Below, one piece after another: positions 1 through 64,000 of a stretch of 64,000 bases of DNA (its first letter is position 1; each line of letters begins with the position of its first letter). A model generated the notes under the pieces. It saw nothing but the letters and a program-made list of their open reading frames with translations, did no database searches and was not told the origin of the DNA. A program made the translations under genes and the position numbers. Source of the stretch: Synergistaceae bacterium (lineage in GTDB: Bacteria; Synergistota; Synergistia; Synergistales; Aminobacteriaceae); NCBI GenBank assembly GCA_017439345.1, contig JAFSJJ010000020.1, positions 1-64,000 on the forward strand, read 5' to 3'.

Positions 1-71
1 ACCTGTATCTGTGTTATAGTCTTTTTGCGGAGATTTAGAGTTTCGGCTTTAAATTTCTGAGATTAGACCGA

Positions 72-548
72 ATGACAGACAGGAAGTCCGGACGATTAAG
101 AAGTTCGGAAGCACGCGAATTTATTCGTGTGAGGCTTCACAACGGACTGCTTCATTATACTCACGCACTTGAGCACCCTCTAAGCGGAATGAAACCGGAA
201 TTGACTCACGGTCTTGGCCTGGCTATGCTGCTGCCTGCTGTAATCCTTGAGTGCTATCCTGCTAGAGCAAAAGTTTTTGCGGATTTGCTTGCCCCCATAG
301 TACCAGGACTCAAAGGCGATTCTGACGAGGCAAAGAAAGCTGCTTCAGGTGTTGAGAAATGGCTTGCTTCTGTAGGAGTCCCTCAGAAATTGACTGACGC
401 TGGCTTCACTGAGAAAGATATTGAACCGCTTGTGAAACTTGCTATGACTACTCCATCACTTGACGGGCTGTTGAGCTGTGCACCGGTTGAGTCATCGCCT
501 GAGAGGATAAAGACTATTTACACGAATTCTATGAAATCAATAGCATAA
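72..548 (+). pseudogene. C-terminal fragment of an iron-containing alcohol dehydrogenase
   Basis: The 158 residues match only the C-terminal helical, metal-binding part of Fe-type alcohol dehydrogenases: the YTHALEHPLSG segment followed by LTHGLGLAMLLPAVI corresponds to the family's conserved His-rich helices. The N-terminal NAD-binding Rossmann half (about 200 residues in full-length members) is absent. An in-frame stop lies at 36-38, and the first 71 bases show no dehydrogenase-like sequence in any forward frame. It is therefore a 5'-truncated remnant, or the tail of a gene broken just outside the window. It could still be translated from the ATG at 72, but would lack the cofactor domain. 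Family assignment is fairly sure; its status as dead is inferred. Confidence 0.6.
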
Positions 549-559
549 TATAATAAAAT

Positions 560-609
560 CCTCCTGAGTCTGCGAATAATAAATAATCTAACTCAGGGGG
601 AAATTTTTT
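560..609. terminator. Bidirectional intrinsic terminator between the ADH remnant and glmS
   Basis: A 10-bp stem (560-569 with 591-600, one G-U pair) is followed on the plus strand by a T-rich run (604-610). On the other side an A-rich stretch provides a U-tract for transcripts of the minus strand. It lies between the convergent ends of the ADH fragment and glmS and can serve both. Confidence 0.7.
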
Positions 610-612
610 TAC

Positions 613-2442
613 TTACTCAACAGTAACGCTCTTCGCAAGATTTCTAGGCTTGTCAACGTCTAACTTTCTCGCTACTGCAACATAATAGCCCATCAACTGC
701 AACGGGATAACAGCAAGACTTGCCGCAAAGTGTTCATCAGTTTCAGGAATATGGAAGATAAAATCTGCCTCGTCCTTCAGAGCCTCACACCCTCTTGTTG
801 ACACTATAAAGATATAGCCTCCGCGACTCTTTGCTTCGAGCATATTGCTTGCTATTTTCTGATATAAATTACTCTGAGTCATTATGCCTGCTACTAACAT
901 TCCTTTTTCGATAAGGCTTATAGGCCCGTGCTTCATTTCACCTGCCGCAATTGCTTCACTGTGAAGATAGCTTATCTCCTTCATCTTGAGGCTGCCTTCC
1001 ATTGCAACAGCATAGTCAATATTTCGGCCGAGATAGAAAGCGTTTTTGGCATTAACGAATCTTGCTGCGACTCTCTTCAAGACTCCTGACTCGTCAAGAA
1101 TAGCGTCAATCTTTTCGGGTAACTTCTGGATCTCCGTGAGCATTGACTCATATTTCTCATCGTCAATAGTTCCCAGAACCTTAGCGAACTGCATAGCTAT
1201 GACATAACATGCAATTAACTGCGCGCTGTATGCCTTAGTCGTTGCAACTGAAATCTCAGGGCCTGCCATTGTGTAAAATACGCTGTCTGCCTCTCGTGCT
1301 ATGGTGCTGCCTACAACGTTGACTATTCCCAGAGTTTTAATGCCGTGTTCGTGAGCTTTTCTCATTGCTGCAAGTGAGTCTGCTGTCTCTCCTGACTGTG
1401 AGATGATTATTGCTAATGCGTTCTTGTCTGTGGGCATGTTGCGATAACGAAACTCTGAAGCAAGCTCGATTCTAACTGGAATATGAGCTAAATCTTCTAT
1501 GACGTACTGGGCGACTGCTCCGACGTGATAAGCTGAACCGCAGGCGATAATATAAATCTGGGACGTTGATTTAATAATATCATCAGTGAGTCCTATTTCA
1601 TTAAGATTAATTGCTCCTGAGTGATACACTGCCCCGAAAGTGTCTTTAACTGCGCGTGCCTGTTCGTGAATCTCCTTCATCATGAAGTGTTCAAAGCCGC
1701 CCTTCTCTGCTGCCTGAGCATCCCATGTTACTTCGCTTAACTCTTTAGGCTTCGCATAACCGTCCATGTCAAAGAATCTAACGACTCCTTTATTGAGCTG
1801 AACAATTTCCATATTATCGAGATAATAAACCTGCTTGGTGTATTGCAGAATTGCTGAAACGTCAGACGCTAAGAATGACTCGCCCTCGCCCTGGCCTGCT
1901 ATTAACGGCAAATCTTTACGGACTCCCCAGACTTCGCCGGGATGATCTTGAAATAACACCACGAAACAATAAGAGCCTTCGATTTCTTTAATTGCACTAA
2001 TCAAAGCCTTCATAGGATCTTTTTCCTGCTTGTAGTAATAATCGATTAATTTTACTGCTGCTTCTGTGTCAGTCTGGGAATAAAATTTATAGCCGTGTCC
2101 TGATAATTTCTCTTTGAGTTCGCGATAGTTCTCGACGATTCCATTATGAACAGCTACAACAGTCATGTCATCGCTCCATATCGGGTGGGCGTTCAGGTCA
2201 GAAGGTGCTCCGTGAGTTGCCCATCGTGTGTGGCCGATTCCGCATGTCCCTGCAACGTCTCTGTCTTTGATTTTTTCCTCGAGAGCCTGAAGTCTGCCCT
2301 TGTTCTTCTCGACCTTGATTTTGTCGCCGTCCAATATTGCAATGCCCGCAGAGTCATAGCCCCTGTATTCGAGTTTCGCAAGTCCTGATAATAATATCTC
2401 GCTTGCCTGGTGATCGCCTGTGTAGCCAAGTATACCGCACAT
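613..2442 (-). CDS. glmS: Glutamine--fructose-6-phosphate aminotransferase (isomerizing)
   Basis: Makes glucosamine-6-phosphate from fructose-6-phosphate and glutamine, the entry to UDP-GlcNAc for peptidoglycan and lipid A. The 609 residues equal the family's usual length. Starting with Met-Cys-Gly, it exposes the catalytic Cys2 of the class II glutamine amidotransferase domain (about 1-230), with GHTRWATHG and the NGIVEN loop. Two SIS sugar-isomerase domains follow, and the C-terminus DKPRNLAKSVTVE is the typical sugar-site tail. It stands alone, divergent from the methyltransferase at 2577. The 134 bases upstream hold no recognisable glmS ribozyme. Confidence 0.97.
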   Translation of the reverse strand: MCGILGYTGDHQASEILLSGLAKLEYRGYDSAGIAILDGDKIKVEKNKGRLQALEEKIKDRDVAGTCGIGHTRWATHGAPSDLNAHPIWSDDMTVVAVHNGIVENYRELKEKLSGHGYKFYSQTDTEAAVKLIDYYYKQEKDPMKALISAIKEIEGSYCFVVLFQDHPGEVWGVRKDLPLIAGQGEGESFLASDVSAILQYTKQVYYLDNMEIVQLNKGVVRFFDMDGYAKPKELSEVTWDAQAAEKGGFEHFMMKEIHEQARAVKDTFGAVYHSGAINLNEIGLTDDIIKSTSQIYIIACGSAYHVGAVAQYVIEDLAHIPVRIELASEFRYRNMPTDKNALAIIISQSGETADSLAAMRKAHEHGIKTLGIVNVVGSTIAREADSVFYTMAGPEISVATTKAYSAQLIACYVIAMQFAKVLGTIDDEKYESMLTEIQKLPEKIDAILDESGVLKRVAARFVNAKNAFYLGRNIDYAVAMEGSLKMKEISYLHSEAIAAGEMKHGPISLIEKGMLVAGIMTQSNLYQKIASNMLEAKSRGGYIFIVSTRGCEALKDEADFIFHIPETDEHFAASLAVIPLQLMGYYVAVARKLDVDKPRNLAKSVTVE

Positions 2443-2576
2443 GAATAAAATTTCTCCTTTCGTGAATAAATAAAATTTACTTGCTAATTATATACTCACT
2501 GCGAATAATAAAATTTTCTTGATTCGTGATAATCTTTTACTCATGTTTAATTACACACGGAGGCTTTTATTAACTC

Positions 2577-3695
2577 ATGGCAGACAACAAAGCACTACAC
2601 AGGGCAGCAAAGGCTCAGCAGGACGAGTTCTACACTCAGACTTTCGACATAGAAAACGAACTGCGCTATTACTTGGATCACTTCAGGGGCAAAAAGATTC
2701 TCTGCAACTGCGACGATCCATATGAGAGCAACTTCTTTAAATACTTCGCTGTAAGATTCAACCTGCTGAACTTGGCAAAATTAACTGCAACTTGCTACTC
2801 AGGTTCACCAATTGCACACAGTCAATTAACGTTCAACTTTGATGATGAAGACTCGCAAACTCAATCACGGACTCCATACTGCGCAGAGATTACGGAACTC
2901 AAGGACTACAACGGCGACACTGCTGAAGATTTGCAGGATATTCGCTACATTCTTGAACATAACACAGGCGGAGGAGTCAGAAAACTTCAAGGCAGCGGAG
3001 ATTTTCGTTCACCGGAATGCATAGAGCTGCTCAAGGAGTCTGATATTGTCGTTACTAATCCCCCGTTCTCGTTATTTCGTGAGTTCGTTGCATTGTTAAT
3101 GAAGTACGAGAAAGAATTTATCATAATCGGAAATATCAACGCTATAACTTACAAAGAAATATTCCCGTTGTTCATGCAAAATAAAATCTGGCTCGGTCAT
3201 GGCTTCAGAAACGGCAACGCATATTTTTCACTGCCCGCATCAAGTCAATCTGAGAAAGAAAGATTTGCTGCCGGAGTTTATGACAAAGAGAAGAGACTCG
3301 TTAAATTCCGTAATGCCTGCTGGTTCACGAACTTAGATCACGGCTGGAGACATAGAGATATAATTCTACACAGAAGCTATGAACGAGAGCCGGAGCTTTA
3401 TCCTAAATATGATAACTATGACGCTATCGAGGTCAGCAAAGTTGATGACATACCGGAAGACTATTACGGAGTCATGGGAGTGCCTGTAACTTTCATGGAC
3501 AAATATAACCCGGAACAATTTGAGATTTTAGGAATCACTCAGAGAGATTCGCCATTGAAGACGAGAAATTACACAAAGGATGACTGCCCAAATTACGGCG
3601 ACATGAATGCACGTGCTACAATCAGAGATAACAACGGCAAATTACGCAGCACATACGTTAGAATATTAATCAGGAGAAAGAAGGCAGACTCATAA
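2577..3695 (+). CDS. EcoRI-type adenine-specific DNA methyltransferase
   Basis: A 372-residue protein of the M.EcoRI family of N6-adenine methyltransferases, which use S-adenosylmethionine. The catalytic motif IV is seen as TNPPFSLFREF around residues 160-171. The N-terminal ILCNCDDPYESNFFKYF segment corresponds to the family's cofactor region. The next gene, a DUF262-HNH nuclease, begins 3 bases after the stop, so the two are probably one transcript and one modification/restriction unit. The partner is not an EcoRI-type endonuclease, so the target need not be GAATTC. A GGAG ribosome-binding site precedes the ATG. Confidence 0.85.
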   Translation: MADNKALHRAAKAQQDEFYTQTFDIENELRYYLDHFRGKKILCNCDDPYESNFFKYFAVRFNLLNLAKLTATCYSGSPIAHSQLTFNFDDEDSQTQSRTPYCAEITELKDYNGDTAEDLQDIRYILEHNTGGGVRKLQGSGDFRSPECIELLKESDIVVTNPPFSLFREFVALLMKYEKEFIIIGNINAITYKEIFPLFMQNKIWLGHGFRNGNAYFSLPASSQSEKERFAAGVYDKEKRLVKFRNACWFTNLDHGWRHRDIILHRSYEREPELYPKYDNYDAIEVSKVDDIPEDYYGVMGVPVTFMDKYNPEQFEILGITQRDSPLKTRNYTKDDCPNYGDMNARATIRDNNGKLRSTYVRILIRRKKADS

Positions 3696-3698
3696 ATC

Positions 3699-4811
3699 AT
3701 GAAAATAGAGCTTCACAGGATACCAATTCGCGAGATAGTTCAAGGCTATCAAGACAACAAGGACGGCGGAGTTACAGGTTACAGCGGCAGATTAAATATA
3801 CGTCCTGCGTTCCAGAGAGAATTTATCTACGACGAATCACAGCGCGCGAAAGTCATTGACTCAATCATGAAAGATTTTCCGTTGAACGTAATGTACTGGG
3901 TCATAAACTCAGAAGGCAATTATGAAATGCTGGACGGCCAGCAGAGGACTATAAGCATCTGCCAATATGCCAGCGGCGACTTTGCATTAAACAACGTGGG
4001 CTATATGAATCTCACTGAAGAGAAGCGCAGAAAATTTCTTGACTATGAACTAATGATCTATTTCTGTGAAGGCACTGAAGACGAAAAACTTGACTGGTTC
4101 GAGATAATAAATATTTCCGGTGAGAGATTGACTCCTCAGGAGAGCCGCAATGCAGTTTACTCCGGAGCATGGCTTACTGACGCAAAGGAACATTTCAGCC
4201 GTATAAAGTGTGCAGCGTTTCAAGAAGCAAAAGATTACATGAAGGGCAGCGCAATTCGTCAGGATTATTTAGAGACTGCAATCAAGTGGGCAGCAGATTA
4301 TGACGGTATCAGAGAGAAGACTCCTGATAAGGCAATACGCGAATACATGAGGCTTCATCAGCATGACAAAGACTGCGGAGGACTGTGGCTTTACTTCAAG
4401 AGAGTCATTGACTGGGTGAAATTTTTATTTCCTGTAACACGTCCAATCATGAAGGGCATTCAATGGGGTATGCTCTACAACATTCACGGCGGTAAATCTT
4501 ATAATCCGAGTGAACTCGAAGAACGCATAAAGGCTTTAATCACAGATTATGATATTACTAACAAGGCAGGAATATATGAATACGTATTAGACGGCGAAAT
4601 AAAACACTTACACATTCGCAAATTCTCAGACAGGGACAAACTCACAGCGTATGAACGTCAAAACGGTATCTGTTCAGTGTGCGGGAAACATTTCGAGTTA
4701 TCAGAGATGCAGGCCGATCACATTATTGCATGGAGCCGGGGAGGACATACTGAGCCTGATAACTGCCAGGTACTCTGCAAAGAATGCAACAGGATGAAGG
4801 GCAGTAAATAA
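3699..4811 (+). CDS. DUF262 and HNH endonuclease domain protein
   Basis: A 370-residue protein with an N-terminal DUF262 (ParB/sulfiredoxin-like) domain. Its hallmark residues appear as RPAFQREFIYDESQRAKVIDSI and, near residues 85-95, MLDGQQRT. The C-terminal HNH nuclease (about 315-370) has CSVCGKHF, an ADHIIAWSRGG core and CKECNRMKG, which give the two zinc Cys pairs and the catalytic His. DUF262-HNH proteins occur as nucleases in defence loci (GmrSD and related). Immediate coupling to an adenine methyltransferase suggests it is the cutting partner of a restriction-modification pair. That it cuts unmodified DNA is inferred from position only. Confidence 0.8.
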   Translation: MKIELHRIPIREIVQGYQDNKDGGVTGYSGRLNIRPAFQREFIYDESQRAKVIDSIMKDFPLNVMYWVINSEGNYEMLDGQQRTISICQYASGDFALNNVGYMNLTEEKRRKFLDYELMIYFCEGTEDEKLDWFEIINISGERLTPQESRNAVYSGAWLTDAKEHFSRIKCAAFQEAKDYMKGSAIRQDYLETAIKWAADYDGIREKTPDKAIREYMRLHQHDKDCGGLWLYFKRVIDWVKFLFPVTRPIMKGIQWGMLYNIHGGKSYNPSELEERIKALITDYDITNKAGIYEYVLDGEIKHLHIRKFSDRDKLTAYERQNGICSVCGKHFELSEMQADHIIAWSRGGHTEPDNCQVLCKECNRMKGSK

Positions 4812-4832
4812 AGCTAATAAAGCTAATAAAGC
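4807..4832 (+). repeat. Short tandem repeat, 9-bp unit AATAAAGCT, about 2.9 copies
   Basis: Three near-perfect 9-bp units overlap the stop codon of the DUF262-HNH gene and run into the downstream spacer. It may be simple slippage; no function is evident. Confidence 0.6.
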
Positions 4833-4896
4833 AGGCTTGCAAGTTATAATGTTAGAATAAAACGCTAGATATATTTTCAACGGAGGAGTCATTAAC

Positions 4897-5973
4897 TTGT
4901 CACTTAGAAAAGGCCTGATAATATTTATCTTACTTGCTTTCGGTGCGGGAGCAGTAATCATTTTCCGCAGTGTTGACCATGACACTATAAATTCACTTCT
5001 TGCGGCTGATAAATGTAAATTATTACTTGCATTATGTGTAGTCTTTCTTGCATGGATCTGCGATGCAGGACGATTTTGCGCTCTCTCATTTGCTGCTCAG
5101 GAGAGAGTCTCTTTCTCATTGGGAATAGTCTTAACGTGGCTGAATTATTTCGGCAGTGCTGTAACTCCTATGCAGTCGGGCGGAGGGCCGTTTCAAGTGT
5201 ACGCGTTATACAAAAAGGGAGTCCCTGTAGGCAAGGGAATAGCTATAACGTTAATGCGGACGATGTTGACTGTATTAATATTATCGATTGCTGTACCTGC
5301 TGCGTTGTTATTAGATCCTGAGATTCTCGCAGGGAGTCCGTTTCTCAAAGGCTTGGTGTTCTATGTCTTTATCGTAATATTAGCGACATGGGCATTCATT
5401 GCTTTTACTGTCATAAGACCTGACTTAATAAAGAAATTGCTGCGAATAATAATCATGTGGCTTAGGCGATTCAATCTCATGAAATCAAACAGGAAAGTTA
5501 TAAAAATTTTCATATGGCTTGACCGTGAGACAGAGAATTACTTAATGAACTTCAAGTTAGCATTCAACACCGGCAAATTATGGCTCTTATTATCCGCTAT
5601 ATTGTCAGTATTGCATTTGTTAGCGTTGTTTACAGTGCTTCCTGTCTTGATGAGTGCTGTAGGTCTGCCGTTCAAGTATACCCAGACTATAGCAGTTCAG
5701 GCTGTCTTCATGTTTATATTATATTTCGTTCCTACTCCGGGAGCTTCAGGAGTTGCCGAAGGAGGGGGCGCGCTTCTTTACTCTATATTAATGCCTGAGA
5801 ACATGGCCGGAATAATGTCGATTATATGCAGATTCTTTACTGATTATATTTCGATCTTCATGGGAGTAATAGTCGTGATTCGTATGCTTGGCTGGGGAGT
5901 CAGCGAGAACTTGCACAAAGGTGCTTCACCTGAGTCAGAAGCGTTAAGAGAGGGCAGCAATGCAAAAGTTTAG
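4897..5973 (+). CDS. Flippase-like integral membrane protein (lysylphosphatidylglycerol synthase TM-region family)
   Basis: A 358-residue polytopic inner-membrane protein, with about eight hydrophobic segments, of the UPF0104/LPG_synthase_TM family (TIGR00374). The family signature is visible as NYFGSAVTPMQSGGGPFQVYAL near residues 87-108 and FVPTPGASGVAEGGG near 275-289. Members flip or modify lipids, but the substrate cannot be told here. No LPG-synthase catalytic domain is attached. The start is a TTG preceded by GGAGG. Its end overlaps the next gene, an ICMT-like methyltransferase, by 14 bases, implying translational coupling and possibly a shared lipid-linked substrate. Confidence 0.8.
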   Translation: MSLRKGLIIFILLAFGAGAVIIFRSVDHDTINSLLAADKCKLLLALCVVFLAWICDAGRFCALSFAAQERVSFSLGIVLTWLNYFGSAVTPMQSGGGPFQVYALYKKGVPVGKGIAITLMRTMLTVLILSIAVPAALLLDPEILAGSPFLKGLVFYVFIVILATWAFIAFTVIRPDLIKKLLRIIIMWLRRFNLMKSNRKVIKIFIWLDRETENYLMNFKLAFNTGKLWLLLSAILSVLHLLALFTVLPVLMSAVGLPFKYTQTIAVQAVFMFILYFVPTPGASGVAEGGGALLYSILMPENMAGIMSIICRFFTDYISIFMGVIVVIRMLGWGVSENLHKGASPESEALREGSNAKV

Positions 5974-6529
5974 AGAATTTATTTTCAAGATGCGCGGTGG
6001 AGTCTGGACTCTCTTATTCGTGATAATTTTATTCATGACTCGAAAGGCTGAGACTTCACAAATATATATTGCGGTATTAATAATCACCCTCGGCCAAGTG
6101 TGGCGGTTCTGGTCAGCGGGTTCAATAGGTCTTTACAGGGGCGAGAACGTCAAGGCAGCAAGACTCGCGACTAGGGGTGCATATGCATTGATGAGGAATC
6201 CGTTATACTTCGGCAATTTCTTAATCGGACTCGGCTGGAGCATCATAGCAGGCTTTCACGCAGTTATCATGTTTATCGTGAGCTTTTATGTTCTCTATGT
6301 GTTAATTATTATTCCTCATGAAGAAAAATTTTTACTCAGCAAGTTTAATTCCGAGTACGAGTCATACTGTTCTCGCGTTAAGAGATTTTTCCCGGCCTCA
6401 TTAAGACTTCATGATGTCATAGATAATAATTTTGACTCGAAAATTTTAATCAAGAGCGAAATTCACACTTTAATCACAACTTTAGCAGGAACGTTAATAA
6501 TTATTGCGGTGTCGTGTTATACTAGCTAA
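5960..6529 (+). CDS. Isoprenylcysteine carboxyl methyltransferase-family membrane protein
   Basis: A 189-residue membrane protein with four to five hydrophobic helices. The family signature TRGAYALMRNPLYFGNFLIG lies at about residues 73-92, followed by an IIPHEEKFL segment; both belong to the SAM-binding half of ICMT/PEMT-type methyltransferases. Bacterial members methylate poorly known lipids or small molecules. It overlaps the upstream flippase-like gene by 14 bases. The hydrophobic C-terminal tail (about 160-189) extends past the usual family end. Confidence 0.75.
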   Translation: MQKFREFIFKMRGGVWTLLFVIILFMTRKAETSQIYIAVLIITLGQVWRFWSAGSIGLYRGENVKAARLATRGAYALMRNPLYFGNFLIGLGWSIIAGFHAVIMFIVSFYVLYVLIIIPHEEKFLLSKFNSEYESYCSRVKRFFPASLRLHDVIDNNFDSKILIKSEIHTLITTLAGTLIIIAVSCYTS

Positions 6530-6573
6530 TTACGTGATTAAATAAAATAATTGAGGAGGCGCAGGAGGACATC

Positions 6574-7281
6574 ATGAGAGAACATGAAAATAATAATCAG
6601 TGGGAAACAGAGACTAACAGAGACAAGAGAAAACCTGCGAATAACATAACAGTAAATCAGCTTTTGTCAGCAATATCTAACTCGGAATACCCTGAATACG
6701 TCCTTGAAACAGTAGGCCGAGTCCGTGAATGGATGAGCGATATGATCTCAAGGCAGGAACATGAACAAGAACACGATGAGCAGGACATATTTGAAGCACT
6801 CTTCGGGCAGTTCTTCGAGGAAGAGGGCAGCGGCTTAATGAGTTTATTTTCGCGTCTCGATGATTTGAGGGAATTCGCTGATATTCTCCCCGGCCGTCAG
6901 GAACCAGCAGGCAAACCCGATACTATAGTGATAAGCATAACACCTCCGGACTACGAGAGCGGACTAAGAGCAGCTATAGATTATGCAGCAGTGTTTAACA
7001 GACCTAAATGCAAACGAATCTGGATAATCAGCGACACATTTATATTTAATGACATAATAAAATTCTCGCCTCACGTTGATGCTTTATCCGAACAAGGGAT
7101 AACTATGCGCTTCATTCTCGTGACTCCGTGGGGATGGGTTGAACTGCCTCTAAGCGGTAAGATGGCCTCGAAGCAGCAATTCTCGCTGAATACTCCGGAC
7201 CCTGACTCTGAAAACGGGAATAATAACAGGAACGATAGAAAGAAATCAATAACGAGACGGGGACGCAGGAATATATTATAA
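6574..7281 (+). CDS. Hypothetical acidic protein with basic tail
   Basis: 235 residues with no recognised family. The first 30 residues are polar and Asn-rich. Residues 60-90 are strongly acidic (repeated Glu/Asp with His). A central part (about 115-190) alternates predicted strands and helices (TIVISITPP, RIWIISDTF, MRFILVTPWGW) as in an alpha/beta fold. The last 25 residues are basic. There is no signal peptide or membrane segment. A strong GGAGG lies upstream. It is 44 bases after the ICMT-like gene and precedes a terminator, so it is probably the last gene of that operon. Function unknown. Confidence 0.65.
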   Translation: MREHENNNQWETETNRDKRKPANNITVNQLLSAISNSEYPEYVLETVGRVREWMSDMISRQEHEQEHDEQDIFEALFGQFFEEEGSGLMSLFSRLDDLREFADILPGRQEPAGKPDTIVISITPPDYESGLRAAIDYAAVFNRPKCKRIWIISDTFIFNDIIKFSPHVDALSEQGITMRFILVTPWGWVELPLSGKMASKQQFSLNTPDPDSENGNNNRNDRKKSITRRGRRNIL

Positions 7282-7321
7282 GTAAGTTAATAAGTTAATT
7301 AAGTTAATTAAGAAAGATATT

Positions 7322-7359
7322 CAGCAGGTCTTGAGAATGTACGGGGCCTGCTGTTTTTA
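7322..7359 (+). terminator. Intrinsic terminator after the hypothetical gene
   Basis: CAGCAGG (7322-7328) pairs with CCTGCTG (7347-7353), extended by two more pairs, and is followed by TTTTTAT. It ends the 4.9-7.3 kb plus-strand operon and lies between convergent genes. Confidence 0.75.
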
Positions 7360-7367
7360 TTGCGTGA

Positions 7368-7850
7368 TTAAAACGTGAGTCTCATTTGATACCAGACTGC
7401 TCCGCCGTGATTTGATTCGCTCATGCCTTCATTGACGAAGCCGAATTTAGCGTAATAGTGAATGAGTCTTTCTTTGCAGGTTAATACGAGTCCGAGTCTT
7501 CCCTGTTCGCGAGAGTCTTTTATTGCACGATTGATTAATTCTCCTGCACAGCCCCTATTGCGATATTCAGGCAGGGTGTTTAACCCAAATAACATCTGCC
7601 ACTTTCCTGACTCATTATGAAGTTCAGCACGTGCGAACATCTCATCAGTCAAGTCTTGCTCATCAGTAACAAAGCCGTCAAGGAAAGCAATTAATTTCTC
7701 ATCATCAAACATAAGCCAGAAGTGAGTCGGGTAATGCTTGAGTCTGTCTTCAAATCTTTCACGCGATGCAGCCTCAGCAGGGGGGAAGCATTCACTCTCA
7801 ACGCTTGCAATAGAATCTAAATCTTGTAGAGTCGCTGTCCTGATTAACAT
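7368..7850 (-). CDS. GNAT-family N-acetyltransferase
   Basis: A 160-residue protein spanning one GNAT fold. The acetyl-CoA-binding motif A appears as LNTLPEYRNRGCAGELINRA near residues 90-110, and the C-terminal strand has IHYYAKFGFVNEG. The substrate is unknown. Its start overlaps the end of the glycerate kinase gene by 7 bases, so it is co-translated with it. Confidence 0.8.
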   Translation of the reverse strand: MLIRTATLQDLDSIASVESECFPPAEAASRERFEDRLKHYPTHFWLMFDDEKLIAFLDGFVTDEQDLTDEMFARAELHNESGKWQMLFGLNTLPEYRNRGCAGELINRAIKDSREQGRLGLVLTCKERLIHYYAKFGFVNEGMSESNHGGAVWYQMRLTF

Positions 7851-9106
7851 GATATTAGAGCTATAGCGACATCATTAACGTTAGTCCCTGTCGGCCCGGT
7901 CATTAACAACGCGTCTGCTTTCTTGAGGGCGTTATATGCATCGTTATTCTTTAACACGTTGCTTATTGAGATACCTGCATTCTTGAGAATCGATTCTGTA
8001 TGTCCGTCTACAATGCCTCCCGCTGCGTCAGTCGGCCCGTCAGTTCCGTCTGAACCCAGAGAAGCAATCACTATGCCTTCGAGTCCTGATATTCCCGAAC
8101 TTGCAGATAACGCGAACTCCTGATTACGTCCTCCCATGCCTTTACCCGTCAAGTGAACTACAGTTTCACCGCCTGCGATAATTGCACAAGGAGCTTTTAC
8201 AGGTCTTCCGGAAGTCAACACTTCTCTTGCTATAGAAGCCATGAACGAACCTGCTTCACGTGCTTCACATGTCATTGTAGTAGTAAGAACTAACGGAGTA
8301 TAACCCTTCTCGCGTGCTATATTGCTTGCTGCCTCACAAAGAGCCGTAACACTCCCGGTAATCATTGCAGTAACGTTATTTAATTCTTTCGGAGTCTCCT
8401 GAGCAAGAATCTTCATTAATTCGGGCTTAACTTTCAGATCATATTTTTTCACGATATTAAGAGCTTCTTCACTCGTTGACATATCGGGAGCTGCAGGGCC
8501 TGAAGCTATGCTGTCGAGTCTGTCGCCCAGGACATCAGACAATACGACCATGAAGACATGGGCAGGAGCGCATAACTTTGCAAAACGTCCGCCTTTGACT
8601 CCTGATAAGTGCTTGCGTATAGTGTTAATCTCGACGATGTCAGCACCGCACGCTAATAATTGATTCGTAATATCTTTCATGTCAGAGAGGGTAACGCCTT
8701 CAGCAGGAAGCTCAAACAGTGCCGAACCTCCTCCGCTGACGAGAAATAATACAGTGTCATCTTGAGTCAAGTTCTTCACGTGTTCGAGTAACGCCTTAGT
8801 GCCTTTGATAGTATTCTCATCTAAGACAGGGTGTCCTGCCTCGTAGATTTCGAGTCCCTGAATATCTCCCATTGAGTGTTCATATTTCGTAACAACTGCG
8901 CCTGTTATATTGCTGCCGAGAATATCACTTGCTGCTTTGGCCATTCTCCAGGCTGCTTTACCTATTGACGCTACGATGATACGGCCTTTGTTCCTGCGTT
9001 CCTGAAAGTCTTTGCGAGAGAGAGCTTCTTTTACTGCTGACTCAGGCAGCACAGCTTTTATTGCACGGTCAATAATTTCACGCATATCAAGTTTTAAATC
9101 GGGCAT
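7844..9106 (-). CDS. Glycerate 2-kinase (MOFRL family)
   Basis: Phosphorylates D-glycerate to 2-phosphoglycerate, feeding aldarate or serine-derived carbon into glycolysis. The 420 residues match the type-2 glycerate kinase (GckA/TtuD-like) family. The N-terminal domain has ASIGKAAWRMA and the LVSGGGSALFELP loop. The C-terminal MOFRL domain shows GGETVVHLTGKGMGGRNQE and GSDGTDGPTDAAGG. Some homologues were historically labelled hydroxypyruvate reductase. The next gene downstream is a GNAT protein. Glucarate dehydratase at 12.5-13.8 kb makes a glucarate-to-glycerate route plausible, although the linking aldolase and reductase genes are not in the window. Confidence 0.9.
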   Translation of the reverse strand: MPDLKLDMREIIDRAIKAVLPESAVKEALSRKDFQERRNKGRIIVASIGKAAWRMAKAASDILGSNITGAVVTKYEHSMGDIQGLEIYEAGHPVLDENTIKGTKALLEHVKNLTQDDTVLFLVSGGGSALFELPAEGVTLSDMKDITNQLLACGADIVEINTIRKHLSGVKGGRFAKLCAPAHVFMVVLSDVLGDRLDSIASGPAAPDMSTSEEALNIVKKYDLKVKPELMKILAQETPKELNNVTAMITGSVTALCEAASNIAREKGYTPLVLTTTMTCEAREAGSFMASIAREVLTSGRPVKAPCAIIAGGETVVHLTGKGMGGRNQEFALSASSGISGLEGIVIASLGSDGTDGPTDAAGGIVDGHTESILKNAGISISNVLKNNDAYNALKKADALLMTGPTGTNVNDVAIALISC

Positions 9107-9199
9107 GATGATAATAATTCCTCCGTATGATTATTTAATTAATAATAAATTTTTTCATGGATAGAGTAATTATATATCAAGATGTCATCTCATAAGAAC

Positions 9200-10360
9200 T
9201 TAAGCCGGAATTTTGCCGTCAACAAATATTTTGAGCCACGTTTCCATGTTTATAGCCTTCCATACGCACATAGCATTTTGATAAATATTAAGAGAGTCCA
9301 TGCATTCAGCAAATACTTTCATGTCAAACATACCTCTTGAGGCCATACCGGGCATAACTTCACGCTTTATATATTCCATAAAGCCTGGAGAAGAAATATA
9401 TTCTGCAAACGGAATGCTTATCCATGATTTGGGCCTGAAAGCGAAATCTCTGCCATAAATTTTTTCACTAATCTTCTTGAAAATATATTTACCCTCGTAG
9501 AGACTGCCTATATCGCGCCTTTTTGCTGCACGAACATAACACGGATGCATAAGATATTTTTCAGGTATTGAGAACATCAGGTCAACTATTGCATTATCAA
9601 GAAATGGGACTCTGTTTTCTACAGAATGATACATGCATATTTTATTCTGCTTTTCCAGAACAGTTATGAGCCTGTCAACAAAATAGAGCTTCCTGACCTT
9701 GTCAAATGCCGTCCCTGTCATAGCGTTATATTCATGCTCCCTTGCCGCTATAGTCTCTGCAACTGAGAAAGCCGGATATATTCTCCTGCTCATCTCCATA
9801 CTTATGTTGCGTTCAAAATTTAAGAGAAAATTTCTGTCGTCATAAATAACTCCGTACCTTGAAAATCTTCTCAGTCTGCCCATAAATAAACGGCGAATCA
9901 ATTCCGAACCTTTCATAACCGAAAAATTGCGGTAGCCTCCAGCGATCTCGTCAGAACCTTCACCGCACAAAATAACTCTCACTTTCTCACTTGCATTCTT
10001 CACGAGTTCATATGTCCCCATTGACGGAGCATGAAGAATAGTCTCTGAAGCATATATTGACTGCTCAAAGGAACTCAGGAACGAGATATCATCAAAGTCA
10101 TACTTGTTAAGATCAATATTTATCCTTGAGGCCACGTGATCGATATAATTTTCCTCATTGAAATTCTTGAATCTCGTATTTATCAAAGAGAAGCCTTGAA
10201 TTATTCTGCCCGATGATGTATAAAAATCTGACGCATATTTCGCAGCAAGTGTAGAATCTATTCCGCCTGATAATAAAATGCCGAGATTTACGTCACCGAT
10301 CAACTGTCTCTCTACGCAGTCCCTCAGCACGGACTCTGTACGTTCTATGAGTTCGTTCAA
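9200..10360 (-). CDS. asnB: Asparagine synthetase B, synthetase half (downstream of a frameshift)
   Basis: The ATP-pyrophosphatase (PP-loop) half of a glutamine-hydrolysing asparagine synthetase. It has LGILLSGGIDSTLAAKYA near its start and the later GEGSDEIAGGY loop. The reading frame stays open upstream to about 10444, encoding the normal inter-domain linker (GALKLNKYFDLNDY), in a different frame from the glutaminase half. Removing one base from the five-C run at 10423-10427 joins the halves into a protein of about 645 residues. The start given here is only a TTG within the open frame. Unless the frame is corrected or slippage occurs, this half is probably not made properly. Confidence 0.75.
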   Translation of the reverse strand: MNELIERTESVLRDCVERQLIGDVNLGILLSGGIDSTLAAKYASDFYTSSGRIIQGFSLINTRFKNFNEENYIDHVASRINIDLNKYDFDDISFLSSFEQSIYASETILHAPSMGTYELVKNASEKVRVILCGEGSDEIAGGYRNFSVMKGSELIRRLFMGRLRRFSRYGVIYDDRNFLLNFERNISMEMSRRIYPAFSVAETIAAREHEYNAMTGTAFDKVRKLYFVDRLITVLEKQNKICMYHSVENRVPFLDNAIVDLMFSIPEKYLMHPCYVRAAKRRDIGSLYEGKYIFKKISEKIYGRDFAFRPKSWISIPFAEYISSPGFMEYIKREVMPGMASRGMFDMKVFAECMDSLNIYQNAMCVWKAINMETWLKIFVDGKIPA

Positions 10361-10406
10361 GCCTTGAGAACATCTGCTCTGACAGTAGTCATTGAGGTCA
10401 AAATAT

Positions 10407-11135
10407 TTATTGAGCTTTAATGCCCCCTGGGTAACGAGAAATACTTAGTGTGTAATAATGTCCGGCCGGGACGTTTTCGACATTTTTATACATGCAGTTT
10501 TTGGGATGATAATACATAATATTTTTCGAGACTGCCTCAAGATTAGGGCATCTGTCAAATTCATTCAGACCGAGAAAACCTTTAAGCTCGCTGCAATATA
10601 TTATCCTGTCCTTCTCAATTAACATATGCAGGGGAATTATTCCGTATCTGTCGCGTGCAATGTATATAGTGTCATGTCCTGTGTCTGCTATTATAATCGC
10701 AAACATTCCGTTCAGCATTCTGATTGTTTTGTCAAATCCGTAATGCATGTAAAGCTGAAGTATGACTTCTGTATCGGAATGTCCCCTGTATAAAATTTCT
10801 CCGAAATCACTGCTAAGTTTACGCCTGAGTTCTCCAGTGTTGTAGATTTCACCGTTGAATGTCAAAACAATTTTTCCATCTGGAGAGAGCATTGGCTGTT
10901 TACCTGCTTCAGAAATGTCCTGAATACTAAGCCTGTTGAACCCGAACATTGCCGTCATATTCCCGGTTAGCTGTTCTGCCTTATCTCTTACGCATAATAA
11001 TTCTCCTGACAGTCCGCATACTCCGGAGTCATCCGGGCCTCTGTGTTTGGTAAGCTCAAGCATTCTGCCTACTGAGTTACGCTCATATTCGCTGAGGCTG
11101 CCGTTACGCTTGATGATGCCTGCAAGTCCGCACAT
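10407..11135 (-). CDS. asnB: Asparagine synthetase B, glutaminase half (truncated by a frameshift)
   Basis: 242 residues forming the class II glutamine amidotransferase domain, with catalytic Cys2 in MCGLAG, KHRGPDDSG, and FNGEIYN near residue 93. The frame runs off at VPAGHYYTLSISRYPGGIKAQ and stops. Family members continue from this point into the linker and PP-loop domain, which lies in another frame downstream (9200 to about 10444). The shift coincides with a five-base homopolymer (GGGGG on the coding strand). It begins 3 bases after the upstream ATP-grasp gene ends, so the pair is an operon, as seen in cell-surface polysaccharide loci. Confidence 0.8.
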   Translation of the reverse strand: MCGLAGIIKRNGSLSEYERNSVGRMLELTKHRGPDDSGVCGLSGELLCVRDKAEQLTGNMTAMFGFNRLSIQDISEAGKQPMLSPDGKIVLTFNGEIYNTGELRRKLSSDFGEILYRGHSDTEVILQLYMHYGFDKTIRMLNGMFAIIIADTGHDTIYIARDRYGIIPLHMLIEKDRIIYCSELKGFLGLNEFDRCPNLEAVSKNIMYYHPKNCMYKNVENVPAGHYYTLSISRYPGGIKAQ

Positions 11136-11138
11136 ATT

Positions 11139-12179
11139 CTAAAGATACCTCCTGTAATGCTTCCAGAGGCCGTTTTGAGTTATAACCTGCTGTATATTGA
11201 AATTTCCGTATGTATTACCTTCAACAATAGCAACATCTTCATTCTTGATTACTGCTATATCCCATGAAGTATATTTCACTTTGCTGATTCTTTTTGCGCC
11301 TTCTATTGCAGCTTCTTTTACTCGTTCCCATAGAGGAATTTTTTTGCCTATCATGATTGTCCCTGTCAACGGATGACTTATGACTCTTTTATTCATCAGG
11401 TCGCAGAATGGTGAAATTACTATGCCTGTATCAACATCAATCCAAGATACGACTCCGCCTGCGCAGATATTATCAACCGGTTTATCTCCCTGTCCTGATC
11501 TGAGTATAGCATTTTGAATCTCAAACGAGCCGTGATTATTAATTACATTTACCCTCATTGTGTTTAATGTGCCTGGGTTAAGTTCTCTCATAATGCCATC
11601 CTGTTCGAGAACTTCTTCGATAGTGTATTTATGTGATGAGAAGCTCTCATAAGCGCGCCGTATATCTTCGTCACTATCTGAAGCCTTGAGAATGTAAATA
11701 TCATTGCCGTTATAGCCGTCAGCAGGTTTGATTATTACCCGGCCAAGTTCATTAAGAAACGCCTTAAACTTCTCTTCGCTGAGATTTTCTGATGATAAAG
11801 TCTTTCTCTTGGTGAAGTCTTTAAATACGTCTGAGAAAATGGTTTTGTCCTCAACTAAGATTCTTTCATCTTCAGAACCATTGTTGAAGCTGGCTATCAA
11901 GAATCTTGACCTGCGGAGAGTCACGAATTGGCTGCATTGTCTCCAGCTCTTATCGTAGAACTTGTAGATAAAGTAATCTTCGGTTGAAGTACCCAGAAAG
12001 AAATAGCACATAAGCCAATCACATAATAATATGCAATATGAGTAATTAATTTTGCGTTCGTGATACTCTTTGCTGAATTCTTTGACGTTAGAGCAAAATA
12101 CGCGGATTTTGTTAATGAAACGTCTTATAAATAAGCGAATGAACTTCGGGACTACAGTGCGGTAAATTTTTCTCAGCAT
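11139..12179 (-). CDS. Sugar-transfer-associated ATP-grasp protein
   Basis: A 346-residue protein. The ATP-grasp core (about 95-335) resembles the family found with glycan glycosyltransferases (ATPgrasp_ST). A KPADGYNGNDIYIL strand-loop binds ATP, an EEVLEQ hinge follows, and the metal-site region shows TMRVNVI, GGVVSWIDVDTG and a terminal VEGNTYGNFNIQQ. Such enzymes ligate amino acids or other carboxylates and are proposed to decorate surface sugars. The N-terminus is basic with a short hydrophobic stretch (CILLCDWLMCYFFLG). It is co-transcribed with the broken asnB 3 bases downstream. Confidence 0.75.
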   Translation of the reverse strand: MLRKIYRTVVPKFIRLFIRRFINKIRVFCSNVKEFSKEYHERKINYSYCILLCDWLMCYFFLGTSTEDYFIYKFYDKSWRQCSQFVTLRRSRFLIASFNNGSEDERILVEDKTIFSDVFKDFTKRKTLSSENLSEEKFKAFLNELGRVIIKPADGYNGNDIYILKASDSDEDIRRAYESFSSHKYTIEEVLEQDGIMRELNPGTLNTMRVNVINNHGSFEIQNAILRSGQGDKPVDNICAGGVVSWIDVDTGIVISPFCDLMNKRVISHPLTGTIMIGKKIPLWERVKEAAIEGAKRISKVKYTSWDIAVIKNEDVAIVEGNTYGNFNIQQVITQNGLWKHYRRYL

Positions 12180-12295
12180 GTCTGCAGCCTCCAGTCATTG
12201 AGACTAACAGGAAGCGAGTCAAATTTTGAGTAGTTTGCGTAAATTTGTGAAGTGTTAGAAAATTTGTTACTTGAGAGGATTAAAGCATAATAATA

Positions 12296-12362
12296 CGATA
12301 ACCGATAACCGATAACCGATAACCGATAACCGATAACCGATAACCGATAACCGATAACCGAT
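12296..12362. repeat. Heptanucleotide tandem repeat CGATAAC, about 9.6 copies
   Basis: Nine uninterrupted copies of a 7-bp unit plus four bases of a tenth. The tract lies in the long leader between a likely promoter (12416-12424) and the ATP-grasp start codon (12179), so it should be transcribed as repeated GTTATCG. A two-unit remnant of the same heptamer occurs at 31651-31665 in the opposite orientation. Perfect short heptamer arrays are prone to copy-number change. A short open frame across it merely reads the repeat and is not a gene. Confidence 0.9.
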
Positions 12363-12415
12363 TTTAGCGGATTATGAATCATGTGTCAAGCTCCTTTTAT
12401 ATGAATTTTTGCAAG

Positions 12416-12424
12416 ATTATATCA
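12416..12424 (-). promoter_or_regulatory. Extended -10 promoter for the ATP-grasp/asnB operon
   Basis: On the minus strand the sequence reads TG-A-TATAAT, a perfect -10 hexamer with an upstream TG. No convincing -35 is seen. It would give a leader of about 230 bases that includes the CGATAAC repeat. Confidence 0.45.
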
Positions 12425-12434
12425 CAGTAACTAA

Positions 12435-12460
12435 GCCCCCTGACTCATTCACCAGAGGGC
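12435..12460 (-). terminator. Intrinsic terminator after glucarate dehydratase
   Basis: An 8-bp stem (12435-12442 with 12453-12460, one G-U pair) lies just beyond the gudD stop. On the minus strand it is followed only by TTAGTTACT, a weak U-tract. Confidence 0.5.
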
Positions 12461-12472
12461 AAAAATATTTAT

Positions 12473-13825
12473 CTATCTCACTAAGCAGGGCTTCTTGCTG
12501 TCAAATTTCCAGTTAGGAATCAAATACTGCATTGCCATCGCATCATTTCTGTCATGAGTAGGTAATTTATTATAAAGCGCGTTTGCTTCCTCGAGTCTCT
12601 GCATGTTTAATTTCACTCCGAGTCCCGGTCTGGCTGGCACTTCAAGATAACCGTCTCTAATCTCCGGAGCGTCATCAAGTAAATTCTGTCCGTCCTGCCA
12701 TATCCAATGAGTGTCAAGAGCTGTAGGGTGTCCTGGAGCTGCTGCACCGACCTGAGCAAATGCTGCTAACGTAATATCAAAGTGATTGTTCGAGTGGCTG
12801 CCCCATGTTAAGCCCCAGTCATTTAATAACTGAGCGATTCTGATTGAACCTCCGAAGCCCCAGAAATGAGGATCCGCAAGAACTATATCTACTGATTTCA
12901 ACGCTGCCGAGTGATAAAACTGTCTCCAGTCCGTTGCTATCATGTTCGTAGCTACAGGAAGTTTAACGGCATTCTTGAACTCCGCCATAATCTCACGGCT
13001 TGAATAACCTGACTCAGGGCCGCAGGGGTCTTCTATGTAAGTTAGGACGCTCTCAAGGGGTTTGCAAAGTTCTATTGCTTCAGCGAGACTCCATGCTCCG
13101 TTAGGGTCTATATTAATTCGTCCGTTCGGGAATGCTTTTTTCAGGGCGCATACTGCCTTCATCTCTTCATGACCTGATAAGACTCCACCCTTGAGCTTGA
13201 AGTTGCGAAATCCGTACTTCTCGTGAAGACACTGTGCCTGCTCTACTATAGCTTCAGGGGTGAGCATTTCTTTGCGTCTCATTCTGTACCATGAATCAGG
13301 ACTCGATGATTCATCAAGATAATTTAATTCGTGAGCCTTCTCCTTATCACTCACATAGAATAAATAGCCTAATGTCTCGACTTTATCACGCTGTTTGCCG
13401 TCTCCCAGTAAGTCGCACATTTGAAGCCCTAAAGCCTGACCGAGTAAATCAAGCAATGCGCACTCAATCGCCCACTCAGCTTTAACGACAAATTTTAATT
13501 TAGAGATGTCAAGAGTCTGAATCCCCTCGCCGTCATCTTCTTTTGCTTTACGTGAATGCTTGTGAATATTATCAAGAATGCTGCGATATTTGCCTACTTG
13601 CTGACCTACAACAAGACTCGTGCAAGCTCTCAATGCCTCGCAGGTGTAATCGCCTCCGTGAATTTCGCCTATGCCCTGATGTCCTGAGTTATCCTCAAGA
13701 ATTACTATATTTCGTGTGAAATATGGCGCGTGGGCTCCTGATAGAGTCATTAACATTGAGTCATATCCTGCAACGGGTACAACTTTCATGCTTGTTACAA
13801 CTGGTGTGCTTCCGTAATTAGTCAT
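12473..13825 (-). CDS. gudD: Glucarate dehydratase
   Basis: Dehydrates D-glucarate (or L-idarate) to 5-keto-4-deoxyglucarate. 450 residues, matching GudD of the enolase superfamily (mandelate racemase subgroup). Visible elements are the KxK acid-base motif in NFKLKGGV, the metal ligands in INIDPNG, YIEDP and ATNM, and the His of the HSNNHFD motif that completes the dyad. It follows the TctBAC transporter and a Sel1 gene on the same strand. Its neighbours suggest the transporter imports an aldarate. Confidence 0.93.
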   Translation of the reverse strand: MTNYGSTPVVTSMKVVPVAGYDSMLMTLSGAHAPYFTRNIVILEDNSGHQGIGEIHGGDYTCEALRACTSLVVGQQVGKYRSILDNIHKHSRKAKEDDGEGIQTLDISKLKFVVKAEWAIECALLDLLGQALGLQMCDLLGDGKQRDKVETLGYLFYVSDKEKAHELNYLDESSSPDSWYRMRRKEMLTPEAIVEQAQCLHEKYGFRNFKLKGGVLSGHEEMKAVCALKKAFPNGRINIDPNGAWSLAEAIELCKPLESVLTYIEDPCGPESGYSSREIMAEFKNAVKLPVATNMIATDWRQFYHSAALKSVDIVLADPHFWGFGGSIRIAQLLNDWGLTWGSHSNNHFDITLAAFAQVGAAAPGHPTALDTHWIWQDGQNLLDDAPEIRDGYLEVPARPGLGVKLNMQRLEEANALYNKLPTHDRNDAMAMQYLIPNWKFDSKKPCLVR

Positions 13826-13846
13826 AAAATTTTCACCTCGTTTTAT

Positions 13847-14734
13847 TTATTGAATCTGCTTGAGTATATCCTGCGCTTCTGTGAGTCCCTGATTTGCTGC
13901 TTTCTTGAGCCATTTCACAGCCTCAGATTTATCCTGCTGGACTCCGTCACCGTTAGAATACATGAGTCCAAGATTATATTGCGCTGGCGGATGTCCTTGA
14001 TCTGCGGATTCCCTGAATAATCTTACAGCCTCGTTATAATCCTGTCTCACTCCGTCGCCCCGATAATAAAGAAATCCAAGATTATATTGCGCGGGTGCAT
14101 TTCCCTGCTCTGCTGCTTTCTTGAACCATTTAGAAGCCTCGTAATAATTTTGTTCTACTCCTTCACCGTTATAGTACATAGCTCCCAGATTTGACTGCGC
14201 TTCAGGGAGTCCGTGTCTTGCTGCTTCTCTGTACCACTTGAACGCTTCGGCTGAGTCTTGTTCTACACCGTTGCCGTATTGATACATGACAGCAAGATTA
14301 TTTTGAGCGTATGAATAACCCTGCTCGGCAGCTTTTCTGTACCATTTGGCAGCTTCTGATTTGTCCTGATTAACTCCTTTGCCGTTATCGTACATAAGGC
14401 CAAGATTGAACTGCGCTTCTGTGAGTCCATTCCCGGCGGCCTTCTTGAACCACTTTAACGCCTCTGAATAGTCCTGTGATACCCCTTCACCGAAACAATA
14501 CATGCAGCCTAAATTAAACTGGGCTTCAGGATCATTATTCTTTGCCTTCTTTACTACTTCTGAATGACTGTGAGTCTTAAGATATTTCTGCATCGAACTA
14601 TACGCAGCTTCAAATAACTTATCTGCAAGAGCGTCAACACGTCCCCCGGCTGTCTTATCAAGAAATCTGTAAAATATTCGTTTTAGAATCCAGCCCCCCG
14701 CAACGACAATAACGAGCCACAAAAAAGACTTCAT
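13847..14734 (-). CDS. Sel1-repeat (TPR-like) protein with N-terminal membrane anchor
   Basis: 295 residues. A hydrophobic N-terminus (LWLVIVVAGGWIL) could anchor or export it. From about residue 65 it carries six complete 36-residue Sel1 repeats and a partial seventh, each with the AQxNLGxMYxxGxGVxQD pattern. Such solenoids are protein-protein scaffolds, and no enzymatic part is visible. It sits between tctC and gudD, 21 bases upstream of the gudD start on the same strand. Confidence 0.85.
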   Translation of the reverse strand: MKSFLWLVIVVAGGWILKRIFYRFLDKTAGGRVDALADKLFEAAYSSMQKYLKTHSHSEVVKKAKNNDPEAQFNLGCMYCFGEGVSQDYSEALKWFKKAAGNGLTEAQFNLGLMYDNGKGVNQDKSEAAKWYRKAAEQGYSYAQNNLAVMYQYGNGVEQDSAEAFKWYREAARHGLPEAQSNLGAMYYNGEGVEQNYYEASKWFKKAAEQGNAPAQYNLGFLYYRGDGVRQDYNEAVRLFRESADQGHPPAQYNLGLMYSNGDGVQQDKSEAVKWLKKAANQGLTEAQDILKQIQ

Positions 14735-14782
14735 GAGACAATTTCTCCTCTTAACATAAATAAATTCTTTGCTAATAATAAT

Positions 14783-14808
14783 CCCCCCTGCATAATTTCA
14801 CAGAAGGG
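14783..14808 (-). terminator. Intrinsic terminator after tctC
   Basis: An 8-bp G-C-rich stem with two G-U pairs (14783-14790 with 14801-14808) is followed on the minus strand by GATTATTATTAG. It may partly separate the tct genes from the Sel1 and gudD genes. Confidence 0.5.
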
Positions 14809-14828
14809 ACGAGAATTAATCTTAAATC

Positions 14829-15770
14829 TTACTTCGCTAACTCGTCAGCTATTGACTTGAACGTATTGAAATATTCCGCGTCGTGCTTCTCTGAGTCCGC
14901 TGCTGAGAGATAATACGGCATCATTTCTACTTTCTTGATTGCTTCTACTGCTTCGGGCATTGAGTGCATTTTCTTCACGATGTCTTCATACCATGTGATT
15001 ACTTCTGCAGGAGTACCTTTAGGGAAATAGAACGAGAAATCACAGTCAGGATATACTAAATCGATTCCCTGCTCTTTGAAGGTCGGAATGTCCTTAATTA
15101 TCTCGTAGCGTTCTGCGCTGGGGACTCCGAGTGCTGCAAACTGTCCTGAAGCAAGATAATCTTTGCAGTTAATATAAGCTCCGGGCATCATGTCTACTTG
15201 TCCTGATAACATACCTACGATTTTATCAGAGTTAGAGCCGTAATCTACTAAATCAAGCTCGATCCCTGCTAACTGCTGGAACTTGAGAATTTCATAATAC
15301 GTGTATGCTCCGACTTCAGTACATGCAACGAGCTCGCCGGGCTTCTCTTTGGCTGCCTTGATGAACTCCTCGAGATTCTTGTACTTCTTGGGATTAACAT
15401 AGAGCTGCTGTGCAGGGTCCTTTGCGAACGTCGGCCCGAGTGTGAACGCTGTGTAATTATAATCAGTGATTCCCGCTACGTTAGCAACGTTGACGAGATT
15501 GTGGCCGTATAAAAACGTATGTCCGTCCGGAGCCGCTGCCCTGACCTGATCCGCTGCGATTGAACCCGCTGCACCGTTTGCATTTACTACTATGAAATCA
15601 CAGCCTGATAACTCCTTTGCGAACTGGGCGAAAACTCTTGCGCTTAAGTCAGTATTACCGCCTGCACCTGCCGGGACGATGATTGAGACTGTAGTTGTAG
15701 GCTTCCACTCAGCGAACGAACACGATACAGCTACAAGGACTACTAATAACGCTAACAAAAACTTTTTCAT
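14829..15770 (-). CDS. tctC: Tripartite tricarboxylate transporter substrate-binding protein (TctC)
   Basis: 313 residues with a clear signal peptide (MKKFLLALLVVLVAVSCSFA). The mature protein has the Bug/TctC periplasmic binding fold: VSIIVPAGAGGNTDLSARVFA at the N-lobe ligand loop and LSGQVDMMPG in the C-lobe. It captures a carboxylate in the periplasm and passes it to TctAB. The start lies 30 bases downstream of the tctA stop. The ligand is unknown; nearby gudD suggests an aldarate. Confidence 0.9.
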   Translation of the reverse strand: MKKFLLALLVVLVAVSCSFAEWKPTTTVSIIVPAGAGGNTDLSARVFAQFAKELSGCDFIVVNANGAAGSIAADQVRAAAPDGHTFLYGHNLVNVANVAGITDYNYTAFTLGPTFAKDPAQQLYVNPKKYKNLEEFIKAAKEKPGELVACTEVGAYTYYEILKFQQLAGIELDLVDYGSNSDKIVGMLSGQVDMMPGAYINCKDYLASGQFAALGVPSAERYEIIKDIPTFKEQGIDLVYPDCDFSFYFPKGTPAEVITWYEDIVKKMHSMPEAVEAIKKVEMMPYYLSAADSEKHDAEYFNTFKSIADELAK

Positions 15771-15800
15771 GATAAAGAATACAACTCCTTAACAAAAAAT

Positions 15801-17294
15801 TTATTTCGAGGCACGTGATGCCTTTACTTCCTTATACAATGACCAGAGAATTACGGCTACTGCAATAGCAAAGAATACGCAGAAAATCGGCCTTGAGAAA
15901 AACGCTCCGAAAGTCTTGAAACGCATTAAGCCCCGGCGCAGATACTCTTCTGTCATTCGTCCGATTAAGAAACATAATACAAACGGTGTCGTTGGTAATC
16001 TGAATTTATGGTAAAGATAACCTATTACTCCGAAAACGACTATAGACTGCACGTCAAATATTCTGTTGTTAGTTGCGTATGCTCCGACAGCGCAGAGAAC
16101 TAGAATTAACGGCAATAATACATGCTTTGGAACTTTGAGAACCTGAACAAATGCTTTAATGCACGTCCACTCAACTATAAGCATAATCAACGCACAAATC
16201 ATACACGCTGCGAATATGCCATATACAACATCAGCATTCTTGACGAATAACAACGGCCCTGCGCTCAAGCCGTGAATTAAGAAGCCTCCTAACATCATCG
16301 CTGTAACTCCGTCGCCGGGAATTCCGAGAACTAAAAGGGGAATCATTGCTCCTCCGATTGTAGCATTGTTAGCGCATTCAGTTGCTACGATGCCTTCAGG
16401 GTCTCCCTGCCCGAAAGTCTCAGGGTGTGAACTCATGTTCTTGGCCGTAACGTAGGCTAACATTCCTGACGTTGAGCCGCCTATACCTGGTAAAATTCCG
16501 ATTCCTGTTCCGATTAGTGCTGCTCGAATTGCCCCGGGGATCCACCTGAAAAATTCTGCAACACTGAAGCCGAAGCCCTTAACTTTCTTAACAGGTATAG
16601 TCTTTATGCCCTTGCCTATAGTCTCAGCACTTACGAGAATATCAGCGACCGCGAAAATTCCTATTAGAGTAGTAAGAGTGTTGAAGCCTCCTCGCATTTC
16701 AGGAATTCCGAAAGTAAATCTTGCTGTGCCGTCAATAGGTGCAAGTCCTACAAGAGCGAATACAAGCCCTAACATTCCCGCTAACAAGCCCTTGACCATG
16801 TTACCCGATGAGAGAACCGCGACCATCGTCAAAGCAAAGAAACATATTCCGAAATTATCAGGTGCTGCGAACTTCAACGCTACATCAGCAAGCCACGGAG
16901 CAAAGAAAGTTAATATCACGAACGAAAATATTGAACCTAAGAATGAAAACACTATTCCGACGCCAAGTGCCTTCATTGCCTCGCCCTTCTGAGCCATTGG
17001 GTAGCCGTCAAACGTCGTAGCTATTGAACTCGCTGTACCGGGCATGTTGAGCAATATTGCAGAGATTAAGCCTCCTGAAATTCCTCCGATATACACTGCG
17101 ACAAGGACATTCATTCCCAGCGATGAACTCATTGAGAAAGTCAAAGGCAGCATCAACGCAACGGCCATCGAAGCACTTAATCCGGGAATTGATCCGAAAA
17201 TAATTCCTATTGTAACGCCTGCAATCATTAATAATAACGAAGTAGGCTCGCAAACTCGTAAAGCTGCTGCTCCTAACTGTGATAAAGCTCCCAT
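15801..17294 (-). CDS. tctA: Tripartite tricarboxylate transporter large membrane subunit (TctA)
   Basis: 497 residues, about 12 membrane segments, the usual TctA length. The signature loops IIFGSIPGLSASMAVALMLP near residue 30 and GIGILPGIGGSTSGMLAYVTAK near residue 260 are the two inverted-topology substrate loops. It forms the sodium- or proton-driven permease with TctB and is fed by TctC. It starts 18 bases after tctB. Confidence 0.93.
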   Translation of the reverse strand: MGALSQLGAAALRVCEPTSLLLMIAGVTIGIIFGSIPGLSASMAVALMLPLTFSMSSSLGMNVLVAVYIGGISGGLISAILLNMPGTASSIATTFDGYPMAQKGEAMKALGVGIVFSFLGSIFSFVILTFFAPWLADVALKFAAPDNFGICFFALTMVAVLSSGNMVKGLLAGMLGLVFALVGLAPIDGTARFTFGIPEMRGGFNTLTTLIGIFAVADILVSAETIGKGIKTIPVKKVKGFGFSVAEFFRWIPGAIRAALIGTGIGILPGIGGSTSGMLAYVTAKNMSSHPETFGQGDPEGIVATECANNATIGGAMIPLLVLGIPGDGVTAMMLGGFLIHGLSAGPLLFVKNADVVYGIFAACMICALIMLIVEWTCIKAFVQVLKVPKHVLLPLILVLCAVGAYATNNRIFDVQSIVVFGVIGYLYHKFRLPTTPFVLCFLIGRMTEEYLRRGLMRFKTFGAFFSRPIFCVFFAIAVAVILWSLYKEVKASRASK

Positions 17295-17312
17295 GTTAAT
17301 ACAACCTCACCA

Positions 17313-17804
17313 CTAAAGCGAAAAGATTCCGGCAGGTAAGACTATCTTGAAGCCGTACCTGAACAGGAAGAACACAGCAAAGACAAATACAACATCAATA
17401 ATTGCATAAGTCAAAATATTTTTTGCGCTTCTCCTGTCGTTCGGAGCAAGGACTATGATTTGAAGGAATAAATATCCCAGTGTCGAAATAATAAAGCCGA
17501 CCGGAGCAAGAATATTCACGTAAATCACAACAAGTACTAACGAGGCTAGCACCCTCTTATAATCCGCTGTGTCAGGGCCTGCTGCTTCTGCTTTGGCTGA
17601 GTTAGCCTTGAAGTTTTTCACTGCACTGAACAAGAGCATTAGTGCTAACACGAGAATTATTGAGCCAATTACTAACGGCATGAAGTCCGGGCCTATCTTC
17701 ATGACTCGGGATTTTGGGAGCAGGCCTGCAAGATAAATGACGACTGCGCCCAGAACTGCATAGAAGAGTCCTGTTATGATGTCGCCGTATTTCCTGAAGA
17801 ACAA
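17313..17804 (-). CDS. tctB: Tripartite tricarboxylate transporter small membrane subunit (TctB)
   Basis: 163 residues with four hydrophobic helices, typical of TctB. It contains the family's GPDFMPLVIGSIILVLALMLLF segment near residues 38-59. It is the first gene of the minus-strand tctBAC unit, with an extended -10 promoter about 70 bases upstream. Confidence 0.85.
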   Translation of the reverse strand: MFFRKYGDIITGLFYAVLGAVVIYLAGLLPKSRVMKIGPDFMPLVIGSIILVLALMLLFSAVKNFKANSAKAEAAGPDTADYKRVLASLVLVVIYVNILAPVGFIISTLGYLFLQIIVLAPNDRRSAKNILTYAIIDVVFVFAVFFLFRYGFKIVLPAGIFSL

Positions 17805-17874
17805 GTTTTACTGCACTCCTTCCGAATTAAATATTAAAGAATAAAGAATTTATTAGTTTGGGAAAATTGAAATT

Positions 17875-17883
17875 ATTATAGCA
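17875..17883 (-). promoter_or_regulatory. Extended -10 promoter for tctBAC
   Basis: On the minus strand the sequence reads TG-C-TATAAT, about 70 bases upstream of the tctB ATG. It is identical to the motif at 27022, 34939 and 55950 in this window. Confidence 0.5.
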
Positions 17884-17905
17884 AATTATTACTTAAACAT
17901 AACAA

Positions 17906-17962
17906 AACGCCCTCAATTCATGAATCAAGAATCATGTTCTTGTCATTGACACTGAAGGCGTT
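17906..17962 (-). terminator. Terminator/structured end of the HIT gene transcript
   Basis: An outer stem AACGCC/GGCGTT (17906-17911 with 17957-17962), with inner pairing, encloses a perfect small hairpin (CAAGAA-loop-TTCTTG). On the minus strand it is followed by TTGTTATGTTT. It probably ends the flavodoxin-HIT transcript before tctB. Confidence 0.55.
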
Positions 17963-18004
17963 TATCTTTACTTTGACGACACTCACGAATAAAGCAGGTG
18001 TGCA

Positions 18005-18045
18005 GACTTGAGTCAGTTCACGAAATTCAAGATATAACTCAAGTC
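18005..18045. repeat. 9-bp perfect inverted repeat with a 23-base loop
   Basis: GACTTGAGT (18005-18013) and ACTCAAGTC (18037-18045) lie just beyond the HIT stop codon. There is no T-run at either end, so it is not an obvious terminator. It may stabilise the 3' end or bind a protein; the role is unknown. Confidence 0.5.
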
Positions 18046-18067
18046 CGCAATGAGATAATCACTATGC

Positions 18068-18487
18068 TTAGAGATTAGCTTTTATCTTCTCTATCAGTTC
18101 GTTATATTCCTGCTCTGACAAAAATTTTTTCTTTGGGTTCATCTCGAAGACTCCGCCCCACTCGAAGCCGTCTTTGTACTTGGGTACTAAGTGCATATGA
18201 AGATGACAGCCAGTATCTCCGTATGCTCCGTAGTTCACTTTGTCAGGGTGAAATGCTGCGTGAATGGCTTTCGCTGCCCTGTTGACGTCTGCAAAGAATG
18301 CATTTCGCTCTTCATCACTGATATTAACAATCTCGCTGACGTGGTCTTTATAAGCGACTATACAGCGTCCAAGATGACTCTGTTCTTTGAAGAGAATTAA
18401 TGAACTCACACTAAGATCGCAAATGTAAATTCCAAACTGTCCGAGTAACTCACCGCGCATACAATAACCGCAATTATTATCTTTCAT
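18068..18487 (-). CDS. HIT-family nucleotide hydrolase/transferase
   Basis: 139 residues. The histidine triad is clear as HLHMHLVPKY near residues 94-103, preceded by a typical substrate-binding core. An N-terminal CGYCMRGELL with a CxxC is zinc-binding in some HIT proteins. The likely activity is hydrolysis of nucleoside phosphoramidates or dinucleotides. It lies 19 bases downstream of the flavodoxin-like gene, probably in one transcript. Confidence 0.85.
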   Translation of the reverse strand: MKDNNCGYCMRGELLGQFGIYICDLSVSSLILFKEQSHLGRCIVAYKDHVSEIVNISDEERNAFFADVNRAAKAIHAAFHPDKVNYGAYGDTGCHLHMHLVPKYKDGFEWGGVFEMNPKKKFLSEQEYNELIEKIKANL

Positions 18488-18506
18488 GATTAATCATTCT
18501 CCCTTT

Positions 18507-19130
18507 TTAACGTATAAAGTTCGTGAAGTGTACTTCCTCAAGTTCTGGAGCCTTAATGCCTGCCTTCTTGCCTGCCTCGATTGACTTCAACAGCCACGCC
18601 ATATTTCTAGCAAGATTCCTAACAGTCTGCAAGCCCTCTATATCCTGCCTCACTTCATCAGGTGTGTTGCCGTGAACCTGATTCCAATAATGCGATGACA
18701 CTATAGGCATATTCGTAATCGTGAAGTACTTGTTGAGTCTGTCGAACGATGCCGAAGCCCCGCCCCTCCTGCAAGATACGATACAAGCTCCGGGTTTGTT
18801 GAAGAGTTTTGTCTTGTCGCACGAGAAAAATAATCTGTCCAAGAACGCGCAAATACTCCCCGCAGGCCCGGCATAATAAACAGGCGATCCGAATATAAAG
18901 CCGTCGAACTCATCGAGCCTTGAAGCTAACTTGTTCACATCATCATTAAATACACACCGGCCAAGCTCCCAACATTTAGAGCAGCCTATACAGCCCTGAA
19001 TTGCTTTCTTGCCTATCCAGAAAATTTCTGATTCGATGCCTTCTTGATTAAGAGTCCCTGCAGCTTCATTCAAAGCAGTAAACGTACAGCCCTTCTCATT
19101 GGGACTCCCATTGATTAATAATACTTTCAT
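18507..19130 (-). CDS. Flavodoxin-like NAD(P)H-dependent FMN oxidoreductase
   Basis: 207 residues of the NADPH-dependent FMN reductase/iron-sulfur flavoprotein family. The phosphate-binding loop INGSPNEKGCT is at residues 6-16, and the second FMN loop is GSPVYYAGPAG near 80-90. A CIGCSKC cluster near 47-53 could hold metal, although the compact CX2CX4-7C set of true iron-sulfur flavoproteins is not certain. It is a cytoplasmic redox enzyme; its electron partner is unknown. Confidence 0.8.
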   Translation of the reverse strand: MKVLLINGSPNEKGCTFTALNEAAGTLNQEGIESEIFWIGKKAIQGCIGCSKCWELGRCVFNDDVNKLASRLDEFDGFIFGSPVYYAGPAGSICAFLDRLFFSCDKTKLFNKPGACIVSCRRGGASASFDRLNKYFTITNMPIVSSHYWNQVHGNTPDEVRQDIEGLQTVRNLARNMAWLLKSIEAGKKAGIKAPELEEVHFTNFIR

Positions 19131-19227
19131 GACGAAAAATTTTACCCTCCTGATAAAAATTTTGGAATCAATTAATATTTTACACGTTATAATTACTTGT
19201 TAATAAAAATTTGGAGAGTGAATTCTA

Positions 19228-20511
19228 ATGCGAAAACTAATACATGATAAATTTTTCACAGCACTGCTATTTATCCTGCTATTGACTTCCTACTCATGGG
19301 CAGCTAAATGGGAGACGTTCAAATTCGACAGCGACATTTCAGGCAAACTTGCACAGCTTCAACACTACTGCAATATTAACGACATAACACTTGCGGACGT
19401 TCTATGGGCAAACAAAATTAATTCATCAGAAGACATCACGGCAGGCACTGAGATATTTTTACCAGCTAATAAGAACGACATGCTTGCAATCTGGCAGAAC
19501 AGGGGGGCATGGCAGCCTACAGCACTTATACCGGTAACTTCAAAAGTTGCAGCTAACAGAGCCGCTAACATCGATACGACTCCGACCCCTCAAGTCCCTG
19601 AAGTGAAGCTCCCGGAACCTGTGAAGCCTTCAACGCCTCCAATTCCTCAGCAGATACCTTCAAGACCTGAAGTAAGCCCGCCGACTCAGACTCAAGAAAT
19701 CGATTTACAGGCATTACTTAACGAAACGCAAAATCACAAAGCACGTTCACGCAAAGACATGATTAACGATGCAATCAGAGAGTCTTCACAGCCTGACGAA
19801 AGCCTTAAGACTCTTCCGGTTAAGAAAAGAGCTAATAATAATTACAACGTTCCAAACAATCCGATTATACTTCTTTCACCGAACGGCGACCCTTCATCAG
19901 GACCTATGAGACTCGTTATATCAGGTGATAAAGTCGAAGTTGTCCAGCTCCCGGCAAATGCAGCACCTAAGAGACCTTCAATGCTTGACCTTGATCACAC
20001 TTTCGGGACAGTTCCGGATTATCTTCAGCCTTATATGACTCTGCCTCCGAGAAGACCCGGCGATAATATCGTAATTCCCCGCGATCTCTCAGCACTTAAC
20101 GGCAAAATGTTATGGCCTGTCGACGGCAAAGTTACATCAGGTTTCGGACCTCGAGGCAAACGCAGGCACGCAGGTATAGATATTCCCATGCCGCTTAATA
20201 CGCCGATTAGAGCTGCTAAATCAGGAGTAGTCGCCAGGACCGGTGATAACTCAACGATGGGATTCAGGGGCTACGGAAATTTTGTCCTAATGGATCACGG
20301 CGGAGGAGTCAAGACTCTTTATTCTCACTGCTCGAAAGTCGCTGTCTCCGAAGGCATGAAGATTATGCAGGGTCAAATAATAGCTTACGTAGGCAGGACA
20401 GGCAGGGCTACGACAGAACATTTACACTTTGAAGTCAGAATCAATGACAAAGCCGTAAACCCTATTCCGTATCTTGCAGCAAATCCGCATGTAGCATCAA
20501 AGAAAAAATAA
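19228..20511 (+). CDS. Secreted M23-family peptidoglycan endopeptidase with N-terminal LysM-like segment
   Basis: 427 residues. A signal peptide (FTALLFILLLTSYSWA) is followed by a degenerate LysM-like module (NDITLADVLWANKI...GTEIFLPA, about 48-80), a long Pro/Ser/Thr linker, and a C-terminal LytM/M23 domain (about 300-420). The zinc ligands are seen as HAGIDIPM (HxxxD) and the HLHFEVR triad, so it should be catalytically active, unlike EnvC-type relatives. It lies 34 bases upstream of glyQ and may be co-transcribed with it. Confidence 0.88.
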   Translation: MRKLIHDKFFTALLFILLLTSYSWAAKWETFKFDSDISGKLAQLQHYCNINDITLADVLWANKINSSEDITAGTEIFLPANKNDMLAIWQNRGAWQPTALIPVTSKVAANRAANIDTTPTPQVPEVKLPEPVKPSTPPIPQQIPSRPEVSPPTQTQEIDLQALLNETQNHKARSRKDMINDAIRESSQPDESLKTLPVKKRANNNYNVPNNPIILLSPNGDPSSGPMRLVISGDKVEVVQLPANAAPKRPSMLDLDHTFGTVPDYLQPYMTLPPRRPGDNIVIPRDLSALNGKMLWPVDGKVTSGFGPRGKRRHAGIDIPMPLNTPIRAAKSGVVARTGDNSTMGFRGYGNFVLMDHGGGVKTLYSHCSKVAVSEGMKIMQGQIIAYVGRTGRATTEHLHFEVRINDKAVNPIPYLAANPHVASKKK

Positions 20512-20544
20512 ATTATTATTATTATTAAGGAGTTGTAATATAAC

Positions 20545-21447
20545 TTGAACTTTCAGGAAATCTATTTCAGACTTGAAAATTTCTGGAGTCGTCATGACTG
20601 TATCATTCAGCAGCCCTATGACATCGAAGTAGGAGCAGGAACTATGAACCCTGCAACAGCACTGCGGGTAATCGGCCCCGAACCTTGGCGCGTCGCTTAT
20701 GTCGAACCATCAAGAAGACCTTCTGACGGACGTTACGGCGAGAACCCTAACAGATTGCAGCACTATTATCAATATCAGGTCATAATCAAACCTGCACCGG
20801 CAAATATTCAGGATCTTTACATTGAGAGTCTTGCTTCACTCGGCATTAATCCTAACGAACATGATATTCGCTTCGTCGAAGATGACTGGGAGAACCCTTC
20901 AACAGGAGCATGGGGACTCGGCTGGGAAGTATGGCTTGACGGAATGGAAATAACACAGTTCACTTACTTCCAGCAATTGGGAGGCGTTGACATGGAGAGC
21001 GTTCCGGCAGAGATCACTTACGGAATCGAAAGAATCGCAATGTACGTTCAGAAAGTCAACAGCGTCTATGCTCTCAAGTGGTCAGGCAATGTAACATACG
21101 GCGATGTTCACTTACAGGGCGAAATCGAACACTCTCACTATAATTTCGAGATCGCTGATACTGATATGTTATTCAAGCTCTTTGCAATGTACGAGGCTGA
21201 AGCAGCAAGAATATTAGATAAAGGCTACGTCCTGCCCGCTTATGATTATGTGTTAAAGAGTTCCCACGCATTTAATTTACTCGATGCCAGAAACGCAATC
21301 AGTGTTACCGAACGAACAAGCTACATTGCACGAGTCAGAGCATTAGCCTGCAGATGTGCCGAAGCCTACAGGAAACAGCGCGAGGAAAAAGGCTTCCCGT
21401 TAATGAATAAATTTACGAACTCAACAGGAAAATTTTTTGATGATTAA
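20545..21447 (+). CDS. glyQ: Glycyl-tRNA synthetase alpha subunit
   Basis: 300 residues, the catalytic subunit of the bacterial alpha2beta2 class II glycyl-tRNA synthetase. Highly conserved blocks are visible: [41 protein letters not shown] and [20 protein letters not shown]. The start is a TTG with an AAGGAG upstream. The beta-subunit gene follows after 33 bases. The two-subunit form is typical of most bacteria outside Actinobacteria and some Firmicutes. Confidence 0.97.
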
Positions 21448-21480
21448 TCACAATCACAGACAGGAGAAAGATATTACACC

Positions 21481-23580
21481 ATGCCGATAGAAAATGTTTT
21501 ACTCGAAATAGGCACCGAAGAAATACCTTCAAGATTTATCCCGGATTCTCTTGACTCGCTCAAGTCAAAGGCAGAGAGTTTATTCACATCTAACAGGATA
21601 GATTTCAAGGACGTTAAGACTTATGCGACACCTAGAAGGCTCGTATTAATCGTAACTAAAGTCAATGACTCTCAGAATGAACAGGTCGAGAAGTTCAAAG
21701 GCCCTCCCGTAAGCACTGCATATGATGAGAACGGTGAAGCTACAAGAGCTGCTATAGGCTTCGCAAAGAGCCGCGGAGTTACTGTTGACGACTTGAGAGA
21801 CGAGGAGATTAACGGCGTTCATTATGTAGTCGCAGAGATCAAACATGAGAGCAGGCAGACTCTTGACGTATTGCCGGAAATCATGAAGTCATTGATAGAG
21901 TCGCTTTCATTCCCTAAGAGCATGTACTGGGACAAATTCGGAGTAAGATTCGCTCGTCCTATCAGGTGGCTTGTTGCTTTGGCAGACGATAAGATTATAC
22001 CCTTCAGCTACGGCGGAGTTGTCAGCGGCAGAGTTACAACGGGACATAGATTCATGGGACGCAGGGCAGTCGAGATTGCTAATGCGTCAGAATTTCTTGA
22101 TGTCCTGTATGACAATAACGTTATTCTTGATCAGGAAAAACGACTCCAGAAAATGAAGGCCATGATCGCAGACTTGCAGAAAGATTTACCCGGCAATCTT
22201 GAAGTCGAAATGGATGAGAAAATTTTAGAAGAGAATTTATATCTCGTTGAGTATCCTGTACCGTTCGCATCTTCATTTGGTGATGAAGGTGAAAAATATC
22301 TCGATATTCCTGAAGAAGTCCTGACTACTTCAATGAAGAAGAATCAGAAATATTTAGCAGTCCGCAACAAAGACAAGAAAGGCAGACTCGCAAGTTATTT
22401 CGTAGGAATCAGCAATAACAGAGTCCCCGACATGGACGTAATTCGCGAGGGCAATCAAAGGGTCTTACGCGCAAGACTTGAGGACGCAGTATTTTTCTGG
22501 AACGAAGATAGAAAGATTCCGTTAGCTTCATATGTTGAGAGACTCAAGAACGTAACTTATCAAGAGAAACTCGGCAGCGTTTACGATAAAGTCATGTTGA
22601 CCCGGACTCTTGCGTTATGGCTTTGCAAGAAATACGGTTTTGATGACATTGCTTCACTCGTTGACAGGGCAGCTTATCTCTCAAAGGCAGATTTAGTTAC
22701 GTCGATGGTCTTCGAGTTCCCGGAACTTCAGGGCATTATGGGCCGTGAATATGCTCGTTCAGCCGGTGAGGATCCTAGAGTCGCCCTTGCAATTCATGAA
22801 CAGTATCTGCCTCAGACAGCTTCTGATAAAGTCCCTACTGATGACGTAGGAGCATTGTTAGGCATTGCGGAAAGAATTCACATCATAACAGCATGTCATA
22901 AAGTCGGTCTTGAGCCAACAGGTTCGCAGGATCCTTACGCTTTGAGACGTGCAGCACGATGCATTAATGAAATATTATTCGCACGTAAATACAGCTTTGA
23001 CATAACAGAATTAATCAAAGAGGCTTGCATAATTAACGAGGTCAGCAATGACACTTGCACAAAGATTCTTGATTTCATGAAGCAGCGTTTGCAGGTTCAA
23101 TTAAGAGAGCGCGGCTATGATTATGAACTTGTCGCCCTTGCTGTAGAAGTCGCCGGCAATGTCCCCTATCAGGCTTTGAAGTTAATAATCGCACTTAATG
23201 ACGTAAAGAATAAAGACTGGTTCACAGGTCTTGTGAGTTCAGCTGTCAGAGTCAAGAATATCTTGCAGAAGAATGCTTCAGATTCAGAAGTGAAAGACTC
23301 AGAACCTGACGAGTCATTAATGAACGTTCAAGCTGAGAAAGATTTATTTGCAGAAGTCTCAAGACTCGAAGCTCCCGTTAAATACGCTCTTGAAGTCTAT
23401 GACTGGACAGAGTTGACTCACTTGTTATCAGAATTATCACCGGTCGTAGCAGCTTTCTTTGAGTCCGTTATGGTCATGGATAACGATTCAAGAGTCAGGG
23501 CAAACAGACTCGCATTACTTGCTAAGTGTAATAAATTATTCCAAGAGACCGGAGACTTGAGCGCACTCTCACACAAATAG
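21481..23580 (+). CDS. glyS: Glycyl-tRNA synthetase beta subunit
   Basis: 699 residues, the usual length for the tRNA-binding and editing-like subunit. It starts with VLLEIGTEEIPSRFI, has the RPIRWLVAL and TTGHRFMG blocks, a central HD-like region, and a C-terminal anticodon-binding DALR-type domain (VRVKNIL, later VMVMDNDSRVRANRLALL). It pairs with the adjacent glyQ. Confidence 0.96.
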   Translation: MPIENVLLEIGTEEIPSRFIPDSLDSLKSKAESLFTSNRIDFKDVKTYATPRRLVLIVTKVNDSQNEQVEKFKGPPVSTAYDENGEATRAAIGFAKSRGVTVDDLRDEEINGVHYVVAEIKHESRQTLDVLPEIMKSLIESLSFPKSMYWDKFGVRFARPIRWLVALADDKIIPFSYGGVVSGRVTTGHRFMGRRAVEIANASEFLDVLYDNNVILDQEKRLQKMKAMIADLQKDLPGNLEVEMDEKILEENLYLVEYPVPFASSFGDEGEKYLDIPEEVLTTSMKKNQKYLAVRNKDKKGRLASYFVGISNNRVPDMDVIREGNQRVLRARLEDAVFFWNEDRKIPLASYVERLKNVTYQEKLGSVYDKVMLTRTLALWLCKKYGFDDIASLVDRAAYLSKADLVTSMVFEFPELQGIMGREYARSAGEDPRVALAIHEQYLPQTASDKVPTDDVGALLGIAERIHIITACHKVGLEPTGSQDPYALRRAARCINEILFARKYSFDITELIKEACIINEVSNDTCTKILDFMKQRLQVQLRERGYDYELVALAVEVAGNVPYQALKLIIALNDVKNKDWFTGLVSSAVRVKNILQKNASDSEVKDSEPDESLMNVQAEKDLFAEVSRLEAPVKYALEVYDWTELTHLLSELSPVVAAFFESVMVMDNDSRVRANRLALLAKCNKLFQETGDLSALSHK

Positions 23581-23599
23581 AGCAATAGCAGCGATTAAA

Positions 23600-23631
23600 G
23601 CTCCTCGCACGACGGGGGGCTATTTTATTTT
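23600..23631 (+). terminator. Intrinsic terminator after glyS
   Basis: An 8-bp stem (23600-23607 with 23613-23620, two G-U pairs) with a 5-base loop is followed by TATTTTATTTT. Confidence 0.75.
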
Positions 23632-23826
23632 CAAAGCAAGTGTTGTATAATTCGCTTCACGAAAAATTTTCAGAGTTCCATCAACAAGAATATTTATTTA
23701 CCAGACGCATTAATTACTAATACATTTACTAATACAAAAATCGTTCGTAAAGTTTCATTGCGGGCTTTCTTACATCGTGCGGACGAATCAATAACTTGTT
23801 AATTTTACACGAGGTGATTATTTATC

Positions 23827-25437
23827 ATGTTATTAGGAGCATTAGCAGGAGACATCATCGGCAGTCCTTACGAACATCACAACGTAAAGACTAAAAATTT
23901 TCCGTTAATGTCAAAGCGTTCAAGATTCACTGACGACTCAGTTATGACTCTGGCAATAGCTCATGCGTTGACTAAGTGGCGCAAGGGTTCAAATATAAAC
24001 GAGTCGGAGTTCGAGAAGGCAGTAATTAAATCAATGCAGAAGTTCGGCAGACGTTATCCTCACGCAGGCTACGGCGATCGATTCAAACGTTGGCTTAAAG
24101 ATGACAGCCCTGAACCCTACAACAGCTGGGGCAACGGTTCAGCAATGAGAGTCTCACCTGTCGCATGGTACTTTGATAATTTAGATACAGTCGAAAAATT
24201 TGCAGAGATAACGGCGCGTGTTAGCCATAATCACCCTGAAGGCATAAAGGGAGCTCAAGCAACGGCAGCAGCTGTCTTCATGGCACGGACAGGAAGCACT
24301 AAAGATGAGATAAAAGCATATATCACGAACAAATATAATTATGACTTGACTCGGACTCTTGACGACATAAGACCCAATTATGAATTTGACGTAAGCTGTC
24401 AGAAAAGCGTCCCGGAGGCAATCATTGCATTTCTTGAAGCGTCAGACTTTGAGGACTCAATTAGAAACGCAATATCAATCGGCGGAGACTCTGACACCAT
24501 CGCAGCGATAACCGGCGCAATAGCTCAAGGCATGTGGGGAGTCCCTGAACGTATCGAAAAATTAATCAGACCCAAACTTGACGAGTTCCTGACCCGTGAG
24601 CTTGATAATTTCTACAAGGCTCTTGCAGGTGAGAAAATTCCGGACGTTGATTTAGAGTTAGACTCAGAATCAGAATCAGACTCAAAGCCTCATGAGAAAG
24701 TCAAGAACGGTATTACAGAGATGGTCTTCATTCTTGATCGCAGCGGCTCAATGTCGGGACTTGAGTCAGACACCATCGGGGGCTTTAACTCGATGATAGA
24801 GAAGCAGAAGGGTGAACAGGGTGAAGCAATTGTATCAACAGTTTTATTTGATCACGTAACAGAAGTCCTTCATGACAGAGTCAAATTATCAGAGATTAAG
24901 CCTATGACTGAATCAGAATATTTCACCAGAGGCAGCACAGCTCTTCTTGACGCGGTGGGAGGCTCTATATATCACATAGGGAACATTCACAAGTACGCGA
25001 GGCCCGAAGATGTTCCTGAGAAGACTATATTCGTGATAATAACTGACGGACAGGAAAATTCAAGCACTCACTTCACAGGCGCAAAGATTAAGTCTCTTGT
25101 CGAGAATCAGCAGTCAAAATATGGATGGGAATTCTTATTCATTGGCGCGAATATCGATGCAATCTCAGCAGCAGGAAATATAGGCATCAAGGCAAACAGA
25201 GCCGTTAATTACAGGTCTGACAGAAGAGGAACTGAAGCAGTTTACAGGAGTGTAAGCCGTGCAATGTCGTCCGCGAGAATGTGTGCAAGTGATGCAAGCG
25301 AGCCGATTCCTGATGATTGGTCAGCAGAAATTGAAGAAGACTTCAACAGCAGAGAGCCGATATTTAAATCGCCGTTTGATATAGATAACAATGACGAGAA
25401 TAATGACAATGCAAAAGATAACGGTATACCCTTTTAG
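23827..25437 (+). CDS. ADP-ribosylglycohydrolase fused to a von Willebrand factor A domain
   Basis: 536 residues with two domains. Residues 1-275 are a DraG/ARH-type ADP-ribosylglycohydrolase, with GALAGDIIGSPYE, the metal motif RFTDDSVMT, GNGSAMRVSP, SHNHPEG, and GGDSDTIAAITGA with the second metal cluster. After an Asp/Glu/Ser linker, residues 297-440 form a vWA domain with an intact MIDAS (DRSGSMSG, GSTALLDA, ITDGQEN). The tail is acidic. It should be cytoplasmic and remove ADP-ribose from protein or nucleic acid, with the vWA arm as metal-dependent adhesion module. The fusion is unusual. No ADP-ribosyltransferase is nearby, and the gene stands alone after a 195-base spacer. Confidence 0.88.
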   Translation: MLLGALAGDIIGSPYEHHNVKTKNFPLMSKRSRFTDDSVMTLAIAHALTKWRKGSNINESEFEKAVIKSMQKFGRRYPHAGYGDRFKRWLKDDSPEPYNSWGNGSAMRVSPVAWYFDNLDTVEKFAEITARVSHNHPEGIKGAQATAAAVFMARTGSTKDEIKAYITNKYNYDLTRTLDDIRPNYEFDVSCQKSVPEAIIAFLEASDFEDSIRNAISIGGDSDTIAAITGAIAQGMWGVPERIEKLIRPKLDEFLTRELDNFYKALAGEKIPDVDLELDSESESDSKPHEKVKNGITEMVFILDRSGSMSGLESDTIGGFNSMIEKQKGEQGEAIVSTVLFDHVTEVLHDRVKLSEIKPMTESEYFTRGSTALLDAVGGSIYHIGNIHKYARPEDVPEKTIFVIITDGQENSSTHFTGAKIKSLVENQQSKYGWEFLFIGANIDAISAAGNIGIKANRAVNYRSDRRGTEAVYRSVSRAMSSARMCASDASEPIPDDWSAEIEEDFNSREPIFKSPFDIDNNDENNDNAKDNGIPF

Positions 25438-25450
25438 CGAGTAAATAACA

Positions 25451-25496
25451 CAGGCTGCCGGGCAATAAAATCACTCGACGGCCTGAAAATTTTTTT
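25451..25496. terminator. Terminator between convergent DraG-vWA and lactamase-fold genes
   Basis: CAGGCTG (25451-25457) pairs with CGGCCTG (25479-25485) and is followed by AAAATTTTTTT on the plus strand. Confidence 0.7.
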
Positions 25497-26343
25497 ATTT
25501 GCTGAATAATGCTCCTGCGCTCATTTCGAGATATGCTTCTCCGTTGTAATCAGGGAACGCTGCTTTGACTCCTGAAATAAATTCTTCGCGGTTCTGTGAT
25601 GACTTTGCAAGCTCCAAAACTTTTTCGAGATACGCAATTTTTTCACTGACTGCTTCTTTTCCTTCAGGTGCGTGATGTGATGTTAATATTAGCGCGTAGT
25701 TCTTGCTCTGATAGTCTTTCAGCTCTGCAATTTCTGACTCGATATAAGATACAGCGGTCAAAATATTATGAGTCTTTGATCCCATCATGTGCCTGTAAAC
25801 TGCATTAACCGCAGGTATTTCGATTCCGTAATCTTCGCCGTCTGACTCGTGCAAAATTTTGAACTCGATTCCTGCAAGCGTTAAAGTCTGTCCCTCTTCG
25901 ATTATTTCTGCTGAGTCCGGTAAGTCTTCAGCTACTTTGTCACCGAGTGCCTTGATGAAACTCTGAGTGAGTCCCCAGACGCTCCCGCCCTCTGCCCAGC
26001 TCTTCAAGGCGTTCTTGGTCGCGTAAATTTTCACGTCTCCGTAAGATTTATAACCGTTCGGGTGATAAGACAATAATGCAGCTGTTAAAGGCTTTCCGAG
26101 TGATTTAATATATTCGGCCATAGCGTTGACGTTCTCTTTATAAGCCGTCGACTCGATAAGCACGAGACCTTCAGGAGTTTCGATTAAATAACAGTAATCA
26201 TTCATGTTGTCGCCCGTTGCATAAGCATGAAGTTTTATATTGTCAAAGTTGTAGACATCTATATTTCCGGCTTTGACAGTCTCAGCAGACGACATTGAAG
26301 ACAACGAGATAACTATTAACAGCGCGCATAAAATTTTTCTCAT
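25495..26343 (-). CDS. Secreted metallo-beta-lactamase-fold protein with degenerate metal site
   Basis: 282 residues. The signal peptide ends at MSSAE. The overall pattern is that of MBL-fold hydrolases (CYLIETPEGLVLIESTAY early strand-loop, later VNAVYRHMMGSKTHN and LILTSHHAPEG). However, the metal-binding HxHxDH motif is replaced by SYHPNGYKS, so at most one of its histidines remains. It may bind a ligand or be a non-catalytic relative. It precedes the NAD(P)-binding gene's end by 6 bases, in the same operon. Confidence 0.65.
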   Translation of the reverse strand: MRKILCALLIVISLSSMSSAETVKAGNIDVYNFDNIKLHAYATGDNMNDYCYLIETPEGLVLIESTAYKENVNAMAEYIKSLGKPLTAALLSYHPNGYKSYGDVKIYATKNALKSWAEGGSVWGLTQSFIKALGDKVAEDLPDSAEIIEEGQTLTLAGIEFKILHESDGEDYGIEIPAVNAVYRHMMGSKTHNILTAVSYIESEIAELKDYQSKNYALILTSHHAPEGKEAVSEKIAYLEKVLELAKSSQNREEFISGVKAAFPDYNGEAYLEMSAGALFSK

Positions 26344-26349
26344 GATAAA

Positions 26350-26979
26350 TTACTCCTTTACTACAGAAATTCTCTGCTGAATGTGATTCCCTTTTACTGC
26401 TTCATCAATCATAGCAATTGCGTAATCAGCATAACTAATGACGCTCTCACCCTTTGAATTAACCGTGAACTCTTCGCCCGCAAGAATATATTTCCCTGTG
26501 CGTTCACCGTCTGGCTGAAAATCTGCTGCTGGACTCACGAACGTCCATTTAACGTCACTGCGTTTTCTTAATTCGTCGAGTTCCTTTGCTTGAGCCGCAG
26601 CTAATGGTCTGTAGTCTTCAGGAAATTCCGGAGTCTTAAATAACTGCTGTGTGTGTTCAGGATTGACATAGAGACTTCCTGCTCCTCCGACAATTAAGAG
26701 TCTCGTATCAGTTCCGGAAAGAGCATCACATAAAGTTTTCAGAGTCTCGCTGTGAAGATAAAATTTCTCAGGGTCAAACACTCCGAAAGCGTCAATAACA
26801 ACGTCGAAACCTTTTAAATCATCTGCTTTGAGTTCCGTAATGTCCTTGATAACTGCGTGAGGTGCCTTAGTCTTGTTTGAGCCTCTGACTATTGCCGTAA
26901 CATCGAGACCGCGATTAACTGCTTCTTCTGTGATTAAGCTGCCTGCTTTACCGTTAGCGCATACTACTGCAAGTTTCAT
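26350..26979 (-). CDS. Atypical short-chain dehydrogenase / NAD(P)-binding protein (YwnB-like)
   Basis: 209 residues forming a single Rossmann fold of the NmrA/epimerase-like group. The nucleotide loop GKAGSLITEEA is near residues 10-20, with a DVVIDAFGVF strand and LLIVGGAGSLYV. Relatives are flavin-reductase-like or redox-sensing proteins. It probably has its own promoter at 27022-27030 and is followed 6 bases later by the lactamase-fold gene. Confidence 0.75.
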   Translation of the reverse strand: MKLAVVCANGKAGSLITEEAVNRGLDVTAIVRGSNKTKAPHAVIKDITELKADDLKGFDVVIDAFGVFDPEKFYLHSETLKTLCDALSGTDTRLLIVGGAGSLYVNPEHTQQLFKTPEFPEDYRPLAAAQAKELDELRKRSDVKWTFVSPAADFQPDGERTGKYILAGEEFTVNSKGESVISYADYAIAMIDEAVKGNHIQQRISVVKE

Positions 26980-27021
26980 TATAGATAATTCATCTCCTGT
27001 GAAAAATTTTGTAACTAAAAT

Positions 27022-27030
27022 ATTATAGCA
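27022..27030 (-). promoter_or_regulatory. Extended -10 promoter for the NAD(P)-binding/lactamase-fold pair
   Basis: TG-C-TATAAT on the minus strand, overlapping the stop codon region of the LysE gene and about 43 bases upstream of the next start codon. Confidence 0.45.
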
Positions 27031-27601
27031 AGATTTGCACTGCGCACCACAATAATATTATTCCCATCAAGATATTAAACGGTCTGAAATATTTTGCGAT
27101 AAATCTTTGAAGGAGTCCCCCCGCTGCTCCCCACGTGAACCAGCTCACGGCACTGATTGCGATGATAAATACTGCGTGTAACATCATCTCATAAAGTCCT
27201 GCGCCTGAAGGGATAATGTAAGCCGTTAAGATAGTAATGAGATATAGAATAACTTTGACATTCGAGAGTGCGAGAAAAAATGCTCCTGTGAAGCTCACTG
27301 AATTATTTTGCGACTCACTCGGCCTGCTCATTGCGATATGAACAGCAAGCCAGATAATATATAACGCTCCGACATATTTTAAATACTTTACGAGTTCAGG
27401 AAGATAAATCGAAAGCTCATGACAAAATAATATACATGCCAGCATTAATAACGAGAAGCCTGCGAATATCCCGGAAATTACTTCGCGCCCCTTCTTCCAT
27501 CCGTAAGAGCTGACAGAATAGAGCGACATAATATTATTCGGTCCCGGTGTGAAAGTCGTAACAAGTGCGTAGGGCAAATAAGAAAATATAACCTGAAGCA
27601 T
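27023..27601 (-). CDS. LysE-family amino-acid exporter
   Basis: About 192 residues with five to six membrane helices. The LysE/RhtB signature TFTPGPNNIMSLYSVSSYGW lies near the N-terminus, followed by KVILYLITI. These proteins export basic or small neutral amino acids or related metabolites. The open frame reaches a TTG at 27625, but the ATG at 27601 follows a GGAGG and is the more likely start. It is divergent from the cysK leader region. Confidence 0.8.
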   Translation of the reverse strand: MLQVIFSYLPYALVTTFTPGPNNIMSLYSVSSYGWKKGREVISGIFAGFSLLMLACILFCHELSIYLPELVKYLKYVGALYIIWLAVHIAMSRPSESQNNSVSFTGAFFLALSNVKVILYLITILTAYIIPSGAGLYEMMLHAVFIIAISAVSWFTWGAAGGLLQRFIAKYFRPFNILMGIILLWCAVQILL

Positions 27602-27645
27602 GAAAAAAATTTTTTCCTCCGTCAATAAATAAATAATTTTGCATA

Positions 27646-27673
27646 TTGATTCAGTTCGTTAATCATGTATAAT
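27646..27673 (+). promoter_or_regulatory. Promoter of the cysK-cysE operon
   Basis: TTGATT (27646-27651), a 16-base spacer and a perfect TATAAT (27668-27673). Transcription would start near 27680, about 28 bases before the poly-Cys leader ORF. Confidence 0.65.
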
Positions 27674-27707
27674 TTATGCACTAAAATTTTAATACGGGGT
27701 GAACAGT

Positions 27708-27785
27708 ATGTACATTAATTTATTATCAAGCAATACTCTTCATGAGACTCTGTGCTGCTGTTGTTGTCCCTTCTTCAAGTTCTAA
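27708..27785 (+). CDS. 25-residue poly-cysteine leader peptide upstream of cysK
   Basis: A short frame with its own ribosome-binding site (GGGGTGA, 27696-27702) and ATG. It encodes MYINLLSSNTLHETL, five consecutive Cys codons (TGC TGC TGT TGT TGT, 27753-27767), then PFFKF and a stop. Five adjacent Cys codons by chance are very unlikely, and the downstream operon makes cysteine, so it has the form of an attenuation leader that senses charged tRNA-Cys. Comparable poly-Cys leaders are known from mycobacteria. C-C-C-T-T just after the Cys run (27768-27772) is complementary to AAGG of the cysK ribosome-binding site at 27892-27897. This suggests stalling could free that site. The mechanism is inferred. 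Confidence 0.8.
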   Translation: MYINLLSSNTLHETLCCCCCPFFKF

Positions 27786-27909
27786 ATTTCTCACACACAT
27801 TTAACACGCGCTGATAATTTTTCACACAAATAATTTTTCAGTCATTACGCATTAATTAACTTTACTGCGCAGAATTTTTTCACATACTATAAAGGAGCGT
27901 ATTATCATC
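27786..27909 (+). promoter_or_regulatory. Leader region between the poly-Cys ORF and cysK
   Basis: 124 bases, A+T-rich, with several TTTTTC tracts. I see no strong intrinsic terminator. The best candidate is a four-pair CGCA/TGCG stem ahead of TTTTTT at 27881-27889, which is weak. Control may instead be by ribosome-binding-site occlusion or Rho. The cysK ribosome-binding site AAGGAG is at 27892-27897. Confidence 0.45.
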
Positions 27910-28839
27910 ATGAAAATTTATACGTCAATTGATCAGTTAATAGGCCGCACCCCTCTTCTTGAGCTGGTACGAGTCGAGAAGCATTTTAACCTGAACGCAA
28001 AGATTCTCGCGAAACTTGAATACTTCAACCCCGCAGGCAGCGTCAAGGACAGAATCGCAAAGTCAATGATAGACGACGCAGAGTCATCAGGCAAGCTCAA
28101 ACCCGGCAGCGTCATAATCGAACCTACAAGCGGCAACACTGGAATCGGTTTATCATCTGTCGCAGCTTCACGAGGCTATAGAATAATAATCGTCATGCCC
28201 GAAACTATGTCAGTTGAAAGAAGGCTCTTAATGAAGGCTTACGGTGCTGAACTCGTTTTGACTCCGGGAAATAAAGGCATGATGGGAGCTATAGAGAAGG
28301 CTTCGGAACTTGCAAGCGAAATCCCTAACAGCTTTATTGCAGGGCAGTTCGTGAATCCCTCGAACCCTAAAGCTCATCGAGAGACTACAGGCCCGGAAAT
28401 CTGGCAGGACACTGACGGCCAAGTTGATATATTTATCTCAGGAGTCGGCACAGGAGGCACCCTCACAGGAACGGCGGAATATCTCAAGTCTCAGAACAGC
28501 AATATAAAAGTTATCGCTGTCGAACCGTTTAACTCTCCTGTCTTGTCATCAGGTCGATCCGGAGCTCACAAGATTCAAGGCATAGGAGCAGGCTTTGTCC
28601 CTGAAGTCCTGAACACTAGAATCTATAATGAGATTATTACTGTCAAAGATGAAGATGCTCTCTCAACGGGAAAACTAATCGGCAGGCTTGAGGGCTTCTT
28701 GGCTGGTATATCATCAGGAGCTGCGTTACATGCTGCGGTTCTCACTGCTCAGAAGTCAGAGAACGAAGGCAAAAATATAGTCGTAATTCTTCCTGATACG
28801 GGCGAACGTTATTTATCGACTCAGTTATTCAGCGAGTAA
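27910..28839 (+). CDS. cysK: Cysteine synthase (O-acetylserine sulfhydrylase)
   Basis: Combines O-acetylserine and sulfide to give cysteine. 309 residues, full length for CysK. The PLP lysine lies in NPAGSVKDRIA near residue 40, TSGNTGIGLS binds the substrate carboxylate, GVGTGGTLTG is the PLP phosphate loop, and the C-terminal SSGAALHAA is typical. cysE follows 8 bases after its stop. Expression is probably controlled by the poly-Cys leader upstream. Confidence 0.96.
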   Translation: MKIYTSIDQLIGRTPLLELVRVEKHFNLNAKILAKLEYFNPAGSVKDRIAKSMIDDAESSGKLKPGSVIIEPTSGNTGIGLSSVAASRGYRIIIVMPETMSVERRLLMKAYGAELVLTPGNKGMMGAIEKASELASEIPNSFIAGQFVNPSNPKAHRETTGPEIWQDTDGQVDIFISGVGTGGTLTGTAEYLKSQNSNIKVIAVEPFNSPVLSSGRSGAHKIQGIGAGFVPEVLNTRIYNEIITVKDEDALSTGKLIGRLEGFLAGISSGAALHAAVLTAQKSENEGKNIVVILPDTGERYLSTQLFSE

Positions 28840-28847
28840 TATAACTC

Positions 28848-29651
28848 ATGACGTTAGACGAAGCATTAAAAACTTCATGTGAGTCGCTTGCAGGATTGAC
28901 AGCTAACGACGGCGAGGCATTCAACGGACTTAGAGAACGGGTCGAGTCGGCGTTCAGGAATCTTCAGGCGGCTATGTTCCCTTCACATGCTAACTCTAAG
29001 TGCAGAAGTATTAACGAGAGCTTGACACGTGCAGCAGATAAATTGACTCATGCAATAACGAAAACTACAGGCAGCGAGTCAGAGTCAGAAACTATCACAG
29101 CAAAGTTAATCGCGAGACTTCCTGATATTCGCAAAATTTTATGGAGTGATATAACGGCAGCTTATCAGGGCGACCCCGCAGCAAAGAGTCCTGATGAGAT
29201 TATATTAGCTTACCCCGCTTTTACTGCGATAAGTGCGTACAGAGTAGCTCACGAACTTTATATCATGAACGCAAATTTAATATCGCGAATTATCACAGAG
29301 TATGCTCACAGACTGACAGGCATTGACATTCATCCGGGAGCTTCAATCGGTGAGAATTTTTTCATAGATCACGGCACGGGAGTCGTAATCGGCGAGACTT
29401 CAACAATCGGGAAGCGGGTCAAGATTTATCAGAACGTTACAATCGGCGCGAAGAGCTTTGATGTTGCTCCTGACGGCTCACTTGTTAAGGGAATAAAGAG
29501 GCACCCTGACATAGGCAATGACGTAGTAATTTATGCAGGAGCTACGATATTGGGAGGCGATACTGTCATCGGCGATAATTGCGTAATCGGGGGCAATGTG
29601 TGGCTGACTCACTCGGTGAAGGCGGGAAGCGTTGTCTTGAATGAGAGATAA
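28848..29651 (+). CDS. cysE: Serine O-acetyltransferase (EpsC/CysE type)
   Basis: Acetylates serine to O-acetylserine, the substrate of CysK. 267 residues. The N-terminal helical part is followed by a left-handed beta-helix of hexapeptide repeats with the catalytic block DIHPGASIGENFFIDHGTG and VVIGETSTIGKRVKIYQNV. The C-terminal GGNVWLTHSV is characteristic of the EpsC-like branch. The C-terminus is short after the beta-helix, which may weaken CysK binding. Confidence 0.93.
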   Translation: MTLDEALKTSCESLAGLTANDGEAFNGLRERVESAFRNLQAAMFPSHANSKCRSINESLTRAADKLTHAITKTTGSESESETITAKLIARLPDIRKILWSDITAAYQGDPAAKSPDEIILAYPAFTAISAYRVAHELYIMNANLISRIITEYAHRLTGIDIHPGASIGENFFIDHGTGVVIGETSTIGKRVKIYQNVTIGAKSFDVAPDGSLVKGIKRHPDIGNDVVIYAGATILGGDTVIGDNCVIGGNVWLTHSVKAGSVVLNER

Positions 29652-29669
29652 ATGCTAAAATTTTGACTC

Positions 29670-30461
29670 ATGAATTACTGGACAAGACAAAGCATAGAAT
29701 TTGCACAGCAGAGAAATTATTTAGATGAGTTATTCAAAGTTTACCCGTTGAATCCTAATTTGCGCCGCGAACTTTCGGGAGAGCAGATAGACAAGATTTA
29801 TCATGCTTACAGTGAACGTGATAATATTGCGCTCGTTGAGACTCTCCTGAAGTCCGAACTTTTCCCGATTAAAGACTCGTATGTACCTTTTCTGCGTCAT
29901 GACACGGGGGCTTTATTGCGTAATCCTCAGACAGTAAACAGAATAGCAGGCAGTCTCTATCAAATGGGAATCGAAACTATATTAGAGAAATGCACATCTC
30001 CCAAAGAGACAAACAGACAAATAGGGCCGTTGTTCAAGAACTGGATTCAAAGAGGTACGCTCGGAGTCCCTGTACTGAATAATCCTGATGAGTTCATAAA
30101 TTGCGAAAGTGATTGCGTATTCAACTCTTCTGACGCGATTATGCAGGACTTTGCACAAAACTTTTTAGGCTTCAAGCGAAACAAGGGCATTGACTTTATA
30201 GCGAGATTCAATAATAAATACATCGTCGGAGAGGCAAAATTTTTAACTGACTTCGGAGGCCATCAGAACGCACAGTTTGAGGACGCTCTTAATACACTTC
30301 ACAGCTTCAGGAAAGTAAATAATGACGTGATACCAATAGCAATTATTGACGGAGTAATTTATATCCCAAACAACGGCAAAATGTATAAATACCTGAGCAG
30401 CCATGATAAAGAATATATATTTTCTGCTCTTGTACTGCGCGAGTTCCTTTACTCTTTATAA
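29670..30461 (+). CDS. Type II restriction endonuclease (PD-(D/E)XK fold)
   Basis: 263 residues. The catalytic core is visible as GIDFIARFNNKYIVGEAKFL at about 190-209, giving the D...ExK motif, followed by TDFGGHQNAQF. An adjoining N6/N4 methyltransferase one base downstream makes it a restriction enzyme. I recall a resemblance to the Tsp45I family (GTSAC), but cannot confirm specificity. It begins 18 bases after cysE, so transcription from the cys promoter is possible. Confidence 0.75.
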   Translation: MNYWTRQSIEFAQQRNYLDELFKVYPLNPNLRRELSGEQIDKIYHAYSERDNIALVETLLKSELFPIKDSYVPFLRHDTGALLRNPQTVNRIAGSLYQMGIETILEKCTSPKETNRQIGPLFKNWIQRGTLGVPVLNNPDEFINCESDCVFNSSDAIMQDFAQNFLGFKRNKGIDFIARFNNKYIVGEAKFLTDFGGHQNAQFEDALNTLHSFRKVNNDVIPIAIIDGVIYIPNNGKMYKYLSSHDKEYIFSALVLREFLYSL

Positions 30462-30462
30462 A

Positions 30463-31551
30463 ATGATACAGCTTGTATTTGACGATAAACCCTCACGCCG
30501 TGAAATCCTGAATAAAATATTGCTTGAGTCAAGAAATATAACATTACCAGTCTCCGGAAATATTTTAATCAAGTCCGAAAATTTTACAGCTTTGTCACTT
30601 CTCCTGAATCATTACCGTGAAAGAATTGATTTAGTCTACATAGATCCGCCGTTCAATACAATGCAGGACTTCTTTATTTCAGACAGGCGCGCTAACTCCG
30701 TGAGTTCCGTGAAAGAACACAGGGCATATACTGACAAGATGACTCCTGAAAAATTTCTTGCGTTCATGTACGAGAGATTAATAATTATTCATGAGCTTTT
30801 ATCAGTCAGGGGCTCTTTATATCTTCACATTGACTGCAAGACCGGGCATTACGTTAAAATCATTCTTGATGAGATATTCGGCACTGAAAATTTTATTAAT
30901 GATATAGCACGCATTAAATCAAATCCTAAAAATTTTTATCGCAGGGCATGGGGCAACGAACGCGACATGATTTTATTCTATGCAAAGGATTCGCGATACA
31001 ACATCTGGAACGACATTAAAGACTCGATTAACTCAGACGAACTCGCGAGAAGATTCCCAAAAATTGACTCTCAAGGCAGGCGTTATACTACAATTCCCCT
31101 TCATGCTCCAGGCGAGACTCGTGACGGCGTAACCGGCCAAGCGTGGCGAAATATTCCGGTTCCTGAAGGCAGACATTGGAGGACTGACCCCGCAGAATTC
31201 GACAGGCTGGACTCTCTGGGCTTAATAGAATGGTCAAAGACGGGCAACCCGCGAATAATAAAATATGCTGACGAACATAACGGCAAAAAGATTCAAGACG
31301 TATGGACGTTTAAAGATCCTCAAAATCCCGTTTACCCTACAGAAAAGAATCACGACATGCTGAAATTAATTATTGCTCAGTCCTCACTTCCTGAGAGCAT
31401 TATTCTTGACTGTTTTGCAGGGAGCGGGGCTTCTTTATTATGTGCCTCTGAACTTGGCCGTCACTGGATAGGAATAGATAAATCGAAACAGGCAATAAAT
31501 ATTATGCGGAAAAATTTAACGTGTGAATATGCTTTTATTGAGCTGCAGTGA
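30463..31551 (+). CDS. DNA N6-adenine/N4-cytosine methyltransferase, beta class
   Basis: About 362 residues when started at the ATG at 30463, which lies 1 base past the endonuclease stop. An upstream ATG at 30403 is in frame but within the endonuclease gene. Motif IV (LVYIDPPFNT, near residue 60) precedes motif I (DCFAGSGASLL, near 320), the order of beta-class enzymes. It protects sites cut by the preceding endonuclease, forming a compact type II system. Confidence 0.88.
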   Translation: MIQLVFDDKPSRREILNKILLESRNITLPVSGNILIKSENFTALSLLLNHYRERIDLVYIDPPFNTMQDFFISDRRANSVSSVKEHRAYTDKMTPEKFLAFMYERLIIIHELLSVRGSLYLHIDCKTGHYVKIILDEIFGTENFINDIARIKSNPKNFYRRAWGNERDMILFYAKDSRYNIWNDIKDSINSDELARRFPKIDSQGRRYTTIPLHAPGETRDGVTGQAWRNIPVPEGRHWRTDPAEFDRLDSLGLIEWSKTGNPRIIKYADEHNGKKIQDVWTFKDPQNPVYPTEKNHDMLKLIIAQSSLPESIILDCFAGSGASLLCASELGRHWIGIDKSKQAINIMRKNLTCEYAFIELQ

Positions 31552-31650
31552 AAAAATTTTTGTTTTTATGTTAGAATTAATGCAAAAATAATTTATAGAA
31601 AGGACAAAAAGACTCTTGACAAGTTCAATCATAGTCAGTAGTCAGTAAAA

Positions 31651-31665
31651 TCGGTTATCGGTTAA
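31651..31665. repeat. Two-unit remnant of the CGATAAC heptamer, opposite orientation
   Basis: TCGGTTATCGGTTA matches the reverse complement of two units of the array at 12296-12362. It is preceded by a separate small direct repeat (AGTCAGT twice, 31633-31646). It lies in the 247-base spacer after the methyltransferase, where no gene is seen. Confidence 0.6.
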
Positions 31666-31741
31666 TTCTGTCCTTAGTTAATTATCTTAATAATAATTAT
31701 TCCCATATAACATATAAAACTTTGAACTTGAAAATTTTGCG

Positions 31742-31776
31742 CCTTGTCGTATTTCTTTTGCGGCAGGGTAATTTTT
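31742..31776 (+). terminator. Terminator or attenuator just ahead of the TylF-like gene
   Basis: CCTTGTCG (31742-31749) pairs with CGGCAGGG (31761-31768), two G-U pairs, followed by TAATTTTT. It ends only 8 bases before the GGAGG of the next gene. It is also 190 bases past the methyltransferase stop, so it may attenuate the downstream gene rather than end the upstream one. Confidence 0.55.
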
Positions 31777-31798
31777 CGTGCCTGGAGGAAAATATTTA

Positions 31799-32479
31799 AT
31801 GCTCGTATCAGCTTTGTGGAAAGGTAAACTTTTTAACGCTTCATTATTTTTTCAACGATTAGTAGCTAAAAAATTCGGACGTGATATTTATATAGTTACG
31901 GCTTCTGACGGCAAACTTCACGATTATGAGCCGAGAGCAGCGACACTTGAATTGATGTCACGTGAAATCAAACGCTACAACATTGAAGGCTCATGCGCAG
32001 AACTGGGAGTCTACAGGGGAGATTTTGCAAGATTGATAAATAATTATTTCCCAGACAGAAAATTATATTTGTTCGACACGTTCACAGGCTTTGACTCAAG
32101 AGATGCAAATATTGAGAAGAGCGAAAATTTTTCAGAAGCGAAACAAGATTTTTCAGGGACTAGCGAAGAGTTTGTGTTAAATAAAATGTCTCATCCCGAA
32201 CAATGCATAATAAAAAAAGGCTGGTTTCCTGATACAACAGAAGGAGTAACAGATAAATTTTGTTTTGTCAGAATTGACGCAGATTTATATCAGCCGACGA
32301 TAGCAGGGCTTGAATTTTTCTATCCAAGATTAGTACACGGCGGAGTAATAATGATTCATGACTTCAATAATAACGAGTATAAAGGTATCAGGATTGCTGT
32401 AAAAGAATTCTGTGATAAAAATAATACCGGCTATGTATGCATAACAGATAACTGCGGTTCTATAGTGATAGCAAAATAA
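31799..32479 (+). CDS. TylF/macrocin O-methyltransferase-family protein
   Basis: About 226 residues. An N-terminal CAELGVYRGDFARLI SAM loop, YLFDTFTGFDSRD, a metal/catalytic RIDADLYQPTI, and a later IMIHDFNNNEYKGI are all TylF-family hallmarks. These enzymes methylate sugars in natural products and surface glycans. The ATG at 31799 has GGAGG at ideal spacing; an upstream GTG at 31778 would include that site. It is monocistronic and ends convergent with the ABC operon. Confidence 0.85.
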   Translation: MLVSALWKGKLFNASLFFQRLVAKKFGRDIYIVTASDGKLHDYEPRAATLELMSREIKRYNIEGSCAELGVYRGDFARLINNYFPDRKLYLFDTFTGFDSRDANIEKSENFSEAKQDFSGTSEEFVLNKMSHPEQCIIKKGWFPDTTEGVTDKFCFVRIDADLYQPTIAGLEFFYPRLVHGGVIMIHDFNNNEYKGIRIAVKEFCDKNNTGYVCITDNCGSIVIAK

Positions 32480-32513
32480 AAATTTTCCCCCTGCTGACTC
32501 GCTCAACAAGGGG
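32476..32513 (-). terminator. Terminator of the amino-acid ABC operon
   Basis: On the minus strand CCCCTTG pairs with CAGGGGG (32507-32513 with 32487-32493, one G-U pair), followed by AAAATTTTTATTTT. Confidence 0.7.
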
Positions 32514-32523
32514 ACTTAATATC

Positions 32524-33273
32524 TTAACGCCTCAACACTTTAGAGAGAAATTCTATAGTTCTCGGCTGCTTAGGGTGATCAAAGACTTCATCAGGAGTCC
32601 CTTCTTCACTGATAACGCCTTTGTCGATGAATAATATCTTGTCGGCGACTTTGTGAGCAAATCCCATCTCATGAGTCACCAAATACATCGTCATACCTGA
32701 GTCAGCAAGTTCCTTCATGACATCGAGAACTTCGCCTATCATTTCCGGGTCAAGTGCGCTCGTAGGTTCGTCGAATAATAATACATCAGGACTCATGGCC
32801 ATAGCACGGGCAATAGCGACTCTCTGCTTCTGACCGCCTGATAATCTTTCCGGCCACTCGTCAATTTTGTCTGCAAGTCCGACTCGTTCAAGCAATACTT
32901 TAGCGCGTTCGTCTGCTTCGTCCTGAGTCATAATCTTCAAGTCAACAGGTGCAAGCGTTAAATTCTTTCTGACTGTCAAATGAGGGAACAAATAGAAATG
33001 CTGGAACACCATGCACATTTTGCGCCTCACGAGATTTATATTGCACTTAGGGGAAGTAATATCTTCGCCGTTGAAAGTTATGATGCCCGATGTAGGCTCT
33101 TCCATTCGGTTCAAGCAGCGTAAGAAAGTTGATTTCCCCGAACCTGAAGGCCCGATTACTGCAATCTTCTCGCCCTTGTTAATCTGAGTCGTTATCCCGT
33201 TGAGAACGTCTAATTTTCTGCCGTCGGAAAGCGTAAAAGTTTTGCGAAGGTCTTTAACTTCAATTATTGCCAT
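32524..33273 (-). CDS. glnQ: Polar amino-acid ABC transporter ATPase
   Basis: 249 residues. Walker [10 protein letters not shown] near 39-47, Q-loop [10 protein letters not shown], signature [14 protein letters not shown], Walker [15 protein letters not shown] and switch [13 protein letters not shown] are all intact. It has GlnQ/ArtP/HisP-type length. It powers the permease encoded immediately upstream and, with the binding protein, imports an amino acid. The symbol is by family resemblance; the substrate is not known. Confidence 0.9.
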
Positions 33274-33280
33274 GATTTAA

Positions 33281-34102
33281 TTACCTCCTGCCCCTGCTGA
33301 GCCACTCTTCAAGTTTCCTGACAAATCGAGTCAAGAGCATGACTATGACAAGATATATAATCGCGACCATGACTAACGGCTGAGAGTGTTCGAGAGTCAA
33401 CGCCTGGATATTCTGGCCTGCGCGTGTCAAGTCATCGATACCGATATAACCTGCAACGGAAGTTTCTTTTAACAACGCAATGAACTCATTAAATAACATG
33501 GGAATAATATTTCTCAACGCTTGAGGCAGCACAACTTTTTTCATTGAAGTCCCGTACGTTAATCCAAGAGAGCGCGCTGCTTCCATTTGACCGGGATCAA
33601 TTGACTCGATTCCTCCCCTGAAAATTTCTGCTATATATGCTCCTGAGTTCAACCCAAATGCTAAGATTGCAATATACTGAGTGTTCAAGTCTCTGGCTGA
33701 AGCAAAAATTGTGAAGTTCCAAATTAATAACTGCACCATTGCCGGAGTCCCTCGCAAGACAGTGACGTAAGTGTTAGCAATTGCATTCAGAACGGGAATA
33801 TGTGCGCCTCCCTTGTGAGCTACTCGAATAACGCTGAGAATTAACCCTACAACGAGTCCGATTAACGTAGCTCCTGAAGTCATGAATAACGTAGACTTGA
33901 GACCGTCTACAAGCATCATATAACGGCGATCTTTAATGAAGTTCTGATAAAATCTCCGGTTGAAGTCAGCCCACGCAGCCTCAGTGAAGAAGCCTGAGTC
34001 ATAAAGCAGATACAGCAGGAACAAGCCGAATATCGCTAAAACTATATCGCCCCGGCCTGCCCCTGAATAAGTGTGTGAACGTGAATTATTTCTCATAGTC
34101 AT
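33281..34102 (-). CDS. Polar amino-acid ABC transporter permease
   Basis: 273 residues of the HisMQ/GlnP type. A single hydrophobic helix near residues 20-35 precedes the core of about five helices. The coupling-helix EAA motif is visible as EIFRGGIESIDPGQMEAARSLGLT, and LRGTPAMVQLLIWNF is conserved. Its start overlaps the end of the binding-protein gene by 17 bases, and the ATPase follows 7 bases downstream. Confidence 0.92.
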   Translation of the reverse strand: MTMRNNSRSHTYSGAGRGDIVLAIFGLFLLYLLYDSGFFTEAAWADFNRRFYQNFIKDRRYMMLVDGLKSTLFMTSGATLIGLVVGLILSVIRVAHKGGAHIPVLNAIANTYVTVLRGTPAMVQLLIWNFTIFASARDLNTQYIAILAFGLNSGAYIAEIFRGGIESIDPGQMEAARSLGLTYGTSMKKVVLPQALRNIIPMLFNEFIALLKETSVAGYIGIDDLTRAGQNIQALTLEHSQPLVMVAIIYLVIVMLLTRFVRKLEEWLSRGRR

Positions 34103-34892
34103 CTGCTCTGACTAACGCAACCTGCTTAGCTCCTACGACGTAATTATCAGAGAAGTCCATATTTTCCTTGCGTTCGTCCGTTACTGTGATGCCTGCGCAG
34201 ATAATATCTACTTTACCGGTTGATACTGCCATCGGGAGAGCGTCAAAGTTCATGTGTTCAACGACTAATTCTTTATCAAGTTTCTTAGCGATTGCAGCAC
34301 ACATCTCTATATCAATGCCTATGAATCCCGAACCTACTTTTAACTCATACGGTGCAAAGCCTGCCTCAGTTCCTACGAATAATTTACCGCCTTTAGCTCC
34401 CTTGTTGAAGTCTATATCTTCAGGCTTAACTGTCGTCATGTAGTCTTCTGTTAAGTATTTCGTGAAGATTTTATCAAGTGTCCCGTCTGCCTTGATCTCT
34501 GCAAGAGCTTTGTTGACCTGATTAACGAGTTCAGTATTTCCCTTCTTGAAGCCCATTGCGTAATTCTCTTCTGAGAGAGCCTCTTCCATGATTGCGAGTC
34601 CTTCGAATGAGTCAACGAATCTTTTTGCGGGAATCTCGTCCATGACTATAGCGCGTAACTTACCCTGCTTGAGTGCTGCAACTGCGTCAACGTATTTCTC
34701 GTAAGTAGTGAGTAATTCGCCCTTCTTGTCGCCGAGTAAATCTTCAGCTAAGAACTGTCCTACAGTGCCTCTCTGAGCCGCTAACTTCTCCGTCTTGAGC
34801 TGTGAGATGCTCTTTAACTTGGCCGGTGAGTCAGCTCCGAAAGCAGATGAGCATAATACTAGAATGAATAATAATGCAAGAAATTTCTTCAT
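34086..34892 (-). CDS. Amino-acid ABC transporter substrate-binding protein, circularly permuted
   Basis: 268 residues with a signal peptide (FLALLFILVLCSSAFG). The family 3 binding-protein sequence is present, but in swapped order. Residues 26-150 are what is normally the second half (SISQLKTEKLAAQRGTVGQF, KQGKLRAIVMDEIPAKRFV, TLDKIFTKYL). After a linker (TEDYMTTVKPEDIDFNKG), residues 168-268 are what is normally the first half (GKLFVGTEAGFAPYELK, FIGIDIEMCAAIAKKL, STGKVDIICAGITVTDERK, MDFSDNY). It ends at the hinge where ordinary members continue. All ligand-site motifs remain, including the carboxylate-binding Arg of TDERK. It is the first gene of the operon. Confidence 0.88.
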   Translation of the reverse strand: MKKFLALLFILVLCSSAFGADSPAKLKSISQLKTEKLAAQRGTVGQFLAEDLLGDKKGELLTTYEKYVDAVAALKQGKLRAIVMDEIPAKRFVDSFEGLAIMEEALSEENYAMGFKKGNTELVNQVNKALAEIKADGTLDKIFTKYLTEDYMTTVKPEDIDFNKGAKGGKLFVGTEAGFAPYELKVGSGFIGIDIEMCAAIAKKLDKELVVEHMNFDALPMAVSTGKVDIICAGITVTDERKENMDFSDNYVVGAKQVALVRADDYEK

Positions 34893-34938
34893 GATGAAAG
34901 TTTTACCTCCTAAGATAAATTTTTATTTACAGCGCAAG

Positions 34939-34947
34939 ATTATAGCA
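34939..34947 (-). promoter_or_regulatory. Extended -10 promoter of the amino-acid ABC operon
   Basis: TG-C-TATAAT on the minus strand, about 47 bases upstream of the binding-protein ATG and just past the mgtE stop codon. An AGGAGG ribosome-binding site follows in the leader. Confidence 0.55.
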
Positions 34948-34956
34948 CCCTGAAAT

Positions 34957-36291
34957 TCACACGTTCATAACTTTACTTGCAACGGCGAAATAAAGAGTCA
35001 AACTCCCTGCATCTACAATAGTCGTAACTATAGGCGAGGCCATCAAAGCAGGGTCAAAACCTACGGCCTTAGCGAGAAGGGGCAGCATTCCTCCGATTGT
35101 CTGGGCAAATATGACTGTCCCGAAAAGACTTATCCCGACAGTTACAGACAATAATAAATCTCCGCTCATTGCATATTTATATATCAGGTTCACGAGGGCT
35201 AAACCTCCTCCGACAATGAGACTGACTTTTAACTCTTTAAATAAAACTTTCAGGGCATCCTTTAGCTTGAGTTCACCGACAGCAATACCTCTTATGACCA
35301 GAGTCGACGATTGAGAGCCTGCATTGCCCCCTGTGTCCATCAACATTGGGATCGAAGCAATTAGTGCGGGCAGAGCTGCAAACACTGACTGATAATGAGT
35401 GATTATTGCTCCTGAGAAAGTCGCCGAGATCATTAAGACCATCAGCCAAATAACGCGCTTTCTTGCAAGTTCTCCTACGCTCATATCGAGATAAGGCTCA
35501 TCCATAGGAAGCATAGCGGCCATCTTGTGAAAGTCTTCGGTGCTCTCTTCCTCTAAGACCTGCATAGCATCATCGACCGTAACAATTCCGACTAAATGAT
35601 TTTGAGAGTCTACAACTGGAATAGCCATAAAGTCATATTTCTGAAATAGTTCCGTAACTTTCTCTCTGTCATCATTCGTATTAACGCTGATTATATTTGA
35701 GTCAGTCATGATGTCGCAGATTTTATCTTCATATTTTGAGAGCAGCATTGTTCTTACAGTAACGACTCCGATTAACACGCCTCTTGTATCAATGACGTAG
35801 CATGTATATAGAGTCTCTTTGTCAGTGCCTACTTCTCGAATATGCCTGAAAGACTCTTCAACGTTCATGTCTGGCTTAAGAGAAATATACTCAGTTGTCA
35901 TGATACTACCTGCTGAGTCCTCTTGATATTGCAAGAGCTGATTTATTCCCCTTCGAGTCTCAGGGCTTGCGTTCTCTAATATTCGCTTCACAACGTCTGC
36001 GGGTAACTCTTCGACCAAGTCGGCAGCGTCATCAAGAAATAATTCATCGACAATGCGTCCGAGTTCTGGTGCTGTGAGCTGTGAGACAAGAGCTTCTTTC
36101 GTATCAGGAGTCAAATAAGCGAATACATCTGCGGCCAAGTCCCTACTGAGTGCCCTGAATAATATAACGCGTCCTTCAGGCTCAAGTTCTTCAACAGCGT
36201 CTGCAATATCTGCTTCGTTCATGTCTTCAGTGAGGAGTCTTAAGTCTTTAATGTTCTTGGATTCAACGAGTGATTTTATACTTTCGAGCAT
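34957..36291 (-). CDS. mgtE: Magnesium transporter MgtE
   Basis: 444 residues with the full MgtE layout: an N-terminal helical Mg-sensing domain (about 1-130), tandem CBS domains (about 130-255), a connecting helix, and five membrane helices. The pore-helix signature IPMLMDTGGNAGSQSSTLVIRG is at about 312-333. It is a Mg2+-gated channel in the inner membrane. The 5' region on the minus strand shows no recognisable Mg-sensing riboswitch. Confidence 0.95.
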   Translation of the reverse strand: MLESIKSLVESKNIKDLRLLTEDMNEADIADAVEELEPEGRVILFRALSRDLAADVFAYLTPDTKEALVSQLTAPELGRIVDELFLDDAADLVEELPADVVKRILENASPETRRGINQLLQYQEDSAGSIMTTEYISLKPDMNVEESFRHIREVGTDKETLYTCYVIDTRGVLIGVVTVRTMLLSKYEDKICDIMTDSNIISVNTNDDREKVTELFQKYDFMAIPVVDSQNHLVGIVTVDDAMQVLEEESTEDFHKMAAMLPMDEPYLDMSVGELARKRVIWLMVLMISATFSGAIITHYQSVFAALPALIASIPMLMDTGGNAGSQSSTLVIRGIAVGELKLKDALKVLFKELKVSLIVGGGLALVNLIYKYAMSGDLLLSVTVGISLFGTVIFAQTIGGMLPLLAKAVGFDPALMASPIVTTIVDAGSLTLYFAVASKVMNV

Positions 36292-36335
36292 GTGTTATGC
36301 ACCTCCGGAGATTTGTAGATTCAAGCTAATGCAAA

Positions 36336-36344
36336 ATTTTATCA
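36336..36344 (-). promoter_or_regulatory. Extended -10-like promoter for mgtE
   Basis: TG-A-TAAAAT on the minus strand, about 45 bases upstream of the mgtE start and followed by a CCGGAGG ribosome-binding site. Confidence 0.35.
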
Positions 36345-36353
36345 CGGAGAGTT

Positions 36354-36393
36354 AATAAAAAAATATCAGGAGAGCCGTTAATGACTCCCCTGA
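36354..36393 (-). terminator. Terminator of the murG/coiled-coil transcript
   Basis: A 9-bp stem with one G-U pair (36366-36374 with 36385-36393) is followed on the minus strand by TATTTTTTTA. It closes the long minus-strand dcw transcript after the coiled-coil gene. Confidence 0.75.
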
Positions 36394-36429
36394 CGTTTTA
36401 TAGCACACGGCTAATGATTAATTCACCGC

Positions 36430-37329
36430 TCAATAATAAGTCGTCTGTGTCTCAGGTTCAGGGAAATTAATATCTTCTGTATCAATATTAATCTGTGACG
36501 GCGATGGATTTTGCGCTTCAGGTTCCGAGTTATATCCTGAGTCAGATTCTTCTTCTTCAATCTCTACGGACTCTGCTGACTCTTCAGGCGGTCTGATGGT
36601 CATTGAACTTTGCCTGAGAATAATAAACGCTTCACCTGATGTGAAAGTTTTGCCGTTGTTCGAGTCTTTATTGCTTTCGTTGTCGAGTGCTGAACCTGCA
36701 ATATTCTCCGAGTCCTCGATCTTAGCGACAAAGCCTGCCCTTGAGTCAACGTTCACAGTCCAGCCTTCAGGAACTACGATCTGCAAGCCTTCAGGGAGTT
36801 TGTCAATCAAGTAGAATTTATCTTCACCGCGAGTCCTGAATCTTGCTGTCTTAGTCGAAGTCTTTCTGCTCTTCCTGTCAAGAACTGTGAGGACAACCTG
36901 CCTGCTGCTCTTCAAGAAATTCCATGCTATGACCTGAGACTTTGCTTTCTTGTGCCAGCTCCTTACGTCTTCACCGTTATTTAACTGCGCTCTCAAGCTC
37001 TCGATTTCCTGAGTCTTGTCCGCTATTTCCTGTTCAAGTGCTTCTGTCTTCTTGTTAAGAGCTGTAGTTCTGCCCTCAACTTTCTTTTTCTTGCGCTGAG
37101 TCTTTGCATTGTCTTCAAGTCCCTGAAGTTCGCTGAGTCTGTCTGTTACCTGTTGAATCTTTGCGTTGTTGGCAGAGAGACTCTTTCGAAGCGTCATAAG
37201 TGATGTGAGCTGTTCTGCAAGTTTCGAGTAAGTCTCATCTTTGTCTGAAGCCGCAAAACTTCCCGTAACTGATAAAGCAAGGACTGCAATAATCGTAACC
37301 AGCAATAATAACTTGTTGTGCCTAATCAT
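36430..37329 (-). CDS. Exported coiled-coil protein of unknown function
   Basis: 299 residues. A signal peptide (LLLVTIIAVLALSVTGSFA) is followed by a long coiled coil (about 35-120, rich in Glu/Lys/Gln/Leu heptads), a beta-rich segment (about 130-215: VVLTVLDRKSRKT, FYLIDKLPEGLQIVVPEGW), and an acidic, low-complexity Pro/Glu/Ser tail. No family is recognised. It is the last gene after murG (24-base gap), so an envelope or division role is suggested by position only. Confidence 0.7.
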   Translation of the reverse strand: MIRHNKLLLLVTIIAVLALSVTGSFAASDKDETYSKLAEQLTSLMTLRKSLSANNAKIQQVTDRLSELQGLEDNAKTQRKKKKVEGRTTALNKKTEALEQEIADKTQEIESLRAQLNNGEDVRSWHKKAKSQVIAWNFLKSSRQVVLTVLDRKSRKTSTKTARFRTRGEDKFYLIDKLPEGLQIVVPEGWTVNVDSRAGFVAKIEDSENIAGSALDNESNKDSNNGKTFTSGEAFIILRQSSMTIRPPEESAESVEIEEEESDSGYNSEPEAQNPSPSQINIDTEDINFPEPETQTTYY

Positions 37330-37353
37330 AAAAACTTGCCTCCCATAAAAAAA

Positions 37354-38310
37354 TTATTTCAAGTAATTATATAAAATTTTCACTAGTTTTTCGGGATTTT
37401 CGCTTTCATAAAATATACATGAATTCTTTGCGAGCTTGATAAATTCCTGAGCGTTCTTGACCTGGTGATTGTCTGCTGCCCCCGGCCAAGGGATTATTAC
37501 TGAAGGGATCTCCCACTTGAGAAGCTCTGCAAGAGTCGAACCTCCTGCCCTGCATACTATGAGATCGCAAGCCGAGTAAAACGGATTCATGTCCCACTGA
37601 GGCAGAATATAATGCTTGTTGTTATCATTGTGACTCTCTCTTGATGACAAAAATATGAACTGGTAATCCTTGCATGAGTCCGCAGTATGAGTCAAAATCT
37701 CGCTCAACGGCCCGGAACCTAATGAACCTCCAGCAATGCCTATGATCTTTGCATGTGAATCAATCTCGAGTCCAAGAGTCTTTAGTGCCTGCTCCCTTGA
37801 TAATCTTTCAGGTTCTCTGACTGGGATACCTGTATATGTGAAATTCTTGATGCCCTGACACTCAGGCCACCCCGTGATAATCTTTGCGCCTATTCTCTCT
37901 GCGAAACGAGTTACTTTGCCTGCCGCTGCGTTCTGTTCATGAAGGGTGACAGGAATTCTCTTAGCACGTGCAATGATTAAAGGAGCGAACGAGATATAAC
38001 CGCCGAATAAATATATATGGTCAGGCTTGAAAGTTTTTATATACTCTGAGATTTGACCGAGCGACTTAAATATATTTATTATCCTTGAAAATATTTTCGT
38101 GATAGAACGAGTACCCAGAGGCGAACCTTCAAGAGGCAGGATTATGGGCTTGATATTCTCTGACTCGTAAATTTCGCTCTCAAGTTTTCGTGAACCGCAA
38201 ATCCATGACACGCACGAACCTTGAGACTCTAAATTCTTTCCGAAGACTATTGCAGGGAAAATGTGCCCTCCTGTTCCTCCTGCTGCGATTAATATTTTAT
38301 TGCTGTTCAT
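37354..38310 (-). CDS. murG: UDP-N-acetylglucosamine--lipid I GlcNAc transferase
   Basis: Converts lipid I to lipid II at the inner face of the membrane. About 318 residues, slightly shorter than E. coli MurG. The GT-B motifs are the N-terminal AAGGTGGHIFPAIVF loop, IAGGSLGSGPLSEIL, and the C-terminal donor-binding VCRAGGSTLAELL. The ATG at 38310 with AGGAG upstream is preferred over a TTG at 38337. The start lies inside the 3' end of ftsW (14-base overlap), implying coupled translation. Confidence 0.93.
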   Translation of the reverse strand: MNSNKILIAAGGTGGHIFPAIVFGKNLESQGSCVSWICGSRKLESEIYESENIKPIILPLEGSPLGTRSITKIFSRIINIFKSLGQISEYIKTFKPDHIYLFGGYISFAPLIIARAKRIPVTLHEQNAAAGKVTRFAERIGAKIITGWPECQGIKNFTYTGIPVREPERLSREQALKTLGLEIDSHAKIIGIAGGSLGSGPLSEILTHTADSCKDYQFIFLSSRESHNDNNKHYILPQWDMNPFYSACDLIVCRAGGSTLAELLKWEIPSVIIPWPGAADNHQVKNAQEFIKLAKNSCIFYESENPEKLVKILYNYLK

Positions 38311-39394
38311 GTTTATTCCTTCTCCTGTTTGAGTCAATTTTTATCGACATAAGCAGACCTACTTTAGCCCACATAAATATCATTGAGCTGCCTCCTGAAC
38401 TTATAAACGGCATTGGAATCCCGGATAACGGCAATAATTTCGTAACTCCTGCAACGTTCATAAACATGGGAAATATTACAGAAGCAGTTAATCCAAGAGC
38501 AAGAGACTTGGTGAACGCCGTCTTAGCATCGCGGTAAATATAATATGCCCTCCACGTCCATAACGCATAAAGAATTAATAAGAACATTGTCCCGACGAGT
38601 CCGAACTCTTCACCGATTGCAGGAAATATATAATCCGTGTCAGCCTCAGGGAGATAACGCTCCTCTTGAAGTCCTTTGCCTATGCCGACTCCAGTTAGTG
38701 AGCCGTTAGCAAACGCAACTAGACCTTGAATAATCTGAAAGCCTTTACCGGTAGGATCTGACCATGGATCCCAGAAGGCCGTGAACCTGCTCATTCTGTA
38801 TGGAGCTATGAGAATCAACACGACTATTGCAGCAAGTCCAATAAATGCGCCTATAATCGGATACGTCCAGCCCCTGCGCTCTATATGCATGGTAAAACAG
38901 ATTGCAGTTACTATGATTGCTCCTCCTAGTGTCGGCTGAAGCAGTAATACCCCTGCACACATCATTACGATCATTAGGGTCGGCCTCATGAAGGACTCAA
39001 AGTTGCCCCGCTTAGTCAAAGACTCTGAGTCAGTTAATCTATCAGCCATGAATACAGGCAGTGCGAATAACAAGAACTCGAAAGGCTGAAACCTGAAGCC
39101 TGCGATATTCAGCCACCGCCTTGCACCTCCGACTTTTACGCCTATACCCGGAATAATCGAGAGCAGTAATAAAAAGAATGCTGCTGCAAAAATTTTACCG
39201 CTGTGTTTACGTAATTTTTCAGGGTTAAAGCCTCCCATACACAGAGCCATTACGGTCAAGCCTAAGCCTATGAACTGGAACTGTTTCAACGGTGCAGAGT
39301 AGGGATTCCCTCCGGCCATGCTGTTACGCAATGACAATGAAGAGATCATCACCAGACCGCAGCCGCTTAATATCAGTGGTAATATGATTTCCAT
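38297..39394 (-). CDS. ftsW: Septal peptidoglycan polymerase FtsW (SEDS family)
   Basis: 365 residues, about nine or ten membrane helices. Hallmarks include GGARRWLNIAGFRFQPFEF, the QPTLGGA segment, the GKGFQIIQGLVAFANGSLTGVGIGKG block, LPEADTDYIFPAIGEEFG and the C-terminal PFISSGGSSM. It polymerises lipid II with its partner FtsI, encoded in the same cluster. The N-terminal cytoplasmic part is minimal. Confidence 0.95.
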   Translation of the reverse strand: MEIILPLILSGCGLVMISSLSLRNSMAGGNPYSAPLKQFQFIGLGLTVMALCMGGFNPEKLRKHSGKIFAAAFFLLLLSIIPGIGVKVGGARRWLNIAGFRFQPFEFLLFALPVFMADRLTDSESLTKRGNFESFMRPTLMIVMMCAGVLLLQPTLGGAIIVTAICFTMHIERRGWTYPIIGAFIGLAAIVVLILIAPYRMSRFTAFWDPWSDPTGKGFQIIQGLVAFANGSLTGVGIGKGLQEERYLPEADTDYIFPAIGEEFGLVGTMFLLILYALWTWRAYYIYRDAKTAFTKSLALGLTASVIFPMFMNVAGVTKLLPLSGIPMPFISSGGSSMIFMWAKVGLLMSIKIDSNRRRNKHEQQ

Positions 39395-39400
39395 TATGAG

Positions 39401-40762
39401 CTATGAATTATTATTATTTATCTTATCTCGAATTATCCTGCAAAAGTGTTCGCCCCGAGCCTTGTAGCTTTTATACATGTCCCAGCTTGTACACGCAGGC
39501 GATAATAATACAACCATCCCCGGAGTCGTAATGCTTTCTGCGATGTCCAAAGCCTCCTCCATTGAAGCAGCCCTGTGAAAATTTTTGTAGCCTGTTGACT
39601 CTAGTGCGTTTTGAATCTTATTTGCTTCTTCACCGATTAAGATTGCAGACTCACACTCAGACTTTACGGCTTCTGCTAACGGTGTGTAGTCTTCGCCTTT
39701 GCCTTGACCTCCCAGAATGATAACTTTACGCCCTTTGATACATGTCATAGCTGTAATAGTTGCTGCTACGTTAGTACCTTTTGAGTCATCGATATAGTGA
39801 ACGCCTTTGAACGTCCCTGCATCCTCGCACCTGTGGGGAAGGGGCTTAAATCCTGAGAGCAGATTCTTGACATCATGGACTTCATGAATTAACTTGACTG
39901 CACAGAGACTCATCGCAACGTTTTCAAGATTATGCGAGCCTATTAAATCAGTGTCATCGTAATTAAATAGAGTCTGAGTCTGATTATTAAGAGTCAATAA
40001 AGCCTTTGAGTCGCTCATGAAAATATGACCTGTGAATTCATGTTCCGGCTTCTCGTTCCAGCTTAGAGTTATTATCTTGCCTGAAGGATTCAACATGTCT
40101 GAGTCACGATCTTGAATTATTCCCCAGCCTTCAGGGTCTCTGAGTGATAATACCCGCGATTTAGCTTCAACGTAATTCTCATAGCTTCCGTGCCAGTCGA
40201 TATGATCCGGAGCTAAATTCGTGATTATAGATACGATTGAACGCAGATTATTTTTCGCCCTTGCAAGTTGAAAGCTGCTTAACTCAAGAACTACTGCGTC
40301 AAAATCTTCCTGAGTGAATCTTGCTGAAGCTGTGCCCAGATTTCCGCCTGCTCCTGCTTTGAGACCTGCTTTATTAAGAATATGACCTATCAGTGAAGTA
40401 ACTGTGCTCTTGCCGTTGCTTCCTGTAACGCAGATTAAATTATGAGTCTTAATGTGAGGCAGGACGTAATCAAGTTCTCCGGTCATCTTGATATTATGCT
40501 TTGCTGCCTCGTGTAAAATCTCAGACTGAGGGGGAATTCCTGAGCTGATTAATATTTCATCGCCTTCAAAGACTCTTTGCGAGTGTCCGTTCTCTTCATA
40601 GGCTATATTATTCTGAGAAAATAATGCTTTTGCCTCGTCAGTAATATTTTTCTGTTCAGAGACAAGAACATTTGCTCCGAGTGAACGTGCTAGAAGTGCT
40701 AAACCCTGACCGCTGACTCCTGCACCGATGATGACTATATTTTTTGTTTCAGGCATGAACAA
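39401..40762 (-). CDS. murD: UDP-N-acetylmuramoylalanine--D-glutamate ligase
   Basis: Adds D-Glu to UDP-MurNAc-L-Ala. 453 residues in the three-domain Mur ligase layout: an N-terminal Rossmann-like IIGAGVSGQGLALLA, ATP loop VTGSNGKSTVTSLIG near 112-126, and C-terminal YIDDSKGTNVAAT and ILGGQGKGEDY. It ends 6 bases before ftsW starts. The usual partner mraY is separated from it by two non-dcw genes. Confidence 0.95.
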   Translation of the reverse strand: MFMPETKNIVIIGAGVSGQGLALLARSLGANVLVSEQKNITDEAKALFSQNNIAYEENGHSQRVFEGDEILISSGIPPQSEILHEAAKHNIKMTGELDYVLPHIKTHNLICVTGSNGKSTVTSLIGHILNKAGLKAGAGGNLGTASARFTQEDFDAVVLELSSFQLARAKNNLRSIVSIITNLAPDHIDWHGSYENYVEAKSRVLSLRDPEGWGIIQDRDSDMLNPSGKIITLSWNEKPEHEFTGHIFMSDSKALLTLNNQTQTLFNYDDTDLIGSHNLENVAMSLCAVKLIHEVHDVKNLLSGFKPLPHRCEDAGTFKGVHYIDDSKGTNVAATITAMTCIKGRKVIILGGQGKGEDYTPLAEAVKSECESAILIGEEANKIQNALESTGYKNFHRAASMEEALDIAESITTPGMVVLLSPACTSWDMYKSYKARGEHFCRIIRDKINNNNS

Positions 40763-40821
40763 TTTGCCTCCTGTTTGAGTTAATATAATTAATTTTACGT
40801 ATTATATTATAACTAGTTATA

Positions 40822-42156
40822 CTAATTTATTAACCGCATGAGCTTCCATTGACCCTGCCTGTAACGCAGATAAAACGCTGAACCCTTTATAAGCCAGTCG
40901 CACACAGCAGCCCAAGTAACGCCGACTATTCCTATTCCTAAAATAATTCCGAAGACATAAGACAATACGAGTCTCACGAACAGAGTCGAAAATATGCTCG
41001 TCATCATCTCAAATTTCACATCGCCCGCTGCCCTGAGTCCATTGGGAAGACCATTAGCAAGAGGCCAAGTGAGCGTACTAAACGAACAGTGAATGAATAC
41101 AAGTTTTGCAGCCAGCGATTTAATCTCACTAGATAAGGGATAATAATTCATAGCTAACGGAGTCAGGCAAATAGTTATGACGTTCGACACAATAGAAGCA
41201 ATAATCGTAATCTTAGTGAGCTTCCTGAAATAATAATCGGCCTCGTTAATATCTCCTGCTCCCATGCACTGGCCTATCACTGTTATATATGCGAAACTCA
41301 TCACAGTTACTGTAACACTTGCGAGATTGCAAATGCTTTGATATATTCCATTTGCTGCAATTTGAATCGTCCCGAACGTTGCTATTATGGTCGTTAAAAT
41401 AGTCTTTGTTAATTGATACGCTCCGTTTTCGACTGCTCCGGGAATTGCTACGGTCAAGATTTGGCGGATTATTTTCGAGTCAACCTGCAAAATATTCTTG
41501 AGTGAGTACGAGACAAAATTTTTTCTGCTAAGACAAAATAGAGTCATTGCAAGAGCTGAATACGACCTAGCTATGAACGACGGCCAGGCTATACCCGCAA
41601 CACCTGCTTTGAAGATAAATATTCCCGCGTAATTTCCTGCTAAGTTAATAATATTTGCTATGACAGAAACTTTTAATATAACGTCAGTCCTGTTGATGCT
41701 CCTGCATATGGCTGCACCTGAGTTATATATTCCAAGAGGCACGAACGATAACGCTATGACTGATAAATAACTTGTTCCTGCTTCCATGACTTGATTATCA
41801 ACTTTAGGGAACAAGGCATGAAATATATAACGATTCAAGAATATAGTTATGACAGAAATAATCAGAGTAATAATCACTGAGATCATCAAGAGCTGCCCGG
41901 CAGAGTGATCAGCATTTGCTTTGTCATTGCGTCCTATGTACTGGCTTATGATGACCGCTCCACCTGAGCCTACAGCAGTGAAGATATAAATTAATAATGT
42001 AACAGGCATGTTGACCAGTGAGACTCCTGAGACTGCATGAGCCCCCGCAAAACTTACCATGAAGACATCAGCTATACCGACAAGCAAGATTAATAGCTGC
42101 TCCCAGAAAATAGGAATGATTAACTTGCGCAAGTCATGATTTGAAAATCTGTGCAT
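40822..42156 (-). CDS. MATE-family efflux transporter
   Basis: 444 residues with twelve membrane helices in two related halves (MatE domains). It starts with LRKLIIPIFWEQLLILLVGIADVFMVSFAG and has AVGSGGAVIISQYIGRND, both typical. It exports cationic drugs or metabolites by Na+ or H+ antiport. It is located inside the dcw cluster between mraY and murD, 7 bases downstream of a cyclophilin-like gene. It is not a lipid II flippase of the MurJ family by sequence. Confidence 0.88.
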   Translation of the reverse strand: MHRFSNHDLRKLIIPIFWEQLLILLVGIADVFMVSFAGAHAVSGVSLVNMPVTLLIYIFTAVGSGGAVIISQYIGRNDKANADHSAGQLLMISVIITLIISVITIFLNRYIFHALFPKVDNQVMEAGTSYLSVIALSFVPLGIYNSGAAICRSINRTDVILKVSVIANIINLAGNYAGIFIFKAGVAGIAWPSFIARSYSALAMTLFCLSRKNFVSYSLKNILQVDSKIIRQILTVAIPGAVENGAYQLTKTILTTIIATFGTIQIAANGIYQSICNLASVTVTVMSFAYITVIGQCMGAGDINEADYYFRKLTKITIIASIVSNVITICLTPLAMNYYPLSSEIKSLAAKLVFIHCSFSTLTWPLANGLPNGLRAAGDVKFEMMTSIFSTLFVRLVLSYVFGIILGIGIVGVTWAAVCDWLIKGSAFYLRYRQGQWKLMRLIN

Positions 42157-42163
42157 TATTATT

Positions 42164-42565
42164 TTATTCTAGTGAAATCTCAAGAGTTACTCCTGATTTA
42201 TTAAGCATATTCTTTAGCTCTGATTGAGTCTTTCCTGTTATCCTGCCCAGCTTAGTATATGCCCACGAGTTAGAGCCGTGAAATATCACTATCTGATTAC
42301 CAGAATAAAGCACTATGTCTCCGGGCTGAGTCGTTATGCTAATATCACTTCGAGGGAGATTATGTCCCAGTGAACCGACCTGTTCAAAGCCTCCATAAGC
42401 TGACATTTTCACAGTCAGGGGCGCAAACTTTTTCAGGGCATTGACGCTCTCGTTATTTTCCCATTCGACAGGAATATTTTCGCCGTCAATCATGATATTA
42501 AGCTCAGAAGCATGACACGAACAAGCAAGCATTAATATAAACGCTGCAACAATTATTAACCGCAA
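42164..42565 (-). CDS. Exported cyclophilin-like fold protein
   Basis: A mature part of about 115 residues matches the small cyclophilin-like (DUF4115-unrelated, Cyclophil_like2-type) proteins: LNIMIDGENIPVEWENNESVNAL, MSAYGGFEQVGSLGHNLPRSD, PGDIVLYSGNQIVIFHGSNSWAYTKLG. A hydrophobic signal segment with LACSCHA precedes it. The frame is open further upstream to 42673, but that part reads through the 49-bp palindromic repeat, so I prefer a TTG start at 42565 with AAAGGA 12 bases ahead. The start is uncertain. Function unknown. Confidence 0.65.
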   Translation of the reverse strand: MRLIIVAAFILMLACSCHASELNIMIDGENIPVEWENNESVNALKKFAPLTVKMSAYGGFEQVGSLGHNLPRSDISITTQPGDIVLYSGNQIVIFHGSNSWAYTKLGRITGKTQSELKNMLNKSGVTLEISLE

Positions 42566-42609
42566 AATTTTTTCACATCCTTTGCAATATATTATTGAAC
42601 TGCATCCGT

Positions 42610-42658
42610 TATTTACCCCCACCCGCCCACCCTCACTACTGCGTAGCGAGGGTAAATA
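42610..42658 (-). repeat. 49-bp G-rich palindromic element, copy A
   Basis: Read on the minus strand: TATTTAC terminus, an 11-bp hairpin arm closing over a GCA loop (CTAC-GCA-GTAG core), a tract GGGTGGGCGGGTGGGG, then GTAAATA, which complements the first terminus. It is exactly the same length as copy B at 49672-49720 and about 84% identical, in the opposite orientation. Stem differences between the copies are compensatory. The G-tract could form a quadruplex. Confidence 0.85.
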
Positions 42659-42681
42659 GGTAGAAGAATTCATTCGTCTCT

Positions 42682-43608
42682 CTAAATTAATATTAACGCA
42701 ATTATAACCGAGCCTACTGCATGAACAAGCCAGAATCTTATTGTTACTGCCGTCTCATCGAGTCCCTTTAGCTGGTAGTGATGATGCAGAGGAGCCATCA
42801 GGAAAACTTTTTTGTTGAGCTTTCTTATCGTGAAAATCTGAATCGCTGAAGACAACATCTCGATTATAAATATAAATCCCGCAGGAATTATCGCAAGAGT
42901 ACGGCCGTTCATGACACATAGAGCCGCTAATGCCCCTCCCAAAAAGTGCGAACCTGTATCACCCATGAAAGTCTTTGCAGGACGTATATTAAAGAATAAG
43001 AAACCTGCTGTCATAAAGAATAACTCAATCAAAATTTTTGCGTTGAGACCTTCAACAGGTATTAATAGCAGGAAGACTCCGAGTGAGATAATAAAGCTCC
43101 CTCCTGCAAGTCCGTCAAGTCCGTCCGTAATATTTACTGCGTTAATTGTCCCGGCTGTCATCAAGAACGCTAGGGGAATCGCTAAGACTCCGTTCATGTC
43201 CCAGAGTCCAGGCCACAGAGCTAATTTGTTCATAAAGAATATCGCTAAGACCCAGACAGCGCAGAGAATTAATTGACACTTTAACTTCGCAAGACTCCTG
43301 AAGCCCTCGCTTGTGTGAGATCTAAACTTCATCCAGTCATCAATAAAGCCTATTAAGCCGCTCAAAACAGGAAGACTCCAGAAGATAAAACTATCAAACG
43401 AGAAATCTATTATCATTGCAAGTAAAGCTAACAACAAAAAAACGACTCCCCCCATAGAAGGAGTAGCCGCTTTAATCTCATTATCTATATTGACTCCGTA
43501 CCATTTTTGCTGCTGTGTAATATGTATTCTATTCTGAATCTTTATCCAGATAAATTGCAAAACTATGCTCAAGACAAAGAATATAATTCCCGTTAGAAAT
43601 AATTTCAT
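42682..43608 (-). CDS. mraY: Phospho-N-acetylmuramoyl-pentapeptide transferase
   Basis: Transfers phospho-MurNAc-pentapeptide to undecaprenyl phosphate, giving lipid I. 308 residues, about ten membrane helices, a little shorter than usual. Conserved Asp motifs are seen: NITDGLDGLAGG (about 155-166), FMGDTGSHFLGG (about 215-226), and the MAPLHHHYQLKG His motif near the C-terminus. Its start overlaps the murF stop by 4 bases. Confidence 0.95.
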   Translation of the reverse strand: MKLFLTGIIFFVLSIVLQFIWIKIQNRIHITQQQKWYGVNIDNEIKAATPSMGGVVFLLLALLAMIIDFSFDSFIFWSLPVLSGLIGFIDDWMKFRSHTSEGFRSLAKLKCQLILCAVWVLAIFFMNKLALWPGLWDMNGVLAIPLAFLMTAGTINAVNITDGLDGLAGGSFIISLGVFLLLIPVEGLNAKILIELFFMTAGFLFFNIRPAKTFMGDTGSHFLGGALAALCVMNGRTLAIIPAGFIFIIEMLSSAIQIFTIRKLNKKVFLMAPLHHHYQLKGLDETAVTIRFWLVHAVGSVIIALILI

Positions 43609-44957
43609 GCTTTGATTAAGTCCTTTACTATGTTAGAGAGTCCAAGACTGTTAGAGCCCTTGATTAATATTCCGTGCCAGCCGTTAGACATGACTTTATG
43701 AAGCTCATCAAGTGCCGTCTGCCATGTATCGCAATATACATAGCGTGAGTCATCGTTAAGTGCCTCGTGCCAAATTTCGCCGATTAATATTACTGACTCT
43801 ATTTCGTCAAGCAGAGGCTTTAAATTTTCATGATACTTTGCAGAATTTTCACCAAGTTCGCGCATTTCGCCTAAGACCGCAATTTTTCCCAGAGTCTTAA
43901 CTTTTGCGAACGTAGATAACGATGCACCCATTGAGGCAGGATTAGCGTTATATGAATCATCGACTATAAATTTGCTCTCGTTGACAAAAATTACTCTGCC
44001 CCGTCCCGGTAAAGCCTGAAAGTCTCTTAGAGAGTCAGCGCATTCTTTCAGACTCAAGCCGAGTTCACGTCCTGCAGCTCCGGCAATTGCCAGGGGTAAG
44101 GCGTTATGTTTTCCCCAGACGTTCGCAGTGAATCTCGCTATTTCCTGACTCTCCCTGTGAGCTAATACGAATGACATTGCAGGCAGATTATATTCTGATG
44201 AGTCATGACTGATCACATAATCTGAATATTTGTGAACTCCTACTCCCATAGATTTAACTACATACTTAAATGCTTCTGCGAGTAACTCATTGTCATTATT
44301 GAATATTATCTTATTTAGTATCGGCGAGTGAATGATTTCTAATTTCTCGTTCAAGACCCCGTTAATATCCCCGAAGCCCTCAAGGTGAACAGGAGCTACA
44401 GCAGTCAATATTGACATCGACGGCGGAAAATACTGCGTTAACTCTTTTATCTCTCCGGGCTTATTGGCTCCGAATTCAAGTATTAATATCTCTGTCTCTA
44501 AAGGCATTGCCATTATCGTAGCAGTACAGCCTATCAACGTGTTAAAACTGCGTTCGGGTGCATGGACGTTGAAGCGTGGACTCAAAACTTTTTGAATCGC
44601 TGCCCTTGTCGTTGTCTTGCCTACACTGCCGGTGATTGCAATTATCTCATGTAAGTTATGAGCCTTTAACTTATCCGAAGCAATTTGCGCTAAGTCCCGT
44701 TCAGGTTCGTCAAGTTCGATAACAGGCACGCTAACATTTTCGGGAGCTTTACCGGTTCTGACGATTAATAATCCTGCTCCGTTCTGTATAGCTTGAGGAA
44801 TATATTTATGACCGTCAGTCTTCTCGCCTTCAAGAGCTATAAACGCGCCCCCGTTGATAACATCTCTACTGTCGGTCGCTAAGTGTGAAGGGAAATCAAG
44901 ATTTGCGAACTCACTTTTTACCCTGTCGCCGAATAATTTTTCAAGAGTCGTATTCAT
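43605..44957 (-). CDS. murF: UDP-MurNAc-tripeptide--D-alanyl-D-alanine ligase
   Basis: About 450 residues. It has ATP loop ITGSVGKTTTRAAI, central EFGANKPGEIKEL, and C-terminal VDDSYNANPASMGASL, all characteristic of MurF. The ATG at 44957 lies 2 bases past the murE stop with GGAGGG upstream; a TTG at 44978 is also in frame. It overlaps mraY by 4 bases. Confidence 0.95.
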   Translation of the reverse strand: MNTTLEKLFGDRVKSEFANLDFPSHLATDSRDVINGGAFIALEGEKTDGHKYIPQAIQNGAGLLIVRTGKAPENVSVPVIELDEPERDLAQIASDKLKAHNLHEIIAITGSVGKTTTRAAIQKVLSPRFNVHAPERSFNTLIGCTATIMAMPLETEILILEFGANKPGEIKELTQYFPPSMSILTAVAPVHLEGFGDINGVLNEKLEIIHSPILNKIIFNNDNELLAEAFKYVVKSMGVGVHKYSDYVISHDSSEYNLPAMSFVLAHRESQEIARFTANVWGKHNALPLAIAGAAGRELGLSLKECADSLRDFQALPGRGRVIFVNESKFIVDDSYNANPASMGASLSTFAKVKTLGKIAVLGEMRELGENSAKYHENLKPLLDEIESVILIGEIWHEALNDDSRYVYCDTWQTALDELHKVMSNGWHGILIKGSNSLGLSNIVKDLIKA

Positions 44958-44959
44958 GA

Positions 44960-46441
44960 TTAGTGCGAGTCCCTCCAATGCTTTACGTGTTCAGTGTCGT
45001 TAAACGGTATCTTCTTATCTTTGATCGTAATAAATTTCTCCGGGCCCTTGCCTGTGATTACGAGTATGTCGCCTGCCTTCATCGAGTCAAGTGCTGATGT
45101 TACAGCTTCTCCCCTATCAGTAATTATCTTGTAGGGAACTGTAACACCTGACGCTATAGACACTGCAATTTTCATAGGATCTTCGTCTCTTGCATTATCT
45201 GACGTAATTATAACTTCATTAGCAAATTCTGAAGCTGCCCTGCCTAATTCAGGTCTATTTTGTTCGTAGCGTCCTCCGCCGTGGCCGAATATAGAAATTA
45301 TTCTCCTGTCAGAACCTGAGAGCTTTCTCAATGTGCCTAATACACTTCTCAAAGCTGAAGGGGTATGAGCGAAATCTACGAAGACACTTGCACCGTTATT
45401 CAAATCTATTCGTTCGAGTCTGCCGGGAACTTGGGGAACATTAGCGACTCCCCTGATAATTGCATCATCGTCAACTCGTCCGCGCATTGCTGTAACTGCA
45501 CACAAAGTATTCATTATATTGAAATCTCCTATTAACGGGCTGTGAAGTTCAAGTGTCTTAAATCCTTTGGCCTCGATAACTAAATCAGTTCCGTTAATGC
45601 TTGTCTGCGAGTGAATGACCCTTGAAGCTGCCCCCTCAGTCAGTCCGAAGCCTTGAAGTCTGCCGATCTCAGCGAGTAATCTTTTGCCGTATGAGTCATC
45701 AAAATTTGCTGCTCCTGTGAAGTCCGGCTTAGTATATTTCGTGAATAATAACTTCTTGGCCTCGAAATAATTTTCCATGTCCTTGTGAAAGTCCAGATGT
45801 TCCGGATATAAATTCGTGAACACTGCTACGTCATATAATGCTCCCTTGAGTCTTCCCAAGTAAAGACCGTGTGATGAAGTCTCCATGACGCAGGCACCGC
45901 AGCCGTTCTTGACCATGTTAGCAAGTTGTCTCTGAACAATGCAGCTCTCTGGAGTCGTCCTGTCAGCGTCCTTGTCATTGACTCCATCGCTTTCGATTAT
46001 AGTACCAAGCAAGCCCGTGCGAATTCCTGAAGCCTGAAGAATACTTCTGATTATGTAGGTCGTTGTAGTCTTGCCGTTAGTGCCTGTAACTCCGACCATT
46101 AATAACTTGCCTGCCGGATTGTCATAAACGAGTGAAGATACTTCGCCTAAATAATCTCTTACATGATTAACTATAATTTGAGGAAGCTCTGAGTCAACTT
46201 CCCGCTCGCATAATATTGCACACGCACCCTTTGACTCTGCGCTGTTTATAAAGTCATGTCCGTCGGAGTTCCCGCCCTTGATAGCTGCGAATAAAGTACC
46301 CGGTTTAACGTCTCTGCTGTCTGAAATTACATCGCTGATAAAAGTTTCTGCACTAAAATTGTCCTGATTCTTTACACGGACAGTATTATTTATATCTCTT
46401 GCCTGTATAAAGTTCAGGACATCTTTAAAGTTTACGCTCAA
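44960..46441 (-). CDS. murE: UDP-MurNAc-dipeptide--diamino acid ligase
   Basis: 493 residues in the Mur ligase layout with GVTGTNGKTTTTYIIRS, TPESCIVQRQLANM and FVDFAHTPSALRSVL. The amino-acid-specificity loop reads SDNARDEDPMKIA. It keeps the Arg of the DNPR motif found in meso-diaminopimelate-adding MurE, rather than the Lys-type variants, so mDAP peptidoglycan is predicted. Confidence 0.94.
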   Translation of the reverse strand: MSVNFKDVLNFIQARDINNTVRVKNQDNFSAETFISDVISDSRDVKPGTLFAAIKGGNSDGHDFINSAESKGACAILCEREVDSELPQIIVNHVRDYLGEVSSLVYDNPAGKLLMVGVTGTNGKTTTTYIIRSILQASGIRTGLLGTIIESDGVNDKDADRTTPESCIVQRQLANMVKNGCGACVMETSSHGLYLGRLKGALYDVAVFTNLYPEHLDFHKDMENYFEAKKLLFTKYTKPDFTGAANFDDSYGKRLLAEIGRLQGFGLTEGAASRVIHSQTSINGTDLVIEAKGFKTLELHSPLIGDFNIMNTLCAVTAMRGRVDDDAIIRGVANVPQVPGRLERIDLNNGASVFVDFAHTPSALRSVLGTLRKLSGSDRRIISIFGHGGGRYEQNRPELGRAASEFANEVIITSDNARDEDPMKIAVSIASGVTVPYKIITDRGEAVTSALDSMKAGDILVITGKGPEKFITIKDKKIPFNDTEHVKHWRDSH

Positions 46442-46490
46442 GTTTTAAACCTGCTTTCGTGAAAAAATTTTTATGAGTATATATTATTTA

Positions 46491-48179
46491 TCACGAAAAG
46501 TATTCAAGTTCTGCCATTTCCTCGACTATTGCCTTGAACGGTGGAGCAGCTAATTCACCGCCGTAATATCTTCCGCTGGTAGGTTCGCCGATAACGACGA
46601 GCATTAAATATTTTGGATCACTGTACGGCCAGAAGCCTATAAACGAAGCAACGTATCTATTTCGCGAATATCTGCCTCCTTCAGGTACCTGAGCAGTTCC
46701 CGTCTTGCCTGCTAATTCCGTGATTGTCGTAGCTGCCCTCTTGCCTGTACCTTCAAGGACTACCCTGCGCATTGCCGCTCGAATCCATTCTGCTGTCTCA
46801 GGTGTATAGACTTCCCGCATGACTTTAGGTTCACCCTTGTAGACTACTTCACCCAGTGAATTAACAGCTTCTTTCACGATATAGGGACTCATTAACTTGC
46901 CTCCATTGACTATTGCAGACATCGCCGTAGCCAATTGCAAAGGAGTTACTGCCAAGCCCTGACCTATTGCTATATTCGCAGGAGTAACACCTCGCCAGTT
47001 CTCAGGATATGGAAGGATGCCCCTTGCCACTCCGGGAAGTTCTATATCGCTCTCAGTGCCGAAGCCCAATGCAAGCAAGCTCTCATACATTTTAGTCTTC
47101 TCTGCTCTGACTCCTATTTGAGCCATTCCTACATTTGAAGATTTTATTAATAAATGCGCTGTATCTATATTGCCCATTGCCGTAGGATATGCTTCTGTTA
47201 TATAACCGTCAGCAACTTTGTATCTTGCAGGACAGAAGAACATCTCATCACGTCTTGCCCAGCCCCTTTCGAGAGCTACTCCCAAATATATAGGCTTGAA
47301 AGTTGATCCGGGTTCATAGCCTCGACTCACTACGCCGTTAGATAACGCTTCCATAGTTAAAGACTTTCTGTTATCAGGGTCATACGTAGGCCAGCTTGCC
47401 ATCGCGTAAATTTCTCCTGTATTAGGATTCATGCAGACACATGCTGCCCATTTAGCTCCGTCATCTTTTGCTGCCTTGAATAAATGCTTCTCGACTACGT
47501 ATTGAATTCTGCTGTCAAGTGTCAGCGTAACAACTGGAGTAACGTGCCTGCGTTCGGGTTCGCGTTCTAACATTGAGGCCGGCTGAGTCCCCGGTCTGCG
47601 AACAACTATTTTTTGTCCTGGAGGATTATATAAAGTCGAGTCCCATGCCTGCTCTATTCCTGCGAGTCCCCTGTTGTCGGTGTTGCAGAAGCCTAAAACG
47701 TGAGACATTAATCTTTGATTCGTATATTTCCTGTAGGGTTCATCTATTTCGATAAGTGCCTTAGTGTTTCGCATTAACAATCTGAATCTTTTCGTTAAGT
47801 TTTCAGGTGCCTTGTGAGTTATCCATAGAAAGCGCGACTTAGTACCCATTGCATTAGTTATCTTTTGCATTATATCCGGTGAGATAACTTGTGCGAGTTC
47901 GGGAAGGTCTTCCTGATTTATCATCGATGGATCAATTGCAAACGCAGGGAGGGCTTCTGTCATGACTAAAGCATTTCCCTTAACGTCCTGAATAATTCCG
48001 CGCGTAGACTTAAGAGGAACTTTCCGCCAGTACTGGTGCTGAGACTGCTGAACTACTCTAGGATTCGGCCAGCAGTGTCTGGCTGTCAAAGTTGCGCCTA
48101 TGATGATAAAGAATAATACAAATAATATCCAAGGGTTGCCAGCTCTGCCCCTGCGGACTCGTTTCTTGTGTGAAGCCAT
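46491..48179 (-). CDS. ftsI: Penicillin-binding protein, septal transpeptidase FtsI-like
   Basis: 562 residues. A single N-terminal membrane helix (WILFVLFFIIIGATLTA) is followed by a PBP dimerisation domain and a transpeptidase domain. The active-site motifs are SxxK in EPGSTFKPI, SxN in KSSNVGMA and KTG in AGKTGTAQVPEGG. No PASTA domains are attached. It cross-links septal peptidoglycan in partnership with FtsW. It lies 30 bases after the ftsL-like gene, in the canonical dcw position. Confidence 0.93.
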   Translation of the reverse strand: MASHKKRVRRGRAGNPWILFVLFFIIIGATLTARHCWPNPRVVQQSQHQYWRKVPLKSTRGIIQDVKGNALVMTEALPAFAIDPSMINQEDLPELAQVISPDIMQKITNAMGTKSRFLWITHKAPENLTKRFRLLMRNTKALIEIDEPYRKYTNQRLMSHVLGFCNTDNRGLAGIEQAWDSTLYNPPGQKIVVRRPGTQPASMLEREPERRHVTPVVTLTLDSRIQYVVEKHLFKAAKDDGAKWAACVCMNPNTGEIYAMASWPTYDPDNRKSLTMEALSNGVVSRGYEPGSTFKPIYLGVALERGWARRDEMFFCPARYKVADGYITEAYPTAMGNIDTAHLLIKSSNVGMAQIGVRAEKTKMYESLLALGFGTESDIELPGVARGILPYPENWRGVTPANIAIGQGLAVTPLQLATAMSAIVNGGKLMSPYIVKEAVNSLGEVVYKGEPKVMREVYTPETAEWIRAAMRRVVLEGTGKRAATTITELAGKTGTAQVPEGGRYSRNRYVASFIGFWPYSDPKYLMLVVIGEPTSGRYYGGELAAPPFKAIVEEMAELEYFS

Positions 48180-48209
48180 GTTGTGAATGAGAATGAGTGA
48201 ATTGTTATC

Positions 48210-48596
48210 TTACTGTCTCCCGAAGAGCCATGCGAGACTCGATCTCCAGCCCGTGCGCCTTGAGTCATTATTATTATTCGATGCCGCAAGACCTGTGCTT
48301 CTGACTCTGATTGAAAGGGTCTCAGCCTTGAGAACTTTCTGCATTCCCAGACTCTCTTTGCAGTACGAGTAAATTCTTATGGGTGCAACAAGAGCAGATA
48401 ACTCCTGACGCAGCATAACTTCTTCATCTGAATATTTCTGAATGGATTGATTGACTGACTCAAGATAATAAGCCAATCGTGCAGCATGGAATCTCAATAT
48501 GCCGAGTCCTATAACAAGACCTACTGCTACACTTAAGGCAGCGACAAATTTTAATGTTATCCTGAATTTGTTTTTGTTTTTATTTGATTTACGCAC
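48210..48596 (-). CDS. FtsL-like small division protein
   Basis: 128 residues. It has a basic N-terminus, one membrane helix (KFVAALSVAVGLVIGLGILRF) and a short periplasmic coiled coil (YLESVNQSIQKYSDEEVMLRQELSAL), then a variable tail. Sequence alone is weak, but topology and its place between rsmH and ftsI fit FtsL, which bridges FtsQ and FtsI/FtsW. Confidence 0.7.
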   Translation of the reverse strand: MRKSNKNKNKFRITLKFVAALSVAVGLVIGLGILRFHAARLAYYLESVNQSIQKYSDEEVMLRQELSALVAPIRIYSYCKESLGMQKVLKAETLSIRVRSTGLAASNNNNDSRRTGWRSSLAWLFGRQ

Positions 48597-48654
48597 TCTC
48601 CTTCGCCCCCTGATTCCTTCCCTGAAAAAATTTTGAAAAACTTATTGCGTGAAT

Positions 48655-48663
48655 ATAATAGCA
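48655..48663 (-). promoter_or_regulatory. Internal extended -10 promoter ahead of ftsL
   Basis: TG-C-TATTAT on the minus strand in the 90-base gap between rsmH and the ftsL-like gene. It may allow part of the cluster to be transcribed independently of rsmH. Confidence 0.4.
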
Positions 48664-48686
48664 TAATTTGCTAAAAATACCTAGTG

Positions 48687-49598
48687 CTAAATCAGAAATT
48701 TTGCGTTGTATTTTATCGTTAAGAATGCCCTTAACTTTGCGCTTCGAGCTTTGTAGTTATTCCCGATCTCTGAATCCGAAGGCGTCAACGGGTGCTTTGT
48801 CAATATTCTGCCTTTGTTATCATTCTGCCATTGTCTGAACGAGTGCTTTATTATCCTGTCCTCGAGCGAATGATACGACACGAATATAATTAATGCATCG
48901 TGATTTATTTTTTCAAGAGTCATTATCACCCTTTCAAGTTCTTCTGTTTCATTATTCACGTAAATTCTTAATGCCTGAAAGACTCTCCGCGCCGGGTGAG
49001 TTCCCATTTTTCTTTGGACAGGCTGAGGCAATGCACTTCTTATCACATTAACAAGTTCTGAAGTCGTATTGATGGCTGATTTATTTTTCTTTATCGCAGA
49101 AGCTATTAACCGTGAAAATTTCTCTTCGCCGTAATCATAAAAAATTTTCGCAAGAGTCTTCTCATCAGATTCTCTTAACACGTCCGCAGCAGTCATCGAG
49201 TCGCCTGAAGGATTCATTCTCATGTCTAAGAGTCCTTCAGAGTTGAACGAGAAGCCGCGCTCAGGAAGAGTCAACTGCATGTTAGAGACTCCTAAATCAA
49301 ACATGAAGACATCAAACGGAGCGTGATTATTAATTATCGTGTCCATGTCTCCGAAGTTTGCGTGAATGGCTTCAAAGCGTGAAGTGTCCTCGTAGTCTTT
49401 GAGTCTCTCTCGTGAGAGTCTTATTGCTTCTTCGTCTCTATCAAGGCCAAGAACGTACGAGTCACCGAATCTTTCGAGCACTGCCTGAGAGTAGCCGCCG
49501 AGTCCGAGTGTTGCGTCAAGTATTCTTAAGTGTGATTTATTTGCATGAGTCGTAATTAATTCGAGAACTTCATTTAACATTACAGGTATGTGATTCAT
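48687..49598 (-). CDS. rsmH: 16S rRNA (cytosine(1402)-N(4))-methyltransferase
   Basis: 303 residues, the first gene of the dcw cluster here. It has HIPVMLNEVLELI at the start, SAM loop DATLGLGGYSQAVLE, MFDLGVSNMQL, and C-terminal YHSLEDRIIKHSFR. It methylates C1402 of 16S rRNA. The usual upstream mraZ is not present. Confidence 0.95.
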   Translation of the reverse strand: MNHIPVMLNEVLELITTHANKSHLRILDATLGLGGYSQAVLERFGDSYVLGLDRDEEAIRLSRERLKDYEDTSRFEAIHANFGDMDTIINNHAPFDVFMFDLGVSNMQLTLPERGFSFNSEGLLDMRMNPSGDSMTAADVLRESDEKTLAKIFYDYGEEKFSRLIASAIKKNKSAINTTSELVNVIRSALPQPVQRKMGTHPARRVFQALRIYVNNETEELERVIMTLEKINHDALIIFVSYHSLEDRIIKHSFRQWQNDNKGRILTKHPLTPSDSEIGNNYKARSAKLRAFLTIKYNAKFLI

Positions 49599-49626
49599 TT
49601 TGTGATTCGATTCCTTTTTTGCGAGT

Positions 49627-49635
49627 ATGATAGCA
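49627..49635 (-). promoter_or_regulatory. Extended -10 promoter of the dcw (rsmH) operon
   Basis: TG-C-TATCAT on the minus strand, about 29 bases upstream of the rsmH ATG. It lies in the 350-base spacer between rsmH and the divergent winged-helix gene. That spacer otherwise holds only the palindromic repeat copy B and A+T-rich sequence. Confidence 0.45.
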
Positions 49636-49671
49636 CATCGATAAAGTCAGCGTGCGAATGAATCTTTTACT

Positions 49672-49720
49672 TATTTACTCAGTCTACGCAGTAGGCTGGG
49701 TGGGTGGGTGGGGGTAAATA
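49672..49720 (+). repeat. 49-bp G-rich palindromic element, copy B
   Basis: TATTTAC terminus, an 11-bp hairpin (ACTCAGTCTAC over GCA to GTAGGCTGGGT, G-U pairs allowed), the tract GGGTGGGTGGGG, and complementary terminus GTAAATA. Copy A (42610-42658) is inverted relative to it. The two bracket the rsmH-ftsL-ftsI-murE-murF-mraY block. The shape recalls REP-type elements mobilised in trans. Confidence 0.85.
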
Positions 49721-49948
49721 ACACTTGCCTTTTACGTGCCTTGCATAAACATTGAAGAGCTAGCAAAAATTTTTTCTGTGTGAAGTCTTGCAGCTTATAA
49801 ACGAGTCAAAACTTTTTGTATTAGTAATTGTATTAGTAACTCGGTGAGTGATTTGTGAATAAGCAAACATGCAGTAAAATTATAAATCACGTTCAGAATA
49901 ATATAAATAACAGCCAGACAAAATTTTTTTAGCAAGGTGTGATCATCA

Positions 49949-50734
49949 ATGCCCGTAAAAAATGCTGTTGAAATCGTACAGGAAATTATTAACATGCAGA
50001 AACGCCCCTTCATGACAGTCAAGAACTTAGCTCTTGTAATGGGTGCTCAGTTACGAAGGCAGTTAGGACTCGAAGACTGTAAAACAAGTGCAGAAATAAA
50101 ACGCGCTCTTGAACCCCTACTAGGCGGCAAATTTATTTTTCACAAGAAAGGTGCTTTTCTTTATATTCTCGTTCCCTGTGATCCTGTTGACTTAGTCAGA
50201 ACCGAACTCTCAACCGAACAGCCCAAAGGTGCAGCAGGTATCGCTTCAGTATTGCCGTACTCGAAAGCTGACGTATCGAGAATATTGAATCACCTGTTAG
50301 ACACAGGAGAAGCGAAATTGATTCTTAGTGAAAATCTTGCAACTAGAATTATAGCTACAGGTCATAAAGCAGCCGATACGCATGAAGTTTACGAGTTTAA
50401 CTCAGAGTCAGAGTCAGAGCCTGAGCCGGAGTCTAAAGCACAGCAGGGACTCGAGCAAGTGCAGGAGTCAAATTTAAGTTTCAGTCAGAAGAAATTCATT
50501 AACGCACTTAGAGAACTTGACAACGGAAATTATTTCGTGAAAATTTTTGCATTGCGTCAAAAACTTAACTGGCCCCGCGAAGTCTTTGATGACATGTTAA
50601 GAGAACTCAGGGACAAAGAAATTATTCAGATGCACATAGCTGACACGACTCTAATGACTCCTGATGAAGTTAATGACTGCTTTATCGACGAGAATAATTA
50701 CAGAATGGGAACGGTAACGCTAAATGCCAGATAA
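49949..50734 (+). CDS. Multi-winged-helix protein, first gene of an ATPase/nuclease/pseudopilin operon
   Basis: 261 residues, no family recognised with confidence. Three winged-helix-like segments can be seen: residues 5-85 (NAVEIVQEII...KGAFLYILVP), 95-135 (GIASVLPYSKADVSRILNHLLDTGEAKLIL) and 170-235 (SFSQKKFINALREL...FDDMLRELRDKEIIQMHI). The second and third are split by an acidic Ser-Glu-Pro linker. No membrane segment is present. Its end overlaps the ATPase start by 11 bases. It is probably a DNA-binding or adaptor partner of that ATPase. Confidence 0.65.
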   Translation: MPVKNAVEIVQEIINMQKRPFMTVKNLALVMGAQLRRQLGLEDCKTSAEIKRALEPLLGGKFIFHKKGAFLYILVPCDPVDLVRTELSTEQPKGAAGIASVLPYSKADVSRILNHLLDTGEAKLILSENLATRIIATGHKAADTHEVYEFNSESESEPEPESKAQQGLEQVQESNLSFSQKKFINALRELDNGNYFVKIFALRQKLNWPREVFDDMLRELRDKEIIQMHIADTTLMTPDEVNDCFIDENNYRMGTVTLNAR

Positions 50735-52667
50735 CAACGCAATAATTCAAGCACTCAAAGAAAACAATCCGTTTATGTCGTCAGCTTCTCCCCTGCCTTG
50801 GGATAACAATACGCCTGACTTGGTGCAGCTCAACCGTGAAGCTTCGGATGAGATAGAGCAGCTTATACTTCACAAGAGACGTTTGCCTTCAACTCCTCTT
50901 GCAGGTTTAGTCTTAGGTGAACCGGGCAGCGGAAAGACCCACATGCTGACCAGAATGCTTAGGAAACTGAGGAAACATGCAAAGCTGGCTATATTCGTTA
51001 CTGTAAAGACATTCGTAGACTCTGAAAGCGTAACATATGATCTTCTCTCAGAGATTCTTATAAGCCTTTCGCAGGTTCACAGTTCCGGCAAGTCCCAATT
51101 TGATATGCTGGTTAATGAAGTCATGAGATCATATAATGAACGCAGACTCAATGACGGCTTCACTGACATCAGCAAAATTGACATGAGGACTTATCTGGCT
51201 AAAGACATGAAAGGGATAAATAAAAACGTCCTGAAGTGTTTAATGCTCTACATAACGACTACTGACGAGAGCGTTAAATGGCAGATTATTGACTGGCTGC
51301 GTGAAGGTCTCGATGAGGAAGAATCGCACCAGCTTGGCCTGCCTGTCCGTGATGTAAGCTCGATGTCTATTGCAACGCGCGAGAATGAAGCTCAGAAAAT
51401 TTTATTATCTCTGGGATTACTGCTAAGTTATGCTAATGTGCCTATGATTATATGCTTTGACCAGCTCGACGCAATGAAGAGTCATGAATTAATAGCAGCA
51501 TGGGGCAGCGTAATTAATCTGCTCGTAAATGACTTGCAGGGTGTCCTGCCTTTATGCTTCCTGAGATTCACTATATGGAACGACTTTATCAAGCCTTATT
51601 TAGATACTCCTGTTATACAGCGTCTTGAACATCACATAATCGTAATGAAAGAGTGTTCGCTTGCTCAGGCAAAGTTATTAATTCGCGGCAGAGTAGACGC
51701 AGCCTTCGAGAATAGTAATCCCGAAGAGAAATATAACTGGTTAATGTCTAGACTCGATAAAAAATTAAAGCCGGGATTCTCCCCTCGAATGGTAATCGAT
51801 CTTGCTAATAAAGAAATACAAGATGCAAAGCCTGATGATGATAACGGAGGCAGTAAAGACGGCAGCGGCAGTAATAATAATAATGATGACAAGAAAGAAA
51901 TCTTCAAGATTATCCGGAATGCCTATAGCGAAGAATGCAGAAAGATAAAAGCTCAGCCCTCAGCATATCCCCCGAATCCTGATCACATAGCTATAGCTCT
52001 TGAAGTGTGGCTGAAGTTTCATGAAGGCTTTGAAGCAACCAGATACAAAGATAAACGGCACTTGAAGATTCGCGGCAGATACAAGGGCAGAGATTACGCG
52101 TTCTATATAGTTACGGCAAAGATAGCTTACTTGGCAATCGGTGCTATGAAACAGGGAATAAAATTAATGGAAGATAATCCCGGCATGCGGTGCTTTTATA
52201 TTTCAGAGGCAAAATTTCACGCTCCAAGCAGGAAGAAGTCAAATGAGACTCTTGAAGACTTCAAAGACTCCGGCGGACGTGCTTATATTATCAAAGAAGA
52301 TGATCGCGCAGGCTGGTACGGACTCAAAGCTCTTATAGACAGAGTAGACAACGGCGATGTTGATTTATTATTAGCTTCAGGGATCAGGACGGCAACACGT
52401 GAGGACATGAAAGACTTCATGCTTAGTCTAAAACCTGTAGAGATTGAAATTGATTATAACAAACTCGGCTATAAACTTATGGACATAATAAAAGTTTCGC
52501 CCATGAAGATATTAGCGGCTAATAAGGCAGTCGAGCTTCTGGCAGAGAAGAAAATAATAATTTCTGACTCAGAGTTAATTGCGTTCGTGAAATCTAATCT
52601 TGATGTATTCAAAATATTTGAGTCAAAGAATGAGATGTTAATAGGCTTGACCGGCAAGAGTAAATAA
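50724..52667 (+). CDS. AAA-type P-loop ATPase of an undefined nuclease module
   Basis: 647 residues. Walker A GLVLGEPGSGKTHML is near residues 62-76, and Walker B MIICFDQLDAM near 236-246. An N-terminal NPFMSSASPLPW motif and an ORC/Cdc6- or KAP-like helical region (about 80-380) are followed by a Gly/Ser/Asn/Asp-rich linker (about 372-392). A separate C-terminal alpha/beta domain (about 410-560: HLKIRGRYKGRDYAFYIV, RCFYISEAKFH, RAYIIKEDD) has an E-x-K-like spot but no confirmed nuclease motif. It is cytoplasmic. The Cas4-like gene follows after 3 bases. The function is not known; DNA processing or defence is inferred from the partners. Confidence 0.7.
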   Translation: MPDNNAIIQALKENNPFMSSASPLPWDNNTPDLVQLNREASDEIEQLILHKRRLPSTPLAGLVLGEPGSGKTHMLTRMLRKLRKHAKLAIFVTVKTFVDSESVTYDLLSEILISLSQVHSSGKSQFDMLVNEVMRSYNERRLNDGFTDISKIDMRTYLAKDMKGINKNVLKCLMLYITTTDESVKWQIIDWLREGLDEEESHQLGLPVRDVSSMSIATRENEAQKILLSLGLLLSYANVPMIICFDQLDAMKSHELIAAWGSVINLLVNDLQGVLPLCFLRFTIWNDFIKPYLDTPVIQRLEHHIIVMKECSLAQAKLLIRGRVDAAFENSNPEEKYNWLMSRLDKKLKPGFSPRMVIDLANKEIQDAKPDDDNGGSKDGSGSNNNNDDKKEIFKIIRNAYSEECRKIKAQPSAYPPNPDHIAIALEVWLKFHEGFEATRYKDKRHLKIRGRYKGRDYAFYIVTAKIAYLAIGAMKQGIKLMEDNPGMRCFYISEAKFHAPSRKKSNETLEDFKDSGGRAYIIKEDDRAGWYGLKALIDRVDNGDVDLLLASGIRTATREDMKDFMLSLKPVEIEIDYNKLGYKLMDIIKVSPMKILAANKAVELLAEKKIIISDSELIAFVKSNLDVFKIFESKNEMLIGLTGKSK

Positions 52668-52670
52668 TAA

Positions 52671-53333
52671 ATGAACGCTGGAAATAGAAAAGTATATACA
52701 ACTGTGAGCGATATTGCCCTGTGTCAAAAATGTCCTGCTCTGCTTGCGTATAAAATTCATATGGGCTTCAAGTCTGCGTTCAGAGTCGGAATCAAAGGCA
52801 GCGGAGATCCTTACGGGACGATCTTTCACAAGAATATAGCTCAAGTATTCTTTGAGGCAGCAGCTAACCCTAGAAATCATCTGCACGGTGAAATTATTCA
52901 TGCTGTGTCAGGCGGCTTCAGGTCTCTTGAGAATGTCATACGCGATAAAATATTTCTGCCGTTCATAGATGCTAACTCGCGGAATTTAACATCAGGGCAG
53001 ATAATCTCTATGGCTTCAGGAGTCAGAGTCTGGGTTCGTGCAATGTCGGAATTCTTCAGGGGAATACGTTCACTGACTCAGGAGGTCTTTATCAGGCCCG
53101 AATTAAGACTGCAGGGCGAATATACTTTCATGAATGCAGACAGCCTTGTTATAACAGGACGCTATGACGCATTATTATTCAATCCTGACAGGGGCGAGGC
53201 AAGATTATTCGAATTCAAAGGATATAATAAGAGCGATATAGTTGTGCCGTTGTCTCAAAGTCTAGTTTACTCATGGCTTATAGAACGCATGACAGGTATA
53301 ACGCCTTCAGTTGAGATAATATATTTAAGATGA
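52671..53333 (+). CDS. Cas4/RecB-like PD-(D/E)XK nuclease, truncated by a frameshift
   Basis: 220 residues. The Cas4-type order is seen: CQKCP (Cys18, Cys21) at the first Fe-S position, His53 in GTIFHKNIA, Asp166 in TGRYDALLF, Glu181 and Lys183 in EFKG, and the QxxxY motif (Gln196, Tyr200). The frame ends at VEIIYLR, where Cas4 proteins normally continue about 50 residues to a C-x2-C-x5-C Fe-S motif. That motif is present downstream in another frame, from 53329 on (DERSIEPDVF and further). Skipping one base near 53328 restores it. There is no cas1, cas2 or CRISPR array nearby. Confidence 0.75.
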   Translation: MNAGNRKVYTTVSDIALCQKCPALLAYKIHMGFKSAFRVGIKGSGDPYGTIFHKNIAQVFFEAAANPRNHLHGEIIHAVSGGFRSLENVIRDKIFLPFIDANSRNLTSGQIISMASGVRVWVRAMSEFFRGIRSLTQEVFIRPELRLQGEYTFMNADSLVITGRYDALLFNPDRGEARLFEFKGYNKSDIVVPLSQSLVYSWLIERMTGITPSVEIIYLR

Positions 53334-53352
53334 AAGGAGCATAGAACCAGAC

Positions 53353-54048
53353 GTGTTTAGTTCAAGTACAGTAAGTGATTTAATGAAGTCGGGACTCGAA
53401 AATTTATTTGAATCAGTCTTTAACGTTGTATCACTGAAAAATTTATCGTTCATGAAAAATATTAATACAGGCAAAAAATTATGTTCTGAGTGTATGTTTT
53501 CAGGACGGTGCAGAAGCGATATTGCTTCAAGATTTAATAACAGGCGGAAGGGAATATCGTTATTAAGCGTAATTATATTCACGGCATTTGCTTTCATGGT
53601 CATATCTCAGGTATTCTTTTACTCGGTGAATTCAAATGAGTCAGTAATCGAAGAGCGCGAAATCATGAGAGTCAGAATAATTCTCGGGGACATGATAAGG
53701 CAGGCCAAGAGTCACACAAGTTCAGCAGCTTCAATCTTAAAAGGCGAAATAAAATATAACGAGTTCAGAAAAGAGTCACCTAATAACTTTTATAAGCTGT
53801 CAGGAACGCCTTCAAATGTGAGTGTCGAGATTCATAATCTTAATTACACTTTTGACGACTCAGGCTTTAGCCACTCAGAATGGATGAAGCTCAAGCCGTA
53901 TGAACATATATTTGACCAGATTCCGGGAGCGTATTTAATCCGTGCATATTCACCGGTTACTAAGGACAGGAGTTTAATGATTCAAGCCGTAGTGAACAGT
54001 TCAGGGAATATATTAACTTGGCAAGAAGTCTGGTACACTAAAGAATGA
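53353..54048 (+). CDS. Nuclease Fe-S tail joined in frame to a pseudopilin
   Basis: 231 residues in two parts. Residues 1-60 are the displaced end of the Cas4-like nuclease with CSECMFSGRC (Cys44, 47, 53). From residue 64, RRKGISLLSVIIFTAFAFMV looks like a prepilin cleavage site (after Gly67) and the hydrophobic helix of a type IV pilin-like protein. A globular periplasmic domain follows. No stop separates the two parts. A pilin start could be the ATG at 53494, within the Cys motif, giving a short prepilin leader. The next gene overlaps by 4 bases. Confidence 0.65.
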   Translation: MFSSSTVSDLMKSGLENLFESVFNVVSLKNLSFMKNINTGKKLCSECMFSGRCRSDIASRFNNRRKGISLLSVIIFTAFAFMVISQVFFYSVNSNESVIEEREIMRVRIILGDMIRQAKSHTSSAASILKGEIKYNEFRKESPNNFYKLSGTPSNVSVEIHNLNYTFDDSGFSHSEWMKLKPYEHIFDQIPGAYLIRAYSPVTKDRSLMIQAVVNSSGNILTWQEVWYTKE

Positions 54049-55484
54049 ATTTATTTTTCAAGAGAGTCAGCGGCGGCGTTGAAGCAGGCTTATCGATTCA
54101 TAATAAATTTCTGCGCTACGTTGAACTCGATGAAATGCACGAAAGAATCCGTGAAGTTACTATTGATCTTCCAGAAGGCTGCGTCGTCAATAGTTCGATA
54201 AAAAATTTTTCGCTGCTGGAACAGTCTTTTGTCAAACTCAGAGAGACGATCAGAGATTTTCATGCTCCTGTAGTAATCGGTCTGCCTTCAGGTGATGTGA
54301 ATATAAAGCCTCTGCCGTTTCCTGATATGCCGATAGAAGATATAAAGAGTGTTATTTCTACGAACTTCGAGGAACATTTTACGCTTCCTGCGAATGACTC
54401 TGTATTTGATGCCGTAATAGTTTCGACTCCTCCGTCATCACAGCATAAAGTTAATAATATAACAGCTATTGCAGTTGCTGCACGAAGATCGCGGGTAGAT
54501 TTACTGCTTGAGACTGCACGAAAAGCCGGAATGACAATTAAAGCAATTGAACCGTCAAGTTTCTCGCTGTTAAGATCAATCACGGAAGACTCTGAAGGGT
54601 TATGCATTTTCGCTGACCCTAGATCTATAATCGCTACATGGCAGGGGCACGGAATATTGTTCAGGTCGGCTGATAACACAAACAGCTTTAACGCCATGAG
54701 AAGCACAATACAATTTGTAGAGAGTACATACAGGGGAGTCAGAGTAAGCAAAATAATTCTCGCTCAGGTAAATTTTCAGCTTACGTCAACTCCTGAAGTC
54801 CAAGTCGTAAATATTAAAGATATGTATTATTCTGCAGAAGGTCTTGCATTGCGTGAAAGTTCTGATTTAGTGTTAGATTTGCGTCCTGCTGATTATGTCG
54901 CCCTCGAGAAGAGAAGAAATTCATTGAATGCCAGCCGTATAGTTCTTGCGTCGTTGACTTCGGCTTTCCTGCTCTTATCGCTGGGAACTGTAATTTTTAC
55001 GTTCGTCAGGATGACATTGATTCAGAACGCCATAGAGATAAATCACCTGCTTGTCAATGAACTTGCATTGAAGCGCAATGACTTGATAAAAGATAATGCC
55101 CGCCTTCAGAAAATAAAAGCTCAGACTGAGAGAAATATAGATTTCCTGATTGATGACATGCCCGTACTTGAAGTATTGAACTCTATAGAAGTCAACGCAG
55201 GAACAGGCATAAAGATAGACGACACAAGTTTTGCACGTTCCGGCCAAGTCTTAACAGTGAGCATAAACGGTACAGCTTCAGATGAGAAATCACTAATTTC
55301 ACTGAGTGAAGGACTCAAAGCAACAGGAATGTTTCAAGATGTCATGATGCCCACGACTCAAAAGAATGCTGCTAATGAGTCTGACTCAAGTTCAAATGTA
55401 AATAACGTTAATAACGTAAAATTCAGCATAACTCTTACACTAAGGAGTGAAAATAACGATGACGCTAACAAGAATCAAAGCTAA
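54045..55484 (+). CDS. PilM-PilN fusion, type IV pilus/secretion assembly protein
   Basis: 479 residues. The first about 285 resemble the actin-like PilM/GspL cytoplasmic domain (VEAGLSIHNKFLRYVEL, VVIGLPSGDVNIKPLPFPDM, VAARRSRVDLLLETARKAGM). A membrane helix (IVLASLTSAFLLLSLGTVIF, about 305-324) and a PilN-like coiled coil and ferredoxin-like domain follow. PilM and PilN are normally separate proteins that bind each other at the inner membrane; here they are joined, as in GspL. It lies between two pseudopilin genes. No assembly ATPase or PilC gene is in the window. Confidence 0.75.
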   Translation: MNLFFKRVSGGVEAGLSIHNKFLRYVELDEMHERIREVTIDLPEGCVVNSSIKNFSLLEQSFVKLRETIRDFHAPVVIGLPSGDVNIKPLPFPDMPIEDIKSVISTNFEEHFTLPANDSVFDAVIVSTPPSSQHKVNNITAIAVAARRSRVDLLLETARKAGMTIKAIEPSSFSLLRSITEDSEGLCIFADPRSIIATWQGHGILFRSADNTNSFNAMRSTIQFVESTYRGVRVSKIILAQVNFQLTSTPEVQVVNIKDMYYSAEGLALRESSDLVLDLRPADYVALEKRRNSLNASRIVLASLTSAFLLLSLGTVIFTFVRMTLIQNAIEINHLLVNELALKRNDLIKDNARLQKIKAQTERNIDFLIDDMPVLEVLNSIEVNAGTGIKIDDTSFARSGQVLTVSINGTASDEKSLISLSEGLKATGMFQDVMMPTTQKNAANESDSSSNVNNVNNVKFSITLTLRSENNDDANKNQS

Positions 55485-55908
55485 AGGCTTCACTTTGACC
55501 GAGCTGATTATATGCATGGGAATAATGTTATTAGTTGTATATATCTCTATGGGTTCACACATAGGCGACCAGACAGCCAAACAGGAGGCCGAGAAGCTCG
55601 AGATATGGCTTGCACGAATCACCCAGCAGGCAATAAGAACAAGACGCGGCTTTGAACTTACTGCATCAGGTTCAGACGTAAAGATTACATGGAGCGATAA
55701 TCTGAAGACAGAAAGATTTGACGCGACTCCGGGCTGCACTTTCGCATATAGTAAAAATAAGATTATATACAATCCTTCAGACAACGGCGTTGGAACTACT
55801 AACGGACACTTTACAGTTACAGGCCAGGACAAGAGCAAATATTATATATACGTAAGCACTACAGGCAGGATAAGACTTTCAGATTCAGGCTCAGAGGCTG
55901 AAGACTAA
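55459..55908 (+). CDS. GspH/FimT-like pseudopilin
   Basis: 149 residues from the ATG at 55459. A GTG at 55447 overlaps the ribosome-binding site. A classic type III prepilin leader, MTLTRIKAKG followed by FTLTELIICMGIMLLVVYI, carries the conserved Glu5 after the cleavage Gly. The remainder is a beta-rich minor-pilin domain with an acidic tail. It overlaps the PilM-PilN gene by 26 bases and ends the operon. Confidence 0.85.
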   Translation: MTLTRIKAKGFTLTELIICMGIMLLVVYISMGSHIGDQTAKQEAEKLEIWLARITQQAIRTRRGFELTASGSDVKITWSDNLKTERFDATPGCTFAYSKNKIIYNPSDNGVGTTNGHFTVTGQDKSKYYIYVSTTGRIRLSDSGSEAED

Positions 55909-55949
55909 ATTAAATCAGGGCACATTCTGAGTAAAATTAAAGATAATAT

Positions 55950-55958
55950 TGCTATAAT
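55950..55958 (+). promoter_or_regulatory. Extended -10 promoter for mltG-ftsK
   Basis: TG-C-TATAAT, about 39 bases ahead of the mltG start; no clear -35. Confidence 0.45.
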
Positions 55959-55996
55959 AAAGCGAAATTTTTATTTTTTAACAGGATGTGCTCAAC

Positions 55997-57100
55997 TTGC
56001 AAAACAAATCACTACAGCCTAAAGCTAAAACTAGAACAAGAAAACGAAGCCGCAAAATATTCTTTGTCTTCATATTGCTATTTCTGCTCTTATGGTCAGC
56101 CATAGCCGCCGCAGCCATATCTTATTATTACAAAGCACCGTTGAACTTTTGGGAGGGTATTATACCGTTACCCGAAGGCAGCAAAATCAATGTCGTAATC
56201 GAGCAGGGAATGAATGCGAGTCAGGCAGCCCGAGCTTTCGAGATTCAGGGGGCATTAGAGAAAGGGACTCCTTCACAGTTAGCGCATTGGATGGTCAAAT
56301 TTGGGATCGACAAAAAGATTCGAGCAGGTCATTACAGCGTTGTGCCTTCTGATCCATGGAACTTGGCCAGACAGTTAAAGACTCTTAAGCCTGCGTTGTT
56401 GAAGCTCCAGATTTTGCCGGGACTTGATATATTCTCGTTGATGGACTCACTTGCGAGTCAGGATAATAAAATCACCCAGCAAAGTTTCACAGAAGCATTA
56501 TTGCGCGATGAGAATTACCCTCCCGAAATGGCTGAAATTATAAAGCTGTTAGTTGACGATGAATTCACCCGGGCTGCGTTCTTGCTGCCTGAGACTTATA
56601 TGTTGGTTGACAGGACTCCCGACGAAGCCGTTAATGCTGCTGCCTCTGCATGGTGGAAGCAATGGGGAGGCTTTATCAATGCTAACAAACTGACAGCTCA
56701 GGACTTGATAAATTCTGCAATTGCTGCCTCAATGATAGAACGTGAAGTCCTGCGCGATTCTGAATGCAAAATAGTATCAGGGGTAATCAAGAACAGACTC
56801 GCTAAGAAAATGCTGCTTCAGATTGATGCTACTGTGGTGTATGCATGGAGACTCGCAGGCCGGAAATTGACCCGAGTGCTGAATAAAGATTTAGAGATCG
56901 AGTCGCCCTATAACACTTACAAGAACGCAGGACTCCCGCCAAGACCTATTTGCGTTCCCGGTTCAGCAGCATGGGAAGGAGCTTTAAACCCCGAAGAGAA
57001 TGATTATTATTATTACGTAGCAAGAAAGAACGGTTATCATTATTTCTCGAAGACTTACAACGAACACTTGAGAAATATCAAGCTGGCACGTTCTGAATAA
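55997..57100 (+). CDS. mltG: Endolytic transglycosylase MltG (YceG family)
   Basis: About 367 residues. A basic N-terminus and one membrane helix (IFFVFILLFLLLWSAIAAAA) precede a LysM-like segment and the YceG domain. The catalytic Glu lies in AASMIEREV, followed by GVIKNRL, LQIDATVVYA, SPYNTYKNAGLPPRPI and YHYFSKTYNEH, all family hallmarks. It cleaves nascent glycan strands and sets chain termination. The TTG at 55997 is about 10 bases from AGGA and is preferred over a GTG at 55988. Confidence 0.9.
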   Translation: MQNKSLQPKAKTRTRKRSRKIFFVFILLFLLLWSAIAAAAISYYYKAPLNFWEGIIPLPEGSKINVVIEQGMNASQAARAFEIQGALEKGTPSQLAHWMVKFGIDKKIRAGHYSVVPSDPWNLARQLKTLKPALLKLQILPGLDIFSLMDSLASQDNKITQQSFTEALLRDENYPPEMAEIIKLLVDDEFTRAAFLLPETYMLVDRTPDEAVNAAASAWWKQWGGFINANKLTAQDLINSAIAASMIEREVLRDSECKIVSGVIKNRLAKKMLLQIDATVVYAWRLAGRKLTRVLNKDLEIESPYNTYKNAGLPPRPICVPGSAAWEGALNPEENDYYYYVARKNGYHYFSKTYNEHLRNIKLARSE

Positions 57101-57131
57101 ATAATAATTATTATGATAAGGAGTGAATTAT

Positions 57132-59300
57132 TTGGCTCGAAAGAATAAAAACAAAGGCAGCTGGGCAGAGTTAATCTTATTCGTGATGATAATATTCTGT
57201 TTCTTCTGCATTCTTTCACTGTTCGACAGTCCATTGACCGGAGACTCAGGGCGCGAATGGGGGAAATATCTTCGTTCGTCATGGGGAGGCGCGTTAATTG
57301 TCCCGTTGATGTTCGTGCTTTATCTGTGCATAGCAAAATTATTCAAGTTACGGGTTATCAGAATTCCGCGTCAGATTTTGGGAACTATACAGCTTTATGT
57401 TTCGTTTGCCTTCATGCTTGGCTTACTCAAAGAGACGGGCTGGGACTCGGAACGGACTCTATTTATACCAGGCAGCTTTGGTCATGGACTTGCAAAATTT
57501 TTCGTGTTGAACATAGGGACATTCTTGACGCTGATATTAGTAATATGTTCGTTTATTCTGACGGCGTATTTATTCGGCTCTAAGATATTGACTCTCTCTA
57601 TACCTCAGATTTCCATGAAGTCGTTAAAGTCTCTTAGATTCAAGAAGAGTTCAGGCTCATCATCTAGACGAAGACCGCGCAGAGAAATGGAATACGAAAA
57701 CGAGCGCAGTTACCCTGAAGGCAGACCCGAAAATATATTATTCCCGTTTGACATTCCTGAGCCTAAATTTAATGATGAATATTCAGACTCAGAATCAGAC
57801 TCAGACTCTGTGCAGTTCTCCCAGAGAATTCCCGATCCTGTATTCAAGCCAGAGCCTAAGCCTAAGCCCGAAGCTCAGCACTTAGACCCGTTCAAGAAGG
57901 CAATAAATCTTTTCGATGACTTGATTATTTCTCTTGAAGCCGGTGAAATGAATGCCCCCGGTAAAAGAAAGCATGTAAATAGAACAGTACGCAAGATCAG
58001 AAGGCCATTGCCTACGGTGAGTATTCCTGCTCCTGATCCTGTTGATGATGATAAAGCTAAAGCAAAAGTGAAAGCGTCATCGTCAAAGCCTGAGTCAAAG
58101 CGCGAGTCCAAGTCAGAGTCAAAATCACAGGGCGAACCTCCAGCATTTCCTCCGCCGATTGATATATTTGGCATCAAGCAGCCGTTCGAGACCGATAAAA
58201 ATATCATGAAAGACTCAGAGAAGCAGGGACGTGAAGTTATTGCAGCTCTTAAAAATTTTGGAGTCAGTGCTTCAATTGCGAATATTATCAACGGTCCGTC
58301 AGTCATTCAATATCAATTAGAGTTAGCACCGGGTACTAAAGTAAATAAACTTCTTGAACTGTCTGATGATTTGGCTATGTCTCTTGCAGTTATTGCAGTC
58401 AGGATAGAAGCTCCGATATTAGGGACTCACTATGCCGGCGTTGAAGTTCCTGCACCTGAGCGCAGAATAGTATCATTGAGAAATATTCTTGAGTCTCCAG
58501 AATATCAAGACAGCACAGACAGACTCCCTTTGGCTTTGGGAATGCAGTCAAACGGAAAAATTTTCGTTCAAGGACTTAACGAGATTCAGCACTTATTAAT
58601 AGCAGGTTCTTCCGGGAGCGGCAGGAGCGTGTTTATAAATTCGTGTATATTAAGCATGTGCTTCAAGAGGAGTCCTGATGAGTTAAAGTTAATCTTGATT
58701 GACACAAGGCACTCTGACTTTACGCTTTATGAATATCTGCCTCACTTAATAGCTGCTCCTGTCAATGACGTTAAGCACTCAATAAAGGCTCTGAACTGGG
58801 CGTTAAATGAAGTCGAGTCTCGCTGTTCAAAGTTCTTGAATGCCAAAGTCAAGAATCTCTCAGCGTACAACCGCAAACTTGCAAAAGAAAAAAGACTCCC
58901 TGAAATCGTAATTATTATTAATGAACTTGCGGATTTAATGTACTCTTCAGGAACAGAGACAGAAAATTTGATAATCAGGCTTGCTCAGAAGGCAGGACTT
59001 GCCGGGGTTCACATGATATTAGCGGCAAAGACTCCATCAAGCGAGATAATTACTAACCCTATAAGAGCGAATATACCTGCTAAAGTTGCGTTGACGTTGT
59101 CTTCAGCGAATGAGTCGATTAATATTCTTGATTCTGCTGGCTCAGAGAAGCTCACGGGCAAGGGCGATATGTTATTCAAGAGTTCGAGTCTGCCGTTACC
59201 CGTAAGAATTCAGGCACCGTTTATCAGTGAAGAGAAAGTTTCGGAGTTCGTTGACTATCTTGCAGGTAATTTGAATCCTCCGGACTTGATAAAGTTTTAG
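57132..59300 (+). CDS. FtsK/SpoIIIE-like protein with substituted ATPase motifs
   Basis: About 722 residues. Four N-terminal membrane helices, a Pro/Ser/Glu-rich linker with several Lys-Pro-Glu-Ser runs, then FtsK alpha and beta domains; the DNA-orienting gamma domain is absent. Key residues differ from functional translocases: Walker A reads AGSSGSGRSV (Arg for the catalytic Lys), Walker B reads VIIINELADLM (Asn for Asp), and the LATQRPS block is LAAKTPS. The family's IDPKRVE is IDTRHSD. It is therefore likely a non-hydrolysing or altered FtsK relative. The TTG start has AAGGAG 8 bases upstream. It follows mltG by 31 bases. Confidence 0.85.
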   Translation: MARKNKNKGSWAELILFVMIIFCFFCILSLFDSPLTGDSGREWGKYLRSSWGGALIVPLMFVLYLCIAKLFKLRVIRIPRQILGTIQLYVSFAFMLGLLKETGWDSERTLFIPGSFGHGLAKFFVLNIGTFLTLILVICSFILTAYLFGSKILTLSIPQISMKSLKSLRFKKSSGSSSRRRPRREMEYENERSYPEGRPENILFPFDIPEPKFNDEYSDSESDSDSVQFSQRIPDPVFKPEPKPKPEAQHLDPFKKAINLFDDLIISLEAGEMNAPGKRKHVNRTVRKIRRPLPTVSIPAPDPVDDDKAKAKVKASSSKPESKRESKSESKSQGEPPAFPPPIDIFGIKQPFETDKNIMKDSEKQGREVIAALKNFGVSASIANIINGPSVIQYQLELAPGTKVNKLLELSDDLAMSLAVIAVRIEAPILGTHYAGVEVPAPERRIVSLRNILESPEYQDSTDRLPLALGMQSNGKIFVQGLNEIQHLLIAGSSGSGRSVFINSCILSMCFKRSPDELKLILIDTRHSDFTLYEYLPHLIAAPVNDVKHSIKALNWALNEVESRCSKFLNAKVKNLSAYNRKLAKEKRLPEIVIIINELADLMYSSGTETENLIIRLAQKAGLAGVHMILAAKTPSSEIITNPIRANIPAKVALTLSSANESINILDSAGSEKLTGKGDMLFKSSSLPLPVRIQAPFISEEKVSEFVDYLAGNLNPPDLIKF

Positions 59301-59310
59301 CATATAAAGC

Positions 59311-59364
59311 CAGCAGGGAGAAGATTATCAAATTATCTTAATCCTTCCTGCTGAATTTATTTTA
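59311..59364. terminator. Bidirectional terminator between ftsK-like and licD-like genes
   Basis: CAGCAGG (59311-59317) pairs with CCTGCTG (59347-59353), with further inner pairing, followed by AATTTATTTTA. It lies between convergent genes. Confidence 0.75.
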
Positions 59365-60177
59365 CTTTTTTATATATACTGTCTTGAAGCTCCTGTTTAT
59401 TGGCGTCATGTAGTCGCTGCCGTAAATTATTTTAAGTAATTCATCATAACCTGCAGGACATGGCATGTTCATATCCTCGAAGGGCATATAAACAGTTTCT
59501 GAGAATATCGAAGCAGAAAATTTGCTGTGTTCCCATCCGTAAGTTGAAGCAAAGCTCACAATAGAAGTCTTATCCGGTGAATTGTTAGTGATTGTCTTAC
59601 GGTAGATTTTATTTATGAGCTTAGTTGAGAAAAGTTTCAAGACAGATAACTTCAACAGCCCTTCAATGCTCCTGCAGTGTCTGAATTTCTGACGTCTAGG
59701 GTAAACTATCTTAGTGTGAAGAAATTTGCAGCGATTATATTTCTTCTCTGTTTCCTTAATGTCCGTGAAGCAATAATCAAGAGGATAAATGTCAACCCAA
59801 AGCCCTGTGTGAAATTTATGTTCATTCCATCCTCCGCCTGCAATAGTGTTATTCATGCAGACTCTCGAAAGAAACGGCAGGAAAAAGAACTCATCAGTAT
59901 CAACGTTGTCGAGAAAAAATCTTGAATCAGGATAATCGTTAAATACTTTGCAGAAACGTTCATAATCTTCACGCAGCATGAATAAATCAGCGTCATCGTC
60001 CCATGGGATAAAACCGTGTTCTCTCACCGCACCGATCAATGTTCCAAAAGCAGCGAAGTATCTTATATTTGCTTTAGCACATACTTTGTCAATATGTTTT
60101 ATTATTTCAAGAAGTGCAGAGTGAGTCTCATCAACTGAAGCTCTTCTCATTGAAGACATATCGATCTCGTTTATCAT
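59362..60177 (-). CDS. LicD-family phosphotransferase
   Basis: 271 residues. The nucleotidyltransferase-like core shows FGTLIGAVREHGFIPWDDDADLFMLREDY (metal-binding Asp cluster, about 45-73) and GLWVDIYPLDYCF, both LicD hallmarks. Such enzymes attach phosphocholine or similar groups to surface glycans. It stands alone on the minus strand between the FtsK-like gene and murC. With the ATP-grasp and TylF-like genes it suggests decorated surface polysaccharide. Confidence 0.85.
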   Translation of the reverse strand: MINEIDMSSMRRASVDETHSALLEIIKHIDKVCAKANIRYFAAFGTLIGAVREHGFIPWDDDADLFMLREDYERFCKVFNDYPDSRFFLDNVDTDEFFFLPFLSRVCMNNTIAGGGWNEHKFHTGLWVDIYPLDYCFTDIKETEKKYNRCKFLHTKIVYPRRQKFRHCRSIEGLLKLSVLKLFSTKLINKIYRKTITNNSPDKTSIVSFASTYGWEHSKFSASIFSETVYMPFEDMNMPCPAGYDELLKIIYGSDYMTPINRSFKTVYIKK

Positions 60178-60363
60178 GCAGCAGAACCTCCATATGTTTC
60201 AGTATAAAGTAATGTAAGCATGTAAGTTTTTCTTCTTTCGTAATAATTTTTGAGCAATTATATAACAAAAACAAAAATGCCAAATTTTTTTTGCGAAGAC
60301 TAATAATATTAATAAAAGAATAAAGACTCATAAAATTTATTAGGAGTGAAAAATTTTTCTGCC

Positions 60364-61743
60364 ATGATTGAGAATATAAAGGCTGTTCACCTTATGGGAG
60401 CAGGCGGAGCAGGTATGAGCGCGCTTGCAAAACTCTTAGGGGCAGCGGGACTTGAAGTCAGCGGATGTGATCTGCAGCAACCGCACTATGATTTAGAAAA
60501 TATTTTGATAAGCCCGTGCATAATCGGACATTCGCCGGAACATATAGATAAATTCAAACCTCAGGCATTAATATTAAGCAGTGCAGTAAGTCATGATAAT
60601 CCTGAAGTGTTAAGAGCAAAAGAGTCAGGCATAAAGATTTATTCGCGGGCTCAGGTCTTAAGCGAATTATTCAACAACGCTCAAGGCATAGGCATAGCAG
60701 GAGCTCACGGCAAGACAACGACAACTTCAATGACAGGCTTAATATTTCTTCAGGCAGGCTTAGACCCTACCATTTATGTAGGCGCAAACGTTCCCGACAT
60801 AGGCAGCAACGCAGTATCAGGACATGGACAGGAAAAATATTTTATCGCTGAACTTGACGAGTCAGACGGAACATTTGAACTCTTTCACCCTTCAATAGCA
60901 ATAATAACTAATGCAGACTGGGATCACGTAGATCACTACAAGACACGCAATGAAGTTATTGAAGCCTTCACAAGATTTGCAGACGGACGCAAGAAATTTT
61001 TAATCATGTGCGCTGAGGACGAGGGAACTTCACACGTTTACGAGAAATTAATAAATCATGAAAATGTTTTGCGCTACGGCTGGGGGAAAAATTTCGACTG
61101 GGGAGCCTATGACATAGTGAATAACCCCGGCGGCGGCATTTCCTGTAAAGTTTCGCATCACGGCTCTGAACTTGGCAGGCTCGAATTATCAGTTTCAGGT
61201 GAGCATAATATATTGAATTCACTTGCGGCAATGGCTGCTGCTGACTTGTGCGGTGTTGACTTCAAGACTTCGGCAGAAATATTAAAGCACTTTCACGGCT
61301 CAGAAAGACGGATGCAGGTTAAGGGTTCGCGAAATAATATTTTGGTGATCGATGATTACGCCCATCACCCATGTGAAATAAAAGCGACACTGAATGCAGT
61401 ACGTGGCATTTATCCTGATAAGAGAATAATATTAATTTACCAGCCTCATAGATTTTCACGGACTGCGAAATTTGCTCCTGATATAGCGCGCGCTTTGAAT
61501 CTTGCTGACGAAATATTTTTGCTTCCTGTTTACTCAGCCGGTGAGAAAGAGTTATCGCACAGTTCTTCAGATGAGATAATAAAGCTCAGTGAGAAAGCTG
61601 TAACGCGTATAAATAATAATGATGACGCATTGAACGTGATAGAGCCTCGACTCAAATCCGGAGATATATTGCTAACAATGGGTGCAGGCGATGTATATAA
61701 AATCGGCGAAAAATTTTTAGGACATCATGGACACGTTGAATAA
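60364..61743 (+). CDS. murC: UDP-N-acetylmuramate--L-alanine ligase
   Basis: About 459 residues. N-terminal VHLMGAGGAGMSALAKLL, ATP loop GIAGAHGKTTTTSMTGLI, AELDESDGTFELF, and C-terminal VIDDYAHHPCEIKATL with YQPHRFSR are MurC signatures. The ATG at 60364 gives the usual N-terminus; the GTG at 60346 overlaps the AGGAG site. First gene of the second dcw half; it overlaps murB by 17 bases. Confidence 0.94.
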   Translation: MIENIKAVHLMGAGGAGMSALAKLLGAAGLEVSGCDLQQPHYDLENILISPCIIGHSPEHIDKFKPQALILSSAVSHDNPEVLRAKESGIKIYSRAQVLSELFNNAQGIGIAGAHGKTTTTSMTGLIFLQAGLDPTIYVGANVPDIGSNAVSGHGQEKYFIAELDESDGTFELFHPSIAIITNADWDHVDHYKTRNEVIEAFTRFADGRKKFLIMCAEDEGTSHVYEKLINHENVLRYGWGKNFDWGAYDIVNNPGGGISCKVSHHGSELGRLELSVSGEHNILNSLAAMAAADLCGVDFKTSAEILKHFHGSERRMQVKGSRNNILVIDDYAHHPCEIKATLNAVRGIYPDKRIILIYQPHRFSRTAKFAPDIARALNLADEIFLLPVYSAGEKELSHSSSDEIIKLSEKAVTRINNNDDALNVIEPRLKSGDILLTMGAGDVYKIGEKFLGHHGHVE

Positions 61744-62614
61744 ATTAAATATTATCGAGAAGGGACGAAATTTAGCTTCTCTGTGTACGTTAGGAGTCGG
61801 AGGCATTGCAGAATTTTTCGCAGAACCTGACTCTCTTGAAGGCGTTCAAGAATTAATAAAACTTGCTAAAGGTTATCCCGTTTATGTTCTAGGCGGGGGC
61901 AGCAATGTTATTTACCCTGATGATTTAATTCACGGACTCGTTATATCGACTCGGAATATAAATAAAATCACATGGCATGATGACTTGAGCGCAGATATTG
62001 AATCAGGTTATAAACTTCCTGGTCTGGTGAAAAATATTCGTGAAAAGAATCTCGCAGGCTTGGAGTTCGCGGCAGGGATTCCAGGTTCACTCGGCGGGGC
62101 AGTCTCAGGCAATGCAGGAGCAGGAGGTCACGGAGTCTGTGAGCTGATAGAGAGCGTTCTTGCAATTGACTCATCAGGAAATTTCAGGAAATATAATAAT
62201 AAAGATTTCAGCTTTGAGTATCGAAAATGTTCGCTTTCATGTGAAAATATAATAATACTCTCAGTGAAAATGAAATTTAGGGCATCAAGACCTGAAGACG
62301 AAGAGATATATCAAAAATTTTTGTCTCTCAGGAAAAATCAGCCTTTGAATTTCAAGAGCGCAGGATGTACATTCAAGAATCCTGAAGGTTACTCGGCAGG
62401 AAAATTATTAGACGACTGCGGATGTAAAAATTTAAGAGTCGGCGGTGCAGTAGTTTCTGACAGACATGCAAATTTTATATTGAATACAGGTAATGCTTCA
62501 AGTTTTGATATTATGGATTTGATAAAGATTTGCAGAGATAAAGTATACGGCATTACGGGAATAATGCTCGAACAGGAAATCAAGAACGCTGAGCCGTGTT
62601 TCATAGCGTCATAG
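61727..62614 (+). CDS. murB: UDP-N-acetylenolpyruvoylglucosamine reductase
   Basis: 295 residues, FAD-dependent, type II MurB. TLGVGGIAEFF, VLGGGSNVIYPD, GIPGSLGGAVSGNAGAGG and FSFEYRKCSL are visible. The general-acid Ser found in many MurB proteins is Cys here (SAGCTFKNPEG), a natural variant I believe occurs in other phyla. The terminal Glu motif is present as EQEI. It overlaps murC by 17 bases, and the ftsQ-like gene follows after 9. Confidence 0.94.
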   Translation: MDTLNKLNIIEKGRNLASLCTLGVGGIAEFFAEPDSLEGVQELIKLAKGYPVYVLGGGSNVIYPDDLIHGLVISTRNINKITWHDDLSADIESGYKLPGLVKNIREKNLAGLEFAAGIPGSLGGAVSGNAGAGGHGVCELIESVLAIDSSGNFRKYNNKDFSFEYRKCSLSCENIIILSVKMKFRASRPEDEEIYQKFLSLRKNQPLNFKSAGCTFKNPEGYSAGKLLDDCGCKNLRVGGAVVSDRHANFILNTGNASSFDIMDLIKICRDKVYGITGIMLEQEIKNAEPCFIAS

Positions 62615-62623
62615 TGAATTGCT

Positions 62624-63403
62624 GTGCGTGTTCGTCGACGTATTCGTCTTAGATTTTTCATGCTGATAGTGTTTATTGCAGGCTGTGTGTTTCGTATTGC
62701 TGAGTATAAATCATTTTTCGCCTTGAAGTATTACAGGGTCGAAGCTCAGTCTCAGGCCCTCGAGCAAAGACTATGGGATATATTTCCGGCTAGGTGCTTG
62801 ACGTTTTGGCCGTATCTGCTTAAGGACTCTCAGGGGATCAGCGAATTTCTTGAACGTGATATGCCCGTTACAGTCGAGACTCACATGGAAGGATTCGGGA
62901 GATTCAAGACTGTTATAAACTGGCTCAAAGCATGGGTTAAAGTCCAATGGCGGGGCAAAATCTGGTGCATATCCCGTGACGGCAAAATGTGGCTCTCTGA
63001 GAACGGAAGGCCTAACGAGGACGAAGCAGGACGCGTAATCTGGAAAATTCCGGAAGAAGGCAGCACTCGAGACGGCGTAGAAATTACAACTCCTGAGTTC
63101 GGTGTATTTGATTCGCCGATTGCTACTGAAGTAATTTCTGAATTTGTCGAGGAGTTCAGGGGCTACAAATGGTTTGACTCAGCTAATGAAATCACATGGG
63201 AGAGACGTGCAGGAATGGATTTATTTATATTAAAGCTCTCTCACGGACGGCAGAAATTCGAGTTATTCCTGCAAAAAGAAAAATATCCCGGCCAAGATGT
63301 CGGTGCTATACTTGATGAATTATTCTCACGGTTAATCACTGAGGGCGGGAGTCATATAATAGACGCAACTTATGAAGGAAAAATTTTATTGCGTAATTTA
63401 TAA
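62624..63403 (+). CDS. ftsQ: FtsQ/DivIB-like division protein
   Basis: 259 residues. A basic N-terminus (VRRRIRLR) and one membrane helix (FFMLIVFIAGCVF) precede a POTRA-like region (about 70-120, FLERDMPVTVETHMEGFGRF) and a larger beta domain. Sequence similarity is weak, but topology and place between murB and ftsA fit FtsQ. GTG start. Confidence 0.75.
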   Translation: MRVRRRIRLRFFMLIVFIAGCVFRIAEYKSFFALKYYRVEAQSQALEQRLWDIFPARCLTFWPYLLKDSQGISEFLERDMPVTVETHMEGFGRFKTVINWLKAWVKVQWRGKIWCISRDGKMWLSENGRPNEDEAGRVIWKIPEEGSTRDGVEITTPEFGVFDSPIATEVISEFVEEFRGYKWFDSANEITWERRAGMDLFILKLSHGRQKFELFLQKEKYPGQDVGAILDELFSRLITEGGSHIIDATYEGKILLRNL

Positions 63404-63498
63404 CACGTATTTTATAAACATATATGATAGGATAAAATAAATAAATTTTTAAGCATGATTATAAATTTTAAAGTTTAAAGAAGGGAACGTAAAACAAT

Positions 63499-64000
63499 AT
63501 GCCGGTAAAATCAGACAGCCTGCTTGTGGGGCTAAGTATGGGAACAACGAAAACTATTATGATAGTAGCAAAAAGGGATCGCAATTATCCTGATTCGATT
63601 CATGTGATAGGCTTCGGGGATGCTCCTTCACGCGGAATTTCAAAGGGTATCATAGTAAGTGTTCCTGAAGCCCAGCAGTCCGTAATGGAGGCTCTGAAAA
63701 AAGCTCAAGGTATGACCGGCATAAATCCGAAAGAGCTGAGCAACGTAATGGTCGCTTTCAATGCATGGGACGTACGCAGCGAGTCCACTCACGGAATGAT
63801 AACTCTTGGGGGCCGTGACTCGAAGTCCGATGCAGTAGCCCGCGAAGATTTAGACCGGGTAATAGAGCGCGCCAGAGATGAGTCGGAATTAAATATAAAC
63901 ATGTACCCCCTTCACTTGATCCCGACCAGCTACGAACTTGACGGCCGTCCTGTTGATGAACCCTTAAGCATGAACGGAACGCGTTTAGATATGTGGCTTC
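63499..64000 (+). CDS. ftsA: Cell division protein FtsA, 5' part (continues beyond the window)
   Basis: 167 codons before the window ends. An actin-like N-terminus LLVGLSMGTTKTIMIVAKRD (phosphate-1 loop) is followed by IGFGDAPSRGISKGIIVSVPEAQQSV, the SHS2 domain region and LIPTSYELDGRP. FtsA tethers FtsZ to the membrane, and ftsZ is expected next. The start follows GAAGGGAAC about 11 bases upstream. Confidence 0.88.
   Translation, partial: MPVKSDSLLVGLSMGTTKTIMIVAKRDRNYPDSIHVIGFGDAPSRGISKGIIVSVPEAQQSVMEALKKAQGMTGINPKELSNVMVAFNAWDVRSESTHGMITLGGRDSKSDAVAREDLDRVIERARDESELNINMYPLHLIPTSYELDGRPVDEPLSMNGTRLDMWL

Follow-up and report, generated by a model that had tools for sequence, protein, structure and literature searches.

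An FtsK with an altered motor and no gamma domain at the division locus of a Synergistaceae genus, and its probable role as a division protein that does not pump DNA

The stretch of DNA considered here, 64,000 nucleotides long and called the window throughout, lies on contig 13 of a 2.54-Mb draft genome (G000; 46 contigs, 98.3% complete) whose closest named public records are Synergistaceae and Synergistales MAGs from the gut of goat, sheep and deer. It carries an ftsK gene whose layout and immediate neighbours are collected in Table 1. The frame is open to its end with zero internal stops, and the protein lies above the Pfam cut-offs of both motor domains (24 bits for PF01580 and 22.9 bits for PF17854). 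An alternative start, GTG at 57123, would give 725 residues; TTG is preferred because an AAGGAG at 57118-57123 sits 8 bases before it. Residues are numbered here on the 725-residue form, and the numbers of the TTG form are lower by 3. Hydropathy peaks at residues 16-34, 56-74, 84-102 and 128-146 would fit the four membrane helices proposed in the first-pass annotation of the window, but the Pfam family FtsK_4TM (PF13491), which is above its cut-off in both of the two outgroup FtsKs scanned, finds no match in this protein at E 1. The linker that follows has the highest dN of the four FtsK regions in most pairs compared. Beyond the position of the stop codon, other FtsKs have about 81-134 further residues, which include the gamma domain.

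Table 1. Positions in the window of ftsK, its domains, its altered motor residues and its neighbours
Feature	Position	Strand	Details
mltG, adjoins ftsK upstream	55988..57100	+	PF02618 200.8 bits
ftsK ORF	57132..59300	+	TTG start, 722 aa; PF01580 135.9 bits, PF17854 78.9 bits
N-terminal membrane domain	57132..57662	+	four hydropathy peaks
Low-complexity linker	57663..58136	+	sequence
Alpha domain (motor base)	58137..58463	+	PF17854, residues 356-443
Beta domain (RecA-like motor fold)	58464..59192	+	PF01580
Walker A, GSSGSGRS	58605..58628	+	Lys position is Arg, AGG 58623-58625
Walker B Asp-Glu as Asn-Glu (IIINELADLM)	58920..58925	+	Asn is AAT 58920-58922; Glu retained
Arginine-finger position (R620 of P. 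aeruginosa FtsK), Gly	58995..58997	+	alignment
DNA-contact loop II Arg (R632), Thr	59031..59033	+	alignment, PMC7321959 roles
DNA-contact loop I Arg (R661), Ile	59118..59120	+	alignment, PMC7321959 roles
Stop codon directly after beta domain	59298..59300	+	last residue ends 59297
murC, murB, ftsQ-position gene	60346..63403	+	downstream; murC/murB named from sequence and position

The adjacency of mltG and ftsK holds across the genus, and the two lie within about 3 kb of each other in most loci of the sister genera and of the order. The gene order mltG-ftsK-murC-murB-ftsQ-like is common to the genus; the ftsQ-like ORF is without a match in Pfam or NCBIfam. Beyond it, outside the window, follow ftsA, ftsZ and a gene for a SPOR protein, and the other side of the locus carries a MraW methylase, a PBP transpeptidase and Mur ligases. 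FtsZ-type division genes are therefore present, and the earlier placement of mltG beside a division cluster is borne out (mltG-ftsK-(licD)-murC-murB-ftsQ-like-ftsA-ftsZ). The bracketed gene belongs to the LicD family and lies between ftsK and murC on the minus strand (window 59362-60177); in several congeners murC stands directly 3' of ftsK, with no LicD gene between. By its domains, its motor fold and its locus near mltG, the window protein is a member of the FtsK/SpoIIIE family by descent. It alone exceeds the PF01580 cut-off in the G000 proteome, the sub-threshold matches being C8 (21 bits) and C36 (20.8 bits), so that the look for a canonical FtsK elsewhere in this genome, suggested at first pass, turned up none.

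The Walker Lys and Asp of P. aeruginosa FtsK are presumably K472 and D595, numbers consistent with the E596, R620 and R632 of the papers on that protein. Motor residues of the window FtsK were mapped through alignment to the P. aeruginosa chain 2iuu, and their roles were taken from passages of PMC7321959 and PMC9410874. The departures already annotated all stand: Arg for Lys in the Walker A motif, Asn for Asp in Walker B, LAAKTPS in place of the LATQRPS block, the missing gamma domain, and a run of 722 residues free of stops. That annotation had overlooked the Gly at the arginine-finger position and the loss of two DNA-contact arginines (Table 1); in addition, the equivalent of R548 is Lys. 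The catalytic Walker B Glu and the D599 equivalent are retained. None of the mapped positions, K, D, E and R620 among them, varies in the 34 order-level FtsKs (14 aligned from 24 order-level genomes and 20 from the same family, counting G106 and a cut sequence from G137). Likewise, the 73 FtsKs of named public records from outside the genus (Firmicutes, Desulfovibrionaceae and others) all have K and DE and all run 81-134 residues past the position of the window stop. Lys and Asp changes of the kind seen in the window abolish ATPase activity in P-loop motors. Judged from these residues and from the missing domain, the window FtsK is classed neither with the FtsK translocases nor with the FtsKs that activate Xer.

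How far these changes extend through the genus was assessed in 38 sequences. FtsK matches were obtained in 60 of the 61 genomes of the first set (37 of the genus and 24 of other families); set aside from the 38 were G003, whose contig ends inside the beta domain (Walker A Leu, Walker B Asn), G021 with the N-terminal part alone, G036 with no match (79% complete), JAFPZI as a near-copy of G034, and G131b, a second G131 fragment with Lys, Asn and finger Gly. The Walker A position holds Arg in 19 sequences, Lys in 18 and Leu in 1; the Walker B Asp position holds Asn in 23, Asp in 8, Ser in 5, Gly in 1 and Glu in 1; and the finger Arg, replaced by Gly in 33, Ala in 3 and Lys in 1, is lost in 37 of 38. 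Taking K, D and finger R together, three are lost in 17 sequences, two in 16, one in 4 and none in 1, the last being G015, where K, D, E and R are all canonical. All but one of the 38 sequences keep the catalytic Glu, the P-loop glycines are mostly retained, and Arg or Lys occupies the basic positions of loop II in 32 and of loop I in 34 sequences. Several derived residues are near-fixed, such as the Gly at the finger and a Thr at alignment position 679. Six different Arg codons are used at the Walker A position, by which a reassigned codon there was ruled out. Two differing ftsK orthologues occur in the G131 draft (L187, L210), perhaps from mixed strains, and single internal stop codons are found in two genus ftsK genes, L118 (G019) and G014:C94.

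When the Walker and LATQRPS columns are left out of the FtsK alignment, the resulting tree unites the genus in a single clade (100/99). It requires no fewer than 7 changes at the Lys position and 11 at that of the Asp, which are minimum changes rather than counted losses because reversals are possible. The earliest-branching members, G019 and G152, keep Lys and Asp and have the finger Gly. The "coordinated loss" read from the single gene therefore does not hold within the genus, where the residue changes arose separately on the tree, nor are Arg and Asn fixed among orthologues, as the counts of Lys (18/38) and Asp (8/38) indicate. Canonical residues in close relatives had been named as grounds against the earlier proposal, and on this the nearest relative, G018, is divided: its Walker A has the Lys, but its Walker B has Asn. 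As far as the compared sequences tell, the genus-wide changes are the losses of the arginine finger, gamma and Xer, and the Walker Arg and Asn vary between members.

The gamma domain (PF09397) is found in none of the 37 genus genomes (G000 and 36 congeners) as against 24 of 24 genomes from nine other families; order-wide it is present in 110 of 149. With the XerD model TIGR02225, the top match in the 37 genus genomes reaches 128.8 bits and 17 have none at E 1e-3, whereas all 24 other-family genomes have a match of at least 239 bits and 23 of them two of at least 232 bits (G059 has one plus a fragment). Four additional genus genomes give a top match of 124.1 bits. Among gamma-bearing genomes of the same family, 18 of the 20 were tested (G097 and G111 were left out) and all 18 have an Xer match of at least 242 bits, 15 with two full ones; the threshold was E 1e-10 for these and for the four extra genus genomes, and E 1e-3 for the 37 genus and 24 other genomes. 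G000 itself has one tyrosine recombinase match of 59.9 bits in a 207-residue frame that covers the catalytic half alone, and its counterparts are not genus-wide. By these profile searches, the absence of XerC/XerD follows the same split between genus and non-genus as does gamma.

It was considered whether the genus had simply given up recombination, a cause that was rejected given that RecA is found in 33 and RuvC in 35 of the 37 genomes. Chromosome dimers should still arise in the genus because both are kept. A chromosome made linear through a protelomerase is likewise unsupported, with no protelomerase in any of the 61 genomes. Replacement by a single recombinase of the XerH or XerS type was also set aside: the XerD model matches all 14 controls, archaea included, yet finds nothing in 17 of the 37 genus genomes. 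A consensus-based dif pattern gave matches that are equally rare in Xer-bearing and Xer-less genomes and that resemble those of a reversed control.

A second case was met in G106, from the sister genus g21 (97% complete), where the motor is fully canonical and gamma is cut to a short remnant, MDTGIASASGL, followed by another reading frame (L196 near 2700-2862). This genome has no gamma match and no XerD-type match at E 1e-10. On the tree it clusters with G083 (96/89); since it falls outside the genus, gamma and Xer were lost together at least twice, and to judge from the tree G106 lost them independently with its motor unchanged. The case agrees with a course in which the partners are lost first and the motor changes later, and lends that course some support, two events being few. 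Other gamma-less genomes, G065, G066, G137, G151, G157 and G158, have Xer-type matches of at least 204 bits, all of them drafts of 63-84% completeness with an absent or truncated FtsK. No FtsK was matched in G146 (66% complete), whose Xer matches are all partial. In G136 (g25 of the same family, 86% complete) no FtsK, gamma or Xer match exceeds 83 bits, and FtsK has possibly been lost altogether.

The first-pass annotation had supposed that the gene is under coding constraint, and this can now be given values. In 11 genus pairs, dN/dS of the beta domain is 0.042-0.185, so the domain is not in free decay; for gamma-bearing pairs the range is 0.003-0.068 (from 7 of 9 pairs, as two were saturated). 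In 8 of the 10 genus pairs with both values computable, beta dN lies below that of the N-terminal domain. Such constraint between close pairs fits a working domain and, taken alone, would leave room for a working motor. Over longer distances, median identities are 58.3% (N) and 57.0% (beta) within the genus and 26.4% and 71.5% among 14 sequences of the order, a comparison confounded by the greater depth of the order-level set; N identity exceeds beta identity in 240 of 406 genus pairs against 0 of 91 order-level pairs. Where N identity is 55-65%, the beta median is 57.8% in the genus (204 pairs) and 89.7% outside it (2 pairs). The beta domain is still under purifying selection, and the target of the constraint would seem to have shifted, a pattern that, short of proof, is more easily squared with repurposing than with decay. 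An AF2 model of the alpha-beta region (mean pLDDT 91.9) has 2iut_A as its best VIA match (Z 54.7, rmsd 1.7, 382 residues aligned) and 2ius next to it (Z 53.8); the region is thus predicted to fold as an FtsK motor, a fold match being silent on activity.

Beside mltG-ftsK lies an operon (window 49949-54048) made of a gene without a Pfam match, an AAA ATPase (50724-52667) and a Cas4-like part, the last so labelled from a weak PADLOC match (E 0.0063) and a cysteine-rich end. A plasmid search with the ATPase at 50724 gave no match. A second FtsK-type ORF is carried by seven genomes of the same family from five sister genera, and related parts recur in those that were read. Of the four such ORFs read, L236-L238 have a part similar to the window ORF 52671-53333 fused to an FtsK motor, and in L235 an ATPase like that at 50724-52667 runs into the motor with the Cas4-like part unmatched; ATPase-like sequence is matched in all four. 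The genus core (G000, G009, G020 and G035) has the ATPase and Cas4-like genes just upstream of mltG-ftsK, and in the core loci examined (L230, L231, L035 and L037) the Cas4-like part continues as a pilin-like membrane segment, with no motor. This fusion is one continuous frame in G009, G020 and G035, and in G000 it is split by a frame change at 53333-53353 into the ORFs 52671-53333 and 53353-54048. The operon is absent from the 17 kb examined at the G015 ftsK and from the surroundings of the sister ftsK loci. No second FtsK-type motor as in the sister genera occurs in the 37 genus genomes, EssC-looking ORFs aside. The latter are ORFs of about 1500 residues with two FtsK/SpoIIIE domains in G005, G009, G010, G011, G014, G017, G022 and G027, not in G000, which we take to resemble EssC-type secretion ATPases.

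Several explanations may be weighed against these observations. An error of assembly or base calling, a reassigned codon or an overlooked canonical FtsK can be dismissed with near certainty: the genomes are drafts and internal stops do occur in G019 and G014, yet the pattern recurs across separate genomes, in 38 sequences with differing codons, none of the 37 genus genomes has gamma or Xer, and the 98%-complete G000 has no second FtsK. That the protein still translocates DNA with ATP, through an unusual active site and in the absence of gamma or Xer, appears improbable. The Glu, the D599 equivalent and most P-loop glycines are kept, Lys persists in 18 of 38, the beta domain is constrained, and according to PMC4744071 a gamma-less SpoIIIE can be rescued by missense mutations; against this, the window FtsK changes the Lys, the Asp, the finger Arg and two DNA-contact Arg together, each of them invariant in 34 of 34.

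A vestigial motor, eroding after the loss of Xer and gamma, with an alpha-beta fold or oligomer that merely supports the N-terminal domain and has no new role, would account for the repeated Lys and Asp changes on the tree and for the drop of long-term beta identity to the level of the N-terminal domain (57.0% vs 58.3%). It sits poorly with a beta dN/dS of 0.04-0.19, with a catalytic Glu that all but one of the 38 sequences retain and with near-fixed derived residues, and we regard it as rather unlikely. A similarly modest, slightly larger share of belief goes to the idea that dimer resolution and DNA clearance have passed to a different recombinase or translocase, so that FtsK was free to change; this is compatible with the explanation preferred below. 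RecA and RuvC are kept and the ATPase/Cas4-like operon has been retained beside ftsK in core members of the genus, but no XerD-type tyrosine recombinase is common to the genus (17 of 37 have none), no protelomerase occurs in the 61 genomes, and the FtsK motor of that operon is gone in the genus core.

The explanation that we favour, and consider probable, is that the genus's sole FtsK by descent has become a non-translocating, membrane-anchored division protein. Xer and gamma would have been lost first, then the finger and then the Walker residues, an order made likely because G106 and the first-branching G019 and G152 keep Lys and Asp. ATP hydrolysis and DNA pumping would be lost in the window FtsK, the N-terminal domain would still work alongside late division proteins, and the alpha-beta region may persist as an oligomeric scaffold, perhaps binding nucleotide and not hydrolysing it. 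Passages of PMC12283558 present E. coli as thought to need the FtsK N-terminal domain alone for division. Some members of the genus may still bind DNA or nucleotide, because the Glu, the P-loop glycines and the basic loop residues are mostly kept. Against a non-translocating reading speak the canonical G015 and the retention of RecA and RuvC with no replacement resolver identified. The observation behind the first-pass annotation is thus confirmed and proves broader than was seen, and its interpretation is partly supported: a non-translocating FtsK is by sequence the best reading, and a septal scaffold role may be inferred for the window protein. A bolder statement, finely balanced and in our judgement leaning slightly to the doubtful side, is that the whole genus, of ordinary genome size (drafts of 1.5-2.8 Mb), divides without a working FtsK-type DNA pump or Xer dimer resolution. 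On this view its FtsK would be a ring-shaped "pseudo-translocase" in which selection preserves the motor fold, the Walker B Glu and the derived active-site residues because they serve at the septum in holding DNA, in sensing nucleotide or as structure, and the genus core would also have lost the second, Cas4-like-fused motor of its sister genera.

Among known systems, the FtsKs of E. coli and P. aeruginosa share with the window protein the alpha-beta fold, the membrane N-terminus and the division gene neighbourhood, whereas the latter has no gamma domain and no XerC/XerD partner, and its Lys, Asp, finger and DNA-contact Arg are altered. The EssC/EccC ATPases of type VII secretion have FtsK-related domains (Z 25-31 to the window model), and degenerate ATPase domains are known in that family; they are, however, multi-domain secretion proteins, and the window FtsK is a single motor at the orthologous ftsK locus. 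SpoIIIE and SftA of Bacillus subtilis belong to the same motor family but, unlike the gamma-less window FtsK, both are active and carry gamma. Sections of PMC5357621 describe a gamma similarity in SpoIIIE and, with SftA, that family members can differ in their N-terminal part. In Legionellales and insect endosymbionts, excerpts of PMC2731167 report no dif/Xer, with RecA or other recombination genes kept in most; these are Proteobacteria, and their likeness to the genus lies in the absence of Xer with RecA retained. The FtsK of Planctopirus limnophila is described in part of PMC12283558 as lacking PF17854 within an unusual division system; there the missing domain is the Pfam alpha domain and FtsZ is absent, whereas G000 has PF17854, ftsA and ftsZ. 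A naturally degenerate FtsK motor, or loss of Xer in Synergistota, was not encountered in the open-access papers searched on FtsK/Xer and on rumen Synergistota, and an FtsK with an altered motor, no gamma and no Xer is a variant absent from the open-access FtsK/Xer literature searched.

In most bacteria, FtsK couples division to the clearance of the chromosome and the resolution of dimers, and how cells without dif/Xer cope is called an open question in passages of PMC2731167 and PMC3025954. The family considered here offers a natural series, from gamma, Xer and a canonical motor in most genera, through G106, to a genus (41 genomes) with an altered motor, and along it the role of FtsK in division can be told apart from pumping and from the activation of Xer. 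It leads to the prediction that a bacterium of such genome size can live without both pumping and Xer activation. Overall, the genus appears to divide without a tool on which most bacteria rely.
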